Origin: Bacteroidota bacterium
GTDB taxonomy: Bacteria > Bacteroidota > Bacteroidia > Chitinophagales > Chitinophagaceae
Length of the DNA: 64,000 bases
Assembly: GCA_018267965.1 (NCBI GenBank)
Contig: JAFDXK010000005.1
Location: 372,001 to 436,000 of the forward strand
Direction: 5' to 3'
Made by a program: the position numbers and the translations under genes. The notes under the pieces were generated by a model, which saw only the letters and a program-made list of their open reading frames with translations, was not told the origin of the DNA and made no database searches. Shown one piece after another: positions 1 to 64,000 of the stretch (its first letter is position 1; each line of letters begins with the position of its first letter).

Positions 1-54
1 TTAAAACAATTAAGCCATTGAGGTATTGAGCCATAAAGCCATTAATTTAGCTTC

Positions 55-681
55 ATGTACAAAATGCCCGAATTCACAGAAGATAATAAGCAAGCGGTGC
101 TTGACTTTATGTATGAACATCCTTTTGTAGTGCTTACAGGGTGCCACAACAATATACCCGTTGCCACACAAGTACCTGTGCTAATACATGAACACGAAGG
201 CAAAATAGTATTGCGCGGGCACATCATGCGCAAAACTGACCACCAGATAGCTTTTGAAGCTAATCCGCATGTGCTGGTTCTTTTTAACGGGCCGCAATGC
301 TATGTGAGTGCAAGCTGGTATAACGAACGCAACATAGGCAGTACATGGAATTATATGACCGTACATGCACGAGGCATCATGCGATTTATGGATGATGAAG
401 CTACTCTGCAACTCATCAAAGACCTGACACATAAATACGAGGACAGCCAACTGAAGCCCGAACTGGTGGAGTACATGAGCCTGAAGAACTATGTAATGCC
501 AATGGTGAAAGCCATTGTAAGCTTCGAACTGACCCTGGACTGGATATATCCTCTCTTTAAAATAAGTCAGAACCGCAATGCGGAAAGCCATGCCAATATC
601 ATTAAACAACTAAAGCTACGTGGCGACTATAACAGCCTAGAAATAGCGAAAGAAATGGAGAAGAGGGTTCCCCAATCTTAA
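55..681 (+). CDS. PaiB-like FMN-binding pyridoxamine-5'-phosphate-oxidase-fold protein
   Basis: Predicted 208-residue cytoplasmic protein of the PaiB family (FMN-binding split-barrel), whose members were first described as negative regulators of sporulation and protease genes in Bacillus. Seen: the family order of VLIHEHEGKIVLRGHI near residue 42, a GPQCYVSASWY block near 80 and TWNYMTVHARG near 97. The length is usual for the family (about 205-210). The start is the ATG at 55; a TAATTTAG box at 43-50 lies just upstream, so the leader would be very short. The next in-frame ATG is only three codons further. It stands alone, followed by a 386-base intergenic region. The family is known; the substrate or regulatory target here is not. 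Confidence 0.85.
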   Translation: MYKMPEFTEDNKQAVLDFMYEHPFVVLTGCHNNIPVATQVPVLIHEHEGKIVLRGHIMRKTDHQIAFEANPHVLVLFNGPQCYVSASWYNERNIGSTWNYMTVHARGIMRFMDDEATLQLIKDLTHKYEDSQLKPELVEYMSLKNYVMPMVKAIVSFELTLDWIYPLFKISQNRNAESHANIIKQLKLRGDYNSLEIAKEMEKRVPQS

Positions 682-697
682 TACCTACACTGTAATT

Positions 698-737
698 TGT
701 TGCATTATGTTGTCAAATGTTGCAAAATACTGCAACA
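698..737 (+). repeat. 10-base-period TGTTG array A, three copies plus inverted copy
   Basis: TGTTG starts at 698, 708 and 718, exactly 10 bases apart. TGCAACA at 731-737 is the inverse of TGTTGCA at 718-724, giving a 7-base inverted repeat with a 6-base spacer. Confidence 0.8.
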
Positions 738-790
738 CTTTCCCCTTACACATATAACTAATTGATTTTCAATAAAAAAGAAGCAGCTTT

Positions 791-838
791 TGTTGTAAAA
801 TGTTGTGTTTTGTTGCGGAATGTTGCGGATTTTGCAAC
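791..838 (+). repeat. 10-base-period TGTTG array B, four copies plus inverted copy
   Basis: TGTTG starts at 791, 801, 811 and 821, exactly 10 bases apart. The array ends in TTGCAAC (832-838), an inverted copy of the GTTGC core. The organisation is the same as array A. Confidence 0.85.
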
Positions 839-933
839 TCTGTAAACTTGGTGAATACTAAGGGTTTATGTCAAAGAACTCTGTATACAAATTTACAAAA
901 TTCAGTCCTGCCGGCCTAAAAAATACCCTATTA

Positions 934-977
934 GTTATCTGCTTGTTATCTGGGCGTTATTCAGAAGTTATCCAAAG
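934..977 (+). promoter_or_regulatory. Four GTTAT direct repeats at 11-base spacing (possible response-regulator operator)
   Basis: GTTAT occurs at 934, 945, 956 and 967, exactly 11 bases apart. OmpR/PhoB-family winged-helix regulators are known to bind tandem direct repeats with about 11-base spacing, so this would fit two dimers. It lies 36-74 bases upstream of the -7-like TATATTCG at 1008, a suitable place for an activator of the LamG gene. The fourth copy (TTATCCAAA, 968-976) also resembles a DnaA box with one mismatch. Confidence 0.55.
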
Positions 978-1067
978 AGTAAAATACAAGAAAGGGATAG
1001 GCGCAGGTATATATTCGTCCCATAAAATATAAAAAACAACACAACCATTAAAAACAAAAACAAGACA

Positions 1068-2717
1068 ATGAAACACCTCTCAAAACTGGCATATGTATTA
1101 GCAATCATTTGCTGCCTGTCAGTAAACAAATCTAATGCTGCCCCTGGCGCAGTTAACTTAAACGGTGCTAACAGCTTTATTGATATAGGTATCGTATTGC
1201 AAGGCGGACATTCTTACACAAAGGAAGCATGGATTTACGCAAACGGCAATCAATCATACAACATCATAACCGGAGGCGACGACCCATTCTGGTTAAATGG
1301 CGGACATCTTAGGGCTGCCCATCATTGGACTGGCCAATATACAGATGTTCAGGATACTGCAACGTTTCCATTAGGCGTATGGACACACGTAGCTGTAACT
1401 TATGATGCAAGTATCAGCACGATGAAATTGTACAAGAATGGCGTGCTGGTTGCGACTAACACCAACGCAAGTACTTATAACACCAGCTTCGAGCAAGTAG
1501 GTGCTTATAATGATGGTAACGTATTCAGCGGCAATATTGATGAAGTACGTATTTGGGACCGTGCATTATGTGCTCCTGAACTGCAATTGCATATGAATGT
1601 AGAATTGAAAGGTACAGAGCCTGGCTTGCTGGTATATTACAACTTCAATGTGGGCATTCCCGGCTTAAGCAACTTAGGTTTAACTACAATTACAAATCTT
1701 ACCGGTAAAGGTTTTAACGGTACTTTAAAAGGGTTTTCACTTGCAGGTACTGTTGCTAACATCGTTGACGGGAAAACATTTACGGGCACTTACCAGGATT
1801 TCGTATTCCCTACCGCCAGTATTACCAGTGGAACACCGGGTGCATCTACAGTGCTTACTGCTAATAATTCTGTGGCTTACCAGTGGATAAAAGACAGCAT
1901 TGATATCAGTGGTGCTACATCTCAAACTTACACTGCGGCTCCGGGTATTTATAAAGTACGCATTACCGCATCTAACGGTTGTGTAAATACGTCAGCTCCT
2001 TTAACAGTGACAGCGCCTGTTGTAAATACAGTATCAGGCACTATTACTGTATCTCCGAACCCAACAATAGCAGGACAGGATTCATTCACTATATATGATG
2101 GTTATGGTCCGCAAACTGTGAAACTGAGCATTACCGGTTCAGGTGGCACAGCTCCATATACATACAAATGGTCTAACAACTCAACCAGCACTTATATATG
2201 GGTAAGCCCTGATGTAACAACCATATACTCTTGTTTGGTTACAGATGCAAACGGCAATACCAAAACAGTATCTATAACAATAGAAGTAGAGGCTGTTAAA
2301 GACTGTTGGGGACGCTTTTATATGTGTCACTCTCACCGCAATAATAGTTACTGGAGCTATTTCAGCCACTGGTACGGATATTCAAGCTCATGGGATGTTG
2401 ACTATCACTTAGGCCACGGCGACAAACTGGGACGCTGTGGTAACCACAAAAGCACACAAGAACCCATTGACCTGAGCGCTTTTAAATATGCTGCTTATCC
2501 AAACCCAACAAGAGGTGAAATGGAAATAACATTACCGGAAACAGGCCATACTGAAATCATCATTGCTGATGTAACAGGTAAAGTAGTAATGACCAAATCT
2601 TTTGAACCGGTAGACCAAAAATTCCACCTTGATATGAGTAATGTACAAGCAGGTATTTATATGATGAGTGTAGATAACGGTGGTGCAAAATTCCAAACTC
2701 AAATCATCAAACAATAA
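1068..2717 (+). CDS. Secreted LamG-domain protein with T9SS type A sorting domain
   Basis: Predicted cell-surface or secreted protein of 549 residues. In order: a signal peptide (1-24, ending SNA), a LamG/concanavalin-type lectin domain (about 25-215, with DEVRIWDRAL), an Ig/PKD-like domain (about 250-315), a SprB-like repeat (TAPYTYKWSNN, about 360), a Trp/Tyr-rich Cys-His segment (412-458) with HGDKLGRCG, and a T9SS type A domain (about 470-549; YPNPTRGEMEI to GIYMMSVDN). LamG domains usually bind glycans or proteins; the ligand cannot be told. The leader is A-rich, and the phased GTTAT repeats upstream suggest regulated transcription. The 412-458 segment reads as if locally shifted in frame but keeps CH and HxxHGDxxGxC, so I take it as real. 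Confidence 0.88.
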   Translation: MKHLSKLAYVLAIICCLSVNKSNAAPGAVNLNGANSFIDIGIVLQGGHSYTKEAWIYANGNQSYNIITGGDDPFWLNGGHLRAAHHWTGQYTDVQDTATFPLGVWTHVAVTYDASISTMKLYKNGVLVATNTNASTYNTSFEQVGAYNDGNVFSGNIDEVRIWDRALCAPELQLHMNVELKGTEPGLLVYYNFNVGIPGLSNLGLTTITNLTGKGFNGTLKGFSLAGTVANIVDGKTFTGTYQDFVFPTASITSGTPGASTVLTANNSVAYQWIKDSIDISGATSQTYTAAPGIYKVRITASNGCVNTSAPLTVTAPVVNTVSGTITVSPNPTIAGQDSFTIYDGYGPQTVKLSITGSGGTAPYTYKWSNNSTSTYIWVSPDVTTIYSCLVTDANGNTKTVSITIEVEAVKDCWGRFYMCHSHRNNSYWSYFSHWYGYSSSWDVDYHLGHGDKLGRCGNHKSTQEPIDLSAFKYAAYPNPTRGEMEITLPETGHTEIIIADVTGKVVMTKSFEPVDQKFHLDMSNVQAGIYMMSVDNGGAKFQTQIIKQ

Positions 2718-2749
2718 GAGTACTACTATATCACTTTGATAATACTGAT

Positions 2750-2775
2750 AATCGCCCTCTTGATGGAGGGCGATT
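2750..2775. terminator. Bidirectional hairpin terminator
   Basis: Perfect 10-base stem (AATCGCCCTC with GAGGGCGATT) around a 6-base loop. It lies between two convergent genes and can serve both. Confidence 0.75.
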
Positions 2776-2780
2776 GTTGT

Positions 2781-3236
2781 TTAGACTTTTACCAATTCTA
2801 ATTGGGCTTCTATGAGTTCTATAATCCAATTTTCCTCCAGCCGATAAAAGAAATGAAAAATTGGTAATAAACAAATTATAATAGCAAGAGCAAGTAGTGC
2901 CATCTCATAATTATGGTTTGAAAAAACAGAAGCATACTCCACAAACAAAAAAATAAGCCCGATAATAAAGTATTCCGACCTTATTGGCGTAGTTAGTTTC
3001 ACCTTTTGGAGTGTATTGCAAATTGAAAAGACAGTAATATATATATAGGTCTCTGTAAGGTTTGTTCGTCCAAATGGTTGTCCTTTTGGTAATTTTTGAG
3101 GTTTCACTCTATATTGATATGGATCTAAGCGTGTAACAATTACATTTTTAATACCCAATGCTTTTTTTTCAAATTGAGCTGCAGTACCATTGAAATGGTA
3201 CATTTCATTAAGTGTAAGTTTTGTGAACCTGCCCAT
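2781..3236 (-). CDS. Membrane protein of unknown function
   Basis: Predicted 151-residue protein; I do not recognise the family. Seen: a charged N-terminal half of about 85 residues with a basic K/P/Q patch (RVKPQKLPKGQPFGRT), a probable first membrane segment (about 90-110, FIIGLIFLFVEYASVF), a second (about 115-135, MALLALAIIICLLPIFHFF), and a short acidic tail. It lies just downstream of sucD on the same strand but behind a hairpin terminator, so it is probably transcribed separately. It converges with the LamG gene. Confidence 0.6.
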   Translation of the reverse strand: MGRFTKLTLNEMYHFNGTAAQFEKKALGIKNVIVTRLDPYQYRVKPQKLPKGQPFGRTNLTETYIYITVFSICNTLQKVKLTTPIRSEYFIIGLIFLFVEYASVFSNHNYEMALLALAIIICLLPIFHFFYRLEENWIIELIEAQLELVKV

Positions 3237-3259
3237 ACAAGCTGAAATTTACAAACAAA

Positions 3260-3287
3260 AAAGGCTACTCTGTTGAGAGTAACCTTT
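3260..3287 (-). terminator. Terminator of sucD
   Basis: 12-base stem with one mismatch around a GTTG loop. On the minus strand it is followed by a T-rich run (A-rich 3247-3262 on the plus strand). Confidence 0.75.
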
Positions 3288-3310
3288 CAGTGTGTGTTTT
3301 AGTATCGTGA

Positions 3311-4192
3311 TTATGCCATTTCTTTCTTCATAGCTTTTGCCATAGTCTTACCTATATCAGCCGGGCTGGCAACAACATGTATGCCGCACTCAGCCATAAT
3401 CTTCATTTTAGCAGCAGCAGTATCATCTGCACCACCAATGATGGCACCAGCGTGTCCCATACGGCGTCCCGGAGGCGCTGTTTGTCCTGCGATGAAACCA
3501 ACTACAGGTTTACGCATGTTATCTTTCAACCAACGAGCAGCTTCTGCTTCCATACCACCACCAATTTCACCAATCATGATGATACCTTCTGTTTCAGGGT
3601 CGTTCATCAATAATTCTACTGCTTCTTTAGTAGTAGTACCAATGATTGGATCACCACCGATACCAATAGCAGTAGTAACACCGAAACCAGCTTTTACTAC
3701 CTGGTCTGCAGCTTCGTATGTAAGTGTACCAGATTTAGATACGATACCAATATTTCCTTTCTTGAAGATGAAGCCCGGCATGATACCTACTTTAGCTTCA
3801 TCTGCAGTAATAACACCCGGACAGTTAGGGCCTATCAGGCGACAATCTTTACCATTGAGGTAAGCACGAGCTTTAACCATATCCTGTACAGGAATACCTT
3901 CTGTGATACAGATGATAACCTTGATACCGGCATCGGCAGCTTCCATTACAGCATCTGCAGCAAATGCAGGTGGTACAAATATGATAGATACATCAGCACC
4001 TGTTTTGTCTACTGCTTCTTTCACAGTATTGAACACAGGGCGGTCGAGATGTGTAGAACCGCCTTTACCCGGAGTAATACCCCCTACTACATTCGTTCCG
4101 TACTCAATCATTTGAGTAGCATGGAAAGTACCTTCTGTACCTGTAAAACCCTGTACAATTACTTTAGAATTCTTATTAACTAAAACTGACAT
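3311..4192 (-). CDS. sucD: Succinate-CoA ligase alpha subunit
   Basis: Alpha subunit of succinyl-CoA synthetase, which interconverts succinyl-CoA and succinate with NDP phosphorylation in the cytoplasmic TCA cycle. At 293 residues it is the usual length. Seen: the N-terminal CoA-binding fold ([15 protein letters not shown]), GPNCPGVI near 122, and the phosphohistidine motif [13 protein letters not shown] with His247. A -7 element TATTTTTG lies on the minus strand at 4227-4220, about 28 bases before the start. The beta subunit gene (sucC) is not in this window, so the two subunits are encoded apart, which is common in Bacteroidota. Confidence 0.97.
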
Positions 4193-4219
4193 TTGGAAGT
4201 AATGTTTTTATAACGCGGG

Positions 4220-4227
4220 CAAAAATA
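4220..4227 (-). promoter_or_regulatory. -7 promoter element of sucD
   Basis: TATTTTTG on the minus strand matches the Bacteroidota -7 consensus TAnnTTTG. No clear -33 TTG was seen. Confidence 0.5.
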
Positions 4228-4387
4228 GTGTTTAATTAGATAAAAGGATAATTAAGCCTTTTACATAGAAAAAAACACAAATACGTATTAATGAAACTAC
4301 CATGACAATATTTTATGCTACAGTACCAACCTTTCAGGCGAAAGCTTCGTCTTATATAGTTGTAATGGGTAATCAATTCTAGATTTC

Positions 4388-4411
4388 GAAGGCCGGTTTC
4401 CACCGGTCTTC
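4388..4411 (+). terminator. CCGG-core hairpin, orphan terminator
   Basis: 10-base stem with one G:T pair and a TTCC loop, followed by a T-rich run. No gene ends immediately upstream on the plus strand. Confidence 0.6.
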
Positions 4412-4457
4412 TTTCATTTCAGACATGTACAAGTAATCCAGCCAAAACTCGTACAAT

Positions 4458-4533
4458 TCTAACATTATAGACAAACCTATCGTCTATCCTATTAAACCAG
4501 TCATCATCTTTCACTTCTAAAATCCATGTTATG
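4458..4533 (+). repeat. Duplicated 5' leader, copy 1
   Basis: About 75 bases running into the start codon. It is closely matched by 6268-6343 in front of the second paralogue (shared TCTATC, ATTAAACCAG and ATCATCTTTCACTT). It probably carries the common promoter and leader. Confidence 0.75.
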
Positions 4534-6198
4534 AAAAAAATCTATGTTTTTTTGGTAGTGTTTATTGCCTTTGTAATGGGTATAAACACTAAATCTTACG
4601 CTTACAATTTTACAGGACATAGTGAATTCGATTCCTGTAAAGGTCAGTCTTATTATTTTACAGTAAATGCTGCCTCAAGTACACTTAGCGTAGTGACCTA
4701 TTTTGGAGATGGCACCAATTCTCCGGGTACCTTATCAGGCACATCAGGATATAGCTTTCACATATATTCATTACCAGGAATTTACACTATTAAACATGTA
4801 TTAAAAGTAAGCAGTGTACCGGTAGATTCCATCATTTTTTCAGATACAGTAATGTGTCAGAATGGTTATATTACTGCATATCTTGACGTAAACAGCAATT
4901 GTGCATGGGACCCATCAGAACCATTCTTAAGTACACCTGTAGATGTTGAAATTGATTCGGCAGGGTTTAAGATTGATACTATGAGTATCACAGGTGGAGG
5001 ATATCGGGCAATGACAGCCGGGAAATCATACTCTATAAAAATACTGAACCTTCCTTCCAGTCTTTCAGTTACATGCCCGTCAGGCGGTGTGCGTACGTTA
5101 ACAGTAGGATCTTCAGGACCAACTATTTACAGTTTTGGGTTGCAATGCGGCAGCAGTTCTTCATTCGACCTTGCAGAAAATGTATCTGTGCGTGCAGGCA
5201 GACATTCTGAGATTGCTGATATTATAGTAACCAATACCCAATGTACTCCAACCACTGCAACGCTGACAGCTAATCTTAGTCCTAAATATGGCACACTCAT
5301 GTATGCCTATCCTACACCTACATCAGTTTCAGGCAACACGATAGTTTGGACATTACCCAACGTATCTGCGTTTGCAAACTATCACATATTTGTTCATTTT
5401 GAAAGATCAGGATCAAGCACCACATGGCTTACTCCAGGTGACACTATTCAAACAAGTTTTTACCTGACGCCAACTGCCGGTGATATGAACACCTCTAACA
5501 ATACAGTTATACGTGTTGATACTGTTAAAAGCTCTTTCGACCCTAATGATAAAACAGTCTATCCGTCTGGAAATATCCTACCTGGTGCACCCCTCGAATA
5601 TTCTATAGAATTTGAAAATGATGGTAATGCTGCAGCTAAGAACATCTTTATATTAGACACTCTTTCTAATAATATTGACATCAACAGTATCAAAACAGTT
5701 GCCAGCTCTGCACCAATAATGAATTCAAGCTTAATACAATCAGGCGGCTATAATATCTTACGTTTTGACATGCCGGGGATTAATCTCCCAGACAGCTCTC
5801 AGCACGGACAATGCACAGGTATGGTAGTGTTTACTGCAAATGCTAAGACGGGTTTACAACAGGGTACAGTTATTACAAACAGAGCAGGTATCTATTTTGA
5901 TGATAACCCTGTTGTGATGACAGGCTCAACCCTTAATACCATAAGCGGCATGGGAGTATCGAAGGTGTCTACTGACGTACTAAATGTTTATCCTAACCCT
6001 GTGCACGACATTCTGAACATTAAAACAAATGGCAACTATCAATCGGTGCAAATCATTAATACACTCGGACAGGTAATGATAGAGAAAAATATAGTTGGTA
6101 AAACATCTATTGATGTAAGCTCATTAAACAATGGCATTTATTACCTGATATTGAAAGGGACAAACGGGACTAGTGCTGCAAAAATAGAAAAACAATAA
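4531..6198 (+). CDS. Secreted tandem-paralogue protein with DUF7619-like and T9SS domains (copy 1)
   Basis: Predicted secreted protein of 555 residues: signal peptide (1-24), a PKD-like region with FGDGTNSPG (about 52-110), a beta-rich middle with LDVNSNCAWDPSEP (about 117-130), a conserved-repeat domain starting SSFDPNDKTVYPSG (about 343) and running through YSIEFENDGNAAAKN and AGIYFDDNPVVMT (about 455), and a T9SS type A domain (about 480-555). The Cys-containing calcium-loop-like DxNxNCxxD motif recurs in the neighbour. It is the first of two tandem paralogues with the same domain order and very similar C-termini and flanks. The role is unknown; the architecture suggests a filamentous or adhesive surface protein. 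Confidence 0.85.
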   Translation: MKKIYVFLVVFIAFVMGINTKSYAYNFTGHSEFDSCKGQSYYFTVNAASSTLSVVTYFGDGTNSPGTLSGTSGYSFHIYSLPGIYTIKHVLKVSSVPVDSIIFSDTVMCQNGYITAYLDVNSNCAWDPSEPFLSTPVDVEIDSAGFKIDTMSITGGGYRAMTAGKSYSIKILNLPSSLSVTCPSGGVRTLTVGSSGPTIYSFGLQCGSSSSFDLAENVSVRAGRHSEIADIIVTNTQCTPTTATLTANLSPKYGTLMYAYPTPTSVSGNTIVWTLPNVSAFANYHIFVHFERSGSSTTWLTPGDTIQTSFYLTPTAGDMNTSNNTVIRVDTVKSSFDPNDKTVYPSGNILPGAPLEYSIEFENDGNAAAKNIFILDTLSNNIDINSIKTVASSAPIMNSSLIQSGGYNILRFDMPGINLPDSSQHGQCTGMVVFTANAKTGLQQGTVITNRAGIYFDDNPVVMTGSTLNTISGMGVSKVSTDVLNVYPNPVHDILNIKTNGNYQSVQIINTLGQVMIEKNIVGKTSIDVSSLNNGIYYLILKGTNGTSAAKIEKQ

Positions 6199-6227
6199 TT
6201 AGTGTATTGTAGTTTAAAATAGATAAT

Positions 6228-6247
6228 GAGCCGGTGTAAGCCGGCTC
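6228..6247 (+). terminator. Terminator after copy 1
   Basis: Perfect 7-base stem GAGCCGG/CCGGCTC, 6-base loop. It is nearly identical to the hairpin at 8061-8084. Confidence 0.75.
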
Positions 6248-6267
6248 TTAGCTATTTCTACACTCAG

Positions 6268-6343
6268 TCTAACATTTAGATGAACCTACGCGTCTATCTT
6301 ATTAAACCAGTTATCATCTTTCACTTTTAAACATCATTTTATG
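6268..6343 (+). repeat. Duplicated 5' leader, copy 2
   Basis: Close match to 4458-4533 up to and including ATGAAAAA. It marks the duplication unit as leader plus gene plus terminator. Confidence 0.75.
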
Positions 6344-8032
6344 AAAAAATCCTACCTTTTTCTCACAGTGTTGCTTGCCCTTACCTTTTTTACGGCAATG
6401 AACAATAAATCCTACGCTGTGAATTTTACCACGCATACTGAAAACGACTCGTGTGGAGGGATAATGAACTTTCAGGTGAACACGAATACATACACCTCAG
6501 GTTTAACCGTAAAAACCTACTTTGGAGACGGTGACTCCATAATTAGTGTAGTTAATAATTACCTCAGTACAGGTAGAGTTTATACCTACCATAATTATGC
6601 TTCCATTGGCACGTACACAGTAATGCACATATTATATTCAGGCAGTACTCCTGTCGACACGATACTATTTTCTGTCAGCGTATCATGCTCTACTGTGTTA
6701 GTTCGTTGTTATAGAGACAATAACTCCAACTGCATATTTGACGCGGGAGATAATTATATGTATGGCTCTATGGAGGTAGAAATAGACTCTGCAGGGGTAA
6801 AAATAGATACCATATCAGGTATAGCACAGGCATATAAGTTACTGACAGCCGGAAAAACATATACTTTCAAACTGATTACCCCACCTCCAGGCACATCGGC
6901 TCTTTGCCCTTCATCTGGCAGTATTACGCAAACTTTAAGTTATTCGCCGACGTGGAATTATATAGACTTTTCGATGCAATGTTCATCCACTAGTGTATTT
7001 GACTTAGGTATAAACTATTGGGCAAGATATAGAGCATCATCAGCTACAACGAATTCTTATGTATATCTATGGGCCAGCAACGCTGCTTGCGGCAATAAGA
7101 ATAGCACCGTTACACTGCATTTTAGTTCTAAATACAATTATGTTACTGCATCGCCAACACCAACAAGTGTAAGCGGCAATACCGTAATATGGAGTGTTAG
7201 CAACTTAAACAATAGCACAGGCGCATGGATGTACGTACAGCTTACTCCCAACACAACAGTTAGCATAGGTGATACAGCTTGTACTGATGTTACCATTACA
7301 CCAATAACAGGCGATGCAAACACTGCTAATAACACGAAATCAAGCTGCGACAGCGTACGTTCTTCTTATGACCCCAATGAAAAAGATGTATTCCCAACAA
7401 CACCTATACCAAGTGGTTCAAAACTTACTTATACGCTGCAATTTGAGAACATGGGCAATGATACTGCTTTCAATGTTCATATATTAGATACTTTGAACTA
7501 CGGGCTCAATCCACACACTTTAAAAGTATTAAGCAGCTCTCACATTGTATCTTCCACGGTATATACAACACCCGGTGGGCAATATGTAGCAAAATTTGAT
7601 TTCCCTAATATCAAACTGGAAGACAAAAATCATCCGACTACTAACAAAGGCTATGTAACATTTGAAATCAACACCAAACAGTCTCTTGCAGGAGGTTTCC
7701 CTATACCTAACCAAGCAGGTATATATTTTGACGGAAACCCTGTTGTAATGACTAATACCACACACAGTTCGATTCAATTAGGTGGTGGTGTTGGCAAAGT
7801 AGAACAAACTACAATCTCTGTATTCCCTAATCCTGTACATGATGTATTGAACATCAAAACAAAAGGAGAATACCAATCTGCACAAATTATTAACACCTTA
7901 GGACAGGTAATGATTGAAAAGAACATTACACAAAATGCCAGCATAGATGTCAGCTCGTTAACTAATGGCATCTATTACTTAGTATTAAAAGGACAAAACG
8001 GAACTAAAGCAGAAAAAATAGAAAAACGATAA
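6341..8032 (+). CDS. Secreted tandem-paralogue protein with DUF7619-like and T9SS domains (copy 2)
   Basis: 563-residue paralogue of the preceding gene with the same order: signal peptide (1-26), FGDGDSI PKD-like block, DNNSNCIFDAGD loop (about 127-139), SSYDPNEKDVFP domain start (about 343), LTYTLQFENMGND, AGIYFDGNPVVMT, and a T9SS type A domain (about 485-563) almost identical to copy 1 (PNPVHDVLNIKT, SAQIINTLGQVMIEKNI, NGIYYLVLKG). The N-terminal and middle parts have diverged far more than the C-terminal domain, as expected if the C-terminal signal is constrained or homogenised by gene conversion. No enzymatic motif seen. Confidence 0.85.
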   Translation: MKKSYLFLTVLLALTFFTAMNNKSYAVNFTTHTENDSCGGIMNFQVNTNTYTSGLTVKTYFGDGDSIISVVNNYLSTGRVYTYHNYASIGTYTVMHILYSGSTPVDTILFSVSVSCSTVLVRCYRDNNSNCIFDAGDNYMYGSMEVEIDSAGVKIDTISGIAQAYKLLTAGKTYTFKLITPPPGTSALCPSSGSITQTLSYSPTWNYIDFSMQCSSTSVFDLGINYWARYRASSATTNSYVYLWASNAACGNKNSTVTLHFSSKYNYVTASPTPTSVSGNTVIWSVSNLNNSTGAWMYVQLTPNTTVSIGDTACTDVTITPITGDANTANNTKSSCDSVRSSYDPNEKDVFPTTPIPSGSKLTYTLQFENMGNDTAFNVHILDTLNYGLNPHTLKVLSSSHIVSSTVYTTPGGQYVAKFDFPNIKLEDKNHPTTNKGYVTFEINTKQSLAGGFPIPNQAGIYFDGNPVVMTNTTHSSIQLGGGVGKVEQTTISVFPNPVHDVLNIKTKGEYQSAQIINTLGQVMIEKNITQNASIDVSSLTNGIYYLVLKGQNGTKAEKIEKR

Positions 8033-8060
8033 TTACTAAATTGTAGTTTAGATTTCGAAT

Positions 8061-8084
8061 AAGAGCCGGTGTATGCCGGCTCTT
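8061..8084 (+). terminator. Terminator after copy 2
   Basis: Perfect 9-base stem AAGAGCCGG/CCGGCTCTT, 6-base loop. Preceded by TAGATTTCGAA, the same run seen before the orphan hairpin at 4388. Confidence 0.8.
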
Positions 8085-8120
8085 ACCCGTTCAATAAATT
8101 ACATCCACAAATCAATGCTT

Positions 8121-9086
8121 ATGAAAAAAGCACTACTCTTTTTCTGTTTATTGTTTTGGATGACAAATGCAGACGCGCAATTTCATGGCGTTTACGACGG
8201 AGTACCTAACGACTCATGTACCTTTTCGTTTGAACCATCAGATTCATTAAATCATACCTCTTGCGCAAGCGGTATCACTGACACATCGGGCTGCAACTTG
8301 TGGAGAATAGGTAGTACGTCAAAACCCTATTTCACTATAGGGAGTTCAAGCAAATTCGCTATAATGACTGACACAAGCTCTCCGTATCCGTTAAAAGCAA
8401 ATGATTATTTTATCATTAAGAACATCAAAGGGAATGACAATATTATTTATTCCTTTTACCATAAATACCAAACGCGAAAAAACAAGGACGGTGGCATGGT
8501 TGAATATTCATTAGACACCGGCAAGACATGGGAGAACGTAAAACTCGGATGCAATAACGATAGTACAAATGCATGGGGCGGAATATTAACTTCAAATTTT
8601 TATACACGTACTGACACTATTGCCACTGGAGAACCCTGTTTTACAGGCTCAAGTAATGGATGGCAATATTCAAGGTTTCAGTTCTTTTGGGGATTTCCTA
8701 TAAAAATAACAGGAACATTTAACTGCATTGTCCCGATTGTTTGGGTGAGGTTCAGATTTGTCAGCGACTCTATACCCGATACATTAGATGGTTGGATTAT
8801 TGATAGTATAAAAATAGAACATGATAGATATTATGGTAGCGTTAAAGATTTTGAAGTATTGCACTCGCTACCTGTATACCCCAACCCAAGTACAGGTTTG
8901 ATAAACTTCCCCGTACTATTTGATGAGAAAAGCTATAAAATATCTATCACAACCATTACAGGGTTACAAATACTTGAGTTGCCCTACAATGAACAAGTAG
9001 ATTTAAGCAGCCAGCCAAATGGTATGTATTTCTATAAAGTGAGTAACGGTCAAAAAATTTATACCGGTAAGATACAATTAGAATAA
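8121..9086 (+). CDS. Secreted protein with T9SS type A sorting domain
   Basis: Predicted secreted protein of 321 residues from the ATG at 8121. Seen: signal peptide MKKALLFFCLLFWMTNADA, a jelly-roll-like beta region (residues about 20-250, with DGGMVEYSLDTGKTWENVKLG and DTLDGWIIDSIKIEH, typical of MAM/immune-inhibitor-A-like folds), and a T9SS type A domain (about 250-321; YPNPSTGLINFP, NGMYFYKVSNG). An earlier in-frame ATG at 8073 lies inside the terminator hairpin of the preceding gene, so I reject it. No catalytic residues are recognised. Its stop codon lies inside the convergent terminator at 9084-9110. Confidence 0.8.
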   Translation: MKKALLFFCLLFWMTNADAQFHGVYDGVPNDSCTFSFEPSDSLNHTSCASGITDTSGCNLWRIGSTSKPYFTIGSSSKFAIMTDTSSPYPLKANDYFIIKNIKGNDNIIYSFYHKYQTRKNKDGGMVEYSLDTGKTWENVKLGCNNDSTNAWGGILTSNFYTRTDTIATGEPCFTGSSNGWQYSRFQFFWGFPIKITGTFNCIVPIVWVRFRFVSDSIPDTLDGWIIDSIKIEHDRYYGSVKDFEVLHSLPVYPNPSTGLINFPVLFDEKSYKISITTITGLQILELPYNEQVDLSSQPNGMYFYKVSNGQKIYTGKIQLE

Positions 9087-9110
9087 AAGCGGGTGTGATA
9101 CCCGCTTTTA
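9084..9110. terminator. Convergent terminator overlapping two stop codons
   Basis: Perfect 11-base stem TAAAAGCGGGT/ACCCGCTTTTA with a GTGAT loop and a following T run. The left TAA (9084-9086) is the stop of the T9SS gene; the right TTA (9108-9110) is the stop of the ABC gene read on the minus strand. Confidence 0.85.
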
Positions 9111-9881
9111 TTTTTTCTGCATTTCCATTCTTGTCATTTCCTTCGCTTTGCTGAGAAATTCGGACGCGAAGATAAAGTCGTTCAGCTTTTGATCATCACT
9201 CATAATGATGTCTTTGCTTGAACCCTGCCATTGTTTTCGCCCCTGGTACATATACACTATATTATCACCGCTTTCCATTACAGTATTCATATCGTGTGTA
9301 TTCACAACGGTAGTGATGTTATATTCTAAAGTAATTTCTTTTATCAGCTTATCAATAACCAATGATGTTTGGGGATCAAGGCCCGAATTGGGTTCATCAC
9401 AAAACAAATATTTAGGGTTCAGTACAATAGCCCTGGCTAAGGCTACCCTTTTTTTCATACCTCCGCTAATTTCAGCAGGGTATTTTTTATTAACCCCTTC
9501 AAGGTTCACACGAGCAAGAACTTCATCTACACGTTTGGCTTTTTCGGCACGTGTCTTTCTTGTAAACATATCTAACGGGAAACGAACATTTTGAGCAACA
9601 TCCATACTGTCAAACAAGGCACTACCCTGAAATAGCATACCTATTTGCATACGCAGTTCCTTCAACTCTTTTTCATCCATTGTGTTCAAATCCCTGCCTT
9701 CGTAAGTAATACTGCCTGCATCGGGCTTTATCAGTCCTATCATACATTTCATCAAAACTGTTTTCCCTGAACCGCTTGCACCAATAATCAGGTTTGTTTT
9801 ACCCGGCAGCATTTCAGCTGAAACATCTTCTAAAACCACTTTTTCACCAAAAGACTTTCGAACGTTCTTTACCTCAATCAT
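9108..9881 (-). CDS. ABC transporter ATPase, MlaF type
   Basis: 257-residue ATP-binding subunit of an ABC transporter of the Mla/Ttg2 class, which moves phospholipids between the membranes in Gram-negative cells. Seen: Walker A GASGSGKT (34-41), Q-loop MLFQGSALFDSM, signature ISGGMKKR (about 138), Walker B YLFCDEPNSGLDP (about 158-170) and the H-loop VNTHDM. The SALFDSM and ISGGMKKR wording is typical of MlaF. No MlaE permease or MlaD substrate-binding gene is next to it, so its partners must be elsewhere. It ends inside a convergent terminator. Confidence 0.88.
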   Translation of the reverse strand: MIEVKNVRKSFGEKVVLEDVSAEMLPGKTNLIIGASGSGKTVLMKCMIGLIKPDAGSITYEGRDLNTMDEKELKELRMQIGMLFQGSALFDSMDVAQNVRFPLDMFTRKTRAEKAKRVDEVLARVNLEGVNKKYPAEISGGMKKRVALARAIVLNPKYLFCDEPNSGLDPQTSLVIDKLIKEITLEYNITTVVNTHDMNTVMESGDNIVYMYQGRKQWQGSSKDIIMSDDQKLNDFIFASEFLSKAKEMTRMEMQKK

Positions 9882-9918
9882 ATATCAAATGTAACAAAAA
9901 CATTATGCCCGTAAGCCT

Positions 9919-11937
9919 TTACCTCAATTTCAACCTGAAACCAGCATAAAAATTAGCGCCCATTATTGGCCCCCAAACCATAGAGGCATCAAAACCCGGA
10001 GCATAAGGATTGTCAGCGCCTATTATCGGGTCATGCATCATATAGTTAGTCAGATTTTCACCTCCCAGATACACTTCCAGATTTTCATTCCATGTTTTGC
10101 TGATTTGCGCATTCATCTGAAAAAATGACGGAGAATAGCTTTCAGGAGCTATAACCGTACTATGATGTTCGTGAACCGAGGGTATCCGTTTAGAACCTAT
10201 CCATTGCACGGTATAATCAAACTTCCAATGATTGCGGGTTTCATACGCCAGATTCGCAAATGCCCGATGGGCAGCTATCAGGGGGCGCTCTTTAAGTGTG
10301 CCGCCATAAGTAGTTTTTACATCATACCACCTATATGCCAGACGCATATCGAGGTTATGTATCAATTCATAATCAAACTGTGCCTGCAAGCTATTAGCAA
10401 ACGATTGTCCGACAAGATTATAAAAGTTTACTGCGTGAGGATTTTCAATGTCAACCACTACCTGGTTTTGAAATTGGGTGTAATAATAATCTACACTCAA
10501 TGCACCATCACGATAATCTAAAGTAAATTTTTGTGTGAGGTTCACTCCTGTATTCCAGGCTATTTCCGGATCAAGTCCATAGGGCTTGCTACCTGTAGCA
10601 GCAGATCGCACATAAAAACTCCTTCCGCTTGCCATATAGCCCATATTCTCTGCGAAGATATTAGCCGTACGTTGTGCTCTGCCTACAGATGCACGAAAAA
10701 CAGTACGCGCAAATGGCGCGTAACGCACGTGTAAACGCGGTGTTGCAAAAGCGCCATACAGATTATGATAATCTCCACGTATAGCTGCTACTAAGTTGAA
10801 CTTAGATGACATTGTATAAGCATACTCAGCAAATATGCCCGGAACCACTTCATTTCTTGTATAATTAACTGCCCGAAGTGTTTCATCATAATTATCTATC
10901 AAACTACTGGCACCTGCTTTTATCACATGATTGGTATTACCAATAATACTCTGATAAATCAGGTTGGCATAAAAGCTTCTCTGAGTTGCCAGATAATTCG
11001 TGGTACCATAAACTGCATTCTGGTCGTGATATAACCCTGATAGTTGTAATCCTACACTGGTAGCCGGTTTGTTCGGGAACATCTTACCTATCTTAGCCCA
11101 TGCTTCCGCACGTTGAGTGCTCATTGTATATCCCCATGGTTTGCCTAGACCTTGCACATCGCCTTCTTTATAATCCCATTGTCCGCCTGCATTTTCAACA
11201 AACACACCTTTCACTCCACCCTGCACTTCCCAACCATTAGGACCAAACCAGAACCAACGATTGGCAGCGACAAATTGTTTATCTAAAGGCTGGTCGAGAA
11301 AACCATCACCATTGCCGTCAAGCTTCAACCATTGCGTTTTACCATGCACAAACAAATTTGTCGACAGCTTATCGCTAAACTTATTGCGGTACACAATATT
11401 CCCTTCTGTTCGTCCCTGAGAGCTTTGATACAGATTCAGCAGTAACTTCTCATCTTTATCTTCAAAAGGCTTTTTCCATTCTACATTTATCTGCCCGGCT
11501 ACACTTTCATAACCATTCACTACACTTCCTGTGCCTTTACTCAGTTGCATACCTTCTATCCATGTGCCGGGAGTAAATGTCAGACCTGTAATGGCTGCCA
11601 GCCCCCTTGTGTCGGGAATGTTTTCTCGGGTAATCATGGTATAAGGCCCTGCAAGTCCCAGCATTTGCACTTGTTTATACCCCGAAATAGCATCAGTAAA
11701 AGCCACATCCACAGATGGTGTTGTCTCGAAGCTCTCACTCAAGTTGCAACAAGCAGCTTTCAGTAAATCCCTATTAGATACCAATTCTTTTTTGATGGGG
11801 TCCAACATGGTGTAAGGAGACCTACGCTTTCTTACCGTGACATCCTTCAGTTTCTTCGTACTGTCTGTTTGTGCATTTGCCTGCAATGCAAGCATCATCA
11901 AACTGCCCAATAGCAGTTGTTTATATATCCTGTCCAT
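9919..11937 (-). CDS. TonB-dependent receptor, probably for a metal or metallophore
   Basis: 672-residue outer-membrane receptor: signal peptide (1-22), a plug with LKAACCNLSESFETTPSVDV (about 58-77) and the AGPYTMITREN region, then a 22-strand-type barrel ending in aromatic-rich GANFYAGFRLKLR. There is no N-terminal carboxypeptidase-like domain. The adjacent Cys pair and lack of that extension are features of receptors that travel with heavy-metal-associated proteins in Bacteroidota. It is the last gene of a minus-strand set with the HMA protein (14 bases upstream) and the HYC_CC_PP protein, which points to copper or another soft metal. The ligand is inferred from context only. Confidence 0.88.
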   Translation of the reverse strand: MDRIYKQLLLGSLMMLALQANAQTDSTKKLKDVTVRKRRSPYTMLDPIKKELVSNRDLLKAACCNLSESFETTPSVDVAFTDAISGYKQVQMLGLAGPYTMITRENIPDTRGLAAITGLTFTPGTWIEGMQLSKGTGSVVNGYESVAGQINVEWKKPFEDKDEKLLLNLYQSSQGRTEGNIVYRNKFSDKLSTNLFVHGKTQWLKLDGNGDGFLDQPLDKQFVAANRWFWFGPNGWEVQGGVKGVFVENAGGQWDYKEGDVQGLGKPWGYTMSTQRAEAWAKIGKMFPNKPATSVGLQLSGLYHDQNAVYGTTNYLATQRSFYANLIYQSIIGNTNHVIKAGASSLIDNYDETLRAVNYTRNEVVPGIFAEYAYTMSSKFNLVAAIRGDYHNLYGAFATPRLHVRYAPFARTVFRASVGRAQRTANIFAENMGYMASGRSFYVRSAATGSKPYGLDPEIAWNTGVNLTQKFTLDYRDGALSVDYYYTQFQNQVVVDIENPHAVNFYNLVGQSFANSLQAQFDYELIHNLDMRLAYRWYDVKTTYGGTLKERPLIAAHRAFANLAYETRNHWKFDYTVQWIGSKRIPSVHEHHSTVIAPESYSPSFFQMNAQISKTWNENLEVYLGGENLTNYMMHDPIIGADNPYAPGFDASMVWGPIMGANFYAGFRLKLR

Positions 11938-11951
11938 TAACCAATACTATT

Positions 11952-12293
11952 TTAGTGTTCGCAAGTATTGGTTTTATATTGACAGCACTCCGGTAGTTTC
12001 TTATACTCAGCATCGGTAGTCTTAACCAGTTCCGAACTATGACCAGCATGAGCAACACTTTTCAGAATGTTTTCGTCGTTGGTTTTTGATGGTTTGTAAG
12101 TAACAGTCAGCACGTGTGTTCCCTTATTCCACTCTGCACGTTTCACGCCTTTTACAAATGCAGCTTCTTCTATGCGTTTTTTGCACATACCGCAGTTACC
12201 ATCTACTTTAAAGGTTTTGGTTACGATGTCTTTATCCTGTGCTATAACAGGTACTGAGAATAATAATGTTATTATTAAGATTAGATTTTTCAT
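11952..12293 (-). CDS. Periplasmic heavy-metal-associated (HMA) domain protein
   Basis: 113-residue exported protein: signal peptide (1-19, ending VIAQ) and one HMA ferredoxin-like fold with the variant metal motif GNCGMCKKR (Cys34, Cys37; the family consensus is GMxCxxC), then a C-terminal tail LPECCQYKTNTCEH with three more Cys and a terminal His that could bind metal. HMA domains carry Cu(I) or similar soft metals. It lies 14 bases upstream of the TonB receptor start and is likely co-transcribed. It could act as a periplasmic metal carrier for that receptor or for detoxification; this is inferred. Confidence 0.85.
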   Translation of the reverse strand: MKNLILIITLLFSVPVIAQDKDIVTKTFKVDGNCGMCKKRIEEAAFVKGVKRAEWNKGTHVLTVTYKPSKTNDENILKSVAHAGHSSELVKTTDAEYKKLPECCQYKTNTCEH

Positions 12294-12366
12294 TTTTTTA
12301 GTATTTACAATTAAGAATTACCATGCAATAGAGCACAGCATATAAAATCGATAATGATTGATACGC

Positions 12367-12777
12367 TTAACCGTAATACGTAAAAGATGAATGAAGTTTA
12401 AATAGCGGGATATTCTGCCATCGCCCGGGTGGTGCATTGGGTTGATATGTATTATGCCTATTAACACAAGCGAATGAAACTTTTTCGGGTGTAAGATATT
12501 CAGGATTAACCGGCAATATCCAATCAGCAGTTAACTGGAGCTTGAAAAAGTTTACAATGTTTTGGTCGGTGGATACCTTAGCTACTACTACCTTATCCTT
12601 ACAACAGCCCTCTTCCATCTCTGGCTTGTCGGAACACACATCATCCTTACAGCCGGTGGCCTGTGCATACATTTTCCACGACTCTAACTGCTTGCCACAG
12701 TAGTGCGCAGAAACCATCACCCCGGACACCGCGAAGATGTATAGGAACATGATGGGTATGACTAAAAGCCTTTTCAT
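12367..12777 (-). CDS. HYC_CC_PP family protein
   Basis: 136-residue exported protein. It carries the three signatures that give this Bacteroidota family its name: HYC (25-27), CC (58-59) and PP (116-117), plus further Cys at 43, 48 and 104. A hydrophobic N-terminal segment (about 3-22) is a signal peptide or anchor. The function of the family is not established; it is regularly found next to TonB receptors and HMA proteins, as here. It is first in the operon: a -7 element TATCTTTG lies on the minus strand at 12793-12786, eight bases before the ATG, so the leader would be very short. Confidence 0.85.
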   Translation of the reverse strand: MKRLLVIPIMFLYIFAVSGVMVSAHYCGKQLESWKMYAQATGCKDDVCSDKPEMEEGCCKDKVVVAKVSTDQNIVNFFKLQLTADWILPVNPEYLTPEKVSFACVNRHNTYQPNAPPGRWQNIPLFKLHSSFTYYG

Positions 12778-12785
12778 TTACACAT

Positions 12786-12817
12786 CAAAGATACGTTATC
12801 AAGTGTTAACAAAACAA
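12786..12817 (-). promoter_or_regulatory. Promoter of the metal operon
   Basis: -7 TATCTTTG on the minus strand (12793-12786) with TTG-type -33 candidates at 12812-12810 (16-base spacer) and 12817-12815 (21-base spacer). Confidence 0.55.
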
Positions 12818-12869
12818 AAAATGACTTATAAGATTATGGGAGAGATTTATATTATTTTGTGTTACGAAA

Positions 12870-13262
12870 ATGAAAAATCCATTCAAAACAGGCGATATAA
12901 AGACCTATGCACACATAGTAGTAGATGCTGATGCTGCTCGCTTTGATAGCGGCGAAGTACATAATGTGTACAGCACTTTTGCACTGGGAAGAGATGCAGA
13001 ATGGGCAGGTAGATTATTTGTGTTGGAGATGAAAGAAACAGGTGAAGAAGGTATTGGCACCGGATTGACAGTTACACACCATGCCCCTGCCCTTATGGGA
13101 CAGGAAGTGATATTTACAGCAACTCTTGCTGAAGTCAATAAAAACGAAGTGGTAGTTGACTATACTGCCAAAGTAGGTGACCGTTTAGTAGCCAGCGGCA
13201 AGACCTGGCAGAAGATCATTAAGAAAGAGAAACTGGATGCGTTGTTTGAGAGTCTTACTTGA
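12870..13262 (+). CDS. Hotdog-fold thioesterase, FlK-like
   Basis: 130-residue cytoplasmic protein with the layout of the fluoroacetyl-CoA-thioesterase-like hotdog family: DADAARFDSGEVHNVYSTFALGRDAEWAGR near residue 19-48, then GIGTGLTVTHHAPALMGQEV near 68-87, where the Thr and His resemble the active-site region of the family, and DRLVASGKTWQKII at the end. It would hydrolyse small acyl-CoAs; the substrate is unknown. The ATG lies 10 bases after a -7-like TTATTTTG (12852-12859). The 3' end overlaps the convergent gene by 8 bases. Confidence 0.8.
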   Translation: MKNPFKTGDIKTYAHIVVDADAARFDSGEVHNVYSTFALGRDAEWAGRLFVLEMKETGEEGIGTGLTVTHHAPALMGQEVIFTATLAEVNKNEVVVDYTAKVGDRLVASGKTWQKIIKKEKLDALFESLT

Positions 13263-13578
13263 TATACTTTCTACATAGAATATAAGTAATAACAGGTACT
13301 ATAAGCGCAATTGTTCCTGTTATTAAAACATCTATATTTTCAATCCTAGCGTCTAGTTCAGATGTCATTACTGCAGTGTTGCCATACAGATAATAGCTAG
13401 TATTGAATACATCGAATGTATATAAAAATAATAACACTAGGGGTGCTAGTATAGTCAATAATGCAATGACAGTGGATTTTATTTGTACAGTTCCTTCATT
13501 TTGACCTTTCTTCAATCTTCTGTGATGTTCAACTGTAAAAACAATAGCAAAAATTATGAAGAAAAATAGTGTTACCAT
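13255..13578 (-). CDS. Small membrane protein of unknown function
   Basis: 107-residue protein, not recognised. Seen: three hydrophobic stretches (about 2-16, 36-57 and 83-103) separated by a basic segment (HHRRLKKGQNEG) and a polar loop with YYLYGNTAVMTSELDARIEN, consistent with a three-span inner-membrane protein ending in a basic CRKYIK tail. It lies 4 bases downstream of the SGNH hydrolase stop on the same strand, so it is probably part of the aldehyde dehydrogenase operon. Its stop overlaps that of the convergent thioesterase by 8 bases. Confidence 0.6.
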   Translation of the reverse strand: MVTLFFFIIFAIVFTVEHHRRLKKGQNEGTVQIKSTVIALLTILAPLVLLFLYTFDVFNTSYYLYGNTAVMTSELDARIENIDVLITGTIALIVPVITYILCRKYIK

Positions 13579-13582
13579 AAAC

Positions 13583-14188
13583 CTATCCTTTCAACACCTT
13601 AGCCACCATTGGTGCTAAACGTTCTGCCCAAATATGGTATTCTTTTCCTGACGGATGCAGACCATCACCTGCGAGATATTCAGGCGTTTTTCCATTCTTA
13701 CGTGTACTATCTGTAATATCTAAGTAATGGCATTTGTGTGCTAACGTTATTTCTTTGCAGGCATTGTTATATGCATCAATCTCATGCGCCACTTTAACTC
13801 TGTCTCTACCTTCTGCAAAAGGTGTTACACCCCAATCGGGTATGGAAAGTACATATACATTTTGCGTATGCCCGTTGGCGTAACGGATGGCTGTATCTAA
13901 AAGAGCAGTATACTCTTGTTTGTAGTTTTCAATGTCGCGTCCGCGATATTGATTGTTTACACCAATCAATAAGGTAGTAAATGTGAAGGTATCTTTTATT
14001 GCACGTTCTTTAATCGCTGTTAATAATTCATCGGTAGTCCACCCTGTAGTCGCAATAATAACCGGCGGAGCCACTTTAATGCCTTGTTTATTGAGCATAG
14101 CAACAACCTGGTGCGGGAAGTTTTCTTCCGATGGTACTTGTTCACCGATAGTATATGAATCGCCGAGAGCGAGATATGTATGTGTCAT
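13583..14188 (-). CDS. SGNH/GDSL-family hydrolase
   Basis: 201-residue esterase or lipase-like hydrolase. Seen: block I GDSYTIG (catalytic Ser11), a block with GVNNQ (Asn78/79, oxyanion hole) and block V DGLHPSG with Asp175 and His178 completing the triad. There is no signal peptide, so it is probably cytoplasmic. Its start codon shares one base with the stop of the upstream aldehyde dehydrogenase (TAATG arrangement), which indicates translational coupling. The substrate is unknown; the close coupling suggests a shared pathway but does not prove it. Confidence 0.88.
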   Translation of the reverse strand: MTHTYLALGDSYTIGEQVPSEENFPHQVVAMLNKQGIKVAPPVIIATTGWTTDELLTAIKERAIKDTFTFTTLLIGVNNQYRGRDIENYKQEYTALLDTAIRYANGHTQNVYVLSIPDWGVTPFAEGRDRVKVAHEIDAYNNACKEITLAHKCHYLDITDSTRKNGKTPEYLAGDGLHPSGKEYHIWAERLAPMVAKVLKG

Positions 14189-15561
14189 TAGTTGATGAAT
14201 ACCGTTTTAATATTCACGAATTCGCGAATACCAAATATACTCAATTCCCTACCATATCCGCTTTGTTTGGTACCGCCAAAAGGCAGGCGTGCATCAGAAT
14301 GTACAAAGGCGTTAACGAAACAGTTACCTGCCTGCAGTTGTGTGGCAGCTATCTTTTCCGCTTTTGTACGATTCTTAGAAAATATGCCCGCACCCAAGCC
14401 ATAAATGCTATCGTTAGCCAATCTAATGGCATCTGCTTCATCTTTTGCCGTAATGATTGCAGCTACGGGCCCGAACAGCTCTTCATCATACGCAGGCATA
14501 CCTTTCTTTACGTTGGTCAATACTGTTGGTGGGTAATAAGCACCTTCGTGCTGCGGGATATAACCACCGCACAACAGCTTAGCCCCCAATGCAATGCTTT
14601 TCTGTACCTGTTCGTGTAGTTGGTCGCGCAGGTCGTGTCTTGCCATGGGGCCTATCTTATTATCCATATCCATAGGGTCTCCATGTTTGGCTTCCTGCAT
14701 TAAGGCAACAAACTGTTCTGTAAATTCTTTTAGCACCGATTTCTCTACAATGAAACGTTTTGCTGCAACACAGCTTTGTCCGCTGTTTACCAATCGTCCA
14801 TCCACACAGGTTTTCACAGCCAGTTTCATATCTGCATCTTTCAATATAATGTACGGATCACTACCACCTAATTCTAACACTTGTTTTTTGATATGTTTAG
14901 CTGCGGTTTGCGCCACCTTACTACCAGCTACAGTACTACCCGTAAAAGTGATGGCGGCTATTGCAGGGTTTTCTATGATTGCCTCTACATTTGATGAGGG
15001 AAGTAATAAAGTTTGAAACAATCCTTTCGGTGCTCCCGCTTTCTTAATAACTTTTTCAATCGCCAATGCACAACCGCTGATATTAGATGCATGCTTCAGC
15101 AACATTACATTACCTGCCATGATAGCCGGTGCCATTGCACGGAACACCTGCCAGTAAGGAAAATTCCAGGGCATGATAGCCAACACTACCCCTAATGGCT
15201 GAAACGATACATAACTTTTCTTAGCATCGGTTTTCACTATTTCATTTTTCAAAAATGCTTCGCCATTCTTAGCATAAAATTCAAAAGTTGCAGCGCACTT
15301 CTCTACTTCTGCAAGGCTTTGTGCTATAGGCTTGCCCATTTCTGCTGTAGCCAGTTTTGCCAATCCTTCCTTGTCCTTTCTTAATTGTGCAGCAATTTTC
15401 TTCATTACTGCTCCACGCTGCTTTAATGTAAGCTGCTTCCACAGCTCAAATGCTTTCTGTGCCTGTTTCACAGCATCAGAAACCTTTTTTTCGTCATATA
15501 TTTCATATTCTGCTAAAACCTTTCCTGTAGCGGGATTCACTGATGTTAACCTGTCGGCCAT
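14188..15561 (-). CDS. NAD(P)-dependent aldehyde dehydrogenase, succinate-semialdehyde type
   Basis: 457-residue enzyme oxidising an aldehyde to its acid. Seen: substrate/cofactor channel motif IMPWNFPYWQ (129-138), TFTGSTVAGSKVA (206-218), general base ELGGSDPY with Glu230, and nucleophile NSGQSC with Cys264. The short length (about 457) and wording match the Sad/YneI group of succinate-semialdehyde dehydrogenases better than the longer GabD. It is the first gene of an operon with the SGNH hydrolase and a small membrane protein. A -7 element TAATTTTG lies on the minus strand at 15588-15581. Substrate assignment is by family resemblance. Confidence 0.9.
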   Translation of the reverse strand: MADRLTSVNPATGKVLAEYEIYDEKKVSDAVKQAQKAFELWKQLTLKQRGAVMKKIAAQLRKDKEGLAKLATAEMGKPIAQSLAEVEKCAATFEFYAKNGEAFLKNEIVKTDAKKSYVSFQPLGVVLAIMPWNFPYWQVFRAMAPAIMAGNVMLLKHASNISGCALAIEKVIKKAGAPKGLFQTLLLPSSNVEAIIENPAIAAITFTGSTVAGSKVAQTAAKHIKKQVLELGGSDPYIILKDADMKLAVKTCVDGRLVNSGQSCVAAKRFIVEKSVLKEFTEQFVALMQEAKHGDPMDMDNKIGPMARHDLRDQLHEQVQKSIALGAKLLCGGYIPQHEGAYYPPTVLTNVKKGMPAYDEELFGPVAAIITAKDEADAIRLANDSIYGLGAGIFSKNRTKAEKIAATQLQAGNCFVNAFVHSDARLPFGGTKQSGYGRELSIFGIREFVNIKTVFIN

Positions 15562-15580
15562 GATAAGAATTATTGTAAAT

Positions 15581-15588
15581 CAAAATTA
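15581..15588 (-). promoter_or_regulatory. -7 element of the aldehyde dehydrogenase operon
   Basis: TAATTTTG on the minus strand, about 20 bases before the ATG. It faces the divergent -7 element at 15617-15624. Confidence 0.5.
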
Positions 15589-15616
15589 AAGAACCTAAAG
15601 GGTAAGAAAGGTTTAT

Positions 15617-15624
15617 TATTTTTG
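15617..15624 (+). promoter_or_regulatory. -7 element of the phosphohexomutase gene
   Basis: TATTTTTG, fitting TAnnTTTG, 32 bases before the ATG. No clear -33 seen. Confidence 0.5.
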
Positions 15625-15655
15625 ATGCCCGTATAAATTAACACATTGTTTAAAT

Positions 15656-17062
15656 ATGACTATCGACAAGATAAAATTCGGTACAGACGGATGGCGTGCC
15701 ATCATAGCACAGGATTTCACAGTTTATAATGTAGCAAGAGTTACTAAAGGCTTATCATACTGGTTGTTGCAACGCAGCGACCGCCCTACGGTTTTATTAG
15801 GCCATGATTGCCGTTTCGGCGGACCTTTGTTTACTGATATGGTTGCACGGGTACTTTGTGCCAATAATATTAAAGTAGTAATGGCAAAAGGATTTGTAAG
15901 CACACCAATGATTTCTTTCGGCACTTTAAAATTTGGTGCACAGCAAGGTGTTATCATTACAGCATCTCACAACCCGCCAACATATAACGGTTATAAACTG
16001 AAAGGTGCGCACGGTGGTCCTTCAAACCCGGCAGATATTGCCGCAGTAGAAGCATTGATACCTGATACTGTTGATATTCCAAAAGAAGGATTGGCACATT
16101 GGGAAAAACAAGGATTGCTGGAATACGTAAACCTTGAAGATATGTATGTGAGCTACCTGCAAGAGCAATTTGATATTGCTGCTTTAAATAAATCTCCATT
16201 CAAACTGGCATATGATGCTATGTATGGTGCAGGGCAAAGTGTGATACGCAGATTATTCCCTACATCTGTATTGATACATTGTGAAGATAACCCGGGCTTT
16301 AAAGGACAAGCTCCAGAACCTTTAGATAAAAACCTGCAGGAATTAGCAAAGACAGTTGCTACTACTCCAGAAGTAAAAATAGGATTGGCTACAGATGGCG
16401 ATGCAGACCGTATAGGCTTATATGATGAAGATGGCAATTTCGTGGATGCACACCACATCATCTTGTTATTGATACATTACTTGCATAAGTATAAGGGCAT
16501 GACAGGTAAGGTAGCTGTTGCCTTCTCTGTTACTGACCGTGTAAAACGCATGTGTGACGCTTATGGATTACCAATAGAAGTTACACCTATCGGTTTTAAA
16601 TACATCAGCGAGATAATGACAAAAGAAGATATACTGGTAGGTGGTGAAGAAAGTGGTGGTATAGCCGTGAAAGGACATATACCGGAACGCGATGGCATCT
16701 ATGATGGTTTGGCATTGTATGAATTCATGAACAAGACAGGCAAAACATTAAAACAACTTTGCGAAGAAGTATATGATGTGGTTGGACGTTTTGTGTACGA
16801 GCGGAATGACTTGACACTTGAAAATGAAAAGAAAGAAGCTATCATTAAAAAAGCAGCAGAAAACGGCTATGCTAAATTTGGAAAATACAGCTTCAATCGT
16901 ATTGAGACCATTGATGGTATCAAGTATCATTTAGATAACGGTGGGTGGATAATGCTGCGTGCATCGGGCACAGAACCTTTGCTGCGCGTATATGCTGAAG
17001 GTAACAGCAAAGAAGAAACGCTGGATATACTGGAGGATGTGAAGAAGACTATTCTGGCTTAA
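15656..17062 (+). CDS. Phosphoglucomutase/phosphomannomutase family protein
   Basis: 468-residue alpha-D-phosphohexomutase, which moves phosphate between C1 and C6 (or C2-amino sugar forms) of hexoses. Seen: N-terminal FGTDGWR (8-14), the phosphoserine motif TASHNPPTYNGYK with Ser104, the metal loop DGDADR (Asp247, Asp249, Asp251), the sugar-binding GGEESGG (about 335) and the phosphate-binding RASGTEPLLRVYAE near 438. Bacterial phosphoglucomutase, phosphomannomutase and GlmM share these motifs and are hard to separate by eye. It is monocistronic with a strong terminator, divergent from the aldehyde dehydrogenase operon. Confidence 0.93.
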   Translation: MTIDKIKFGTDGWRAIIAQDFTVYNVARVTKGLSYWLLQRSDRPTVLLGHDCRFGGPLFTDMVARVLCANNIKVVMAKGFVSTPMISFGTLKFGAQQGVIITASHNPPTYNGYKLKGAHGGPSNPADIAAVEALIPDTVDIPKEGLAHWEKQGLLEYVNLEDMYVSYLQEQFDIAALNKSPFKLAYDAMYGAGQSVIRRLFPTSVLIHCEDNPGFKGQAPEPLDKNLQELAKTVATTPEVKIGLATDGDADRIGLYDEDGNFVDAHHIILLLIHYLHKYKGMTGKVAVAFSVTDRVKRMCDAYGLPIEVTPIGFKYISEIMTKEDILVGGEESGGIAVKGHIPERDGIYDGLALYEFMNKTGKTLKQLCEEVYDVVGRFVYERNDLTLENEKKEAIIKKAAENGYAKFGKYSFNRIETIDGIKYHLDNGGWIMLRASGTEPLLRVYAEGNSKEETLDILEDVKKTILA

Positions 17063-17084
17063 TCACTAAGACTATATAAAAACG

Positions 17085-17112
17085 AACGGGCTGAATGGAT
17101 ATTCGGCCCGTT
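17085..17112. terminator. Bidirectional terminator
   Basis: 12-base stem (one G:T pair) around a GGAT loop, between two convergent genes. Confidence 0.8.
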
Positions 17113-17172
17113 TGCTTTGTAAGCATTGTTTGTACTTGTTATGTTTGTTGCTATCCCCCCTCCTATGTTTTG

Positions 17173-17736
17173 CTACTTTTGAACAACCTGAGAGCGTGTA
17201 GTACCTACTACTGTTCCCACTTGTCCTATCAACTGGTCGGATAAGCCTACTTTTTTAGCACCTGCTACCAAGTCTACTACAAACTGGTCGAAATCTGCAT
17301 TAGATGCTTTGCCATTCATACGTGAGTTTTTTGCAGGGTTGTGAGCATCCAACATGCTCATACCACTGTAAGTAAAGTTTTTAGCGCCGGTAGCTACGCA
17401 AAAGAAATCTGTAAGGTTTTTACTTAAAGTTTGAAAGCCACTTAAGTTGCCTGCACCTACTTCAGAAAGTAACACCGGGAAAAAGCCGTTCAGTTTAGGG
17501 TCGCCGGCAATTACAAATATGGTACTATCCACTACAAGCCTAATTCCGAGGCGTCCTTTCTCTACCATTTTACCCGGATTATATGGGTCTGAAACCATTG
17601 TGGTACCACCCAGAGAATCGTATAGAGTCATTGTAGGTGTTGGAGTTGTTACTGCGGGTGTTGATGTGTCTTTTTTCTTACACGAGAACGTAATTACAAG
17701 TCCTAATGCGACTACTGCTAAGGCTAACTTTTTCAT
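17173..17736 (-). CDS. Lipoprotein truncated haemoglobin (group 1-like)
   Basis: 187-residue predicted lipoprotein (lipobox TFSC, Cys19) followed by a Thr/Pro linker and a globin of the 2-over-2 type: LYDSLGG start (about 38), a VVDSTIFVIAGDPKLNGFF block, LTDFFCVATGAKNFTYSG, and DAHNPAKNSRMNGK, where the His is the expected proximal haem ligand. A short insertion (VSDPYNPGKMVEKGRLG) after the first helix is unusual. Truncated globins normally work in the cytoplasm; a membrane-anchored periplasmic form implies a role in O2, NO or redox sensing outside. It is followed on the minus strand by its terminator and preceded 17 bases upstream by a small membrane protein. Confidence 0.82.
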   Translation of the reverse strand: MKKLALAVVALGLVITFSCKKKDTSTPAVTTPTPTMTLYDSLGGTTMVSDPYNPGKMVEKGRLGIRLVVDSTIFVIAGDPKLNGFFPVLLSEVGAGNLSGFQTLSKNLTDFFCVATGAKNFTYSGMSMLDAHNPAKNSRMNGKASNADFDQFVVDLVAGAKKVGLSDQLIGQVGTVVGTTRSQVVQK

Positions 17737-17753
17737 ATCATTCTGATTTTGGT

Positions 17754-18179
17754 TTAAAAAATATTTTTTACTGTGTTGTATACTTTATAAGTTGGTGATG
17801 ACTGAGACACAGGGCATCCTTTCTTCATTTCTTCAGGGCTTGGCATGTAACGCTTTGCTTTATAGTGAAGATTAGTTTGTAATTCAATCAATAATTTGTC
17901 TGCATTATTTGCGAGCGGTGCATATGTGAACAAAACATTATCGTTCTCTGCACTACACATCACCCTGTCAACACCTACTTGTTTGCTGAGCCAACTATAT
18001 ATCTTAGCAGCATCCTCTTGATTAATATCTTGCTTAAAATCTATCCTTGCCATTATGCGTGTATTAGCATCAGGCTTGCCGGGGCGTGTAACCATATATA
18101 TATGTATCCCCAAAACAATAACTGACAGCAGCAACACTGAGCCTACGCCCCAAATCAGTTTCTTTACAAATGGTTTCAT
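17754..18179 (-). CDS. Membrane-anchored protein of unknown function, partner of the truncated globin
   Basis: 141-residue protein, family not recognised. Seen: one N-terminal membrane anchor (about 8-30, LIWGVGSVLLLSVIVLGIHIYMV) and a small soluble domain (about 40-130) with IDFKQDINQEDAAKIYSWL, VDRVMCSAENDNVLFTYAP and a KRYMPSPEEMKKGCPVS tail, which looks like a ferredoxin-like alpha/beta fold of the HMA shape but without a CxxC. Two Cys (about 75 and 122) could act as redox or metal ligands. It lies 17 bases upstream of the globin lipoprotein and is probably co-transcribed, so both may act in the periplasm on the same process. Confidence 0.65.
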   Translation of the reverse strand: MKPFVKKLIWGVGSVLLLSVIVLGIHIYMVTRPGKPDANTRIMARIDFKQDINQEDAAKIYSWLSKQVGVDRVMCSAENDNVLFTYAPLANNADKLLIELQTNLHYKAKRYMPSPEEMKKGCPVSQSSPTYKVYNTVKNIF

Positions 18180-18265
18180 AACAACAGTTTTAAATCATAT
18201 ACAATTATCCATCTGCAGTTACTTACGACAATATCATGACATTGGATTTGCAGTTATGAAAAAAA

Positions 18266-18296
18266 AATCGGGAAGGCCTTTTCAGCCCTCCCGATT
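18266..18296 (-). terminator. Terminator of the 77-residue gene
   Basis: 12-base stem with one mismatch and a 7-base loop, followed on the minus strand by a run of nine T (A run at 18259-18267 on the plus strand). Confidence 0.85.
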
Positions 18297-18320
18297 GCTC
18301 TATACCTGATTCAACCTTGT

Positions 18321-18554
18321 TTAATTATTATCCATATTATAAAGCCCCATCATCAACAGTTTTAACAATCTCTGTTCAGTTTGCACTGTCAAACCATAAT
18401 CGGAACTGTGTTCCAAATCACTGACAATCTTCTCTTTAGTAAATCCATGTTCTTCTATCTTGTCATAAAAGCCCGGTAATTCTTCCTGTGTAAGGTTTAA
18501 CTCAGATATTGTTGCGCCAAGTATCTCATCTGCCAAATCTCTATAGTTTTTCAT
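18321..18554 (-). CDS. Small acidic protein of unknown function
   Basis: 77-residue cytoplasmic protein with no known motif. It is predicted all-helical: DLADEILGATISELNLT, then EELPGFYDKIEEHGFTKEKIVSDLEH, then QTEQRLLKLLMMGLYNMDNN. It has its own A-rich start region and a strong rho-independent terminator, which supports a real, well-expressed gene. It lies downstream of msrA on the same strand with a 66-base gap. No function can be given. Confidence 0.6.
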   Translation of the reverse strand: MKNYRDLADEILGATISELNLTQEELPGFYDKIEEHGFTKEKIVSDLEHSSDYGLTVQTEQRLLKLLMMGLYNMDNN

Positions 18555-18620
18555 TTTTTACCATTTCACGTTCACTTATACCTGTTCAAAAAACATACCA
18601 CGATGAATGACAATTATAAG

Positions 18621-19295
18621 CTATTTGTCATCTTTTAACTTATTATTAAACACTTTCCTAAACTTATCCATCTTAGGTTTTACTACAAATTGGCAGTAGC
18701 CCAGGTTAGGATTTTCATTGTAATAATTCTGATGATAATCCTCTGCTTTGTAGAAAGTAGTGTAGGGGCTAATCTCTGTAACTACAGGACCATTATAAGC
18801 ATGTTCATCATTCAGTTTTTTCTTGTACTCTTCTGCTTTTTGTTTTTGTTCATCATTGTGATAAAAAATAGCGGAGCGGTATTGTGTGCCGACATCGTTT
18901 CCCTGCCTGTTAAGTTGAGTTGGGTCGTGAGCCACCCAGAAAGCAGCCAGCAATTCGTCATACGATATTATAGATGGGTCGTAATAAATATTACAAGCTT
19001 CAGCATGACCAGTTTCTCCTGTACACACCTGTTTGTATGTAGGATTTACTGTATGCCCGCCTATATAGCCCGACTCTACTTTTGTTACGCCTTTTAATAG
19101 TTGAAACTGGCCTTCCACACACCAAAAGCACCCTGCGGCAAATGTGGCAATCTCTGTTTTGTGTTCCATAGACTTTTTTCCTCCGTTATTCATTTGTTTA
19201 AAAGTATTTGATTTTTCGTATTTGTCGTTTTGAGCACATGCCGAGAGGTTCATGAGCAGCATCAGGACAAAACTTGTTTTAATGAATTGGTACAT
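18621..19295 (-). CDS. msrA: Peptide-methionine (S)-S-oxide reductase, lipoprotein form
   Basis: 224-residue MsrA, which reduces methionine-S-sulfoxide in proteins. Seen: lipobox LSAC (Cys20), the catalytic GCFWC (Cys56, Cys59), GYIGGHTVNPTYKQVCTGETGHAEA, and the recycling-type C-terminal region GYCQFVV. The N-terminal lipoprotein signal puts it in the periplasm or on a membrane face, where it would repair oxidised envelope proteins. Start chosen at 19295 because the complete signal peptide follows. It probably needs a thioredoxin-like reductant in the periplasm; the fusion proteins at 47353 and 51394 could supply one, but that is only a guess. Confidence 0.95.
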   Translation of the reverse strand: MYQFIKTSFVLMLLMNLSACAQNDKYEKSNTFKQMNNGGKKSMEHKTEIATFAAGCFWCVEGQFQLLKGVTKVESGYIGGHTVNPTYKQVCTGETGHAEACNIYYDPSIISYDELLAAFWVAHDPTQLNRQGNDVGTQYRSAIFYHNDEQKQKAEEYKKKLNDEHAYNGPVVTEISPYTTFYKAEDYHQNYYNENPNLGYCQFVVKPKMDKFRKVFNNKLKDDK

Positions 19296-19414
19296 AAATT
19301 TTGTTTTAATACTCTAAGTACGTTTAAAGGGCTTGTTGGGATTGTCTTTCAGAGGACAAAACAAGGCATTTAACATAAGATTATAAAAAATATGCCCGGT
19401 TTCGAAAAAACTTT

Positions 19415-19443
19415 TTGAAAATAGTCCTGCTTATATAATTTTG
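19415..19443 (+). promoter_or_regulatory. Promoter of tRNA-Ser
   Basis: -33 TTG (19415-19417), 18-base spacer, -7 TAATTTTG (19436-19443). The mature tRNA begins six bases after the -7 element. Confidence 0.7.
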
Positions 19444-19448
19444 CGCCC

Positions 19449-19536
<88 letters not shown>

Positions 19537-19542
19537 AATGAT

Positions 19543-19568
19543 AAAAGCCTCACATTGTGAGGCTTTTT
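19543..19568 (+). terminator. Terminator of tRNA-Ser
   Basis: 11-base stem AAAAGCCTCAC/GTGAGGCTTTT, 3-base loop, then more T. Confidence 0.85.
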
Positions 19569-19634
19569 CTATGCATGTACTAGCTTGTTATAACAATGCT
19601 GTATATGTTCTTTTACAGACACTTTACACAATCG

Positions 19635-21842
19635 CTATATTTTTCCTCGTAAGGTTATTACCAGATTTCGACCAGGTGAGCTGATACCAGATGCGAATGT
19701 GCGATAATTCTGGTCCATTATGTTTTCTAACGCGACTTGCAATGTAACGTTTGAATTAAATCTATACCCTGCCCGAACGTTTAATGTTACCCATGATGGC
19801 ATCCCTTTAGGAGTAGCATATACCAAATTATCCTCGCCTGACGGGCTATAATCTTTCAAAAATTTCCAACCATTGTATATAGCGTAAAACTCTGTCATTA
19901 ATCGCTTGGGGCTATACATTATGCTAATTTTACCATACACCGGCGGAATATGGTCTAATGGCACTTTAATACCATTATTTTTATATCGCCCATAAGTATA
20001 AGTAAGCGAACTATAGAAATTGATGTTGTATCCGACATTGCTCGAAATTGCAGCATTCACTCCATACAAATACGCTTCTGCCTTATTTTGACTGGCCATT
20101 ACTGCTGTTTTCTTCCCACCATACATTACACTATCCATGCCATTAAGGGTATACTTATCAGCAACAATTGCATTCCTGAACAGTGTGTAAAATGCAGCAC
20201 ATTCTATTTTTAAAATATTATCTACAATATAAGTAACACCTAAATCAGCATTATAAGTATACTCAGGTTTTAAATCAGGGTTAGGAACAAATAATGATGT
20301 GCCGGCTGCGGATTCAAATACCTTAGTCATATCATCTATGTTAGGTGCACGGAATCCTGTGCTTCCTGATAACGCAAACCTCCAACGCTTATATGGCATA
20401 TATACCAAACCTAAATTGCCACATAGGGCTATATTCTTTTGTTCTGCAGTATTGAATGGGAAAGGGAAAAATGCAGTATCGGTGAATTTGCTTTTCAGGT
20501 GGATATAATTTAGCCGTACCCCATCATTAAGAACCAGTTTGTCTTTTTTGATTTTGTATAAGTGCTGAAGATATATAGCGCCGTAATACATATTGTTACC
20601 GCCATCAGGATATCGGGTATCAAGTTTTGATTCATTCTGAGTAACAATATCGATTGTATTAGCAGTAGATTTTACATTATTAAACTGACCGTCTGCTCCA
20701 AACGTTAGTTCATGTCTTTTTGATATTTTATTAAAGTCAATATTGTAGCCTAATACACTTACATCTTCAATTCTATTTTGCAGTGCATTGCTCCCCCTGT
20801 TTCTCTGATGCCTGCTCTCTTCGATATTTTGATAATTAATGCCAACTTTCATGTTATTGAAAACGCCTTTCATATCAGTAACATTTAAACCATAAGACAG
20901 CATTGCTCGTTTCTGCGGACCATAGTACCATTCAGCATACCTCAGCTTACCATTTCTAATTTCAGTAAGCCTGTCATACCGTGGTATGTTACTGCTGTTA
21001 CTGTATTGCATATTTAAGTGATGGGCCACTTTCTTACTTTGTTTAAAAAGTATTTTCTCCAGGATATCGAACTGGTTATACCCACTTTGTTTTTGAATGT
21101 ATGGATTAGCATTGCTAACTATACTATCTACACCGTTTATCCGCTCTACATATTGATACCGTAAGCCAAAGCTGTCAATAAATGGATTTGCTAATGTACC
21201 CTGACGCAAGTCACCGAAACTACTGTATGTGACAGAGGTTAGAAATGCTATTCTCAGGGTACCTATATTAAAGTCTATGTGCCCTGTCCCTTCGTTATAA
21301 GCCGAACTATAGCGAGTCATGGCATTCAGGCCGAATTTTGTTTTGCCCTTATCAGCTAGTTGTGGTTTTTTCGTTTCAAACACCAGTACCCCGCCAAGAG
21401 CGTCGCTGCCATATAATGTTGATGCAGGACCATAAAGCACCTCTACCCTATCAAGTATGTTATTATCAATTGTGAGTACATTCTGCAAATGCCCCGCTCT
21501 GTATATAGCATTATTCATTCTAACCCCATCTATCACCATCTGAATGCGGCTAGCTTCAAAACCCCTGATGGTAGCACTGCCGCCGCCTGCCTGGCTACGC
21601 TGGATAAAAACTGAACCAGATTGTTCTAAAAGCGCAGCACTGTTCTGCGGCGACCACCACTTAATACTTTTATCGCTTATCAAGTGTATTGGCTGAGCTA
21701 CATATTTTTTATTGTCTGAAAATTTATTGGCTGAGATCACAGCCTCATTCAACGTAATTTTTATAATAGTATCTTTTTGCCCCCATGTTGTTTTACTAAA
21801 CATAAACAGAGCGCAAACAATAAATAAATTTTTACTGTTCAT
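19635..21842 (-). CDS. TonB-dependent receptor, haem/haemoprotein type
   Basis: Outer-membrane receptor of 735 residues from the ATG at 21842; an upstream in-frame TTG at 21851 would add three residues. Seen: signal peptide (ending TWGQ), plug with GSATIRGFEASRIQMVIDGVR (split here as GSATIRGFEAS then RIQMVIDGVR), LDRVEVLYGPASTLYGSDALGG, and a barrel with a C-terminal aromatic strand (GRNLVITLRGKI). The plug wording matches the TonB haemoglobin/transferrin receptor family. It is preceded by a 182-residue anchored protein 63 bases upstream, probably in one operon. Haem or a haemoprotein as ligand is inferred from the family. Confidence 0.87.
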   Translation of the reverse strand: MNSKNLFIVCALFMFSKTTWGQKDTIIKITLNEAVISANKFSDNKKYVAQPIHLISDKSIKWWSPQNSAALLEQSGSVFIQRSQAGGGSATIRGFEASRIQMVIDGVRMNNAIYRAGHLQNVLTIDNNILDRVEVLYGPASTLYGSDALGGVLVFETKKPQLADKGKTKFGLNAMTRYSSAYNEGTGHIDFNIGTLRIAFLTSVTYSSFGDLRQGTLANPFIDSFGLRYQYVERINGVDSIVSNANPYIQKQSGYNQFDILEKILFKQSKKVAHHLNMQYSNSSNIPRYDRLTEIRNGKLRYAEWYYGPQKRAMLSYGLNVTDMKGVFNNMKVGINYQNIEESRHQRNRGSNALQNRIEDVSVLGYNIDFNKISKRHELTFGADGQFNNVKSTANTIDIVTQNESKLDTRYPDGGNNMYYGAIYLQHLYKIKKDKLVLNDGVRLNYIHLKSKFTDTAFFPFPFNTAEQKNIALCGNLGLVYMPYKRWRFALSGSTGFRAPNIDDMTKVFESAAGTSLFVPNPDLKPEYTYNADLGVTYIVDNILKIECAAFYTLFRNAIVADKYTLNGMDSVMYGGKKTAVMASQNKAEAYLYGVNAAISSNVGYNINFYSSLTYTYGRYKNNGIKVPLDHIPPVYGKISIMYSPKRLMTEFYAIYNGWKFLKDYSPSGEDNLVYATPKGMPSWVTLNVRAGYRFNSNVTLQVALENIMDQNYRTFASGISSPGRNLVITLRGKI

Positions 21843-21905
21843 ATTATTCAATATTTAAACTAAAAATTGCTTCCTATATGAAGCTTTTGCAATAAAACTG
21901 TCCTT

Positions 21906-22454
21906 TTAGCTTCTTGGAGGCTGAAAAATAGAGAACGTAATATTTGAGCGATAACCATTTCGAATAAAAGAAGAGAAAGGTGTGTTGCTATCTGACAAGA
22001 AATTACAACTCAGTTCAAATGGTTCACACAAAGCTGTCTCAGATAATATTTTAAATACCATCAAGTTATCTTGACAGTCGCGCTGGTTATTACTGCTCAA
22101 CAATCTTGAATATACATCAAAAAACTTGTCGTCAAAGTCATCATACTCCCCTATCAATACAACCCCGCTATCGGTTGTCATTCGCGTCTTAACATCAAAC
22201 ATTTTCCCGCGATAGGTATATTCATTGTTATTAATCTCGTTCAATGATGCGATATCAGAATTAGGTATGTATATAGTATCTCGTTCGGTTAGGTTAGTTG
22301 TATTAAGTTCATAATAAGCTGTGCGTCCGATACCCCACAATATGTTTGCGCCGCAACACCATAACGATATCAATAGCATTAACGATGCAAAAAAGCCATT
22401 AAACAAAATTGTTTTAGCCTTAGCCTGGCTTTTTATTTCAGAATATTTTTTCAA
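21906..22454 (-). CDS. Anchored periplasmic protein with C-terminal IFQPPRS, upstream of a TonB receptor
   Basis: 182-residue protein with one N-terminal membrane anchor (about 17-40, LFNGFFASLMLLISLWCCGANILWG split around the Cys pair) and a soluble acidic domain ending in SIFQPPRS. The start is a TTG at 22454; no ATG lies near, and the next Met is inside the anchor. Small anchored proteins with a terminal PP(R/K) motif are often found directly upstream of TonB receptors in Bacteroidota, but the function is not established. Cys at 133, 147 and 154 (approximate) could form disulfides. Confidence 0.6.
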   Translation of the reverse strand: MKKYSEIKSQAKAKTILFNGFFASLMLLISLWCCGANILWGIGRTAYYELNTTNLTERDTIYIPNSDIASLNEINNNEYTYRGKMFDVKTRMTTDSGVVLIGEYDDFDDKFFDVYSRLLSSNNQRDCQDNLMVFKILSETALCEPFELSCNFLSDSNTPFSSFIRNGYRSNITFSIFQPPRS

Positions 22455-22588
22455 CGCCTATAAATACCCGTCTATATTAATAAAATTTTTCTTAACAATG
22501 CTTTTTATGCGCTATATAATAATAAACTCATCGAATAACATTGCCGTATAGTAATCAGTCAACTTGCATAGCACAATTAAAGCATTTA

Positions 22589-24502
22589 TCATATACGCCC
22601 CTTTTTTATATCATCCACAACGTTGGGATCCAACAGTGTGGTAATATCTCCTAAGTTACTCATTTCGCCTTCAGCTATTTTTCGCAATATCCTGCGTATT
22701 ATTTTACCACTACGGGTTTTAGGTAGTGCAGAAACAAACTGTATTTTATCGGGTCGTGCTATGGCACCTATAATGCGGTTCACAGTTTGCATAATATCCT
22801 GGCGCATCAAATTATCATCGCCATGAGTATTAGTGCATATTACGAACGCATATATACCCTGACCTTTTATATCGTGCGGGTAGCCCACTACAGCACTTTC
22901 TACTACCCCTTCGTGCATATTGATAGCATTCTCTACCTCGGCAGTGCCTATGCGGTGTCCGCTCACGTTCAGCACATCATCTACCCTGCCAGTTATCCTG
23001 TAATTGCCTTTTTCATCACGATAGCAACCGTCACCCGTAAAATACATACCCGGATATGTTGCAAAATAATTCGTCCGGCAACGTTCATGGTCGCCGTAGG
23101 TAGTGCGGATGATAGAAGGCCAGGGGTGTTTGATACAAAGGTTACCGCTTACATTGTTGCCAATTATTTCTTTGCCTTGTTCATCAACTAAAACAGGCTG
23201 AATACCCGGCAATGGCAATGTTGCATACGATGGCTTGGATGGTGTAACACCTGCAAGGTTGGATATGAGTATACCTCCATTTTCCGTTTGCCACCAAGTA
23301 TCTACTACCGGGCAGTTATTCTTGCCTATATGTTCACTAAACCAATGCCATGCCTCTTCGTTAATCGGTTCTCCTACCGAACCCAAAACTTTAAGGCTGC
23401 ACAAATCGTGTCCCTCAATAGGTTTAAGACCATAAGCCATCAGGCTTCGAATAGCCGTGGGTGCAGTGTACAGTATATTGACTTTGTATTTATCTACAAC
23501 ATCCCAAAAACGCCCTGCATCCGGCCATGTAGGTATTCCTTCAAACATTAAAGTGGTAGCACCTGCACTCAACGGGCCATATACTATGTAGCTATGCCCT
23601 GTTATCCAACCCACGTCGGCAGTACAAAAATGAATGTCGCCTGGCTGGTATTGAAACACATTTACAAAAGTGTAAGTTGCATATACCATATAACCACCAC
23701 AGGTATGCACCACACCTTTGGGCTTGCCAGTAGAACCTGAAGTATATAAAATGAATAGCGGATCTTCTGCATCCATTTCCTCAGCAGGACAATCAGGGTT
23801 GCCCATCTCTTCTACTTTATCTATTTCATCCTGCCACCATACATCTCTGTGTTTTATCATACTGACAGGTGTATCGGTACGTTGTAATACTATTACTTTT
23901 TTCACAAACCTGCATTGCACCAATGCATCATCTATTACAGCCTTTAACGGTATCTCTTTGTTGCCCCTGAAAGCGCCATCGCAGGTAACAATATATTCAG
24001 CATTGGCATCCTGCAACCTGTCTGATATACTTTGCGCACTAAATCCACCAAATATCACGGAATGTATAGCCCCGATGCGTGCACAAGCTAGCAGAGCTAT
24101 TGCCAGCTCGGGCACCATACCCATGTATATACATACCCTGTCGCCTTTCTTCACACCATTATTCTTCAGCACATTGGCAAACTGCATTACTTTATGATGC
24201 AATTCTTTGTATGTAATAACCCTGTCTTGTTCATCAGGATTATTAGGTTCCCAGATAATAGCAGGAGTATCGGCATTAACTGCAAGATGTCTGTCCAGAC
24301 AGTTCTCGGTAATGTTCAGCTTACCACCTATAAACCATTTGACATTAGGCTCTTCAAAATTCCATTCCAATACTTTATCCCATGGTTTACGCCATTGAAA
24401 AGACGATGCCACCTCTCCCCAAAATGCCTCTGGATTGGCTACGCTCTTATTCCACGCTTCGTGGTATTGTTCTTCCGTTAGTATTTGATATGGATATGCC
24501 AT
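22589..24502 (-). CDS. acs: Acetyl-CoA synthetase (AMP-forming)
   Basis: 637-residue enzyme that activates acetate to acetyl-CoA through acetyl-AMP. Seen: N-terminal domain from MAYPYQILTEEQYHEAWNK, AMP-binding P-loop LYTSGSTGKPKGVVHT (about 255), DTWWQTENGG (about 400), RTTYGDHERC, the hinge TGRVDDVLNVSGHRIGT (about 505) and the catalytic C-terminal PKTRSGKIIRR with the acetylatable Lys near 600. An in-frame extension to 24649 exists, but it lacks homology to the family and crosses the terminator at 24538, so the ATG at 24502 is preferred. Confidence 0.95.
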   Translation of the reverse strand: MAYPYQILTEEQYHEAWNKSVANPEAFWGEVASSFQWRKPWDKVLEWNFEEPNVKWFIGGKLNITENCLDRHLAVNADTPAIIWEPNNPDEQDRVITYKELHHKVMQFANVLKNNGVKKGDRVCIYMGMVPELAIALLACARIGAIHSVIFGGFSAQSISDRLQDANAEYIVTCDGAFRGNKEIPLKAVIDDALVQCRFVKKVIVLQRTDTPVSMIKHRDVWWQDEIDKVEEMGNPDCPAEEMDAEDPLFILYTSGSTGKPKGVVHTCGGYMVYATYTFVNVFQYQPGDIHFCTADVGWITGHSYIVYGPLSAGATTLMFEGIPTWPDAGRFWDVVDKYKVNILYTAPTAIRSLMAYGLKPIEGHDLCSLKVLGSVGEPINEEAWHWFSEHIGKNNCPVVDTWWQTENGGILISNLAGVTPSKPSYATLPLPGIQPVLVDEQGKEIIGNNVSGNLCIKHPWPSIIRTTYGDHERCRTNYFATYPGMYFTGDGCYRDEKGNYRITGRVDDVLNVSGHRIGTAEVENAINMHEGVVESAVVGYPHDIKGQGIYAFVICTNTHGDDNLMRQDIMQTVNRIIGAIARPDKIQFVSALPKTRSGKIIRRILRKIAEGEMSNLGDITTLLDPNVVDDIKKGRI

Positions 24503-24537
24503 AAGTGAATTTAGCAAAGATTTGCGGCAATAAATAA

Positions 24538-24554
24538 CCCCGCATGAAGCGGGG
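24538..24554 (-). terminator. Terminator between the GNAT gene and acs
   Basis: Perfect 6-base GC-only stem CCCCGC/GCGGGG with an ATGAA loop, just downstream of the GNAT stop; T-rich follows on the minus strand. Confidence 0.65.
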
Positions 24555-24560
24555 CAACTA

Positions 24561-25682
24561 TTAGAACATTTTACGAAAACAACGTTTACGTTTATGTTGA
24601 ATGTGGTCGTAATTCTTCCAGTGATTGATAGCTTTTTCATTTGTCTCAATCATACCCGTAGTTTCTACATACTCAACTCCATACTTTTGCATTACTTTCT
24701 GTAGTTCAGTTATCAGCAATGCACTTACACCTTGTGCCTGCCAATCGGGGTGAATACCTGTGAGCAGTAAATCTACCACTTTAGGCTTCTTTAATGCCTG
24801 TGTGATGTAATACCAACCAAATGGAAAGAGTTTACCCTTTGCTTTTTGCATCGCTGTGCTCAAAGATGGCAAGCTGATAATAAACCCAATGAGGTTACCA
24901 TCTTTATCTTCAATCAGCTTCACAAAATGCGGGTTAAGGATATTGAAATATTTATCAATATAGAATTGCTGCAATTTATCGCTCATACTAACAAAGCTGA
25001 ACAGATCACCAAACGCAGTATTCAGTAATTGCAAAACTCTGCCAGCATGCGCCTTCATTTCATCTCGCGTATTGAAATGCAATACCTTAAGACTGTAACG
25101 CTTCTGAATCATTTCGTTCAGCTTCATAGCCTTTTCAGGTATTTCCTTTTCCAGCTTCAAACGAAACTCTACCCAGTCCATTTCTTTTTCATAGCCCGCA
25201 GCTTCGAAATGAGATTTGTAATATGGCAAATGATATTCGGATGCTATAGATGGCAGGTGGTCAAAACCTTCTATCAGCACTGCCTGGTGGTCGAGGTTAG
25301 TAAATCCCAAAGGGCCATGTATACCCTTCATGCCTTTTTCTTTAGCCCATTTTTCTGCCGTATCTAATAATGCCTTACTTACTTCTTTATCATCTATGAA
25401 CTCTATACGGCTCAAGCGGCACATTTGCTCGCCTACTTTTTCATTATATGCTTTATTGATAATAGCACCTACTCGGCCTGCTACTTTGCCATTCTTTAAT
25501 GCTATCCAAAATTGTGCATCGCAATTATCATAAGCAGGGTTTGTAGCAGGTTGCAATGAATTGAGTTCATCCTTTTTAAGTGGTGGTACCCAATAAGCAT
25601 TATGCTTGTATAAATCGTATTGAAAATCTACGAACTTCTTAAAATCACTCGGAGTAGAACAAGCTTGAATGGTTACAGACAT
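24561..25682 (-). CDS. GNAT-superfamily acetyltransferase-like protein
   Basis: 373-residue protein from the ATG at 25682; a TTG one codon earlier is rejected. It has two GNAT-like halves. The N-terminal one has DLYKHNAYWVPPLKKDE and AQFWIALKNGKVAGRVGAI, a common Bacteroidota family signature; the C-terminal one has NLIGFIISLPSLSTAMQKAKGK and GIHPDWQAQGVSALLITEL, which matches the acetyl-CoA-binding motif A. The tail CRKMF... ends in basic residues. It is often annotated only as N-acetyltransferase; the substrate is unknown. Single gene with its own terminator. Confidence 0.8.
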   Translation of the reverse strand: MSVTIQACSTPSDFKKFVDFQYDLYKHNAYWVPPLKKDELNSLQPATNPAYDNCDAQFWIALKNGKVAGRVGAIINKAYNEKVGEQMCRLSRIEFIDDKEVSKALLDTAEKWAKEKGMKGIHGPLGFTNLDHQAVLIEGFDHLPSIASEYHLPYYKSHFEAAGYEKEMDWVEFRLKLEKEIPEKAMKLNEMIQKRYSLKVLHFNTRDEMKAHAGRVLQLLNTAFGDLFSFVSMSDKLQQFYIDKYFNILNPHFVKLIEDKDGNLIGFIISLPSLSTAMQKAKGKLFPFGWYYITQALKKPKVVDLLLTGIHPDWQAQGVSALLITELQKVMQKYGVEYVETTGMIETNEKAINHWKNYDHIQHKRKRCFRKMF

Positions 25683-25759
25683 CAATTGAATATTATATGT
25701 TTATGCCTTTGCTCGGCAAAATATACTTTTTTGCCTAAAAATGCACGTTGTAGGTGTTT

Positions 25760-25790
25760 TTGCATATCAAATGAGGTTTTGATACATTTA
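25760..25790 (+). promoter_or_regulatory. Promoter of the glycosyltransferase gene
   Basis: -33 TTG (25760-25762), 20-base spacer, -7 TACATTTA (25783-25790; one mismatch to TAnnTTTG). Confidence 0.5.
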
Positions 25791-25806
25791 GTTCAGCATA
25801 TTATTC

Positions 25807-27354
25807 ATGGCAATTATTAACAATAAATATCTACCGGGGCTCCTCCTGTTCCTTGCCATGTTGATCATCAGCCTGTTTAATTATAAAGATTATGGCGTAG
25901 CGTACGACGAGCCCATACAACGCGAGATGGGCATTGTTAGCTATAAATATGCTTTCGAGGGCGATACTACTCTCAATCATTATAGCGAACGAGACCACGG
26001 CACAGCGTTTGAAGTACCTCTTATTATCGCAGAAAAGATTTTCCATCTTACGGATTCAAGAGAAATCTATTTATCAAGGCATTTAATAACGCACCTGTTC
26101 TTTTTGCTGAGCGCATTGTGCCTGTATGTTTTAGCATTACGATTATTCGACAGCCGTTTATTTGCATCAATGGCTTTTCTATTATTGGTCTGCAACCCAC
26201 GTATATATGCGCATTCGTTTTTTAACAGCAAAGACTTACCCTTTCTATCTGCATTTCTGATTTCACTACTCTTATCACAAATAGCTTTTTCAAAAGAAAA
26301 ACTGATTTGGTTTACTTTGCTTGGAATAGGTTGCGGTTACACTTCAGGTATAAGAATAATGGGAATAATGTTAGTGTCAATCATTATCCTCCTTTTAGTA
26401 ACAGATATTTTCAAGAGCCTGAAGGAGAAAAGGAGATTATCTGTAACACTTAAGCAATTATCCGTGTTTCTGTTTTCATTTTGTGCTACTATTTACATAT
26501 CATGGCCATATCTGTGGGCAAACCCTATAGACCATGCGATAGAAACATTTCAAAGCTTCTCAAAATTCAGGTGGGATGGTGTTTTTCTGTTCATGGGTAA
26601 AGATTATTTCCCTGCTGCAATGCCAATGCCGTTATATTATATTCCTGTCTGGTTTTGCATAACAACGCCGCTGTTTTTATTGCTAACAGCCTTGTATGCA
26701 ATTACCCGATTAAGCATTGCATTCATAAAAAACCCTTCGCAATATCTGAGTAGGACAAACGAACGAAACTACTTACTATACGCTGCTTGTTTTATTGCGC
26801 CTGTGTTAATGATTATCGTTTTACATTCTGTAGTGTATGACGACTGGCGACATATGTACTTTATTTACCCACCCTTCATTCTTGTATCACTATACGGTAT
26901 CAAAAACATAAAAAACAACATCATAAGAATCACTGCAATATCTGGTTGTCTCGCTACTATTACCTCACTATCTATTTTCATGATTGAAGAACACCCTTAT
27001 CAGCAAGTTTATTTCAACAGACTGGTTTCGCACAAGGACGAATACCTGCGAAAGAATTACGACCTGGAATATTGGGGCTTATCTATACGTGAATCTCTGG
27101 AGTACATTTTACAACACGACAACAGAGATACGATTAGAGTATACGGTCTATATCCTTTGATAGATAATAACAAACTCATTCTGCCAAAAGCAGAAAGAGA
27201 ACGTATTAAAATGGTATGGGAAGATGAAAATCCGGATTATTTAGTTACCGTATTTCGCGGGCACAAAGATGATTTTACCGGCAATATCAAAACAGTGTAT
27301 GAACGCAAAATGTTCAACAGCACCTTTATGAGAGTCTATAAATTCAACAAATAA
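25807..27354 (+). CDS. GT-C-type membrane glycosyltransferase
   Basis: 515-residue polytopic protein with about 10-11 membrane segments. Near the first periplasmic loop it has YDEPIQRE (about 34-41), where the acidic pair is typical of the metal or catalytic site of GT-C enzymes that use polyprenyl-phosphate sugars. Other motifs: NPRIYAHSFFNSKDLPF, SGIRIMG, YDDWRHMYFIYP (about 346) and EEHPYQQVYFN. The same motif series occurs in the protein at 53728-55668, so the two are distant paralogues. The sugar and acceptor are unknown. The protein is alone on the plus strand, convergent with a TPR gene three bases from its stop. Confidence 0.8.
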   Translation: MAIINNKYLPGLLLFLAMLIISLFNYKDYGVAYDEPIQREMGIVSYKYAFEGDTTLNHYSERDHGTAFEVPLIIAEKIFHLTDSREIYLSRHLITHLFFLLSALCLYVLALRLFDSRLFASMAFLLLVCNPRIYAHSFFNSKDLPFLSAFLISLLLSQIAFSKEKLIWFTLLGIGCGYTSGIRIMGIMLVSIIILLLVTDIFKSLKEKRRLSVTLKQLSVFLFSFCATIYISWPYLWANPIDHAIETFQSFSKFRWDGVFLFMGKDYFPAAMPMPLYYIPVWFCITTPLFLLLTALYAITRLSIAFIKNPSQYLSRTNERNYLLYAACFIAPVLMIIVLHSVVYDDWRHMYFIYPPFILVSLYGIKNIKNNIIRITAISGCLATITSLSIFMIEEHPYQQVYFNRLVSHKDEYLRKNYDLEYWGLSIRESLEYILQHDNRDTIRVYGLYPLIDNNKLILPKAERERIKMVWEDENPDYLVTVFRGHKDDFTGNIKTVYERKMFNSTFMRVYKFNK

Positions 27355-27356
27355 TC

Positions 27357-28022
27357 TTATCCGGGAATCCTGGCCATGTATTTGGCCATTTCTTTTACCT
27401 GGCTTACTATCTGTTCATTAGTAGCTTTGCAAGATTTTGCTTTATTGAAATACAACTTAGCGCTTTTAAAATCCCGGCGTTCAATACATATACTTGATAA
27501 TTGCAGGAAAGCTGTGGCCTTACTATCCTCATCAGGCAGACCTATTTTGATAGCCTTACGCAGATTTTCAAGTGCTTCTTTTTTATTACCCTTCTTATAT
27601 GCTATGCTACCCAGTTGCAGGTAAGCTGTGCCCTCATATTCTTTTTCAGGCATACCCGCTTCAAGTCCTTTCTTCAAATCAGACTCTGCTTGGTCCAGAT
27701 CTTCACCCATAGTGCTGAAATTTGCCTTGAGCATGTAGAAAGAAGAGCGTACAGGCTTGTATAACAGGTTAGGATATTTTACGCTGTTAATCAATTTCTG
27801 CGCACCCTCCATATCACCATTTTCTACGTAACCCTGTATCAAAGTCATTGGGCCTATCATAAAATGAGCCGCAACCATAATGATGGCTATTAAAAATGGC
27901 AACCATGCCAACCACCAGCCACCGGCAGTATTGGTGAACCCTAACCACAAACCCAAAGCAATGAGGGCTATGCCAAGCCAAAGACGATTTGCAACTATAA
28001 AACGGCGTAATATACTCTTCAT
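27357..28022 (-). CDS. Membrane-anchored TPR protein
   Basis: 221 residues: two N-terminal membrane segments (about 13-31 and 38-60, with GGWWLAWLPFLIAIIMVAAHF) and then at least four TPR-like helical repeats (about 62-210), for example EYEGTAYLQLGSIAYKKGNK and DSKATAFLQLSSICIERRD. TPR domains mediate protein contacts; the partner is unknown. The gene ends two bases from the stop of the convergent glycosyltransferase. Confidence 0.8.
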   Translation of the reverse strand: MKSILRRFIVANRLWLGIALIALGLWLGFTNTAGGWWLAWLPFLIAIIMVAAHFMIGPMTLIQGYVENGDMEGAQKLINSVKYPNLLYKPVRSSFYMLKANFSTMGEDLDQAESDLKKGLEAGMPEKEYEGTAYLQLGSIAYKKGNKKEALENLRKAIKIGLPDEDSKATAFLQLSSICIERRDFKSAKLYFNKAKSCKATNEQIVSQVKEMAKYMARIPG

Positions 28023-28117
28023 GAATTATTAAATAGGCTGCAAATATATATCTAATTGCTGAATGGCTCTATTGTCTGTGGCGTAATACATACCGATATA
28101 TAATAAATATTCACGTA

Positions 28118-28149
28118 TTGGGGTATTGCGGCATTAGATATTACTTTTG
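28118..28149 (+). promoter_or_regulatory. Promoter of the methyltransferase/PAP2 operon
   Basis: -33 TTG (28118-28120), 21-base spacer, -7 TACTTTTG (28142-28149). The start codon at 28160 is 10 bases on. Confidence 0.65.
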
Positions 28150-28159
28150 TGCTACGAAT

Positions 28160-28897
28160 ATGGAAAAGGCAGATTGGTACGAAAGCTGGTTCAGTTCACC
28201 CTACTACAAGATATTATATCAAAACAGGGACGAATTAGAAGCTCAGGCTTTTGTTGAAAAACTATTGGTCTATCTCAATCCGCCGCAAAATTGTAAAATG
28301 TTAGATATAGCCTGTGGTGAGGGCAGATTTGCCATACAACTTGCAGAACATGGGTACGATATTACAGGCATCGATTTATCCCACCAAAGCATAGAAAAGG
28401 CAAAAGCATCTGAAGATGAGCATTTACACTTCTACGTGCATGATATGCGTTTACCGTTCTACATCAATTATTTCGATTACGCTTTCAACTTTTTTACCAG
28501 CTTCGGGTATTTTGCGCATGACAGAGACCATCTGCTGGCTGCCAAATCATTTGCAGCATCTTTAAAAAAGCATGGATATTTAATCATAGACTATCTGAAT
28601 AAAGATTTCATTACTCAAACTATGACCTGCGAAGATACAATCAACAGAGGTAGTTATTCTTTCCACATCAAAAGAAGTATAGAAAACAACCATTTTGTAA
28701 AAAAGATACATTTTGTTGATGCTGATAGTAAACCCAGGAGTTACACAGAAACGGTTGCAGCATTTGCATTGTCAGATTTTATCAGAATGTTTAAAGCTGC
28801 AGGCTTAGCTTTGATTGCTACATTTGGAGATTATAACTTAAGCAGCTATCACCCGACAGACTCACCACGCATGGTGATGATATTTAAAAAGCAATAA
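28160..28897 (+). CDS. Class I SAM-dependent methyltransferase
   Basis: 245-residue methyltransferase from the ATG at 28160 (MEKADWYESWF); the earlier ATG-like starts lie inside the promoter. Seen: SAM motif I LDIACGEGRFAIQLAEHG (about 50-67), the acidic end of strand 2 ITGIDLS (about 70), VHDMRLPF and FNFFTSFGYF. It is annotated by fold only; the wording resembles small-molecule or lipid methyltransferases of the Methyltransf_25 type. Its stop codon is immediately followed by the GTG start of a PAP2 phosphatase, so the two are co-translated. Confidence 0.87.
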   Translation: MEKADWYESWFSSPYYKILYQNRDELEAQAFVEKLLVYLNPPQNCKMLDIACGEGRFAIQLAEHGYDITGIDLSHQSIEKAKASEDEHLHFYVHDMRLPFYINYFDYAFNFFTSFGYFAHDRDHLLAAKSFAASLKKHGYLIIDYLNKDFITQTMTCEDTINRGSYSFHIKRSIENNHFVKKIHFVDADSKPRSYTETVAAFALSDFIRMFKAAGLALIATFGDYNLSSYHPTDSPRMVMIFKKQ

Positions 28898-29503
28898 GTG
28901 CATAAACTTTTTGAAAAACTGGTACAATGGGATTATGAAGCATGGTATTATCTGAATACCGTGTGGCATAATGATGTGCTGGATGCTATTGTACCTTACC
29001 TACGCAATCAATGGACATGGGCACCACTCTATTTATTCCTGTTGCTTTTCATGACCATCAACTTTGGCCGTAAAGGCTGGATGTGGTGTGTGTTTTTCAT
29101 TCTCACATTTGCTTGCAGCGACCAAATTAGCGCTACGCTGATAAAACCCATATTTCACAGATTAAGGCCATGTAACAATCCTTATCTGACACTCATCATA
29201 CACCGATTGGTTGACTGTGGCAGCGGCTATAGCTTCCCTTCATCTCATGCAGCAAATCATTTTGCCCTGGCTGTTTTCGGCAGTGTTACATTAAGAAAAA
29301 CAATAAAAGGCATTTGGTTCATAGCCCTGTTGTGGGCATTGTCAGTTGCATATGCACAGGTATATGTTGGCGTACATTTTCCGTTAGATGTACTTACAGG
29401 GGCACTTATAGGTTTTATTGTAGGCTCAATTACAGGTTTGGTATATAATAAGGTCTACAATCTTAATAAGGTTAAAGAAACACCGGCTATCTCTTCGAGT
29501 TGA
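28898..29503 (+). CDS. PAP2-family membrane phosphatase
   Basis: 201-residue inner-membrane phosphatase (lipid phosphatase or undecaprenyl-diphosphatase type) with a GTG start that directly abuts the upstream stop codon. Five to six membrane segments. Seen: the three signature motifs KPIFHRLRP (about 88), PSSHAANHF (about 113; catalytic His) and SVAYAQVYVGVHFPLDV (about 150; second catalytic His). The active site faces the periplasm in this family. Pairing with a methyltransferase suggests lipid or carrier metabolism, but the substrate is unknown. The last 17 bases overlap the convergent gene. Confidence 0.9.
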   Translation: MHKLFEKLVQWDYEAWYYLNTVWHNDVLDAIVPYLRNQWTWAPLYLFLLLFMTINFGRKGWMWCVFFILTFACSDQISATLIKPIFHRLRPCNNPYLTLIIHRLVDCGSGYSFPSSHAANHFALAVFGSVTLRKTIKGIWFIALLWALSVAYAQVYVGVHFPLDVLTGALIGFIVGSITGLVYNKVYNLNKVKETPAISSS

Positions 29504-30203
29504 TGTATTTATTAAAATCGTCTTTAGAACTGCTGAATGTAAACTCACTTTCTAATTTCCAATAATTCTTTTTGTCCGTCACATTGTTGTAGCCCCATTT
29601 TGCAAATTCTACCCTGGTACTTTCAAAGCCAAGCCAGCTCAGCATCTCTCTCATTTGTTCTGTAGAATAGCTTCGTGTACCTAAAACCGATTGCATGAGT
29701 TTTTGCTTATCTGTATCCGTTATCCTGTCATCTACCCTTTGCTTCAGGTCCTGCATATCCTTTTTAGAAAAACTACCGTTATCATATATATCTTCACGGC
29801 TGTTATTGTTTGATGAATGATCATCAGCATACACTTGTTCGTCGCTATAGCTGCCGTCTATGAATTCTGTTTTGGCATAGAGCTTCTGCTCCTCCATATC
29901 ATACGTTAAGGTGGTGATTGTTCCTTTCGATATTCTCAGGTCAGCTTCATACATCACTCTTGCACGCCCACCCCTGCCGGATGTGTACGCAGTGTAACTG
30001 TAAATTTTCAAATAATGTCTTCCCGATGGCAAGTCACCCACAATAATGGATTTACCTACTTTATTGTAATTTCTTCCGTCTATTGATATAGTAAATGGTG
30101 AATTATCACTGAGTTTTACTTTTATAATACTTTTATTTCCCTTTTGTGCAAAAGCAAAAGAAGAGAACAGGGATAACAGAAGTGTACAAATTAATTTATT
30201 CAT
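29487..30203 (-). CDS. Secreted DUF4476-domain protein
   Basis: 238-residue exported protein: signal peptide (1-19, SFAFA), a beta domain (about 24-110, with FTISIDGRNYNKVG and LPSGRHYLKIYSY, a PEGA-like pattern) and a C-terminal DUF4476 domain (about 140-232, helical, with FSKKDMQDLKQRVDDRITDTDKQ split here, and MREMLSWLGFESTRVEFAKWGY). The region between is Asp/Asn/Ser rich. DUF4476 has no assigned function. Convergent with the PAP2 gene with a 17-base overlap. Confidence 0.8.
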   Translation of the reverse strand: MNKLICTLLLSLFSSFAFAQKGNKSIIKVKLSDNSPFTISIDGRNYNKVGKSIIVGDLPSGRHYLKIYSYTAYTSGRGGRARVMYEADLRISKGTITTLTYDMEEQKLYAKTEFIDGSYSDEQVYADDHSSNNNSREDIYDNGSFSKKDMQDLKQRVDDRITDTDKQKLMQSVLGTRSYSTEQMREMLSWLGFESTRVEFAKWGYNNVTDKKNYWKLESEFTFSSSKDDFNKYINSKR

Positions 30204-30276
30204 ATCGTTACTTTGATTGTGAAATTATGAAGAAGTAATCTGCCCTTAGGAGCATAATATCATTTTCGTTTTCAAT

Positions 30277-31017
30277 TTAACCCTGCATTAACACAGCACA
30301 TATAATACCGGCTGACACAGCCGCATTCAGTGATTCTGCTCCACCCTTGCCGGGTATTTTAATCTTTTTTGTCACTTTACTCAACAAATCGGCTGATAAG
30401 CCCTTCGATTCATTACCAATAAGAATAATAGCTTTATCCGGCCTCGACATATTATAAATATTTTCACCGTCAAGAGTTGCAGCCAATACAGGCAGACTTG
30501 TATTAAGGAGAAAATCTGAAAGGTTACCGCTATGTAATGCAACCCTCAGATGCCCGCCCATAGCAGATTGAACTACTTTAGGATTAAAGAAATCAACACT
30601 ATCCTCTGATGCTAAAATGTGTTTGATTCCAAACCAGTCTGCTATACGAATTATTGTACCCATATTACCTGGGTCTTGTATTTTATCTAATGCAATACAC
30701 CAGTCATCTATATTTTCTACACTTTTTTCAGGCGGATACTGCAACTCTAACAGCACTTTGTTGGGTGTTTGCAAACCTGATATAGCCTGCAATTGGTACT
30801 CTTCTACAATGATGACTTCAGCTTCTCTATGCTTTGAAATTGCGGCATCATTTTCATTTATCCATTCCTGCAGTGCTATTATCTTATGGATATTCCAATC
30901 ACTGTTCAGCCATTCTTTTGCAATTTTATCCCCTTCTGCCACAAATGCTTTATGCTCATCCCGATATTTTTGCTGAGATAATGACCGAATGTATTTATTT
31001 TGTGCGTTAGTAAGCAT
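30277..31017 (-). CDS. TrmH/SpoU-family RNA methyltransferase
   Basis: 246-residue SPOUT methyltransferase from the ATG at 31017. Seen: the N-terminal substrate-binding domain (NKYIRSLSQQKYRDEHKAFVAEG), then motif 1 LDKIQDPGNMGTIIRIADWFG (split: LDKIQDPGNMGT, IIRIADWFG; about 128), motif 2 IILIGNESKGLS (about 200) and motif 3 IKIPGKGGAESLNAAVSAGI (about 222), which form the SAM-binding trefoil knot. It probably 2'-O-methylates a tRNA or rRNA. A -7 element TATTTTTG at 31031-31024 (minus strand) puts the transcript start at or next to the ATG. The start lies only 36 bases from the divergent TamL start. Confidence 0.92.
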   Translation of the reverse strand: MLTNAQNKYIRSLSQQKYRDEHKAFVAEGDKIAKEWLNSDWNIHKIIALQEWINENDAAISKHREAEVIIVEEYQLQAISGLQTPNKVLLELQYPPEKSVENIDDWCIALDKIQDPGNMGTIIRIADWFGIKHILASEDSVDFFNPKVVQSAMGGHLRVALHSGNLSDFLLNTSLPVLAATLDGENIYNMSRPDKAIILIGNESKGLSADLLSKVTKKIKIPGKGGAESLNAAVSAGIICAVLMQG

Positions 31018-31053
31018 GAAGGACAAAAATAACTAATTGTTGCAAGCTATAAT

Positions 31054-33531
31054 ATGAATCTGTCAAGAATTGTAAACATCCGCTTAATTTGCTGGCTTGC
31101 TATTATTGTCATTTTCACCAGTTGTAATGCAACAAAAAATGTCCCAAAAGACAAATACCTGCTCAGGAACAATTCACTCACCTTAAAAGCTTCTGTATCG
31201 CTTACTCAAAAAGGGCAATTGAAAGAAAGTATCACAAAACTCTACGCTCAAAAAATAAACAATTATGCCTTTGGCATTATACCATTTAAAGTAGGAAAGT
31301 ATAATCGTGTGTATGAAAAGTATCAAAAAAAACCCGGACGATATGTAATAAAGTCAAGAGGTATTATTCCGCCTGTTTTATATGATACGGTAGCAAAGAA
31401 AGTATTTGAGGCACCTGTAGTTTATGATAGCTCGCTAAAAAAGAAAACTGCTACAAACATTAAGTCATTCCTTTTTAATAAAGGTTTCTTCTACGCAAAA
31501 GTATCTGACACTACTATATTTAAAGGCAGGAAAGCGTTTGTAAAATACAAAGTAGAGACGGGCACTAACTACCTTATCAACAACATCAAACTGGACATCA
31601 TAGACAGTGCCACCAATGACCTGGTTGCTAAAAGCATGCCTCAAACCATTTTAAAAAAAGGCACAGATTTTTCATACGACCTGTGCGAGCAGGAAAGAAG
31701 CCGCATCACCAACATTCTGAGAGATTGGGGATATTACAAATTCACAAATGACAATATCAGTTTTAAGCTTGATACACTAAACAAAAATTATTTCAGAAAT
31801 ACCGAGAGTGCAATCGAAAGTGCACTTGATTTTATAGCCCAGCAAAGCAATAAAAAGAAACCTACACTTGATATAAAAATCATCATCCGCTGCGAGGAGG
31901 ATACTAACTATGATTGCTATAAGCGTTACGGGATAGGCAGGATGCGCATATTCCCTGATTTTGAATCTAACAAGGATTTCCGCGACACCTCAATGATTCA
32001 AACAAAACAAGAAGGGGTACTCTTTAAATATCACAAACGCTATGTCAATGAAAATGTATTACTGCGCCATATGCCAATGGTGCCCGGCAGATATTATTCT
32101 CAAACAGAATACGACCAGACCTTAACAAAGCTAAATGACCTGGGCATCTTCCAATCAATACGCATTACTTTCAGGGAAGATACGCTTGACCCTTGGATAA
32201 TTAATTGCAACGTTGCAATGACACCCAATGATAAATACACCTACAATACCAGTTGGGAGTTGTCTAACGGTACAACATATACCGCAGGTTCTAATCTTAC
32301 CGTCAGCCTGCTGAATAGAAATTTTGGCAAAGGGGCCAACCTGCTGACTACATCTGTTACAGGTGGCGTTGAAACAACTTATGATACCACATCCCGTAGT
32401 TTGAAACTATTAACCAAAAGTATCGGGGCTAACATAAGCCTTGATATGCCTAAGTTTTTATTTCCGCTAAAACAGTCAGAGATAAGTAGCTACAACACTC
32501 CACGTACTATTTTCAGCGCAGGTATTAACTTTCTCGACAGGGTTAACTATTTCCAGTTGACAAACATCTCAGGCAATTTCATGTACAAATGGAAAGAGAC
32601 TAAAACTAAAAACTGGGAGGTATCGCCTGTATTCATCAACATTATCGACATCCATAACATTTCTCCTCTTTTCCAGCAAAGGCTCGATTCTAACCAGTAT
32701 TTAAAAAACAGCTATAGCCCTGCATTTATTGAAGGTGAAAATGTAGCACGTGTATTGTCTGACAAAGAAGTAAAACATGGGCGTAATTATAATTACCTGA
32801 GGTTAAGTTTTGAAGAAGCAGGTGGATTGATGAAAGGCATTAGCCTTATCACACCGATAAAGTCATTTTCCCAGTATGTTAAGTTTGATGTAGACGCCCA
32901 GCATTTCTTCACATGGCTGCATTCTATGGTTGCTATGAGGCTACAAATTGGCGTGGGTATTCCATATGATAATTCCAGCACGCTACCTTATGTAAAACAA
33001 TATTTTGTTGGTGGTGCAAATAGCCTGAGAGGATACCGCATACGCACACTTGGCCCCGGCAGTTATCTGGACACTTCTGCAGCGGCAGCCACTGCAATCA
33101 TTGACCGCATCGGTGATATTAAATTAGAATACAGCACAGAGTACAGGTATGATATTGTAAAACTATTTTCAGGCACAATAAATCTGAATGGGGCAGTATT
33201 TATTGATGCCGGTAATATTTGGTTAGCCGAAAACAAAAAAGATATTGCGACTGGCCAATCATATTATCCGAATGGTGAATTTGCTTTTAGCAAGCTATAT
33301 AAAGACCTTGCCATATCTGGCGGTACAGGTTTGCGTTTAGATGTAGCAGGCTTCTTTCTATTCAGGGTAGATGTGGGCTTCCCTCTTAAAAAGCCATATT
33401 ACTTTAATGGCACTGTACCAAAATACTATTATGGTGCAGATGGTTGGGTCATTGATCAGATTCACTTAGATAAAAGCGATTGGCGCAAGAGTAACCTGGT
33501 ATGGAACTTTGCCATAGGTTATCCGTTCTAA
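31054..33531 (+). CDS. TamL-type BamA/TamA (Omp85) lipoprotein
   Basis: 825-residue Omp85-family outer-membrane protein with a lipobox FTSC (Cys24). The NATKNVPKDKYLLRNNSL start after the Cys is typical of TamL, the Bacteroidota lipoprotein form of TamA. Seen: POTRA-like repeats (about 40-350), including FLFNKGFFYAKVSDT and RITNILRDWGYYKF, then a 16-strand-type barrel with YFVGGANSLRGYRIRTLGPG (about 650-668), the conserved VGG(A)xxxRGY loop motif of the family, and a C-terminal strand ending LVWNFAIGYPF. It would help insert or assemble outer-membrane proteins or lipids together with a TamB partner not present here. Confidence 0.92.
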   Translation: MNLSRIVNIRLICWLAIIVIFTSCNATKNVPKDKYLLRNNSLTLKASVSLTQKGQLKESITKLYAQKINNYAFGIIPFKVGKYNRVYEKYQKKPGRYVIKSRGIIPPVLYDTVAKKVFEAPVVYDSSLKKKTATNIKSFLFNKGFFYAKVSDTTIFKGRKAFVKYKVETGTNYLINNIKLDIIDSATNDLVAKSMPQTILKKGTDFSYDLCEQERSRITNILRDWGYYKFTNDNISFKLDTLNKNYFRNTESAIESALDFIAQQSNKKKPTLDIKIIIRCEEDTNYDCYKRYGIGRMRIFPDFESNKDFRDTSMIQTKQEGVLFKYHKRYVNENVLLRHMPMVPGRYYSQTEYDQTLTKLNDLGIFQSIRITFREDTLDPWIINCNVAMTPNDKYTYNTSWELSNGTTYTAGSNLTVSLLNRNFGKGANLLTTSVTGGVETTYDTTSRSLKLLTKSIGANISLDMPKFLFPLKQSEISSYNTPRTIFSAGINFLDRVNYFQLTNISGNFMYKWKETKTKNWEVSPVFINIIDIHNISPLFQQRLDSNQYLKNSYSPAFIEGENVARVLSDKEVKHGRNYNYLRLSFEEAGGLMKGISLITPIKSFSQYVKFDVDAQHFFTWLHSMVAMRLQIGVGIPYDNSSTLPYVKQYFVGGANSLRGYRIRTLGPGSYLDTSAAAATAIIDRIGDIKLEYSTEYRYDIVKLFSGTINLNGAVFIDAGNIWLAENKKDIATGQSYYPNGEFAFSKLYKDLAISGGTGLRLDVAGFFLFRVDVGFPLKKPYYFNGTVPKYYYGADGWVIDQIHLDKSDWRKSNLVWNFAIGYPF

Positions 33532-33540
33532 TAGCTGCTT

Positions 33541-33571
33541 TTGGGCATACAAAGGGCTTTTAATACCTTTG
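33541..33571 (+). promoter_or_regulatory. Promoter of the arginase-family gene
   Basis: -33 TTG (33541-33543), 20-base spacer, -7 TACCTTTG (33564-33571). The ATG at 33579 is 7 bases on. Confidence 0.75.
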
Positions 33572-33578
33572 GCTCAAT

Positions 33579-34526
33579 ATGCGCAATATTAAAATCATTG
33601 AAGTACGTTCAGAGATTGGTGCGGGTACCAGGGGTGCCAGCTTAGGTATAGATGCTATTAAAATTGCTGCTCTCGACTTTATGAGCAGTTTCTTCGTAAA
33701 CTTTCCATCAGAAGTAGTAGAGAATGAAAACAAGTTATTATACGAACCTGTAGCCTCTCCGTACGCAAAACGCATACAAGGCGTACTTACCATGTACGAA
33801 AGGGTAGCCAAATCTGTATCCGAGACATTAAAGTCAGGCCTATTTCCTCTTGTTCTTGCGGGCGACCACAGTACTGCGGGCGGTACCATTGCAGGCATCA
33901 AAATGGCTAAGCCTAAAAACAAATTGGGCGTGATATGGATAGATGCGCATTCTGACATACACACACCGTACACCACCCCATCCGGCAATATGCATGGCAT
34001 GCCTCTAGCAACTGCTATGGCATTTGACAATACTGAAAACCAGGTACACTCTCCCGACCAACAAACAATAGACCTTTGGAATAAACTAAAAAACATTGGA
34101 AAGATATCTCCAAAAATTAATCCTGAGGATATTGTATATATAGCGCTTCGTGATTTTGAACGTGAAGAAGAATTCCTGTTAAAAAAACACAACATCAAAG
34201 TAATACCCGTACAGGAAGTAAGACGTAAAGGTGTTGAGAATGTAGTGCGTCAAACCTTATTGCACTTAAGCCATTGCGATGATATTTATGTTTCTTTTGA
34301 TGTAGATAGCCTTGATAGCTCTATATCAAGAGGAACAGGCACACCTGTTAGCAATGGGTTAAAAGAACGCGAAGCAGAAGACCTTATGGCTTCCTTTATG
34401 CAGAATCATAAGATATGTTGTTTCGAGATAGCGGAAGTAAATCCGACGTTAGATAAAGAAAATTTGATGGCAGAAATTGCTTTCAATATTCTGCAACGCA
34501 GTGTGAACTTGTTGCTTGTAAACTAA
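33579..34526 (+). CDS. Arginase/agmatinase-family enzyme
   Basis: 315-residue binuclear manganese hydrolase. Seen: LAGDHSTAGG (about 91; His ligand), WIDAHSDIHTPYTTPSGN (about 117-134; three Asp/His ligands plus substrate-binding Asn) and SFDVDSLDSSISRGTGTP (about 236; two Asp ligands and the conserved GTGTP). The TPSGNMHGMPL wording fits arginase (arginine to ornithine and urea) better than agmatinase. Single gene with a close promoter and nearly no leader. It converges with the T9SS gene at 34537. Urea or ornithine use cannot be judged from this window. Confidence 0.9.
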   Translation: MRNIKIIEVRSEIGAGTRGASLGIDAIKIAALDFMSSFFVNFPSEVVENENKLLYEPVASPYAKRIQGVLTMYERVAKSVSETLKSGLFPLVLAGDHSTAGGTIAGIKMAKPKNKLGVIWIDAHSDIHTPYTTPSGNMHGMPLATAMAFDNTENQVHSPDQQTIDLWNKLKNIGKISPKINPEDIVYIALRDFEREEEFLLKKHNIKVIPVQEVRRKGVENVVRQTLLHLSHCDDIYVSFDVDSLDSSISRGTGTPVSNGLKEREAEDLMASFMQNHKICCFEIAEVNPTLDKENLMAEIAFNILQRSVNLLLVN

Positions 34527-34536
34527 ATAGTAACAC

Positions 34537-36771
34537 CTACTTTGCTATCTTGAAGTAGAAAATATGATTAGCAGCATCTTTAACAACAAGACTATATACA
34601 CCTTTGCTATATTCTGACATGTTTACCTGAACGCCAGCGGTAACTACTTTTTCAGTGAACAATAGCTTACCCGTGGCGTCTATTATTGATATGTTTGTTG
34701 CATTGAGGTTTCTGAATTCAATATTTATGACATCGTTAACAGGGTTTGGTGAAACGATTATATTCCCTGAATCTATTGAAATAGTATTAACAGTGGTTCC
34801 ATTTATATCAAAATAATAACAAGTGGAAGTGTCAACACAAACATCCTTTTTTATAATTACACAATACGTCCCGGTTTTTGCAGGAGTAAATATCGAACCT
34901 GTATCAGGAAGCAGACTATGCGTATCACAGTCCATCCACCTGTAACTCGCTGACGTATTGTTACTCAACAATGCATTTCCAACATTTTTTACAGTGGTAT
35001 CTATCACCACATTGTTTACATTAACAATTACAGTATCCTTATCACCTCTGCTGTCGGTTACAACTAAAGTATATTGACCTGCGCCTAAATTGTATATATT
35101 CTTGGTAGTATCACCATTTGACCATGAGTATCTATATGGTGGCAAACCCAAACCAACAAAAGCAGATGCTGAACCTCCGGCACCACCACATGCATTTACA
35201 GCCGTTGCATTAGCAAAAACAGCATAAGACGTTACATGAGCATTCATATAGCCTATTCTGTTTAGCTTTTTCGAACCATTAATAAATGAACCGGCAAAAA
35301 ATATTCTATTCCTGAATACTATCATTTTATTGATGGCACTATCTACCCAAAAAGGATCAACCAAGAAATTATATTGTATCGGTGAATACGATTGACAATT
35401 TTGATAAAAAGTACCAACAACAGGTAAATCATAAAAATTACCTCCCAGCATCAGCGTATCTGCATTTGCGCAAATAGTATTGATTGCCATAGTACCATTA
35501 GCACTATAACGCCAGACACCTAATGAATCCCAGCTATTACCTTTAAGTTTTCTGAACAAGCCGGGGTCTGATGTTGAAGTAAGTTTACACGCTACGTACA
35601 CAGTATCTCTTAGTAATCCAAACTCCTTGACCTCATTTCTTAAGCTATTGGCAAATGTTTGAAATCCGGTATATGGGTTCCATTTTATAGCATTTACAGC
35701 AGTACTGGCGTAACTAAAATTACCGCCCAGATACAGCATCGTATCAACCACCATCATAGTATTAATCGTCCCTGTCAATGATAGGATAAGCTGCCATGAT
35801 GATCCATTCCATACAGCAAAATTGCCTATAGCAGAAGGTGCTGAGCAGATACTCATACTACCACAAGCATAGAGCTTACCTTTGTATTCAACTAAATCAT
35901 TTATTACACCGTTAATACACCCTGCCGCATTCCATGACGTTCCATTCCAATATGCGACATTGTTTACTGCAATACCACCTGCGCTGTCAATATTACCCGC
36001 AACAAAAATATTTGAGCCATATTTTGCTATTGCATTCACCTTACCATGCACCCCCATACCCATATTATGCCATGTATATATCCCCGAACTTTCTGTTATG
36101 TAAGCTATGTTATTCGCAGTGATCGCACTATCAACTTTCTCGAACTCACCACCAACGTATAATACCTGAGCTGAGGTATCAGCAAAAAGCTCATTAACTA
36201 CACCATCCGCACCCTTACCGACAGACGATGTTGTGCTCTTAGGTGCATAAGTAGGTTGAATCCATGCAAGTTCGTCTACTGTAAAACCAAATTTATTCGC
36301 CCATTCTGTCAACTCGGGGTACTTCATTTCCTTTACGTAAGCGTAGTTGGTTTGGGCTGCAATCATCCTCGATACAGGCTCAAATCCGGTGGCTTTTACT
36401 AAATAGCCTACTGCGCAGAAATTATCGTACTTATCAATAAAGATCGGTTGCCTGTGACCAAATATTTCATTTTGGGGGAAGTTTCCCAACAACCAATATT
36501 GGTGTAAAATATCTAAGGCCTTTAGCCTATTGTTCTTTTGTTCGGACGTTAGAAAATGGCAATCTCTTTTTCTCAGCGTTTGTTCTACAAGCGATAAATG
36601 TAGTTTTATTAATTCATTGTCGTGAACACTGATACTTTGGGAAAATCCAATCGAGGCAATATCCTTTTGTTCTCGCCAATAACGATTAACCTCCGCAAGT
36701 TTGTCGAAAACATTATCAGCTTGGGCTAATGTAAAGAGAGATGCAAAAAGGAGCGTAAACAAGGTCTTCAT
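34537..36771 (-). CDS. Secreted T9SS type A protein with delta-60/kelch-like repeats and a SprB-like domain
   Basis: 744 residues from the ATG at 36771 (earlier ATG at 36792 would delay the signal peptide). In order: signal peptide (1-18), a helical domain with LRKRDCHFLTSEQKNNRLKALDIL and FIDKYDNFCAVGYL (about 60-170), beta-propeller-like repeats such as LYVGGEFEKVDSAITANNIAY and AYWNGTSWNAAG (about 190-490), a SprB-like repeat (PPYRYSWSNGDTTKNIYNL, about 540), and a T9SS type A domain (about 665-744, VSPNPVNDVINIEF, KGVYSLVVKD). It is the last gene downstream of valS on the minus strand, 58 bases after the preceding gene. It is probably a surface protein; function unknown. Confidence 0.82.
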   Translation of the reverse strand: MKTLFTLLFASLFTLAQADNVFDKLAEVNRYWREQKDIASIGFSQSISVHDNELIKLHLSLVEQTLRKRDCHFLTSEQKNNRLKALDILHQYWLLGNFPQNEIFGHRQPIFIDKYDNFCAVGYLVKATGFEPVSRMIAAQTNYAYVKEMKYPELTEWANKFGFTVDELAWIQPTYAPKSTTSSVGKGADGVVNELFADTSAQVLYVGGEFEKVDSAITANNIAYITESSGIYTWHNMGMGVHGKVNAIAKYGSNIFVAGNIDSAGGIAVNNVAYWNGTSWNAAGCINGVINDLVEYKGKLYACGSMSICSAPSAIGNFAVWNGSSWQLILSLTGTINTMMVVDTMLYLGGNFSYASTAVNAIKWNPYTGFQTFANSLRNEVKEFGLLRDTVYVACKLTSTSDPGLFRKLKGNSWDSLGVWRYSANGTMAINTICANADTLMLGGNFYDLPVVGTFYQNCQSYSPIQYNFLVDPFWVDSAINKMIVFRNRIFFAGSFINGSKKLNRIGYMNAHVTSYAVFANATAVNACGGAGGSASAFVGLGLPPYRYSWSNGDTTKNIYNLGAGQYTLVVTDSRGDKDTVIVNVNNVVIDTTVKNVGNALLSNNTSASYRWMDCDTHSLLPDTGSIFTPAKTGTYCVIIKKDVCVDTSTCYYFDINGTTVNTISIDSGNIIVSPNPVNDVINIEFRNLNATNISIIDATGKLLFTEKVVTAGVQVNMSEYSKGVYSLVVKDAANHIFYFKIAK

Positions 36772-36829
36772 ACTGGGGCATTTCCTATACAAGACATAAC
36801 TTAATAAACTATAGGTTGGCTGCTTATTA

Positions 36830-37309
36830 TTATCTTTTAATTACAAAACGCATCGGCCTGCCTTCACCCATTTTGCCTTCAGGTGATGTAAGCATTATTT
36901 GGTCTATATACACAGTATCACCCGCTTTTGAGCGTTCTGAGATATTCTTTTTGATAAAAGTCGTCAATGTGTCTCCTTTACAATACTCTGTCATATAGTC
37001 TGTAAGTACCATAGGGTTACCTACTGAGTCTTCATAAAGGTTACGTTCTCCGTACGAAAAAAGGAATCCATTTACTGTAAACACCCTGCCGGCACTATCC
37101 TGTGCACGTACTCCCTGCATCAAAAGAGAATCAAAAACTCGCTTTGTGATATTGCCTGAAGACAAATCACTCTTACCAAGATAAACGGGTACGTATATCG
37201 GCTTTGGCTTTTTCGCTTTATTGTCAGCAGTGTTTTTTTGTTGTGCTATCAAAGACACTGCCACAAGGCAGGCTACAGTTACTAATCCTATTTTCGAAAC
37301 AAGTTTCAT
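36830..37309 (-). CDS. Exported protein with a GldM-C-like domain, downstream of valS
   Basis: 159 residues: signal peptide (1-22, SLIAQ), a Lys-rich linker and a beta-rich domain (about 55-158) with FDSLLMQGVRAQDSAG, FTVNGFLFSYGERNLYED and GDTVYIDQIMLTSPEGKM. The order of a VxGFxFxY strand followed by a GDxVYxxxIxxxxPxGxxR strand resembles the repeated beta domains at the C-terminus of the gliding/T9SS motor protein GldM, but at 159 residues it is far shorter than GldM (about 520) and lacks its membrane helix. It is 10 bases downstream of valS and probably in one transcript. The resemblance is by eye only. Confidence 0.55.
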   Translation of the reverse strand: MKLVSKIGLVTVACLVAVSLIAQQKNTADNKAKKPKPIYVPVYLGKSDLSSGNITKRVFDSLLMQGVRAQDSAGRVFTVNGFLFSYGERNLYEDSVGNPMVLTDYMTEYCKGDTLTTFIKKNISERSKAGDTVYIDQIMLTSPEGKMGEGRPMRFVIKR

Positions 37310-37319
37310 CTCAATAAAG

Positions 37320-39953
37320 TTATAATAAACTCAAACTTTCTTCAATAGTTTTTATCTTAGCTTCAGCATCCTGCTGTTTCTTACGCTCCACAGCAATTAC
37401 CTCAGGTTTAGCATTTTGCACAAAGCGTTCGTTACCCAGCTTCTTTTCCACACTCACCAAAAACCCTTTCAGATAATCCAGCTCTTTTTGCAACTGGTCA
37501 CGTTGTGCACCAACATTTACATTGGCAGATGCTGCTTCAATATATATTTTATCTGTTTGTACTACTATTGATATAGTGCCTTGTTTAGCTTCATTTACAA
37601 ACAATATACTTTCTGCATTCACTTGCTTAGCCATAATACTTTGTGCTTGTTTATAAAAAGCATCAGATGTGGCATCAATGTACAGTTTAACAGTATCCTT
37701 AGGCTTCAGCTGGTTCTTATTTCTTGTATCGCGTATTGCAGTTATTAGCTCTTGCAGAAAAGCACCATTGTTCAACACTGCTTTATCAGCAGAATTTTGT
37801 TTTGCCAATTGGCGCGTCATAAGGTCATCTCCTGCTGTTCTGTCCTTTAAAATATGGTATATCTCTTCCGTTACAAAAGGCATGTATGGATGTAAGAGTT
37901 GCAACAACTGTTCGTAAATCACAACCGTCTTATCATACACATTCTTAGACATTGGTTGTTCAAAGCCCGGCTTTACCCATTCCAGATACCACGAACAGAA
38001 ATCATTCCATATCAACGAATACAAAGTTTTCAAACCTTCACTCAGGCGAAAATCCTTAATCATGTCACTAATCTCTTCTGCCACTTCATTCAGCCTGTTC
38101 TGCATCCAGTTGATGGCAAACAGTTCATCTGTATCATCTACGCTTGCATCCGTTCTACCCTCCCAGCTTTTTACCAGCTTCAGGGCATTCCACATCTTAT
38201 TGCTGAAATTACGCCCCTGCTCCAGTTGGGCTTCATCAAACAATAAATCATTTCCTGCAGGTGATGATATCATGATACCAAAACGAACCGTATCTGCTCC
38301 ATAATCTTCTATCAGCTTCAACAAGTCTGGCGAGTTACCCAATGATTTACTCATTTTCCTACCCAACTTATCACGCACTATACCCGTAAAATATACCCTG
38401 TCAAATGGCTTCTGGCCCATATATTCATAGCCTGCCATTATCATACGTGCTACCCAAAAGAAAATAATATCAGGACCTGTTACTAGCGTACTTGTCGGGT
38501 AATAATATTTAAGGTCTGCATTATTAGCATCCTTGTTCCAGCCAAATACTTCCATTGGCCACAACCAGCTACTGAACCATGTATCCAGCACATCTTCATC
38601 TTGTTTCAGCGTAGCATTAGAAGCAGCTAATTCAGGCTTTTGTAGTTTATAAGCTTCGTATGCCTCTGCTTCGGTTTCAGCTATGTACATACCACCTTCA
38701 GCATCGTACCATGCAGGTATACGTTGCCCCCACCAAAGCTGGCGGCTTATACACCAGTCTTTGATATTTTCCATCCAGTGGCGATACAGATTTTTATATT
38801 TGGCCGGATACAGTTCTACCACATCGTTCAATACACTGTCCAATGCAGGCTTAGCCATGTCCTGCATATTGCACCACCATTGCATACTAAGGCGTGGTTC
38901 TATAACTACATCTGTACGCTCAGAAAAACCTACCTGGTTGCTGTATTCTTCTTCTTTTACAAAATTGCCGCTGGCCTTCAGGTCTTCAACTATCTTCTTA
39001 CGTACAGCAAAACGATCTTCACCAATGTATAGTTGTGCAGCTTCGCTCATCGTACCATCTTCATTCAATGTATCTACAACTTGCAGGTTATGTTTAATAC
39101 CCAGATTATAGTCATTGATATCGTGCGCAGGTGTTACCTTCAATGCACCGGTACCAAATTCCATATCAATGTAATCATCGAATATGATGGGTATGCGGCG
39201 ATTGATGAGCGGCACAAAACAATACTTCCCTTTCAGATGCGCATAACGCGAATCGTCCGGATGCACACATATTGCAGTATCACCCAGAATCGTTTCAGGT
39301 CGAACGGTAGCAATAGTTATATACTCTTCTTTATCTGTATCAAGCTTGTATCTTACCTGATATAGTTTCGAGTTAGTTTGTTTAAATATTACTTCTTCAT
39401 CACTCAGGGCCGTTTTTGCTTTCGGGTCCCAGTTGATCATTTTTACACCACGATAAATGTGTCCTTTTTTGTACAGGTCTACAAACACGCGAATTACTGC
39501 AGCATAATAGTCTTTATCCATTGTAAAGGAGGTACGGTTCCAATCCAATGAAAAGCCCATCTTCTTTAGCTGTTGTAAAATGATACCACCATATTTCTCT
39601 TTCCATTCCCAGGCGTATTTCATAAACTCATCACGTGGCAACGTTTTCTTATCTATGCCTCGCTCTCTGAGCATGCCCACTACTTTTGCCTCAGTTGCAA
39701 TTGATGCGTGATCGGTACCCGGTACCCAACAGGTATTGTAGCCCTGCATCTTTGCACGTCGTATCAATATATCCTGTACGGTATTATTTAAAGCATGGCC
39801 CATGTGCAGCACACCCGTAACATTGGGTGGCGGAATGACTATTGTATAAGCGGGTCTTTCATCAGGTACAGATGTAAAATAACCTGAATCGTTCCAATGC
39901 TTATACCAACGTTCTTCCGCTTCTGCGTGCTGAAAATTTTTACTGAGTTCCAT
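37320..39953 (-). CDS. valS: Valyl-tRNA synthetase
   Basis: 877-residue class I aminoacyl-tRNA synthetase that charges tRNA-Val. Seen: HIGH-type motif PPPNVTGVLHMGHALN (about 41-56), the editing domain with GTGALKVTPAHDINDY, the KMSKS loop GRKMSKSLGNSPD (about 531), the anticodon-binding helical domain and a C-terminal coiled coil (QLQKELDYLKGFLVSVEKKL). Length is usual. A -7 element TATATTTG lies on the minus strand at 39982-39975. The next gene (159-residue exported protein) follows after 10 bases, an unusual partner for a synthetase. Confidence 0.97.
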   Translation of the reverse strand: MELSKNFQHAEAEERWYKHWNDSGYFTSVPDERPAYTIVIPPPNVTGVLHMGHALNNTVQDILIRRAKMQGYNTCWVPGTDHASIATEAKVVGMLRERGIDKKTLPRDEFMKYAWEWKEKYGGIILQQLKKMGFSLDWNRTSFTMDKDYYAAVIRVFVDLYKKGHIYRGVKMINWDPKAKTALSDEEVIFKQTNSKLYQVRYKLDTDKEEYITIATVRPETILGDTAICVHPDDSRYAHLKGKYCFVPLINRRIPIIFDDYIDMEFGTGALKVTPAHDINDYNLGIKHNLQVVDTLNEDGTMSEAAQLYIGEDRFAVRKKIVEDLKASGNFVKEEEYSNQVGFSERTDVVIEPRLSMQWWCNMQDMAKPALDSVLNDVVELYPAKYKNLYRHWMENIKDWCISRQLWWGQRIPAWYDAEGGMYIAETEAEAYEAYKLQKPELAASNATLKQDEDVLDTWFSSWLWPMEVFGWNKDANNADLKYYYPTSTLVTGPDIIFFWVARMIMAGYEYMGQKPFDRVYFTGIVRDKLGRKMSKSLGNSPDLLKLIEDYGADTVRFGIMISSPAGNDLLFDEAQLEQGRNFSNKMWNALKLVKSWEGRTDASVDDTDELFAINWMQNRLNEVAEEISDMIKDFRLSEGLKTLYSLIWNDFCSWYLEWVKPGFEQPMSKNVYDKTVVIYEQLLQLLHPYMPFVTEEIYHILKDRTAGDDLMTRQLAKQNSADKAVLNNGAFLQELITAIRDTRNKNQLKPKDTVKLYIDATSDAFYKQAQSIMAKQVNAESILFVNEAKQGTISIVVQTDKIYIEAASANVNVGAQRDQLQKELDYLKGFLVSVEKKLGNERFVQNAKPEVIAVERKKQQDAEAKIKTIEESLSLL

Positions 39954-39974
39954 TGCTTTAATTCTCTAAACCTG

Positions 39975-39982
39975 CAAATATA
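39975..39982 (-). promoter_or_regulatory. -7 element of valS
   Basis: TATATTTG on the minus strand, followed by GC. No clear -33 TTG seen. Confidence 0.5.
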
Positions 39983-40084
39983 ACACCTTAAGCCGCTTTG
40001 CCCTAAACAGTTACGCTAATCTTCTGTTGTAAAAAACTGTTGATATTATAAAAATGCCTATTTTTATTGCAAACTCATTATTTG

Positions 40085-41686
40085 ATGAAAAAACTACTAA
40101 CTCTCTTTTTCCTATTATCATCTCAACATTTTGTATCGCTGGCGCAAACTACTCCTGTTTGGAGTACTGATGTTGCCCCCATTTTATACAACAAATGTGC
40201 TACCTGTCACAGGCAAGGTGGTATAGCTCCAAACCCACTTATAACTTACAATGATGCAGTATCCATATCGGGTTCAATATCAGCTAATGTGCAAAGCAAA
40301 AAAATGCCGCCATGGCCTCCGGATCCTTATTTCAACCGCATGGCTCATGAGCGTATTTTGTCTCAGGCTGAAATAGATAAGATTGTTAGTTGGGCTAATA
40401 ATGGTACACCACAGGGCAATCCCGGATTAGCACCACCTGTTCCTACGTTCAATAACAATGGCGATTTACCGGGTACACCTGACTTAAACGTAAAGATTCC
40501 TTTGTATACATCTACCGCTACTACGGGCGATGTTTATCAGTGCTTTGTGATACCAAGTGGCTTATCTGCTGAAAGATACATCTCTGCGTTTGAAGCCATA
40601 CCCGGCAACAGAAGCATCGTACACCATGTACTGGTATATGCTGATACTACCGGAGCTTGTGCTGCTTTAGATGCTGCTGACCCCAATCCAGGCTATGTAA
40701 ACTTTGGTGGTGTAGGTTCTAACTCTGCAATATTGCTTGGTGGATGGGTACCCGGTACCAGCCCTATTACATTGCCTACAGGCTTTGGTTTAAGATTGCC
40801 GAAGAATGCCGATATCGTCATTCAAATTCACTACCCCGGAAACACACTCGGGCAAAAAGACAGCACATCCATTCATTTCTTCTTTACACCGACTAATAAT
40901 GTGCGTAATGTAAGAATTGACCCAATACTCAATCACCAGGGTGGAGCTCTTTGCAGCCTTTCTCCAACATCTACTTTGATTATTCCTGCTAACCAACAAA
41001 TTACTTTTACTGAAACATCGGGTATTTCAAGCTTTGTTGGAAACATCTCTTTATTGGGCGTTGCACCTCACATGCACCTGATAGGAAGAAATATTTCTGT
41101 TTTTGGCATTACACCTACTAATGATACTCAAAAGTATATCCGCATCAATAATTGGGATTTTCAATGGCAGGGTTTTTATCTTTTCAGAAAACTATTGAAG
41201 GTACCACAAGGTACCACACTTTACTCTAATGCATTCTATGATAACACTACTGCAAACCCGAGAAATCCAAGCTCTCCGCCTAAAACCGTTACTGCCGGAG
41301 AAGCTACGACTGATGAAATGATGCTGACTTTCTTTGTATGGACATACTACCAAAATGGTGATGAGAATATTGTTATAGATACTACTACTCTTACACCTCT
41401 TGGCATAAACGAAAACTATTACAGTAAACCTACTTTATTTGCCCCATATCCTAATCCTGCAAAGAATGAAGTGTATGTAAAATTCTATAACGACAAAGCA
41501 GATAAAATATCTATTGACTTATTTGACGTTACAGGAAAACATATTGCGCAATGGATAAACAATGAACAAATGGGCAGTGGCTATTTCGCAAGGCCTTTCT
41601 CTCTCACCGGAATCGCTACCGGTAATTACTTCATCAAGATGAAAACGTCTGATGGTATAGTTACAGAAAAACTCACAGTAGAGTAA
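40085..41686 (+). CDS. Secreted cytochrome c / copper-monooxygenase-like protein with T9SS domain
   Basis: 533 residues from the ATG at 40085. In order: signal peptide (1-21), a c-type cytochrome segment YNKCATCHRQGG (about 35-46) with the PPWPPDP region, then a domain resembling the ascorbate-dependent type II copper monooxygenases: IVHHVLVYADT (about 180), IVIQIHYPG (about 245) and APHMHLIGRN (about 325), giving His pairs in the right order for the copper sites, with TDEMMLTFF near 417 as a possible Met ligand. A T9SS type A domain closes it (about 455-533). It would act at the cell surface. Redox partner and substrate are unknown. Confidence 0.78.
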   Translation: MKKLLTLFFLLSSQHFVSLAQTTPVWSTDVAPILYNKCATCHRQGGIAPNPLITYNDAVSISGSISANVQSKKMPPWPPDPYFNRMAHERILSQAEIDKIVSWANNGTPQGNPGLAPPVPTFNNNGDLPGTPDLNVKIPLYTSTATTGDVYQCFVIPSGLSAERYISAFEAIPGNRSIVHHVLVYADTTGACAALDAADPNPGYVNFGGVGSNSAILLGGWVPGTSPITLPTGFGLRLPKNADIVIQIHYPGNTLGQKDSTSIHFFFTPTNNVRNVRIDPILNHQGGALCSLSPTSTLIIPANQQITFTETSGISSFVGNISLLGVAPHMHLIGRNISVFGITPTNDTQKYIRINNWDFQWQGFYLFRKLLKVPQGTTLYSNAFYDNTTANPRNPSSPPKTVTAGEATTDEMMLTFFVWTYYQNGDENIVIDTTTLTPLGINENYYSKPTLFAPYPNPAKNEVYVKFYNDKADKISIDLFDVTGKHIAQWINNEQMGSGYFARPFSLTGIATGNYFIKMKTSDGIVTEKLTVE

Positions 41687-41710
41687 TACAACTCTTGACA
41701 TTATAAAATC

Positions 41711-41732
41711 AAAGCGCCGGGAACGGCGCTTT
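41711..41732. terminator. Bidirectional terminator
   Basis: Perfect 9-base stem AAAGCGCCG/CGGCGCTTT with a GGAA loop, between the T9SS gene and the convergent RNase P RNA gene. Confidence 0.8.
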
Positions 41733-41749
41733 GTCATTTAACCAAAATA

Positions 41750-42112
41750 ACTACAAACCTATAAGCCGGATTCTGTATTCTGCATGGTCGCAAAACGGCT
41801 ATCATTTATCTGGCCCCAACATTGCTGTTAAGGTCTAGCTGCCAACCCACGGACATCGGGCGAGCTACCCTCAATCATCCGCCTATTTGGCATTTCAGTG
41901 CGCAAGGTTTACCCCAAAATATTGTTACCAATACCTTGCGTAGGCTCTTACCCTACGTTTTCACCCTTACTCTGCTTTCGCAGAGCGGTTATTTTCTGTG
42001 GCACTATCTGTATCCTGTTTCCAAAACCCCACCCGTTAGGTGGTGCGCTGCTCTATACTGTCCGGACTTTCCTCCACTGTTCAAACAACGGCGATAACCC
42101 AGCTTGTAGTCC
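41750..42112 (-). ncRNA. rnpB: RNase P RNA (class A)
   Basis: The catalytic RNA that matures tRNA 5' ends, about 363 bases. On the minus strand it starts GGACTACAAGCTGGG, has the universal GAGGAAAGTCCGGAC core (near 42068-42054) and ends with the conserved region ATCCGGCTTATAGGTTTGT. The first bases ACTACAA pair with TTGTAGT at the 3' end to form helix P1, which fixes both ends. A -7 element TAATTTTG at 42123-42116 ends three bases before the 5' end, so the 5' end is probably the transcript start. Confidence 0.95.
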
Positions 42113-42115
42113 ATA

Positions 42116-42123
42116 CAAAATTA
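42116..42123 (-). promoter_or_regulatory. -7 element of rnpB
   Basis: TAATTTTG on the minus strand. Useful as a ruler: the RNA begins about 4 bases after the G. Confidence 0.65.
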
Positions 42124-42190
42124 ACGAAAAAAATATAGGTAAATTATGCCGGCAAAATCTTTAACTGCAGATTTAACAAAGCATTGCCTA

Positions 42191-42730
42191 CTAAGATTCA
42201 AAAATCCCCATCTGCAAGCTTTTGCCGCAGTGCTTGGCTTCGTGTTCCAGTAGCCATTTTTTCTTAGACAAGCCACCGCCATAACCTATCAAGCTACCGT
42301 TTTCCCCAATAACCCTGTGGCAAGGTACTATTATCGCAATACCATTTTGCCCGTTTGCTGTACCAACGGCACGTATAGCTTTCACGTCACCCAGAAAAAT
42401 AGATTGTTGTTTGTAGGACCTTGTTTCTCCATAAGGTATCTGTAACAAACCATTCCACACTTTCTTTTGAAAATCGGTGCCTACAAAGTGTAATGGCAAA
42501 TCAAACTCCTTTCGAGTGCCTGCTATATATTCATTGATTTGTTGTTCCAGTTTATCAAGAAATGGGTGCTCACCTTCTTTATAATCCATTTGCAATCCAT
42601 CCTGTATCCTTTTTTGAATTGATGACATACTGCGCCTGTACTCAAAATCAAACAGGCATATACCTTCATCTGTTGCAGCACCCATCATACTGCCCAATGG
42701 TGTTTTGAAGTATTTATAAATTATCGACAT
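42191..42730 (-). CDS. ogt: Methylated-DNA-protein-cysteine methyltransferase
   Basis: 179-residue suicide repair protein that removes alkyl groups from O6-guanine. Seen: the N-terminal ribonuclease-like domain (FKTPLGSMMGAAT), IPYGETRSYKQQ (about 97; DNA-binding helix-turn-helix) and the active-site PCHRVIGENGSLIGYGGG (about 135; Cys acceptor). The ATG at 42730 is preferred; the longer start at 42757 adds nine residues outside the family pattern. Its start overlaps the end of the upstream hydrolase gene by 17 bases, so they share a transcript. Confidence 0.93.
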   Translation of the reverse strand: MSIIYKYFKTPLGSMMGAATDEGICLFDFEYRRSMSSIQKRIQDGLQMDYKEGEHPFLDKLEQQINEYIAGTRKEFDLPLHFVGTDFQKKVWNGLLQIPYGETRSYKQQSIFLGDVKAIRAVGTANGQNGIAIIVPCHRVIGENGSLIGYGGGLSKKKWLLEHEAKHCGKSLQMGIFES

Positions 42731-43376
42731 GGCTGAGTTCTTTGGTGATAATAGCATTTATTTCATCAGCACGGTTATATATCATTAAATGCGAGCCACC
42801 TTTGATGATATAATCTGCTTTTACTTTTTCAGGTTCAATCAGCTTATCCTTGTCTCCATGTATATGTACAATATTGCTGTTAGTCTTCTCATTTTTCCAT
42901 GTAGCCATCGCTTTCACTATCCATCCCATAAATGCGCCATTAGCTTTGTTCATCATGGTATATATCAACCCCTTCTCTTCTGCAGTTTCAGCACCCAGGT
43001 AATAATACATGATCTCGTTAGGCGTGTTGTATAAAAAATGCGGCAGTATATTAAGCGAAGCCAGCCACCTGTTCATAGTTACCAAACCAGGCATTTCAAA
43101 CCTGTTTTTAGAACTCGAAATCAGGAATGCTTTTTTCACAGCTATATGATTCGTAATTTCTGAAGTGAGCATTCCACCAAAAGACAAACCCATGATTATA
43201 GGATTCTCTTCTTTTATCTGGGTAGCCATTTTAACGGCATAACTCTCCAAATCATCTTTTGATTCATGCTTTACCCAAGGCAGGTAAACCATGTTGTAAC
43301 CTTTAATGTGTATATTATGAAAAATACTTTCATCAGCACCCATCCCACTGATGTAATAAATATTCTTTGATTCCAT
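42714..43376 (-). CDS. Alpha/beta hydrolase, tandem copy 2
   Basis: 220-residue protein of the alpha/beta-hydrolase fold with GLSFGGML (nucleophile Ser65), a late HIHGDKDKLI (Asp) and GGSHLMIYNRADEINAI (His). It starts YISGMGADESIFHNIHI, shared with the next gene (SGLGADKQIFQNIHI). The two are tandem paralogues with the same length and motif order, five bases apart. There is no signal peptide. The substrate is unknown. This copy comes after the 43382 copy in the direction of transcription. Confidence 0.83.
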   Translation of the reverse strand: MESKNIYYISGMGADESIFHNIHIKGYNMVYLPWVKHESKDDLESYAVKMATQIKEENPIIMGLSFGGMLTSEITNHIAVKKAFLISSSKNRFEMPGLVTMNRWLASLNILPHFLYNTPNEIMYYYLGAETAEEKGLIYTMMNKANGAFMGWIVKAMATWKNEKTNSNIVHIHGDKDKLIEPEKVKADYIIKGGSHLMIYNRADEINAIITKELSHVDNL

Positions 43377-43381
43377 TCTGT

Positions 43382-44029
43382 TTAAGCCAGTTGTAGTTCT
43401 TTATTGATGATCTCGTTTATCTCTTTTGCCCTGTTGTATATCATGATATGCGAACCGCCTTTTATCCAGTAATCAGCATGAATATATTGTGGCGTGATGA
43501 TCTTATCTGCATCGCCATGAATATGCACAATGGGTTGAAGATAATCTGTATTGCGCCATAATTGTATGGCCTTCATAGCCCATCGCATAAAAAGCCCGTC
43601 TGACACCTTTAACACATTACGTATCATTTGTTTTTCGTCTTCAGTATTTGCGCCGAAAAGTTTCAGCAGGTATTTATTAGGCCATTTATAAAAAAAGCCA
43701 GGCAATATTTCCGACATCACCAGGGTCTTCATAAACCTGCCGAAGTGTGGTATTTCGCTACCAGTTTTTGAGCTGGATATAATGACTACTTTTTTTACCG
43801 GCCTCAGTTTAGCTATTTCTACAGCAAGCATACCTCCAAAAGACACTCCCATCAAAATAGGATTCTCTTCTTTTATTTTGCCTGATATTTTTTGCGCATA
43901 GCATGGTATCTCATCATGCTCATCAAAATCGGGCCATGGCACATGAATCAACTCTGCTCCGTTGATATGAATATTCTGAAAAATTTGTTTATCTGCGCCT
44001 AAACCGCTAAGGCAATACACCTTTTGCAT
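43382..44029 (-). CDS. Alpha/beta hydrolase, tandem copy 1
   Basis: 215-residue alpha/beta hydrolase with GVSFGGML (nucleophile Ser63), HIHGDADKII and GGSHIMIYNRAKEINEI. Paralogue of the next gene. A likely -7 element TAACTTTA lies on the minus strand about 18-25 bases upstream of the ATG. It may be the first gene of an operon hydrolase-hydrolase-ogt. Retention of both copies with intact catalytic residues suggests different substrates or dosage need. Confidence 0.83.
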   Translation of the reverse strand: MQKVYCLSGLGADKQIFQNIHINGAELIHVPWPDFDEHDEIPCYAQKISGKIKEENPILMGVSFGGMLAVEIAKLRPVKKVVIISSSKTGSEIPHFGRFMKTLVMSEILPGFFYKWPNKYLLKLFGANTEDEKQMIRNVLKVSDGLFMRWAMKAIQLWRNTDYLQPIVHIHGDADKIITPQYIHADYWIKGGSHIMIYNRAKEINEIINKELQLA

Positions 44030-44087
44030 ATAAATACTAACCTAACTAAAGTTAAGTGTATTTCAGCAATACAATAAATCTAAATGA

Positions 44088-45044
44088 TTAAGCAACAGCC
44101 TGAGAGAAATGAGATTTGAATGCACCCACAAGATCAGAAGCTACTATCCTGCGCGTAACATCAATCATGTTCTTGAATGCCAGTTGGTGCGAAATACCGT
44201 GGCCTATTACTACCGGACTGTTCACACCTAATATGGGCGTACCACCGTATATCTCGAAATTGTAGTTATCCAGTATCGGGTCTTCTACTTTTCTTTCTAC
44301 ATGGAATATATCATAGATAGATTCTGTAGCTTTCAATATTACGTTACCGACAAAGCCTTCGCAAACAATTACGTCAGCTTTATATTTGAAAACATCGCGC
44401 CCCTCGATATTACCTATAAAATTCAGGCTTTTATGCTCTTTAAGTAAAGGATATGTTGCTTGCGCCAACAAGTTACCTTTACCCTCTTCTTCACCAAGAT
44501 TCAGCAAACCTATTTTAGGATTTTCAACACCATACACGCGCTGAATATATAACGAGCCCATTTCTGCAAACTGCACCAGGTGCTCTGGCTTACAATCAGC
44601 GTTGATACCCACATCCAGCAACAAATTGAATTTGCCATCGGAACGTGGTATTGGGGATGCAATGGTTGGCCTGATGATGCCATCTATAGTTTTTACAGTA
44701 TACATAGCACCTACCATCATTGCACCGGTATTGCCTGCACTGCAAAAGCCATCTGCTTTTTGTGCATGCAACAAACCAAACCCCACAGCTATGCTTGAGT
44801 TTGGTTTTTCTTTAAGTGCTTTTGTTGGATGTTCATGCATGCCGATGACCTCGGGAGCATTTACCAGTGTATACCTGTCTTTATAGGCATCTAATAAATG
44901 AAGATAAGGAGACGCAGCTTGTGCATCGCCTATCAGCAACAAATGTACAGACGCATCTGTTTCTTGCTGAAAAAAAAGTTGAACACCTTTTATGGCTTCT
45001 TCGGGCGCATAATCGCCCCCCATGATGTCAAACCCTATCTTCAT
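44088..45044 (-). CDS. plsX: Phosphate acyltransferase
   Basis: 318-residue PlsX, which makes acyl-phosphate from acyl-ACP for phospholipid synthesis. Seen: KIGFDIMGGDYAPEEAIKG at the N-terminus, EHPTKALKEKPNSS (about 92), DGFCSAGNTGAMMVGA (about 118), LLDVGINADCKPEHL (about 165) and VVIGHGISH near 283. Lies 23 bases after rpmF in the widespread cluster yceD-rpmF-plsX, which couples a ribosomal protein to lipid synthesis. fabH, often next in other phyla, does not follow here; a convergent-free gap leads to the hydrolase genes on the same strand. Confidence 0.96.
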   Translation of the reverse strand: MKIGFDIMGGDYAPEEAIKGVQLFFQQETDASVHLLLIGDAQAASPYLHLLDAYKDRYTLVNAPEVIGMHEHPTKALKEKPNSSIAVGFGLLHAQKADGFCSAGNTGAMMVGAMYTVKTIDGIIRPTIASPIPRSDGKFNLLLDVGINADCKPEHLVQFAEMGSLYIQRVYGVENPKIGLLNLGEEEGKGNLLAQATYPLLKEHKSLNFIGNIEGRDVFKYKADVIVCEGFVGNVILKATESIYDIFHVERKVEDPILDNYNFEIYGGTPILGVNSPVVIGHGISHQLAFKNMIDVTRRIVASDLVGAFKSHFSQAVA

Positions 45045-45067
45045 TCAGAAAATAATGGAATGTTACC

Positions 45068-45274
45068 TTATTGATTTTCTTCACTCGCAGCAGGAGCCTT
45101 ATCTACCACTACACGACCACGATAGTACAGTTTACCTTCTGTCCAGTGTGCACGGTGACGCAGATGGCTTTCGCCAGTTACAGGGTCTACGCTCCATGTT
45201 TCCGCAGTCGCCTTGTAGTGAGTACGGCGCTTAGCACCGCGCTGTTGTGAGTGACGTCTTTTAGGATTTGGCAT
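45068..45274 (-). CDS. rpmF: 50S ribosomal protein L32
   Basis: 68-residue L32: [20 protein letters not shown] start, a conserved [18 protein letters not shown] core and a short acidic tail. It has no Cys, so it is a zinc-free form, as is common when the CxxC pairs are lost. Lies 12 bases after yceD. Confidence 0.96.
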
Positions 45275-45286
45275 TGTATTAAAATT

Positions 45287-45853
45287 TTACTTCGTTTTAC
45301 GTTTTTTAGTTTTATCCTCTTTCAGTGCTTCCAGTCCTTTCCAAATATCATTCTTTGGTTCTTCTGTTTGCTCTGACAACTTATTCAATAATTTCATCGC
45401 TTCAGGGTTGCAACCACTTGTTCCATCGGGTTTATCCGGGTGAACTCTCTGCAAAGGTATGCTGAGCATAATAAACTCATACAACCAATTGCTGATGTCT
45501 ATCACCGTTTCACTGCGTGGTATGAAAACCACATCCGCATCGTCATCAACCTCATCTGCCTCTTCTGTTCCTGTAAGCTTGATAACCAGATCAAACTCAT
45601 CCCACAGCCTTATTTTGAAATCATCTCCACACCTGTCGCAAGCTACAGTAACACTCCCATCTACATCAAAATGACATAAGAAGAAATTGTTTTTTTTATC
45701 GAACCTCAACGTTACTTGCGCGTCAAGGTCACTAAAATCCCGCTCCTTCTGTTCCTGGTCATTCAGGAATTTGTCATTAAGCTCGTATTGGTACGTATGA
45801 ACCCCGGGTTTTAACCCTTGCCAAGCTATCTCAAATTCTCGGTTGTGTTTCAT
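45287..45853 (-). CDS. yceD: DUF177 / YceD-family protein
   Basis: 188-residue protein of the YceD (DUF177) family, which always precedes rpmF. Some members act in 23S rRNA or RNA processing. Seen: EIAWQGLKPGVHTYQYELND at the N-terminus, the CDRCGDDF motif (about 81; family CxRC) and FIPRSETVIDISNWLYEFI (about 111), LSIPLQRVHPD, ending in a basic KEDKTKKRKTK tail. It is first in the operon, with a promoter far upstream (45987-46019), giving a leader of about 130 bases. Confidence 0.9.
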   Translation of the reverse strand: MKHNREFEIAWQGLKPGVHTYQYELNDKFLNDQEQKERDFSDLDAQVTLRFDKKNNFFLCHFDVDGSVTVACDRCGDDFKIRLWDEFDLVIKLTGTEEADEVDDDADVVFIPRSETVIDISNWLYEFIMLSIPLQRVHPDKPDGTSGCNPEAMKLLNKLSEQTEEPKNDIWKGLEALKEDKTKKRKTK

Positions 45854-45910
45854 TGGGCTCTACTGTTACTAAAACTGCTTTTCTACTCCAAGTCCTTATG
45901 CGCTACGTAT

Positions 45911-45930
45911 AAATTCAAATCATTGAATTT
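45911..45930 (-). promoter_or_regulatory. Leader hairpin before yceD-rpmF-plsX
   Basis: 8-base perfect inverted repeat AAATTCAA/TTGAATTT with a 4-base loop in the predicted 130-base leader. Whether it regulates is unknown. Confidence 0.35.
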
Positions 45931-45986
45931 CAAACAATTACGCACTCAAACTATTCTCAATCCTGTCAAAAAACTGCAATGGGGTG

Positions 45987-46019
45987 CAAAGGTAGCAAAT
46001 TTATTGGTATTTACAGCAA
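45987..46019 (-). promoter_or_regulatory. Promoter of the yceD-rpmF-plsX operon
   Basis: -7 TACCTTTG on the minus strand (45994-45987) with a TTG at 46019-46017 (22-base spacer). The -33 lies inside the 3' end of the upstream DUF58 gene. Confidence 0.65.
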
Positions 46020-46916
46020 TTTATTTCGTTTCAACAAAAACGAATACAATACCCGCTCTACAGGCTTTGTCAGATCTACCGGAACAAAATCTATATGATA
46101 CTTCAGGCATTTATCTGCAATATCTTTCATATATATATTAATGCTTTGCGTATACACGTCTTTCACTTGGTGAGGTTGTAGTTTTATACGCTCCCCGCTC
46201 TCCATATCGACGAACTCATAAGGCCTGTTTTCATAATCAAAAGCTACTTCTTTTGTGCCATCCATTACATGGAACAATATCACTTCATGCTTATTATATT
46301 TTAAATGCTGCAATGCAGAAAATAACTCCTCTGTATTACCGGCATCATCTATCATATCGCTAAAAACAATAACCAGCGAACGTTTGTGCATTTGTTCTGC
46401 AACCTGGTGCAATGCAGCAACGGCATTGGTCTTTTGATTTTCCGGGTTCTTCTTAAGCGTTTTTTCAAGCTCATGTGTCAGCAACCTGTAATGGCTGTGT
46501 GCGGAACGGCAATCTGAAAAATAATATAACTCTTGGTTAAACAACGCTAAAGACGCTGCATCCAGTTGCCTTTTCAGCAACTGTAAAATACTGGCAGCTG
46601 CAATGCATGAAAACTCGAGCTTAGAATATTTACCTTCCTCTTTCGGGAAATGCATAGACGCTGATGTGTCTACCAGCAAACAACATCTGAGGTTAGTTTC
46701 CTCTTCGTATTTCTTAACAAATAGCTTGTCAGTACGGCCATATACCTTCCAGTCAACATGCCGCAAGGCGTCACCGTGATTATATAACCTGTGCTCAGCA
46801 AACTCTACCGAAAAACCATGAAAAGGGCTTTTATGCAAGCCAATGATAAACCCTTCTACCACTTGCCTGGCTATTAATTCCAGGTTCTCTATCAACGGGT
46901 TCTGCGATATGGTCAT
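46011..46916 (-). CDS. DUF58 / VWA-like protein
   Basis: 301-residue protein with an N-terminal SPFHGFSVEFAEHRLYNHGDALRHVDWKVYGR block (split: FAEHRLYNHGDALRHVDWKV; about 30-60), the hallmark of DUF58, and a VWA-type metal-ion site LLVDTSASMHFP (about 87-98, DxSxS). Such proteins usually form a complex with a MoxR-type AAA ATPase and often sit next to it; no MoxR gene lies in this window. Proposed roles are protein maturation or envelope stress. Single gene on the minus strand, upstream of the yceD operon. Confidence 0.87.
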   Translation of the reverse strand: MTISQNPLIENLELIARQVVEGFIIGLHKSPFHGFSVEFAEHRLYNHGDALRHVDWKVYGRTDKLFVKKYEEETNLRCCLLVDTSASMHFPKEEGKYSKLEFSCIAAASILQLLKRQLDAASLALFNQELYYFSDCRSAHSHYRLLTHELEKTLKKNPENQKTNAVAALHQVAEQMHKRSLVIVFSDMIDDAGNTEELFSALQHLKYNKHEVILFHVMDGTKEVAFDYENRPYEFVDMESGERIKLQPHQVKDVYTQSINIYMKDIADKCLKYHIDFVPVDLTKPVERVLYSFLLKRNKLL

Positions 46917-47054
46917 CTATGTTTCCTTTTACCGGCTATTAAAGTTAGGCCAATTCCACTACCCCGAAAAATGTTTCTCACACATACAATTCATTATAGA
47001 TTTGTTGTGGATTTAAAAATTTACTTTTATCTTCAACCGTTAAAATAGCTTTTC

Positions 47055-47303
47055 ATGAAATTACGCTTAGGTGCTTTACTGGTAGTAGCTTTCTTTATGA
47101 TTACAAGTATGAGCTCTTGTGTACACGATTATATCTGCCAATGTACCATCAAGTACACCGGCACACCGGGGCTTCCTGATTCTGTTACCCATGAATACAA
47201 CATCAGCGATACCAAGAAAAAAGCTAAAAGTACCTGTCAGGGTAATTCAAAGAAGTTTGACAAGGACGGTATTCATGCAGAAGAAAACTGCGACCTCTAT
47301 TAA
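47055..47303 (+). CDS. Cys-rich lipoprotein, CxxDYxCxC family (member 1)
   Basis: 82-residue predicted lipoprotein: signal peptide with lipobox SMSSC (Cys22), then CVHDYICQC, where lipidated Cys22 is followed by Cys28 and Cys30, and two more Cys near the end (KSTCQGN and EENCDLY). The same C-x-x-D-Y-x-C-x-C start recurs in the lipoprotein at 58702. The remaining sequence is polar and beta-like. The family is not known to me. It lies just upstream of a MauE-thioredoxin fusion with a 49-base gap. Confidence 0.65.
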   Translation: MKLRLGALLVVAFFMITSMSSCVHDYICQCTIKYTGTPGLPDSVTHEYNISDTKKKAKSTCQGNSKKFDKDGIHAEENCDLY

Positions 47304-47352
47304 CAGCACTTTAGCTTCTGTTGCGCTACTTTAGTTCAGGACAGGTTACAAT

Positions 47353-48303
47353 ATGACAGAAGTTATACAAGACAAGAGAAACATTACTTTTTATATCAAA
47401 CGAATTTTAGGGTTAATACTGTTGCTTTCATTGGCAGCAGTATTTTTCTTTTCGGCCATCAGCAAGTTAGCAGATATCCAGCCTTTTGAATGGACATTTA
47501 TTGATTTAGGCATCAGCAGCAATCTGTGGGCTTCAGTCATAGCGCACCTATTTATTGGCCTTGAGTTGATGATAGGCTCATTTCTGTTGTTTCATATTTA
47601 TCTGAAAGAAGTAACATACCCCATCACTATTGCACTACTATTATTACTCACAGGTTATCTGGTAATGCTTCTTATGCAGCATGGAAACAATGGCGACTGC
47701 GGGTGTTTTGGCAAATGGTTGTACATGAACCCGCTACAGTCCATCCTGAAAAACATTGCAATGATTATAGCGGTCATTGTACTTATGTTCATTTATCCTA
47801 TCAAGCCATACAAATACCAGGAATGGCTCTCTGCTGTAATAGCAATGTCTGCAATAGTTGCAGCTTTTCTTATTGCTCCGCTCAATACACACAACAAACC
47901 TGATATTACGAGCGAACCCATTAACCTGACTGGTTTGTACGCAGATTCAACCAACAAACCACTGACAGAACTACGAACAGGCAAGCATATTGTGGCATTT
48001 ATGAGCCTTACCTGCCCGCATTGTCGCAAAGCAGCTTACTTACTGCATGTAATACAGGAAAAGAACCCACAGATACCCATCTATCTAATTTTAGCAGGTA
48101 ACCCCTCCAACGAAAAGGTATTCTTTACTGAAACCAAAGCCGGTAATCTTCCTTATATACTGTACAAAAACACTGCAACATTCGATCAGCTTGCCGGAGA
48201 AGGTGTTCCTGCTATTTACTGGATAAACAATAGTGTTATAGAACGTAAAAGCACTTACCTGCAATTAGACCCTGCTGAAATAAAGAATTGGCTGAAAGAT
48301 TAA
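47353..48303 (+). CDS. MauE/DoxX-like membrane protein fused to a thioredoxin-like domain (copy 1)
   Basis: 316-residue protein: four membrane segments (about 15-36, 58-82, 88-108, 129-150) forming a MauE/DoxX-type bundle with a CGCFG motif (Cys116, Cys118) at a membrane edge, one more helix (about 158-176), then a thioredoxin-like domain with TCPHC (Cys221, Cys224) and the VPAIYWI cis-Pro region (near 285). The family design suggests electron transfer between the membrane Cys pair and the thioredoxin Cys pair, as in VKOR-Trx or DsbD systems. A close paralogue is at 51394. Its stop codon overlaps the predicted promoter of rluD. Confidence 0.83.
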   Translation: MTEVIQDKRNITFYIKRILGLILLLSLAAVFFFSAISKLADIQPFEWTFIDLGISSNLWASVIAHLFIGLELMIGSFLLFHIYLKEVTYPITIALLLLLTGYLVMLLMQHGNNGDCGCFGKWLYMNPLQSILKNIAMIIAVIVLMFIYPIKPYKYQEWLSAVIAMSAIVAAFLIAPLNTHNKPDITSEPINLTGLYADSTNKPLTELRTGKHIVAFMSLTCPHCRKAAYLLHVIQEKNPQIPIYLILAGNPSNEKVFFTETKAGNLPYILYKNTATFDQLAGEGVPAIYWINNSVIERKSTYLQLDPAEIKNWLKD

Positions 48304-48308
48304 CTTTG
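48301..48308 (+). promoter_or_regulatory. -7 element of rluD, overlapping the upstream stop codon
   Basis: TAACTTTG whose first three bases are the TAA stop of the preceding gene. Four bases separate it from the rluD ATG. No good -33 seen. Confidence 0.5.
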
Positions 48309-48312
48309 CCCG

Positions 48313-49413
48313 ATGTCTGACAATGAAATAGAAGAAATTTGGGACGATGAAGACCCAGAGCATCCAGAAATGGAAGGTGCTGAATCGGAACGCTATGAAC
48401 GTGCCAGGGTAAAGGTGGAGAAGAAACAGGAAACAATGCGTATCGATAAATTTTTGATGATACGTATAGAAGGTGCTACCCGTAATAAAATACAGCAGTC
48501 TATTGAAGATGGTTTTACGCTGGTAAATGGTGCACCTACTAAATCTAATTATAAAATACGTCCGGGAGATGAGATTGTGATGTATGATAGCCGTAGCCCC
48601 GAATCTCTTGAAGTCATACCAGAAAACCTGCCGTTAAATATTGCTTACGAAGATGATGCTGTAATGATCATCAACAAACCTGCAGGCATGGTGGTGCATC
48701 CCGGTTGTGGTAATTACACCGGCACATTAGTAAACGGCTTAGCATACTATTTAGGTTCTGAAAATATAGATACTGAATCTTTACCTCGTGTTGGTTTAGT
48801 ACACCGCATAGATAAAGACACTAGCGGACTTGTGGTAATTGCAAAGACAGATACTGCCATGAGCAACCTTGCGGCACAGTTTAAGAAACATACTGTACAC
48901 CGCAGGTATATAGCACTGGCATGGGGCAATTTTGAGGAAGATGAAGGCACCATTAATGCTCACATCGGGCGAAACCTCAGGTTCAGAAAAATTATGGATG
49001 CGTTCCCTGATGGTGATTATGGCAAAGAAGCCATTACACACTACAAAGTACTGGAGCGGTTCAATTATGTAACCTTGTTAGAACTAAGGTTGGAAACAGG
49101 CCGCACACACCAGATTCGTGTACACATGAAACATATCGGGCATCCTTTGTTTAATGATGCAACCTACGGCGGCGACAGGATTGTAAAAGGAACTGTATTT
49201 ACCAAATACAAGCAGTTTGTTGAGAACTGTTTCAGAATATTGCCTCGGCATGCTTTACACGCAAAAGAGCTTGGCTTTACACATCCTGTATCCAATGAGC
49301 CGGTTCATTTTGTTTCAGACCTGCCTAAGGATATGCAGGAAGTAATTGATAAATGGCGAACATATACCGGCGGCATGACCAGGCAACTGAAAGAACAATT
49401 GGACGGCCAATAA
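48313..49413 (+). CDS. rluD: RluA-family pseudouridine synthase
   Basis: 366-residue pseudouridine synthase, probably acting on 23S rRNA. Seen: an acidic N-terminal tail (1-27), an S4-like RNA-binding domain (about 43-90, RIDKFLMIRIEGATRNKIQQ), and the catalytic domain with PRVGLVHRIDKDTSG (Asp167 catalytic), ALAWGNFEEDEG, ETGRTHQIRVHMKHIGHPL (about 265) and PRHALHAKELGFTHP. The S4 domain and order match RluD. An in-frame ATG at 48370 could be a second start. The -7 element is so close that the transcript from it should begin at or next to the ATG. Confidence 0.9.
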   Translation: MSDNEIEEIWDDEDPEHPEMEGAESERYERARVKVEKKQETMRIDKFLMIRIEGATRNKIQQSIEDGFTLVNGAPTKSNYKIRPGDEIVMYDSRSPESLEVIPENLPLNIAYEDDAVMIINKPAGMVVHPGCGNYTGTLVNGLAYYLGSENIDTESLPRVGLVHRIDKDTSGLVVIAKTDTAMSNLAAQFKKHTVHRRYIALAWGNFEEDEGTINAHIGRNLRFRKIMDAFPDGDYGKEAITHYKVLERFNYVTLLELRLETGRTHQIRVHMKHIGHPLFNDATYGGDRIVKGTVFTKYKQFVENCFRILPRHALHAKELGFTHPVSNEPVHFVSDLPKDMQEVIDKWRTYTGGMTRQLKEQLDGQ

Positions 49414-49521
49414 ATATGTTTTTTATTAACATAAGTGGTTTTTTACTACTCAAATGCCTATTTTTAATCCCTCAGAAAGGCAAACGGTGTTATTTAACAT
49501 GATGTAATGGTTAATTAATAC

Positions 49522-49529
49522 TACTTTTG
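49522..49529 (+). promoter_or_regulatory. -7 element of tatA
   Basis: TACTTTTG, 25 bases before the tatA start. Confidence 0.55.
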
Positions 49530-49554
49530 TAATAACATTTCAAAAAAGCATATT

Positions 49555-49773
49555 ATGTCTTTATTAGTGATTAATCCGCAGTTATTGTGGTCAGCTCCAA
49601 GTGGTGCAGAGTGGATCATCATTTTATTGGTAGTTATCATCTTTTTCGGTGGTAAAAAAATACCAGAACTGGCGCGCGGCCTTGGTAAAGGTATCCGTGA
49701 ATTCAATGACGCTAAAGAAGGCGTTAAGAATGAGATAGAGGCTGGTATGAAAGACAAAAACAAAGCTGAATAA
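49555..49773 (+). CDS. tatA: Twin-arginine translocase subunit TatA/E
   Basis: 72-residue TatA/E: one N-terminal membrane helix (about 19-36, EWIIILLVVIIFFGG), the hinge GGKKIPELARGLGKGIREF and an amphipathic then charged tail (KEGVKNEIEAGMKDKN). Forms the pore of the Tat export system. tatC is not nearby. It has its own -7 element and stands between rluD and a lytic transglycosylase on the same strand. Confidence 0.93.
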   Translation: MSLLVINPQLLWSAPSGAEWIIILLVVIIFFGGKKIPELARGLGKGIREFNDAKEGVKNEIEAGMKDKNKAE

Positions 49774-49865
49774 GCCCGTTTTATCTCTACCTGTTTTCAT
49801 TAGAATTATAAAGAGCTTCCCTCTACAGGGTTGCATGGTTTAACCGCTATAACAACGATAAATAC

Positions 49866-50996
49866 ATGCAATACAGATGCTTTTTGATAGCATTTACATT
49901 TACGGTAATTAGCTTACATGCTTCTGCCCAAATGGTCAAGATCGGTTCTTCTCATAAAAAAGAAGCTAAAACTGATACCATCATTACATTGGCCAGGAAA
50001 AACAAAGCTGTACCTGCGGCCTTGCCTATTGATATATCAATGCCTAAAACTTATGTACCTAAGCCTAAGGTGTTTAAAGGCGTGCCGCTAGCTAACGAAA
50101 AAGCATACTATGGTGAAATGTCTGACTATGTGAATCAGTTTGTGATGAAATATCTGAGTGCACACAACAGAACGCTCAACGTAGTTCAGAACCGCAGCAA
50201 TACTGAATTCCCGCTTATAGACAACGTGCTTCAGAAGCACGAAATGCCTAAAGAGCTCAAATACCTTGCTGTTATTGAGTCTGCATTAAATCACAACGCA
50301 GTTTCACGCGTAGGTGCAGTTGGCCCCTGGCAGTTTATGGCTCCGACAGCACGCCTGATGGGCTTGAAAGTGAGCAAGCGCAATGATGAGCGCAGGGATA
50401 TGTACAAGTCTACCAATGCTGCAGCTAAATATCTTACAACCCTATATGAAGACTTAAATGACTGGTTGTTGGTAGTGGCTGCGTATAACAGTGGGCCTAC
50501 CCCAGTGAAAAGGGCTATGGAACGTACAGGCAGCAACAATTTTTGGGATATCAAACAATACCTGCCCAAAGAAACTCAGGGACATGTACTGGCATTTATA
50601 GCTACTGCTACTATCTTCGAAAATCTGAGCAAGCTGATAAGCAAGCCAATTGATGATGATGACGATGATGACCCTACAGCAAATGCTACCGCTAACCCGG
50701 TTACAGGCATCATCGAAAAGCAGCCAAAAGTAAAATTCACTCCCGACGAGCTCAAAAACATGGCCATTGTTAAGATATCCGAGCCTTTGAGTATGGATTT
50801 GATGATACAGGAACTAGGGCTGGAAAAAGGCATTATGGACCGCTGGAATCACGATTATGAGGTGTTTGAGTATGGCAACTACCCTACCGAAACCTATAAT
50901 TTGCGCCTTCCTAAGGAAAAACTGGACAAATTCATAGAAAAAAAGGAATTATTATATAAAAAGAGCCGCCAGGTATTTAGTGCACAAAACATGTAA
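49866..50996 (+). CDS. Lytic murein transglycosylase (SLT domain, MltD-like)
   Basis: 376 residues: signal peptide (1-21, SAQ), a linker (to about 110), and a lysozyme-like SLT domain (about 115-235) with FPLIDNVLQKHEMPKELKYLAVIES (split: HEMPKELKYLAVIES; Glu138 catalytic), GAVGPWQFMAPTARLMGL and VVAAYNSGP. Cleaves peptidoglycan in the periplasm. A run of Asp (about 260-266) and a C-terminal segment (about 290-365) ending KLDKFIEKKELLY follow; the latter lacks a clear LysM motif. It may be the last gene of a loose plus-strand group with tatA. Confidence 0.9.
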   Translation: MQYRCFLIAFTFTVISLHASAQMVKIGSSHKKEAKTDTIITLARKNKAVPAALPIDISMPKTYVPKPKVFKGVPLANEKAYYGEMSDYVNQFVMKYLSAHNRTLNVVQNRSNTEFPLIDNVLQKHEMPKELKYLAVIESALNHNAVSRVGAVGPWQFMAPTARLMGLKVSKRNDERRDMYKSTNAAAKYLTTLYEDLNDWLLVVAAYNSGPTPVKRAMERTGSNNFWDIKQYLPKETQGHVLAFIATATIFENLSKLISKPIDDDDDDDPTANATANPVTGIIEKQPKVKFTPDELKNMAIVKISEPLSMDLMIQELGLEKGIMDRWNHDYEVFEYGNYPTETYNLRLPKEKLDKFIEKKELLYKKSRQVFSAQNM

Positions 50997-51012
50997 TTTC
51001 TCATTAAAAATA

Positions 51013-51043
51013 TTTTGTGTTACGGTATTTTACCTTACCTTTG
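51013..51043 (+). promoter_or_regulatory. Promoter of rpsT
   Basis: -33 TTTTG (51013-51017), 18-base spacer, -7 TACCTTTG (51036-51043). The rpsT start is 28 bases on. Confidence 0.75.
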
Positions 51044-51071
51044 CAGCCTTCAATTAAATAAGTGTAAATAG

Positions 51072-51326
51072 ATGGCAAATCATAAAGCAACCAAAAAAGA
51101 TATACGCCAAAGTGAAAAACGCCGCGATCGTAACCGTTATTATGGTAAAACTACCCGTAACGCTATACGTACCCTGTTAGCTATCACTGATAAAAAACAA
51201 GCAGGCGAAGAATTGCCTAAAGTTATATCTATGATAGATAAACTGGCTAAACGTAATGTTATTCACAAAAACAAAGCGAGCAACCTGAAATCAGGTATCG
51301 TTAAAAAAATAAACGCAATAGCTTAA
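51072..51326 (+). CDS. rpsT: 30S ribosomal protein S20
   Basis: 84-residue basic, all-helical S20: [21 protein letters not shown] at the start and KGIVKKINA-type end ([11 protein letters not shown]), with [10 protein letters not shown] near 69. Binds 16S rRNA. It has its own promoter and terminator. Confidence 0.96.
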
Positions 51327-51350
51327 TTCTACGCTATTTATCATATTTTG

Positions 51351-51376
51351 AAACCCGGTTTATCCGGGTTTTTTAT
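51351..51376 (+). terminator. Terminator of rpsT
   Basis: Perfect 8-base stem AAACCCGG/CCGGGTTT with a TTTAT loop, followed by more T. Confidence 0.85.
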
Positions 51377-51393
51377 TTTACCCAAATTCAAGA

Positions 51394-52329
51394 ATGAAAA
51401 AGGTTGTCAAAGCGATTCTCATAACACTATCTGTACTAACAGGACTAGTCTTTATATTCTCTTCCTACACCAAAATAGATACAGTTGAGAGCTTCGAGGC
51501 TTTCCAATATGCCACAGTCGAATACCTGCATCTGCCTTGGATAGTAGCTGCAATCGCCTGCAGGGTACTCATAGGTTTTGAAGCAGCCTTGGGCGTGTTA
51601 CTTTGTCTGCAATTTTATGGACGAGGCAAATGGGTACTGAAATCTGCTTTATATCTGTTGATAGCTTTCAGTATTTATCTTATTTACTTATGGATAAAAA
51701 TTGGCAATAACATTAATTGTGGCTGTTTTGGCAATACCATATGGATGAGCCCTTCACAATCGCTCATTAAGAATATCATTTTAGTGATCCCGATACTGAT
51801 ACTGATTCGCTATTATGACGGCTTCAGGATAACTCTGGCTAAATTCGTAGTTCCGATTGCATTGATAGTTTCGGTCGCAACACCATTTGTTAATTACCAG
51901 ATTCCTGACACCAAACCACAATGGCTTAACAAAGGACGTTTTCAAATTAATCTTTCTGCATTATATGCTCCCGGCAAACAAGATGCCCCTAAAGTAGATT
52001 TATATAAAGGGAAACACATTATTGCTTTTTTTAGTTTGGGATGCCCTCATTGCAGAATGGCCGCTAAGAAAATGCGCATCATGAAAGAAAGGAACCCCAA
52101 CCTGCCTTTCTATATGGTACTTGCCGGAACCCACGACTGGAAAGAGTTTTGGGAGGATACCAAAGTATATAATATTCCCTACACCAGGCTGGACAGCAAA
52201 CCATTTCTTGACCTGACAGGCGGCACCTTCCCCAGGATTTTATACCTCAAAGATGGATGGGCAGAAGCCGAGAATGATTACATATCTCTAGACCAGCAAT
52301 CTATTGAAGAATGGCTCAGTAAACCATGA
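51394..52329 (+). CDS. MauE/DoxX-like membrane protein fused to a thioredoxin-like domain (copy 2)
   Basis: 311-residue paralogue of the protein at 47353: membrane bundle (about 5-150) with NCGCFGN (Cys109, Cys111), then a thioredoxin-like domain with LGCPHC (Cys217, Cys220) and GGTFPRILYL near 285. Shared wording includes the CGCFG motif, the MxPxQSxxKNI helix and the PFYMVLAG versus PIYLILAG strand. It starts right after the rpsT terminator. The pair flanks a block of translation, Tat and cell-wall genes 3 kb long. Likely role: thiol/disulfide exchange across the inner membrane; the partner is unknown. Confidence 0.83.
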   Translation: MKKVVKAILITLSVLTGLVFIFSSYTKIDTVESFEAFQYATVEYLHLPWIVAAIACRVLIGFEAALGVLLCLQFYGRGKWVLKSALYLLIAFSIYLIYLWIKIGNNINCGCFGNTIWMSPSQSLIKNIILVIPILILIRYYDGFRITLAKFVVPIALIVSVATPFVNYQIPDTKPQWLNKGRFQINLSALYAPGKQDAPKVDLYKGKHIIAFFSLGCPHCRMAAKKMRIMKERNPNLPFYMVLAGTHDWKEFWEDTKVYNIPYTRLDSKPFLDLTGGTFPRILYLKDGWAEAENDYISLDQQSIEEWLSKP

Positions 52330-52509
52330 TTTTACGCAGAAATAACAAAGCATGCTACGTTTGGCTTAATATTTGTTTTACGTTTATCTCCGGGTTGTTG
52401 AGTGCCCTGAAAATTATTTTCAGCAACACACAATAAACCGGGATAGTGAACGTTATGTTAAAATAGATTGATTACACAATATTTTGAGCACCCCTTAAAT
52501 TGAGAGACG

Positions 52510-52620
52510 ATGTCATATAAATTACCTCTGAAGCAACCGGGACAAAAATCAAAATGGATGACTATAGCTTTAGTATGTATCTATATAATAGTAGGCGTAT
52601 TTATTGCAATGAAAAACTAG
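52510..52620 (+). CDS. Single-span membrane peptide of 36 residues
   Basis: Short open reading frame of 36 codons with ATG at 52510, preceded by a purine run GAGAGACG that could act as a ribosome-binding site. Seen: a basic, Gln/Pro-rich start MSYKLPLKQPGQKSKW and a hydrophobic helix TIALVCIYIIVGVFIAM ending in a short basic-Asn tail. The amphipathic layout (basic inside, one span) is that of a real small membrane protein. Whether it is expressed is not shown. It ends 9 bases before the convergent acyltransferase stop. Confidence 0.5.
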   Translation: MSYKLPLKQPGQKSKWMTIALVCIYIIVGVFIAMKN

Positions 52621-52629
52621 CATTGCATC

Positions 52630-53718
52630 TTATCTAAAGTACTTTTTCAGCTTCAGAAACTGTTTTTCGAATAAGTGATACGATAGCACACTGCATATCA
52701 GTGTAATTACAAAAGCTGCTATCACATACACTACAGCCCACCACCAGTCATACAGCTCCCACCTGTTCACCACAAATATCTTATATAGAAAAATGATTAC
52801 CAGTGTATGGTACAGGTAAAAACCATAAGTGTAAATTCCCAGCTTACTTAATAAACTATTATCCCTGATTGAAAACTTCGTTGCCAGAGGCAGAGTTAAT
52901 GTTATCAGGATACAAAACAGTAAACCCAACAAGGTCGTCAGCCATATAAACGGCCTGTCATCTTCCGCATACTGCGATGCTAAAGTAACTATCACTATCA
53001 ACAGGGCAACAAATAGCCATTTCACCCAAATGGGTACACTGTTTATTTTGTTTTCGAGTTTTTCTCCTTGTGTGATGAGTAAATAAGCGGGTATAGCACC
53101 GAAAGCAAACAAATCTATATTAGTAAGCAAGTCAATTGTGGCATACCCGTGCTGAACAAATACAATGCGCGCTATCGCTGCTATCACGATGCAAAAAGCT
53201 ATTAGCTTAGGCAGCGCTTCTATCCTGATAATATATAATAACAGCCCCCAGATAATATAAAAATGCTCTTCTACGCACAATGACCACATAACTGCAAGAG
53301 GAGAAACATTGGGCTGGTCATGCGTTATTATCATTTTATAATTCTCAAGAAACAACATCGACATCCACCAAGTTGGCTCATAGCCGGTATTATTGCCGTT
53401 CATGTGCAACATACTAAGCAAGAATGGCGTAAAAAAAGCTACTGCTATCATCAGATAAAACAATGGCCAAATCCTCAATACCCTTCTAACAAAGAAGTGT
53501 TTCAGGTTTACGCTCCCTGTTTGTTTCTTTTCTTCACAAATGATGTAGGTAATCAGGAAACCACTTAGCACAAAGAAGAACTGAACGCCTATTCCCCCAC
53601 CTGTCTTTACAAAACAAAACCAGGGAAAAACAAATACTGGCAAATGCTGTATAAACACTTTGAAGTACGCAAAAAAGCGCAGTGCATCAAATGTGTGAAA
53701 ATGGCGTCTCGCTGACAT
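52630..53718 (-). CDS. Acyltransferase 3 family (OafA/YrhL-like) membrane protein
   Basis: 362 residues from the ATG at 53718; a TTG one codon earlier is rejected. About ten membrane segments. Seen: FDALRFFAYFKVFIQH at the start (catalytic-type His in the R/H motif), GGGIGVQFFFVLSGFLI (about 46), SLCVEEHFYIIWGLLLY (about 146). These integral acyltransferases O-acetylate or otherwise acylate surface glycans or peptidoglycan. Last gene of a minus-strand operon with the glycosyltransferase and methyltransferase upstream (9 bases from the glycosyltransferase stop). Confidence 0.88.
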   Translation of the reverse strand: MSARRHFHTFDALRFFAYFKVFIQHLPVFVFPWFCFVKTGGGIGVQFFFVLSGFLITYIICEEKKQTGSVNLKHFFVRRVLRIWPLFYLMIAVAFFTPFLLSMLHMNGNNTGYEPTWWMSMLFLENYKMIITHDQPNVSPLAVMWSLCVEEHFYIIWGLLLYIIRIEALPKLIAFCIVIAAIARIVFVQHGYATIDLLTNIDLFAFGAIPAYLLITQGEKLENKINSVPIWVKWLFVALLIVIVTLASQYAEDDRPFIWLTTLLGLLFCILITLTLPLATKFSIRDNSLLSKLGIYTYGFYLYHTLVIIFLYKIFVVNRWELYDWWWAVVYVIAAFVITLICSVLSYHLFEKQFLKLKKYFR

Positions 53719-53727
53719 CAAAAATCG

Positions 53728-55668
53728 TTATTCACCCGCTTCATCCTGCTGTTGCTGCACCAATTCATTCTTCGTCATTTCTGCTTTCTGTGCATTTTCT
53801 TTATCGCCGATAGCAGAATATAATTGCGCCAGTGCATCGAAAAAATCAGGGCGAGAAGGGTCAATTTGTGCAGCCTTTTTTATTTGCACAATTGCCTCTG
53901 CGTACTGCTGAGCGCTGGCCAACGAGATACCGTAATTAAAATAGGCAAATTCATCTGATGTGTCGGTGGCTAAATACTCAGCGTATTTTTGGTTAGCAGT
54001 AACGTAGTCCTTTTTATCGTAAGCTTCTTTTGCAGCAATTCCTGCAGTACTTGTTCTTTTAATAATTGTACAAAGAGGCACCCCATCAATCTCTACAGTG
54101 TGTACTGCGTTACCAAACTTCCATTTGCCTTCCTGCATTTGCTGAGTGGATATATATCGTGGATATGCAACATAGTAGTCCCAGTCTAATGAATGGCGTT
54201 CGTTGTAACGGCCATATCCGTACACTATCCACGAAGTATCTTTTGCGAGATAGTTATTAAAGCCTCCCATGTTAGAACGTAACAATATCTTTTTGCCTGG
54301 TATGGGTTTGATATTTTTTTCAATCCAATCGGCAGCCTGCTTACCACTATTCTGATAATAATCAAGGTCATAATAACCGTAAGCTCCTTTCGCACCTCCC
54401 TGCAGTTCGTTAAAATATACATATTGATTGGGGTGGCTTCTGACAGTCCATATGATAGCAGGTAATAATCCTGCAATTGCTACTGCATTTGGTATCCAAC
54501 TCTGCTTTTCATTCTTGATGAATGTGGTAAGTATATCCCACCCGAATGCACCGGCTACTACCCAAAAAGGGTAAACAAAAAATACGTGCCTCCATGTATC
54601 ATACACTGTAGAGTTTTTATATATCATATACACAAGAGGGAATAGTGCGCCGAATGCAATTACCACTAATGGAAATAAACCACTTTCCTTTCTGATCTTA
54701 AAACTTAACAATGCGAATAATAAGCAACCTGCAATTACAACAAGCGGATTTGAAATAAATATCCATTTAAACTCATACATCTTCGGCAAGGTATTACTCA
54801 TGTAATATTGCCCGTCAAACAGAACCCTAAGATAAGCCTCGCGATTGGTCATACCTTTTAATGACTCTAAAGGATGCCCTATTGGAGATTGCAAGCCCCA
54901 TGGCCAGGTTAGTAGTCCTAATACATACCCTGCTGCCAATCCCGAGATTAAGAACAATACAAACTGTTTAAAGGTTTTTCCCTCAAACAACTTAGTCATT
55001 GTTTTCTTACGTTGCAGCCAGTAAAGTGCAATAAAGAAAACAATATAAGCACCTAACAATAAGCCACCAGCCGAACGCACACCAAATGCCAATGCAAATC
55101 CAAGCCCTAAACCTATAGCATGTTTCCATTTAGCGGCAGGAAAATCCTGCAACATAGCTACAAGAAAATAAATAGTGATAATAAACCCGCTGGCAAAAGG
55201 TATATCCTTCGGGTTGTTCATACTCTCACCAAATATGCGCGGAGAAAATGCTATAAAAAGTAATGCAATCAAACCAACTGACCATTTGCCGCTAAGTCTT
55301 CTCGCAAGCAAGCCTGTGAATATCATCATCAACGCTCCAAGCAAAGCATTAAAGAAGTGACGTATGATTAATATAGGGATTGAAGGAAACCATTCATGTA
55401 GCACATCCATCGGGAAATCGAACATACCACCATAATATTCCTGGTGAGTATATTGCAGGTTGTGATTGGTATAATCCAGCGCCTGCTGGTCTCCTTTTGT
55501 AAAATAGTTCCAGATATGCTGTCCATATTCTATTTGCAGCCACTCATCTCCACTTTGTCCGTAATCTCTGCTCAAGAATGGCATCACTATCAGCAATAAT
55601 ATGCTGCACGCAAAGAAGATTTGTTTCCAGTATTTTGATTCCTGCACAGCATTAACAGTTGTCGTCAT
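53728..55668 (-). CDS. GT-C-type membrane glycosyltransferase with C-terminal TPR
   Basis: 646 residues: about 10-11 membrane segments with SGDEWLQIEYG (about 37), SPRIFGESMNNPKDIPFA (about 140), RSAGG, STVYDTWRHVFFVYP (about 355), HPNQYVYFNELQ, and then a periplasmic C-terminal TPR segment (about 555-635, including SDEFAYFNYGISLASAQQYAEA split as GISLASAQQYAEA). Related to the shorter protein at 25807 but carrying the TPR extension, which could bind the acceptor or a partner. Lies 57 bases after the methyltransferase and before the acyltransferase, so the three probably build or modify a surface glycan or glycolipid. Confidence 0.83.
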   Translation of the reverse strand: MTTTVNAVQESKYWKQIFFACSILLLIVMPFLSRDYGQSGDEWLQIEYGQHIWNYFTKGDQQALDYTNHNLQYTHQEYYGGMFDFPMDVLHEWFPSIPILIIRHFFNALLGALMMIFTGLLARRLSGKWSVGLIALLFIAFSPRIFGESMNNPKDIPFASGFIITIYFLVAMLQDFPAAKWKHAIGLGLGFALAFGVRSAGGLLLGAYIVFFIALYWLQRKKTMTKLFEGKTFKQFVLFLISGLAAGYVLGLLTWPWGLQSPIGHPLESLKGMTNREAYLRVLFDGQYYMSNTLPKMYEFKWIFISNPLVVIAGCLLFALLSFKIRKESGLFPLVVIAFGALFPLVYMIYKNSTVYDTWRHVFFVYPFWVVAGAFGWDILTTFIKNEKQSWIPNAVAIAGLLPAIIWTVRSHPNQYVYFNELQGGAKGAYGYYDLDYYQNSGKQAADWIEKNIKPIPGKKILLRSNMGGFNNYLAKDTSWIVYGYGRYNERHSLDWDYYVAYPRYISTQQMQEGKWKFGNAVHTVEIDGVPLCTIIKRTSTAGIAAKEAYDKKDYVTANQKYAEYLATDTSDEFAYFNYGISLASAQQYAEAIVQIKKAAQIDPSRPDFFDALAQLYSAIGDKENAQKAEMTKNELVQQQQDEAGE

Positions 55669-55725
55669 AACAAACGATTAGATATTATGCGTTAAGATAA
55701 GAATTGTTTGCAACTAAAATTGTCG

Positions 55726-56472
55726 TCAGGGCTTTCTTACTACAACAAAAGCACTCACCCCAAAAGGAAAACTGATATACTTACACCATGTATTTTCCAT
55801 TTTCTGGAAACCAGCAAGAAACTTATGTGCCCAATCGGGCAAGTTCAATATCTGTCCTTCTACACCGGGCGTTTTTGTCTTTGGCGTAAAAAGCCTCATT
55901 GTTAGCCTTACAATAGCTGTAGGAATAAATAAGAGTACGTTATTATATCCCGAAAAGATAGTTTTAAACCCTGCATTTCGGGCTTTAGTGCTCAAGTCAG
56001 CTTTTGTATATCTGCGGTAATGGTAATTAACATCGTCGTGTGCAGTCCACAGGAAATTATATGCCGGTGCCAGGATAATACCCAGTCCGCCGGGCTTTAG
56101 AATTGGCAACCAGTTTTTCAAAGCTAACTCATCATCTTTTAGATGCTCTATAGAATCTGAAGAAACAATTACATCAAAGCTATTTTCAGGGAACTTGGGG
56201 CAATGTCCATCCATTACGTAAGCGTTATCAATACCTTTTTTCTTCGCTTCTTCTATCGCCTCAGCACTATAATCTAAAGCATACAGGTTGGTATAACCCA
56301 TTTCCTTTAGCCGCATCAGGAAAGTAGCTCCCGCACAACCTATATCCAGTATACGGGCATGTTTAGGAACTTTATACTTATCAAAAAACTTGAACAGCAT
56401 ATCGCGTCGAGCGATAAACCACCAGTTTTTTTCTTCTTCACTATGATATAATTCTTCGTATTGTTTATCCAT
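55726..56472 (-). CDS. Class I SAM-dependent methyltransferase
   Basis: 248 residues. Seen: SAM motif I RILDIGCAGATFLMRLKEMG (about 40-59), acidic end of strand 2 LYALDYSAEAIEEAKKKG, a FDVIVSSDSIEHLKDDE motif (about 108) and LKPGGLGIILAPAYNF. It ends in a hydrophobic segment. Similar enzymes occur in surface-polysaccharide and quinone pathways. First gene of the operon with the GT-C enzyme and acyltransferase; it lies downstream of rpsP behind a strong terminator. Confidence 0.87.
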   Translation of the reverse strand: MDKQYEELYHSEEEKNWWFIARRDMLFKFFDKYKVPKHARILDIGCAGATFLMRLKEMGYTNLYALDYSAEAIEEAKKKGIDNAYVMDGHCPKFPENSFDVIVSSDSIEHLKDDELALKNWLPILKPGGLGIILAPAYNFLWTAHDDVNYHYRRYTKADLSTKARNAGFKTIFSGYNNVLLFIPTAIVRLTMRLFTPKTKTPGVEGQILNLPDWAHKFLAGFQKMENTWCKYISFPFGVSAFVVVRKP

Positions 56473-56512
56473 TAATTATCTGCTAAAAATAAGTGGATAT
56501 TCTTTATACCAA

Positions 56513-56545
56513 TATAAAAGCAACGGTTGTACCGTTGCTTTTATA
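56513..56545 (-). terminator. Terminator of rpsP
   Basis: Perfect 15-base stem around a TGT loop with A/T-rich outer arms, the strongest hairpin seen in the window. Confidence 0.9.
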
Positions 56546-56571
56546 AAAACTTATCATTAGAGGCTAAAATA

Positions 56572-57093
56572 TTAACCTTCCTGATTTTCTGTAGCTTCCG
56601 GTGCTTCATCTTCAGCACCGTCTTGTTCTGCTTCAGCAACTTGTGCAGCAGCTTTAGCAGCCATTTTCTCTTCTACTTTACGAACTGATTCACTCATAGC
56701 AGCATGACGTTTCTCTGATTTGTGCTTACGATGAGCTTCTTCACGTTTAACTACTAAATCTTCATGTTGAGCATTCCAAGATTCGAATTTTTCCAATGCA
56801 GATTTTTCATCAAACAAACCGAGGCTTACACCACGCATCAGGTGTTTCAGATACAATACACCTTTGAATGATAAGATGCGGCGGCAAGTGTTAGTTGGCT
56901 GCGCACCATTTTGCATCCAGTGCAATGCACGTTCGCGGTTCAGGCGAACAGTTGCCGGAACTGTAAGCGGGTTGTAAGTACCAATTTTTTCAATGAATTT
57001 ACCATCGCGCGGAGCAGTGCTGTTAGCAGCTACGATAAAGTAAAAAGGACGCTTTTTTGAGCCATGGCGTTGCAGGCGAATTTTAACTGACAT
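56572..57093 (-). CDS. rpsP: 30S ribosomal protein S16 with long C-terminal extension
   Basis: 173 residues. The first 85 or so match S16 ([54 protein letters not shown]). The rest is a coil-rich, Lys/Arg then Ala/Glu-rich tail (about 95-173: [19 protein letters not shown], then [21 protein letters not shown]). Tails of this kind are common in Bacteroidota S16; no function is established. It has a -7-like TAACTTCG (57145-57138, minus) about 45 bases upstream and a strong terminator. Confidence 0.95.
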
Positions 57094-57244
57094 AAATAAT
57101 AGAAATTATTTGTGTTAACAATAAATTTTAAGGATGGCGAAGTTAAACTAAAAAATCAAAAATTGAAAATAAAAAATGACAATTCAGTCTCTGTTCGAAA
57201 TCAGGTTGAAATATTATCGTATTTTATAATTATTATTGACTGTT

Positions 57245-58576
57245 TTACCTACGCCCAAACGGCATACCCATGCCCGGCATCATACCCTTCATTTTGTTCA
57301 TCTGGCCCATCATTTGCCTCATTTGGTCAAACTGTTTCATGAAGGCATTTACTTCATTAACATCCTTGCCACAGCCTTTTGCAATACGCTTGCGGCGGCT
57401 ACCATCTATCACATCTGGGTTATTACGCTCATAAGGAGTCATTGAGTTAATTATCGCCTCAATACCCTTAAATGCGTCATCAGAAATATCAATATCTTTT
57501 ATTGCCTTGCCAACGCCAGGTATCATAGCCAGCAAATCTTTAATATTACCCATCTTTTTGATTTGTCCCAACTGCTCTTTGAAGTCCTCAAAATCAAACT
57601 TATTGGCACGTATCTTCTTTTCAAGCTTTTTGGCCTGGGCTTCATCAAACTGGGCTTGCGCGCGCTCTACAAGGGTGGTGATATCACCCATACCCAAAAT
57701 TCGCTGTGCCATACGTTCGGGATAAAAGACATCCAACGTATCCAGCTTTTCGCCCATGCTCACAAACTTAATAGGCTTATCTACAGTATACTTAATGGTA
57801 AGTGCAGCACCACCGCGTGTATCACCGTCTAACTTTGTTAATACAACACCCGTAAAGTTCAACCTGTCATTGAATGCCTTGGCAGTGTTCACAGCATCCT
57901 GCCCGGTCATTGAGTCTACTACGAAAAGTATCTCATGTGGTTGCACAGCAGCCTTTACATTAGCCACCTCAGTCATCATCGCTTCGTCTATTGCCAGTCG
58001 GCCTGCTGTATCAATGATGACTACACTATTGCCGTTTTTCTTTGCTTCGGCAATAGCATTTTGAGCAATAGCAACTGCATCCTTGTTTTCAGGTTCGCTG
58101 TAAACAGGCACTTTTATCTGCTCGCCTAACACCTTCAACTGGTCTATCGCAGCAGGACGGTATATATCAGCAGCTACCAGCAATGGGTTTCTGCCCTTTT
58201 TACTTTTAAGGAAATTAGCCAGTTTACCGCTGAATGTTGTTTTACCCGACCCCTGCAAACCCGCAATCAGGATAATGGTAGGCTTATTATTGAGGTTAAT
58301 TTCCTCCTCGGTACCTCCCATTAATTCGGCCAGCTCGTCCTTTACAATTTTTACCATTAACTGCCCCGGAGAGACAGCTGTCAATACTTTTTCACCTAAG
58401 GCTTTATCCTTTACCTTATCCGTAAATTCTTTGGCTATTTTATAGTTTACGTCGGCATCAACCAATGCCCTGCGAATTTCTTTTACAGTGGTAGCAATAT
58501 TGATCTCACTAATACGACCTTCGCCTTTTAGCTGCTTAAACGCACCTTCTAACCGTTCACTAAGATTTTCAAACAT
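57245..58576 (-). CDS. ffh: Signal recognition particle protein Ffh
   Basis: 443-residue SRP54 GTPase: N domain (1-90), G domain with GLQGSGKT (106-113), DTAGRLAIDEAMM (about 188), LTKLDGDTRGGAAL (about 247), and an M domain with the Met-rich GQMNKMKGMMPGMGMPFG end (about 420-443), which binds the 4.5S RNA and signal sequences. Targets inner-membrane proteins. The 4.5S RNA gene is not recognised in this window. -7 element TAATTTTG at 58613-58606 with a TTG at 58637-58635 (21-base spacer). Confidence 0.97.
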   Translation of the reverse strand: MFENLSERLEGAFKQLKGEGRISEINIATTVKEIRRALVDADVNYKIAKEFTDKVKDKALGEKVLTAVSPGQLMVKIVKDELAELMGGTEEEINLNNKPTIILIAGLQGSGKTTFSGKLANFLKSKKGRNPLLVAADIYRPAAIDQLKVLGEQIKVPVYSEPENKDAVAIAQNAIAEAKKNGNSVVIIDTAGRLAIDEAMMTEVANVKAAVQPHEILFVVDSMTGQDAVNTAKAFNDRLNFTGVVLTKLDGDTRGGAALTIKYTVDKPIKFVSMGEKLDTLDVFYPERMAQRILGMGDITTLVERAQAQFDEAQAKKLEKKIRANKFDFEDFKEQLGQIKKMGNIKDLLAMIPGVGKAIKDIDISDDAFKGIEAIINSMTPYERNNPDVIDGSRRKRIAKGCGKDVNEVNAFMKQFDQMRQMMGQMNKMKGMMPGMGMPFGRR

Positions 58577-58605
58577 ATATTTTCAAGTATTCTCTGAAAG
58601 GATGG

Positions 58606-58637
58606 CAAAATTAAGTTTTTGGTGCTGTTTAACCCAA
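58606..58637 (-). promoter_or_regulatory. Promoter of ffh
   Basis: -33 TTG (58637-58635), 21-base spacer, -7 TAATTTTG (58613-58606) on the minus strand. Confidence 0.65.
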
Positions 58638-58701
58638 TTATTAGAGCTTTTCTCTTGTTTTTTTAAAGAGGTAATGATATTTTTACTCAATACTTAAACT
58701 T

Positions 58702-58965
58702 ATGCTTGTGAAAAAGACGCTTATGCTCTCGGTTATTGCTATATGCCTTTTGCTATCATTTGCTTCATGCAGAAAAGACTATACTTGCAAATGCCATGTG
58801 GTAACAACTACACATGATGGCTATATCGTATTAGAAAGCAATACCGTAAACCAAGTGAGGACAACCACTAAAGATGACGCCAAAAGCCAATGTCATTACT
58901 ACGAATTTGAAACTGATTACCTGCAGCAAAAAGCTGTAGAGCATCATTACTGCGAGATTGACTAA
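58702..58965 (+). CDS. Cys-rich lipoprotein, CxxDYxCxC family (member 2)
   Basis: 87-residue predicted lipoprotein: lipobox FASC (Cys23), then CRKDYTCKC (Cys23, Cys29, Cys31), a polar domain and two more Cys (near residues 66 and 84; AKSQCHYYEFE and HHYCEID). It shares the C-x-x-D-Y-x-C-x-C start, five-Cys layout and similar length with the protein at 47055, but the rest differs. The HHYC end might bind metal. It is a single gene with a hairpin terminator. Confidence 0.65.
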   Translation: MLVKKTLMLSVIAICLLLSFASCRKDYTCKCHVVTTTHDGYIVLESNTVNQVRTTTKDDAKSQCHYYEFETDYLQQKAVEHHYCEID

Positions 58966-58989
58966 GATTTTACACATAACATTTATAAT

Positions 58990-59021
58990 GTACCGTGGCA
59001 ATACGCTGCGGTACTTTTTTT
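58990..59021 (+). terminator. Terminator of the 87-residue lipoprotein gene
   Basis: Stem GTACCG/CGGTAC (6 bases) with inner pairing possible, followed by eight T. Confidence 0.7.
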
Positions 59022-59076
59022 AATATATAATCATAACTGTCATCATTACTTATTACAGACTTAAGCACCCACTTCT

Positions 59077-59084
59077 TATATTTG
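59077..59084 (+). promoter_or_regulatory. -7 element of the desaturase operon
   Basis: TATATTTG, 16 bases before the ATG at 59101. Confidence 0.55.
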
Positions 59085-59100
59085 CTAACTTCATTATTCT

Positions 59101-60069
59101 ATGGAACAGACTATTTTCGAAACCATAAAAAAGAGCACCATCGTCAATAGCAAAGGCGAAAAGTATAACGAGTTTAAATCAAAGCTTAAGCCTCGATTCG
59201 GGTTAGTATGGTTTCATATTACACTGGGATACATTGCACTGATAACAGTACTGATAGCTGCGGGATATATGCAGAACAAATACAGCACCTATTTTTGGTT
59301 CACTATTCCTGTTGCAGCATTACTTATAGGTTACATCATTGCATACATACACCTTTTCATTCACGAAGCGGCACATTACAACATTGCATCTGACAGGAAA
59401 ACAAATGATAAGCTGGCTAATGCTTTTATCGGGTTGATAGTAGGTATGGACATAGGATTTTATCGTGTAATACATTTCGACCATCACAGATTCCTGGGAA
59501 CAACACACGACACCGAAAAAACTTATTTCGATGGGCTCAATTGGCGTTTCCTCATTGAGTCGCTCACAGGCATTCGTGTCATCAAAGTAATGACTAACCG
59601 TGATGACAAAATGAAGAACAATACCAACATAGACCCCAAACTATTAGCTGCCAATAAGAAAATGTTTTTGGGTGGCGCTTTCCTGAATTTCTGTATCGTT
59701 GTTGCATTATTTGCTACAGGCAATTGGCAGATTGCATTGGTATGGCTTATAGGTATGGGAGTCATGTTCCCATTCTTTGCAGCATTAAGACAATTACTGG
59801 AACACAGGAGTGAGAATGCAAGTGCTGCTATTGATTATAACACAGTAGACCACGGCATAACCAATCGCATGTTTGGTAATGGATTGATTGCTACTACTAT
59901 GGGTGCTGCCGGCTTTAACAGGCATTTACTGCACCACTGGGACCCACAGGTTTCTTACACTAGATTAAAAGATGTAGAACGTTTCCTGATGGATACTGAA
60001 CTGGCTCCACCTATGGACAAAACACGCACCAACTATATCAAAACTTTCTTCAAGCTATTCAATAAATAA
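59101..60069 (+). CDS. Fatty-acid-desaturase-superfamily membrane di-iron protein
   Basis: 322 residues with membrane segments at about 37-57, 66-87, 180-200 and 205-225. The three His boxes of membrane di-iron desaturases are present: HEAAH (88-92), HFDHH (125-129) and HLLHH (about 277). The substrate may be an acyl chain or a sphingoid/carotenoid lipid. First gene of an operon with a methyltransferase (2 bases on) and an AlkB-like di-iron enzyme, which suggests a short lipid-modifying pathway with two oxygen-dependent steps and one methylation. The order of action is unknown. Confidence 0.87.
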   Translation: MEQTIFETIKKSTIVNSKGEKYNEFKSKLKPRFGLVWFHITLGYIALITVLIAAGYMQNKYSTYFWFTIPVAALLIGYIIAYIHLFIHEAAHYNIASDRKTNDKLANAFIGLIVGMDIGFYRVIHFDHHRFLGTTHDTEKTYFDGLNWRFLIESLTGIRVIKVMTNRDDKMKNNTNIDPKLLAANKKMFLGGAFLNFCIVVALFATGNWQIALVWLIGMGVMFPFFAALRQLLEHRSENASAAIDYNTVDHGITNRMFGNGLIATTMGAAGFNRHLLHHWDPQVSYTRLKDVERFLMDTELAPPMDKTRTNYIKTFFKLFNK

Positions 60070-60071
60070 AA

Positions 60072-60995
60072 ATGCAGTCAGCACCAGGCAACTGTTTCCT
60101 TTGCGGTAAAAATGATTTTAAACTTTGGGCAAAGGCAACCGATGTAGAATATTTTACAACTAACGACTACTATAACTTTTATGAGTGTCCGAATTGTAAA
60201 CTTTTGCAGATAGACCCGGTACCTGTAGATAAACTTTCTGTCATCTACCCATCCAACTATTATTCTTTTGCCGAGCAAAAACAAACACTGGTAAACAGTA
60301 TAAAAGAATGGCTGGATAAGCGTTTGTTTCGTAAAATACTAAATGGTCTTCCGGGCAATGATTTGAAATTATTGGATGTTGGTGGTGGCAATGGCTGGTT
60401 ACTCAACGTTATCAAGTCTATCACAAACAGGGTTGGTTTTACTCAGGTAGTAGACCTTGACCCCGATGCAGAAAAACTGGCTAACGATAACGGACACGCA
60501 TACTTTTGCGGCCGTATTGAGGATTTCAATACCGACCAAAAGTTTGACTTTGCTTTACTATTAAACCTTATAGAACACGTTAAAGACCCGTTGGCTGTAT
60601 TACAAAAGATAGAGAACATACTTACACCGACAGGAATAGTACTTATCAAAACACCCAACTACGATGCATTGGATGCAAGAGTATTTCGTCATAAAAACTG
60701 GGGTGGATTGCATTGTCCGCGCCATTGGGTAATATTTACTAAAGACAGCATTACCAAAGCAGCAGAAAAGGCCGGTTTGAAAGTGAAACAATTTTCTTAC
60801 ACACAAGGCGCACCTTTTTGGGCTGTGAGTATTATGGCATGGCTTAATAAAAAAGGAATGGTAAAAATTGGCAAAGACAAACCTGCGTTTTATCATCCTG
60901 TTTACAAAATACTTATCGGGCTGTTTGCAGGCTTTGACATACTGCGCAAGCCGCTCAGCAAGCCATCACAGATGTTTATCATACTATCTAAATAG
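60072..60995 (+). CDS. SAM-dependent methyltransferase with N-terminal zinc-ribbon-like region
   Basis: 307 residues: an N-terminal CxxC...CxxC zinc-ribbon-like knuckle (Cys8, Cys11, Cys39, Cys42; GNCFLCGK and YECPNCKLLQ), then a methyltransferase fold with LLDVGGGNGWLLNV (about 97-110), VVDLDPDAEKLA, FDFALLLNLIEHVKDPLAV (about 158) and LIKTPNYDAL. This layout is widespread in sugar and lipid tailoring loci. It lies between the two di-iron membrane enzymes with gaps of 2 and about 18 bases. Confidence 0.87.
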   Translation: MQSAPGNCFLCGKNDFKLWAKATDVEYFTTNDYYNFYECPNCKLLQIDPVPVDKLSVIYPSNYYSFAEQKQTLVNSIKEWLDKRLFRKILNGLPGNDLKLLDVGGGNGWLLNVIKSITNRVGFTQVVDLDPDAEKLANDNGHAYFCGRIEDFNTDQKFDFALLLNLIEHVKDPLAVLQKIENILTPTGIVLIKTPNYDALDARVFRHKNWGGLHCPRHWVIFTKDSITKAAEKAGLKVKQFSYTQGAPFWAVSIMAWLNKKGMVKIGKDKPAFYHPVYKILIGLFAGFDILRKPLSKPSQMFIILSK

Positions 60996-61013
60996 TATTG
61001 TAACTTAGTAGTG

Positions 61014-62066
61014 ATGAAAACAAGGCTTGTAAAATATGCCATACCATTGCTATTTAACATAGGCGCCTGGCGCAGTTTTCATTACACAGGTATTGTTACT
61101 TGGCTGCCTGTTTTCTTTGCTTTTGCTGCCATACCCTTACTCGAACTTATCATTAAACCTAATCATTATAACCTTGATGCCGCCGAAGAAGAAATGGCTA
61201 AAAACGATAAGTTTTACGATTGGATACTCTACCTCATAGTGCCAATACAATATATGGTGTTATACCAGTTTCTTACACATATACAAGACCCCGGACTTAT
61301 AGCAATAGATACTGCGGGTCGTGTAACTGTGATGGGTTTGATGTGTGGTGTAATGGGCATCAACGTAGGGCATGAATTAGGACACCGCGTGAATACTACT
61401 GAACAGGTATTGGCACGTATGTTGTTGCTTACATCGCTCTATATGCACTTCTTTATAGAACATAACCGCGGACATCATAAATATGTTGGCACACCTGAAG
61501 ATGCAAGCACTGCCAGGCGAAATGAACCGCTTTACCTGTTTTGGATAAGAAGCATAACTGGTGTGTACAAAAAAGCGTGGCTGATAGCTGGCGATGAGCA
61601 ACAGAAAAAAGGCAAGTCATTTATACATAATGAGATGCTGCATTACCAATTGATACAATTGACATTTGTACTAATCATAGGCTTTGTATTTGGATGGATA
61701 GTGCTGGGTTATTTTCTCATAGCAGCACTGGTAGGGATATTACTACTGGAAACAGTTAACTATATAGAACACTACGGCCTGATGCGCAAACCAATTGGCG
61801 ACGGCAAATACGAAAGGGCTATGCCTGAACATAGTTGGAACAGCGACCATGTAATAGGACGTATAATGTTATTCGAACTCAGCCGTCATAGCGACCATCA
61901 CTATCTTGCCAGCCGCAAATATCAACTACTACGCTATCATGAGGGCTCTCCTCAATTACCAACTGGTTACCCCGGTAGTATGATATTGGCAATGATACCT
62001 CCTTTGTGGTTTAGAGTGATGAACAAAAAAATAGATGGATATTCGACAAATGCTCAACACGGCTGA
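61014..62066 (+). CDS. AlkB-like membrane di-iron hydroxylase
   Basis: 350 residues from the ATG at 61014; a GTG one codon earlier is also possible. About six membrane segments. Seen: the AlkB/XylM-type His boxes HELGHRVN (about 122), EHNRGHHKYVGTPEDAS (about 147), NYIEHYGLMRKP (about 248) and SRHSDHHYLAS (about 288). The GTPEDAS and NYIEHYGL wording is typical of alkane 1-monooxygenases, and the protein is a little shorter than the classical enzymes. It may hydroxylate a terminal methyl of an alkane or lipid chain. The redox partners (rubredoxin, reductase) are not in this window. Confidence 0.88.
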   Translation: MKTRLVKYAIPLLFNIGAWRSFHYTGIVTWLPVFFAFAAIPLLELIIKPNHYNLDAAEEEMAKNDKFYDWILYLIVPIQYMVLYQFLTHIQDPGLIAIDTAGRVTVMGLMCGVMGINVGHELGHRVNTTEQVLARMLLLTSLYMHFFIEHNRGHHKYVGTPEDASTARRNEPLYLFWIRSITGVYKKAWLIAGDEQQKKGKSFIHNEMLHYQLIQLTFVLIIGFVFGWIVLGYFLIAALVGILLLETVNYIEHYGLMRKPIGDGKYERAMPEHSWNSDHVIGRIMLFELSRHSDHHYLASRKYQLLRYHEGSPQLPTGYPGSMILAMIPPLWFRVMNKKIDGYSTNAQHG

Positions 62067-62144
62067 TTTAGATACCGTTAAAAACTGACGACTATCATTT
62101 TTCATCCAGATGCGCCTGCGTAATTTTACGATAATTATTATTTT

Positions 62145-62909
62145 ATGAAAACTATAATGAATAAAGTTTCGGCAGCAATTGTATTGATAGGACTCATGAT
62201 ATCACCATCATGCAAAAAAAAGGATACTACTCCTACCTATACAAATGGCAGTATGACAGTTAAATTCAATTATGTATTTGGTATGAATTTATTGCCTTTT
62301 CAATTGAATCAGCAATATGTACATCCGATAACTGGTGACACTTTGACTTTTACACTTTTTAAGTTTTACGTTTCCAACATTAAACTTAAAAAAGATGACG
62401 GCAGTTGGTGGGCTATGCCTGAAAGTTATTTTTTAGTTGATGCAAAATCGTCTGAGGCTTCTACATTAAATGTTCCTGATGTGCCGTATGGAAATTACAC
62501 TGCCATTCAATATACCATGGGAGTTGATAGCGCTCGTAATGTATCAGGGGCACAAACAGGTGCTTTATCTTTACAAAACGGCATGTTCTGGGACTGGAAC
62601 AGCGGCTATATTATGTTGAAAGCAGAAGGATATTCGCCCCAAAGTGTAACTAATGCTTTTGCCTTTCACTTAGGTGGATTTACAGGCACCAATAATGTGG
62701 TTACAACAAACAACGCTGATTTTGGCAAATCCATAACTATTGGCAATGGTGCTAATGCTACTGTTACTATGCAAGCTAATCCTGCAAAGTTATGGCATAC
62801 ATCACCTAGCGTGAGTGTAAAAAGTACAATTCATGCACCTGCACCAGAGGCAGTTACCATGGCCAAAAACTTTTATAACAATATATCGCTGGTATCTGCT
62901 ACAAATTAA
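62145..62909 (+). CDS. MbnP-family lipoprotein (copper-binding)
   Basis: 254-residue predicted lipoprotein (lipobox SPSC, Cys23) followed by a beta-barrel-like MbnP domain: MTVKFNYVFGMNLL (about 37), FTLFKFYVSNIKLKKDDGSW (about 73), YFLVDAKSS, and the WDWNSGYIMLKAEG segment (about 152), then FAFHLGG. Its partner cytochrome c peroxidase follows after 13 bases, the usual MbnP-MbnH pairing; in methanotrophs the peroxidase converts a Trp of MbnP to kynurenine, making a copper site. Which Trp would be used here is not shown; W150-W152 and W86/W87 are candidates. Confidence 0.87.
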   Translation: MKTIMNKVSAAIVLIGLMISPSCKKKDTTPTYTNGSMTVKFNYVFGMNLLPFQLNQQYVHPITGDTLTFTLFKFYVSNIKLKKDDGSWWAMPESYFLVDAKSSEASTLNVPDVPYGNYTAIQYTMGVDSARNVSGAQTGALSLQNGMFWDWNSGYIMLKAEGYSPQSVTNAFAFHLGGFTGTNNVVTTNNADFGKSITIGNGANATVTMQANPAKLWHTSPSVSVKSTIHAPAPEAVTMAKNFYNNISLVSATN

Positions 62910-62922
62910 TCGGAGATAACAG

Positions 62923-63978
62923 GTGCGGGTTAAGCAACTTCATATCGTTATTACAATAATCGGCATTACGTTATCTGTTTTTGCGTGCAAGAAAACATCA
63001 GTTACATTTTCTAATACTACAGATGCAGGATATCTTAAACGTCCTGATTATTTTCCGGCCCCGCACTACTTACATACAACCAATGTATTTAGCAAACAAG
63101 GATTTGAATTAGGAAGAAAGCTGTTTTTTGACCCCGTACTATCCATTAATAATAGTATATCCTGTGCCAGTTGCCACAAACAGGAATATGCTTTTGCAGA
63201 TGGCGGTGAAATACTAAGTAAAGGAATTGATGGTAGAACCGGAAGAAGGCACACGCCATCTATATTCAACATGGCATGGAACACCAGCTTCATGTGGGAT
63301 GGCGGAGTGAACCACCTCGAAGTGATGCCCTTAGCACCACTTACCAACCCTAATGAAATGGGTGAAACGATTTCACATATTGTATACAAACTGAACAGGC
63401 ATAACGAATATCCTTCCCTGTTCAAAGAGGTATTTCATAGAGATTCTATCGATGACCAGCAAATGTTTTGGGCTTTAGCTCAATACATGAGTAATCTTGT
63501 TTCTTCAGATTCAAAATATGATAAGGTATTAACAAACCGTGATAAGTTTACTGCTGAAGAGCAACAAGGCTATAATTTATACAAAGCCAATTGTGCAGCC
63601 TGTCACAAAGAGCCACTGTTTACTGATTATAGTTTTCAAAACAATGGATTAGATGTAGTTTACACTGCAGACTCCGGTCGCTACAGGATAACCACTAACA
63701 ATGATGACTGGGGGAAATTCAAAGTCCCCACCCTACGTAATGCAGCGGTAACATATCCTTATATGCATGATGGCCGTTTCGCAACACTTGATGATGTATT
63801 GAAACACTATTCAGATGGCATCTTAGCTTCTCCAACCCTATCCTCTCTCTTAATTAAAAACGGCAAACCTGGTTTAGCACTTACTAAAAGCGAACAACAA
63901 CTAATCATCACCTTCCTGAAAACACTAACAGACAGCACATTCCTGCACAATACAAATCTTGCAGAACATACAAAGTAG
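62923..63978 (+). CDS. Di-haem cytochrome c peroxidase, MbnH/MauG-like
   Basis: 351-residue predicted lipoprotein with a GTG start and lipobox VFAC (Cys22). Two c-type haem sites: CASCH (81-85) and CAACH (224-228), plus PTLRNAAVTYPYMHDGRFATL (split: TLRNAAVTYPYMHDGRFA; about 270) carrying the MauG-family Met/Tyr region. Acts in the periplasm using peroxide to oxidise a protein substrate or a small molecule. It is translationally close to MbnP, its likely substrate. The reading frame ends inside the window, 22 bases before its right edge. Confidence 0.9.
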   Translation: MRVKQLHIVITIIGITLSVFACKKTSVTFSNTTDAGYLKRPDYFPAPHYLHTTNVFSKQGFELGRKLFFDPVLSINNSISCASCHKQEYAFADGGEILSKGIDGRTGRRHTPSIFNMAWNTSFMWDGGVNHLEVMPLAPLTNPNEMGETISHIVYKLNRHNEYPSLFKEVFHRDSIDDQQMFWALAQYMSNLVSSDSKYDKVLTNRDKFTAEEQQGYNLYKANCAACHKEPLFTDYSFQNNGLDVVYTADSGRYRITTNNDDWGKFKVPTLRNAAVTYPYMHDGRFATLDDVLKHYSDGILASPTLSSLLIKNGKPGLALTKSEQQLIITFLKTLTDSTFLHNTNLAEHTK

Positions 63979-64000
63979 AATTAATCTTTCTTAAAATCTG

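Follow-up and report, generated by a model that had tools for sequence, protein, structure and literature searches.

A dispersed bipartite array element in a Chitinophagaceae genome as a probable site of chromosomal small-terminase-family proteins

The window analysed here, a whole stretch of 64,000 nucleotides from a genome of the family Chitinophagaceae (assembly GCA_018267965.1, contig JAFDXK010000005.1, positions 372,001 to 436,000), probably carries a single representative of a dispersed, bipartite site bound by a chromosomal protein of the small terminase (TerS) family, a binding that we infer from sequence. The proposed site would consist of array A, a palindrome and array B, placed on one face of the helix over roughly 100–150 bp, and such arrays may be considered as pac- or cosB-like wrapping sites of the chromosomal TerS proteins.

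The element in the window and in its genome

The window locus includes the following features:

698–722, minus strand: array B, three TGTTG units with a 10-base period, which read CAACA on the minus strand
732–736, plus strand: inverted GCAAC copy, not general to the elements
761–773, no strand assigned: palindrome ATTGATTTTCAAT of the TTGANNNTCAA family, located between the arrays
791–825, minus strand: array A, four TGTTG units with a 10-base period
834–838, plus strand: inverted GCAAC copy, not general to the elements
862–880, minus strand: AGTTCTTTGACATAAACCC, boxA-like motif
878–898, minus strand: promoter-like box TAAATTTG, the box itself at 888–895, a weak copy

The TGTTG units start at 698, 708 and 718 and then at 791, 801, 811 and 821, and both these positions and the 10-base period given in the preliminary description are exact in the sequence. 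With up to three mismatches allowed, the three-unit pattern was found in 9 places of the window (shuffle mean 3.9, with 9 reached in 4 of 100 shuffles), and the exact three-unit places are three, all at this locus. The claim that such arrays exceed chance was confirmed in the whole genome (3.74 Mb, 13 contigs), where the pattern (TGTTGN5)2TGTTG gave 54 exact matches versus 2 for the reversed control. These matches are grouped into 27 loci, and because the loci lie on 8 contigs the iteron-like origin or partition element of one replicon, which had also been suggested, was rejected. The palindrome at 761–773, the common array orientation, the promoter-like box on the minus strand and the 26 further loci had remained unnoticed in that description.

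The 27 loci are intergenic by simple ORF calling, in which short ORFs (<160 aa) were disregarded, those overlapping the arrays at several loci being treated as spurious; the nearest right-hand start codon is 18 bp from the element (L014). Two arrays of at least three units in a single orientation are present in 17 of the 27 loci, a perfect TTGANNNTCAA palindrome adjoins the arrays in 13, and a CAACA pair followed by the palindrome was detected in 14 places genome-wide, with none in the reversed control. Read on the CAACA strand, the full element includes the promoter-like box ACGTATATTTGCTATAATAAA, at some loci a boxA-like motif, then array A, the palindrome ATTGANNNTCAAT and array B. The weak promoter box of the window is absent among the ACGTATATTTGNTAT promoter matches with at most one mismatch. 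The motif GTTCTTTGA..AACCC, which follows the promoter box in some elements, resembles a boxA antitermination signal; it was observed at L009, L010, L024, L027, L034 and L035 and in relatives at L157–L175, and TTCTTTGA or GCTCTTTGA occurs in 6 of the 27 own loci within the stretch shown.

The preliminary description regarded each array as closed by an inverted copy. Both copies in the window are real; however, GTTG was located within 20 nt of the array end in only 3 of 46 arrays (at least three units, 27 loci), two of the three being those of the window locus, versus 13% of random 40-nt pieces nearby which contain GTTG, and the inverted GCAAC was dropped as a general part of the element. A mobile element with terminal repeats was also rejected, no common ends being noticed among the own loci. 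Next to some elements (L016, L025, L027, L032, L034) there is another dispersed repeat family, about 65 bp long (TTATTCGCAT..TGATGATTTTCAATGGTATGCTCATGAGCTCGCTTCGCTCGGTTGTT), and the analysis also revealed further dispersed repeats of the forms CGTCATTGCGAGGGAATATCTG..CAGATATGGACAAAGCAATCTC and CCCCTC..GAGGGG (L016, L025, L032, L033; L139), one repeat of the latter type being inside the coding part of the TerS gene L139.

In the genus scan the three-unit pattern was identified in 7 of the 14 other genomes with 1–6 matches each, where the reversed control also gave some matches (G010, 3 versus 6 real ones; G011, 2 versus 6), and beyond the genus single matches were obtained in 3 of 24 genomes. 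A collection scan returned 10 stretches, 7 of them titled Bacteroidetes, Bacteroides or Chitinophagales; the remaining three (L057, L061, L065) belong to one MAG titled Azovibrio restrictus, and this title looks wrong. The three-unit GNAAC pattern was found 10 times in the window's genome (control 1), mostly in the same CAACA arrays, but this pattern had no power to separate genomes, as the other 14 gave 0–5 matches and the controls 0–3. CTARCA triplets were counted 10 times in G009 and 9 times in G014, with none in the other 13 genus genomes and none in the control.

Helical phasing and neighbouring genes

When the distances between CAACA units were measured in the array regions of 47 fetched loci, exactly 10 was obtained for 158 pairs and 5–9, 11 or 12 for none; these loci were chosen by pattern, which in part determines the distance of 10 but not the absence of the neighbouring distances. 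In the 19 own rows whose palindrome has no more than one mismatch, the last unit of array A is separated from the palindrome centre by 18, 27–28, 38–40 or 48, with one at 101, and the distance from the palindrome to array B is 26, 33–34, 43–45 or 53–57, with one at 104, the window having 28 and, from the palindrome centre to array B, 45. When tested for 10.5-bp phasing these rows gave R=0.91 between array A and the palindrome and R=0.75 between the palindrome and array B (0 of 20,000 simulated sets as high), and the 12 rows with perfect palindromes gave R=0.92 (none simulated as high) and R=0.73 (p=0.0009), respectively. As the distances fall into classes of about 10.5 bp, the arrays and the palindrome can be assigned to one face of the DNA; the earlier idea of a protein binding along one helix face is thus supported both within the arrays and between the arrays and the palindrome.

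All 25 own array pairs, far ones included, reached only R=0.40 (p=0.015), and seven non-redundant pairs of relatives had no phasing as a set (R=0.18, p=0.81), four of them, with a palindrome, fitting the phase and three, without it, not fitting. The distance from the promoter box to array A is out of phase (R=0.35, p=0.07, 21 rows). A first phasing run covered 22 of the 25 own pairs and 17 of the 19 palindrome rows, and the repeat run took all.

The palindrome may be a DNA-bending site. On the minus strand of the window copy AATCAATTAGTTA fits the IHF consensus, WATCAANNNNTTR; of 13 loci, 8 have an IHF-like match on the right side of the palindrome and 2 on the left side, the shuffled right flank giving a mean of 0.93 and a maximum of 5. 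In the proposed mechanism a TerS ring would present one helix-turn-helix (HTH) per subunit, about one DNA turn apart, the neighbouring subunits would read successive 10-bp units, and the DNA would bend at the palindrome, with both arrays wrapped on the ring. Comparable wrapping has been proposed for pac sites of the SPP1 type and, involving IHF, for lambda cosB.

An alternative origin of such repeats is a small RNA family, in which a transcript of the minus-strand promoter would expose unstructured CAACA repeats for binding a protein or mRNAs, as might be expected from the conserved promoter-like box and some boxA-like motifs located 5' of the arrays on the same strand. However, the helical phase kept by the spacings is needless for RNA, the arrays occur also inside TerS coding sequence and just past stop codons, and a search of Rfam at gathering score in 17 of the 27 own loci revealed no family near the arrays, a tRNA being the single match. 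Due to this Rfam result and the DNA phasing of the spacings the small RNA family was set aside and is considered quite improbable.

At 22 of the 27 loci (by reading) the gene to the right is transcribed away from the element, and at 5 it ends there; these genes, named from their translations, include recA, gyrB, parE, dnaE, aspS, metG, purL and other core genes. OmpR/PhoB-type factors use 10–11-bp direct repeats, and the elements could then be the regulon of a cooperative transcription factor which controls the nearby genes and is unrelated to TerS, in agreement with the prevailing gene direction, with the many core genes among the neighbours (recA, gyrB, dnaE, metG and purL) and with a single array near a start codon that two species retain at the same locus (L014, L050). 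Nevertheless, a regulon of one factor was set aside as unlikely because no functional theme was found among the neighbours of the 27 loci; the loci where the right-hand gene ends at the element also disagree with it, and a separate factor leaves unexplained why the motif differs from one TerS clade to the next and is located within or next to TerS genes, as described below.

Conservation of the copies upstream of orthologous genes, named in the preliminary description as a check, gave a mixed result. In 13 genus genomes compared upstream of dnaE (G003 and G005 omitted) at least a CAACA pair at lag 10 is present in 9, CTAGCA arrays are carried by G009 and G014, and neither motif by G007 and G008. 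Upstream of recA the CAACA element is present in the window's species and absent from all 9 other genus genomes compared (five more left out), a distribution which also speaks against the regulon, and two of these nine have GGAACA repeats instead. The same recA upstream regions (L066–L077) contain TGTGGATAA and TTGTACAAA-like boxes common to most genus genomes compared, possibly a damage-response operator.

TerS genes with the same promoter and arrays

The element promoter motif ACGTATATTTGNTAT was detected in 11 of the 15 genus genomes, and some of its matches are followed by orphan small-terminase-family genes instead of arrays. In the window's genome the motif with one mismatch gave 20 matches (control 6), which were sorted by hand: 17 have a CAACA array downstream on their own strand, at most about 340 bp away, 1 precedes the TerS gene L139 and 2 are near neither. 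This genome has two TerS genes, L139, whose start is 86 bp downstream of the promoter, and L153, which is short, divergent and without the promoter.

The L139 product matched the Pfam family Terminase_2 (PF03592) with 37.8 bits (cut-off 26.1, E 3.7e-9) and PHROG 51, terminase small subunit (8.8e-11); of five other genus proteins three were above the PF03592 cut-off, one was below and one was unmatched. A profile of 13 genus proteins retrieved from PDB three sequences at E ≤1, all of them small terminases (best 0.0033). The AlphaFold2 monomer of L139 is composed of three N-terminal helices (HTH), a long helix, a beta hairpin and a disordered tail, with pLDDT of about 90 over residues 1–130, and Foldseek ranks 1–16 were small terminases (SF6, PaP3), rank 1 alone having E <0.001 (best 4e-5), with TM-scores of 0.16–0.22 by query length. 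By sequence and modelled monomer fold this protein belongs to the small terminase family, and the model resembles the small terminase of SF6. No relatives of L139 were obtained from IMG/VR or the phage collection.

A protein search revealed TerS genes in 14 of the 15 genus genomes, 1–19 matches each and 77 in total, with no match in G003; the 19 small-terminase-like matches of G013 represent a high paralogue number. From the 77 matches 48 were read as genes (30, 2 and 16 of 18 stretches, two of which gave no gene by pattern; the TerS gene beside TerL in G013 is excluded), including 47 with a complete 3' end. The promoter test was limited to 30 of the 48: the promoter 21-mer was found at 16 or more of 21 positions upstream of 20 of these 30 genes, while the best control window reached 15.

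In the last 260 nt of the genes together with 110 nt past the stop, an exact 6-mer repeat at lag 10 was present in 30 of 47 TerS genes, compared with 3–12 of 47 at lags 6–9 and 11–15, where the genes include orthologues and are not independent. Lags are uneven by nature, because the 5' control around the start codon peaks at lag 12 (22 of 47) and lag 8 (15 of 47), with 10 of 47 at lag 10. A 10-bp-phased array of one of six motifs, which were named after inspecting these same genes, is carried inside the gene or up to 110 nt after it by 28 of the 48.

The motif is distributed by TerS clade: CAACA in 11 of 12 genes (clade support 100/100), CTATCA in 7 of 7, GTAACC in 4 of 4, CTAGCA in 2 of 2, TTAGCA in 2 of 2 and GGAAAC in one gene, and on the tree of the 28 motif-bearing genes there are 5 motif changes, the minimum for six states. 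This tracking of the clade by the motif makes TerS the likely binder of the arrays, a candidate that the preliminary description did not anticipate. The 20 genes without any of the six arrays include L152 of the CAACA clade, and L146, outside this clade, also has a CAACA pair. Within the CAACA clade seven genes have the pair in their coding sequence and four have it immediately past the stop codon, and since the reading frame differs between L139 and L038, the pair is kept as DNA and not as a peptide. Among the TerS genes read, CTAGCA occurs in those from G009 and G014, each genome having one CTARCA triplet at the stop of a TerS gene.

The ORF-less elements of these genomes contain the same units, such as GTAACC and CTATCA in G002, G006, G008 and G012. 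In G001 two promoter-anchored elements lack all six motifs, and in G004 and G011, which possess CTATCA-type TerS, the 2 and 3 promoter-anchored elements counted contain no CTATCA pair. The mechanism would involve several TerS clades, each with its own 5–6-base unit in or after its own gene and ORF-less copies elsewhere.

A given host locus may be occupied by a TerS gene in one species and by an ORF-less array in another. Upstream of a gene that is presumably DUF1835-like a TerS gene is present in six genomes and an ORF-less element in two; at purL the window's genome has the element and G009 and G014 have a TerS gene; and beside a gene which we take to be carbamoyltransferase-like G004 and G010 have a TerS gene and G009 and G014 a CTAGCA array. 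Together with the common promoter and array motifs this partial sharing of host loci would also be expected if the ORF-less elements were relics, i.e., TerS genes which lost their reading frame and are kept by inertia. Against such relics, identity between G009 and G014 orthologues (8 pairs) is 95% in the array block, versus 67% for the upstream and 84% for the downstream flank, although a part of the 95% is due to selection, as the arrays were found by pattern in both genomes; moreover, the layout of two arrays and a palindrome with quantised spacing is kept despite unlike spacers. The explanation by inertia is accordingly considered very improbable.

Phage-derived genes and comparison with known systems

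TerL matches with E 5e-33 or better were found in 11 genus genomes, the one of G008 having two stops; in the others, G003 gave two matches near 1e-29 with stops and G005, G009 and G014 weak ones only, so G009 and G014 combine TerS genes and arrays with weak TerL-like matches. This TerL resembles phage enzymes, the PBSX family among them, and its presence alone means little because 11 of 14 control genomes also contain the family. Within the genus the exact element promoter and TerL matches at this threshold occur in an identical set of 11 genomes, a coincidence which shared ancestry may explain. In G013 a TerS gene with the promoter is located directly before TerL.

About 45 kb around TerL in the window's genome contain a short TerS-like, a tape-measure-like and a portal-like gene, scattered among other genes whose first residues resemble those of lipoproteins; the cluster order is the same in G004 and the window's genome (by reading). 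The portal-like match was 1.6e-12 in G004 and 2e-7 in the window's genome, and the tape-measure-like match 2.7e-6. A capsid candidate had a model with pLDDT of 32 and no match in phages or IMG/VR. The stretches L204, L205 and L210 (C5, about 291–336 kb) with L208 and L212 of G004 form a candidate gene transfer agent (GTA) cluster. No CAACA pair at lag 10 was present in the six phage-cluster stretches scanned.

The purpose of the sites is less certain than their probable assignment to TerS: they may be packaging starts for a GTA-like particle, they may serve the hijack of a helper phage by single-gene units, or they may have a domesticated chromosomal role. In the first case the sites would mark the points from which a particle of phage origin takes up host DNA for packaging. 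An extended form of this idea, a gene-transfer system of the genus with addresses, is advanced only tentatively, as conceivable but rather doubtful: a domesticated particle, represented by chromosomally fixed TerL, portal and tail genes, would be loaded with host DNA beginning at dozens of dispersed phased arrays, each array set would be read by one of several TerS paralogues acting as adaptors, and chosen core-gene neighbourhoods would be exported in preference to others.

Recognition of sites by small terminases is disputed. For SF6 and SPP1 the available text of PMC4737164 describes a ring of HTH domains about one DNA turn apart, with a wrap of about 100 bp proposed, and reports little specificity of the SF6 DNA-binding domain for repeats. 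According to the accessible parts of PMC4737164 and PMC9611059, in vitro DNA binding by pac-phage small terminases is mostly weak and shows no sequence preference, and the latter review, as far as its available text goes, states that neither nucleosome-like wrapping nor threading explains sequence specificity. In this context the genus represents a natural series of five TerS clades (at least two genes each), each having its own 10-bp-phased unit, and one genome with 27 loci provides variants of one site with phased spacers, so that specific wrapping by multiple HTH domains can be tested directly. Should packaging also begin at the sites, the system would be chromosomal and its packaging start points defined. 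The available text of the literature searched does not describe orphan TerS genes accompanied by cognate arrays on the chromosome (PMC4737164, PMC6316719 and PMC12946183 included; few subscription journals).

Direct repeats in or near the terS gene are shared with the SPP1/SF6-type pac (PMC4737164, available text), and here repeats in or beside terS, a mark of pac and cosB, were found by both measures (30/47 at lag 10; 28/48 by motif); in contrast to these pac sites, the TerS genes here are scattered on chromosomes, the repeats keep a strict 10-bp period and about 27 copies are ORF-less. In lambda cosB (R3-I1-R2-R1) the TerS sites flank an IHF-bound bend site (PMC4856287, available text), and the elements similarly have repeats on both sides of a candidate bend site, while they differ in the many chromosomal copies, in a palindrome that is only IHF-like and in that no cosN is known here. 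By analogy, the elements appear to combine features of SF6/SPP1 and cosB.

A putative GTA of this genus would have, besides TerS, chromosomal TerL, portal-like and tape-measure-like genes in one order in two species, and RcGTA likewise has a small terminase, gp1, which is described as binding DNA weakly, with transfer being random (PMC6854486, available text), unlike the defined putative sites and several TerS paralogues proposed here. Phage-inducible chromosomal islands likewise have a packaging specificity of their own (PMC6739421, PMC9026076, available text), whereas the TerS genes of this genus look like single-gene units beside core genes, as viewed mostly over 130 nt upstream and 260 nt downstream.
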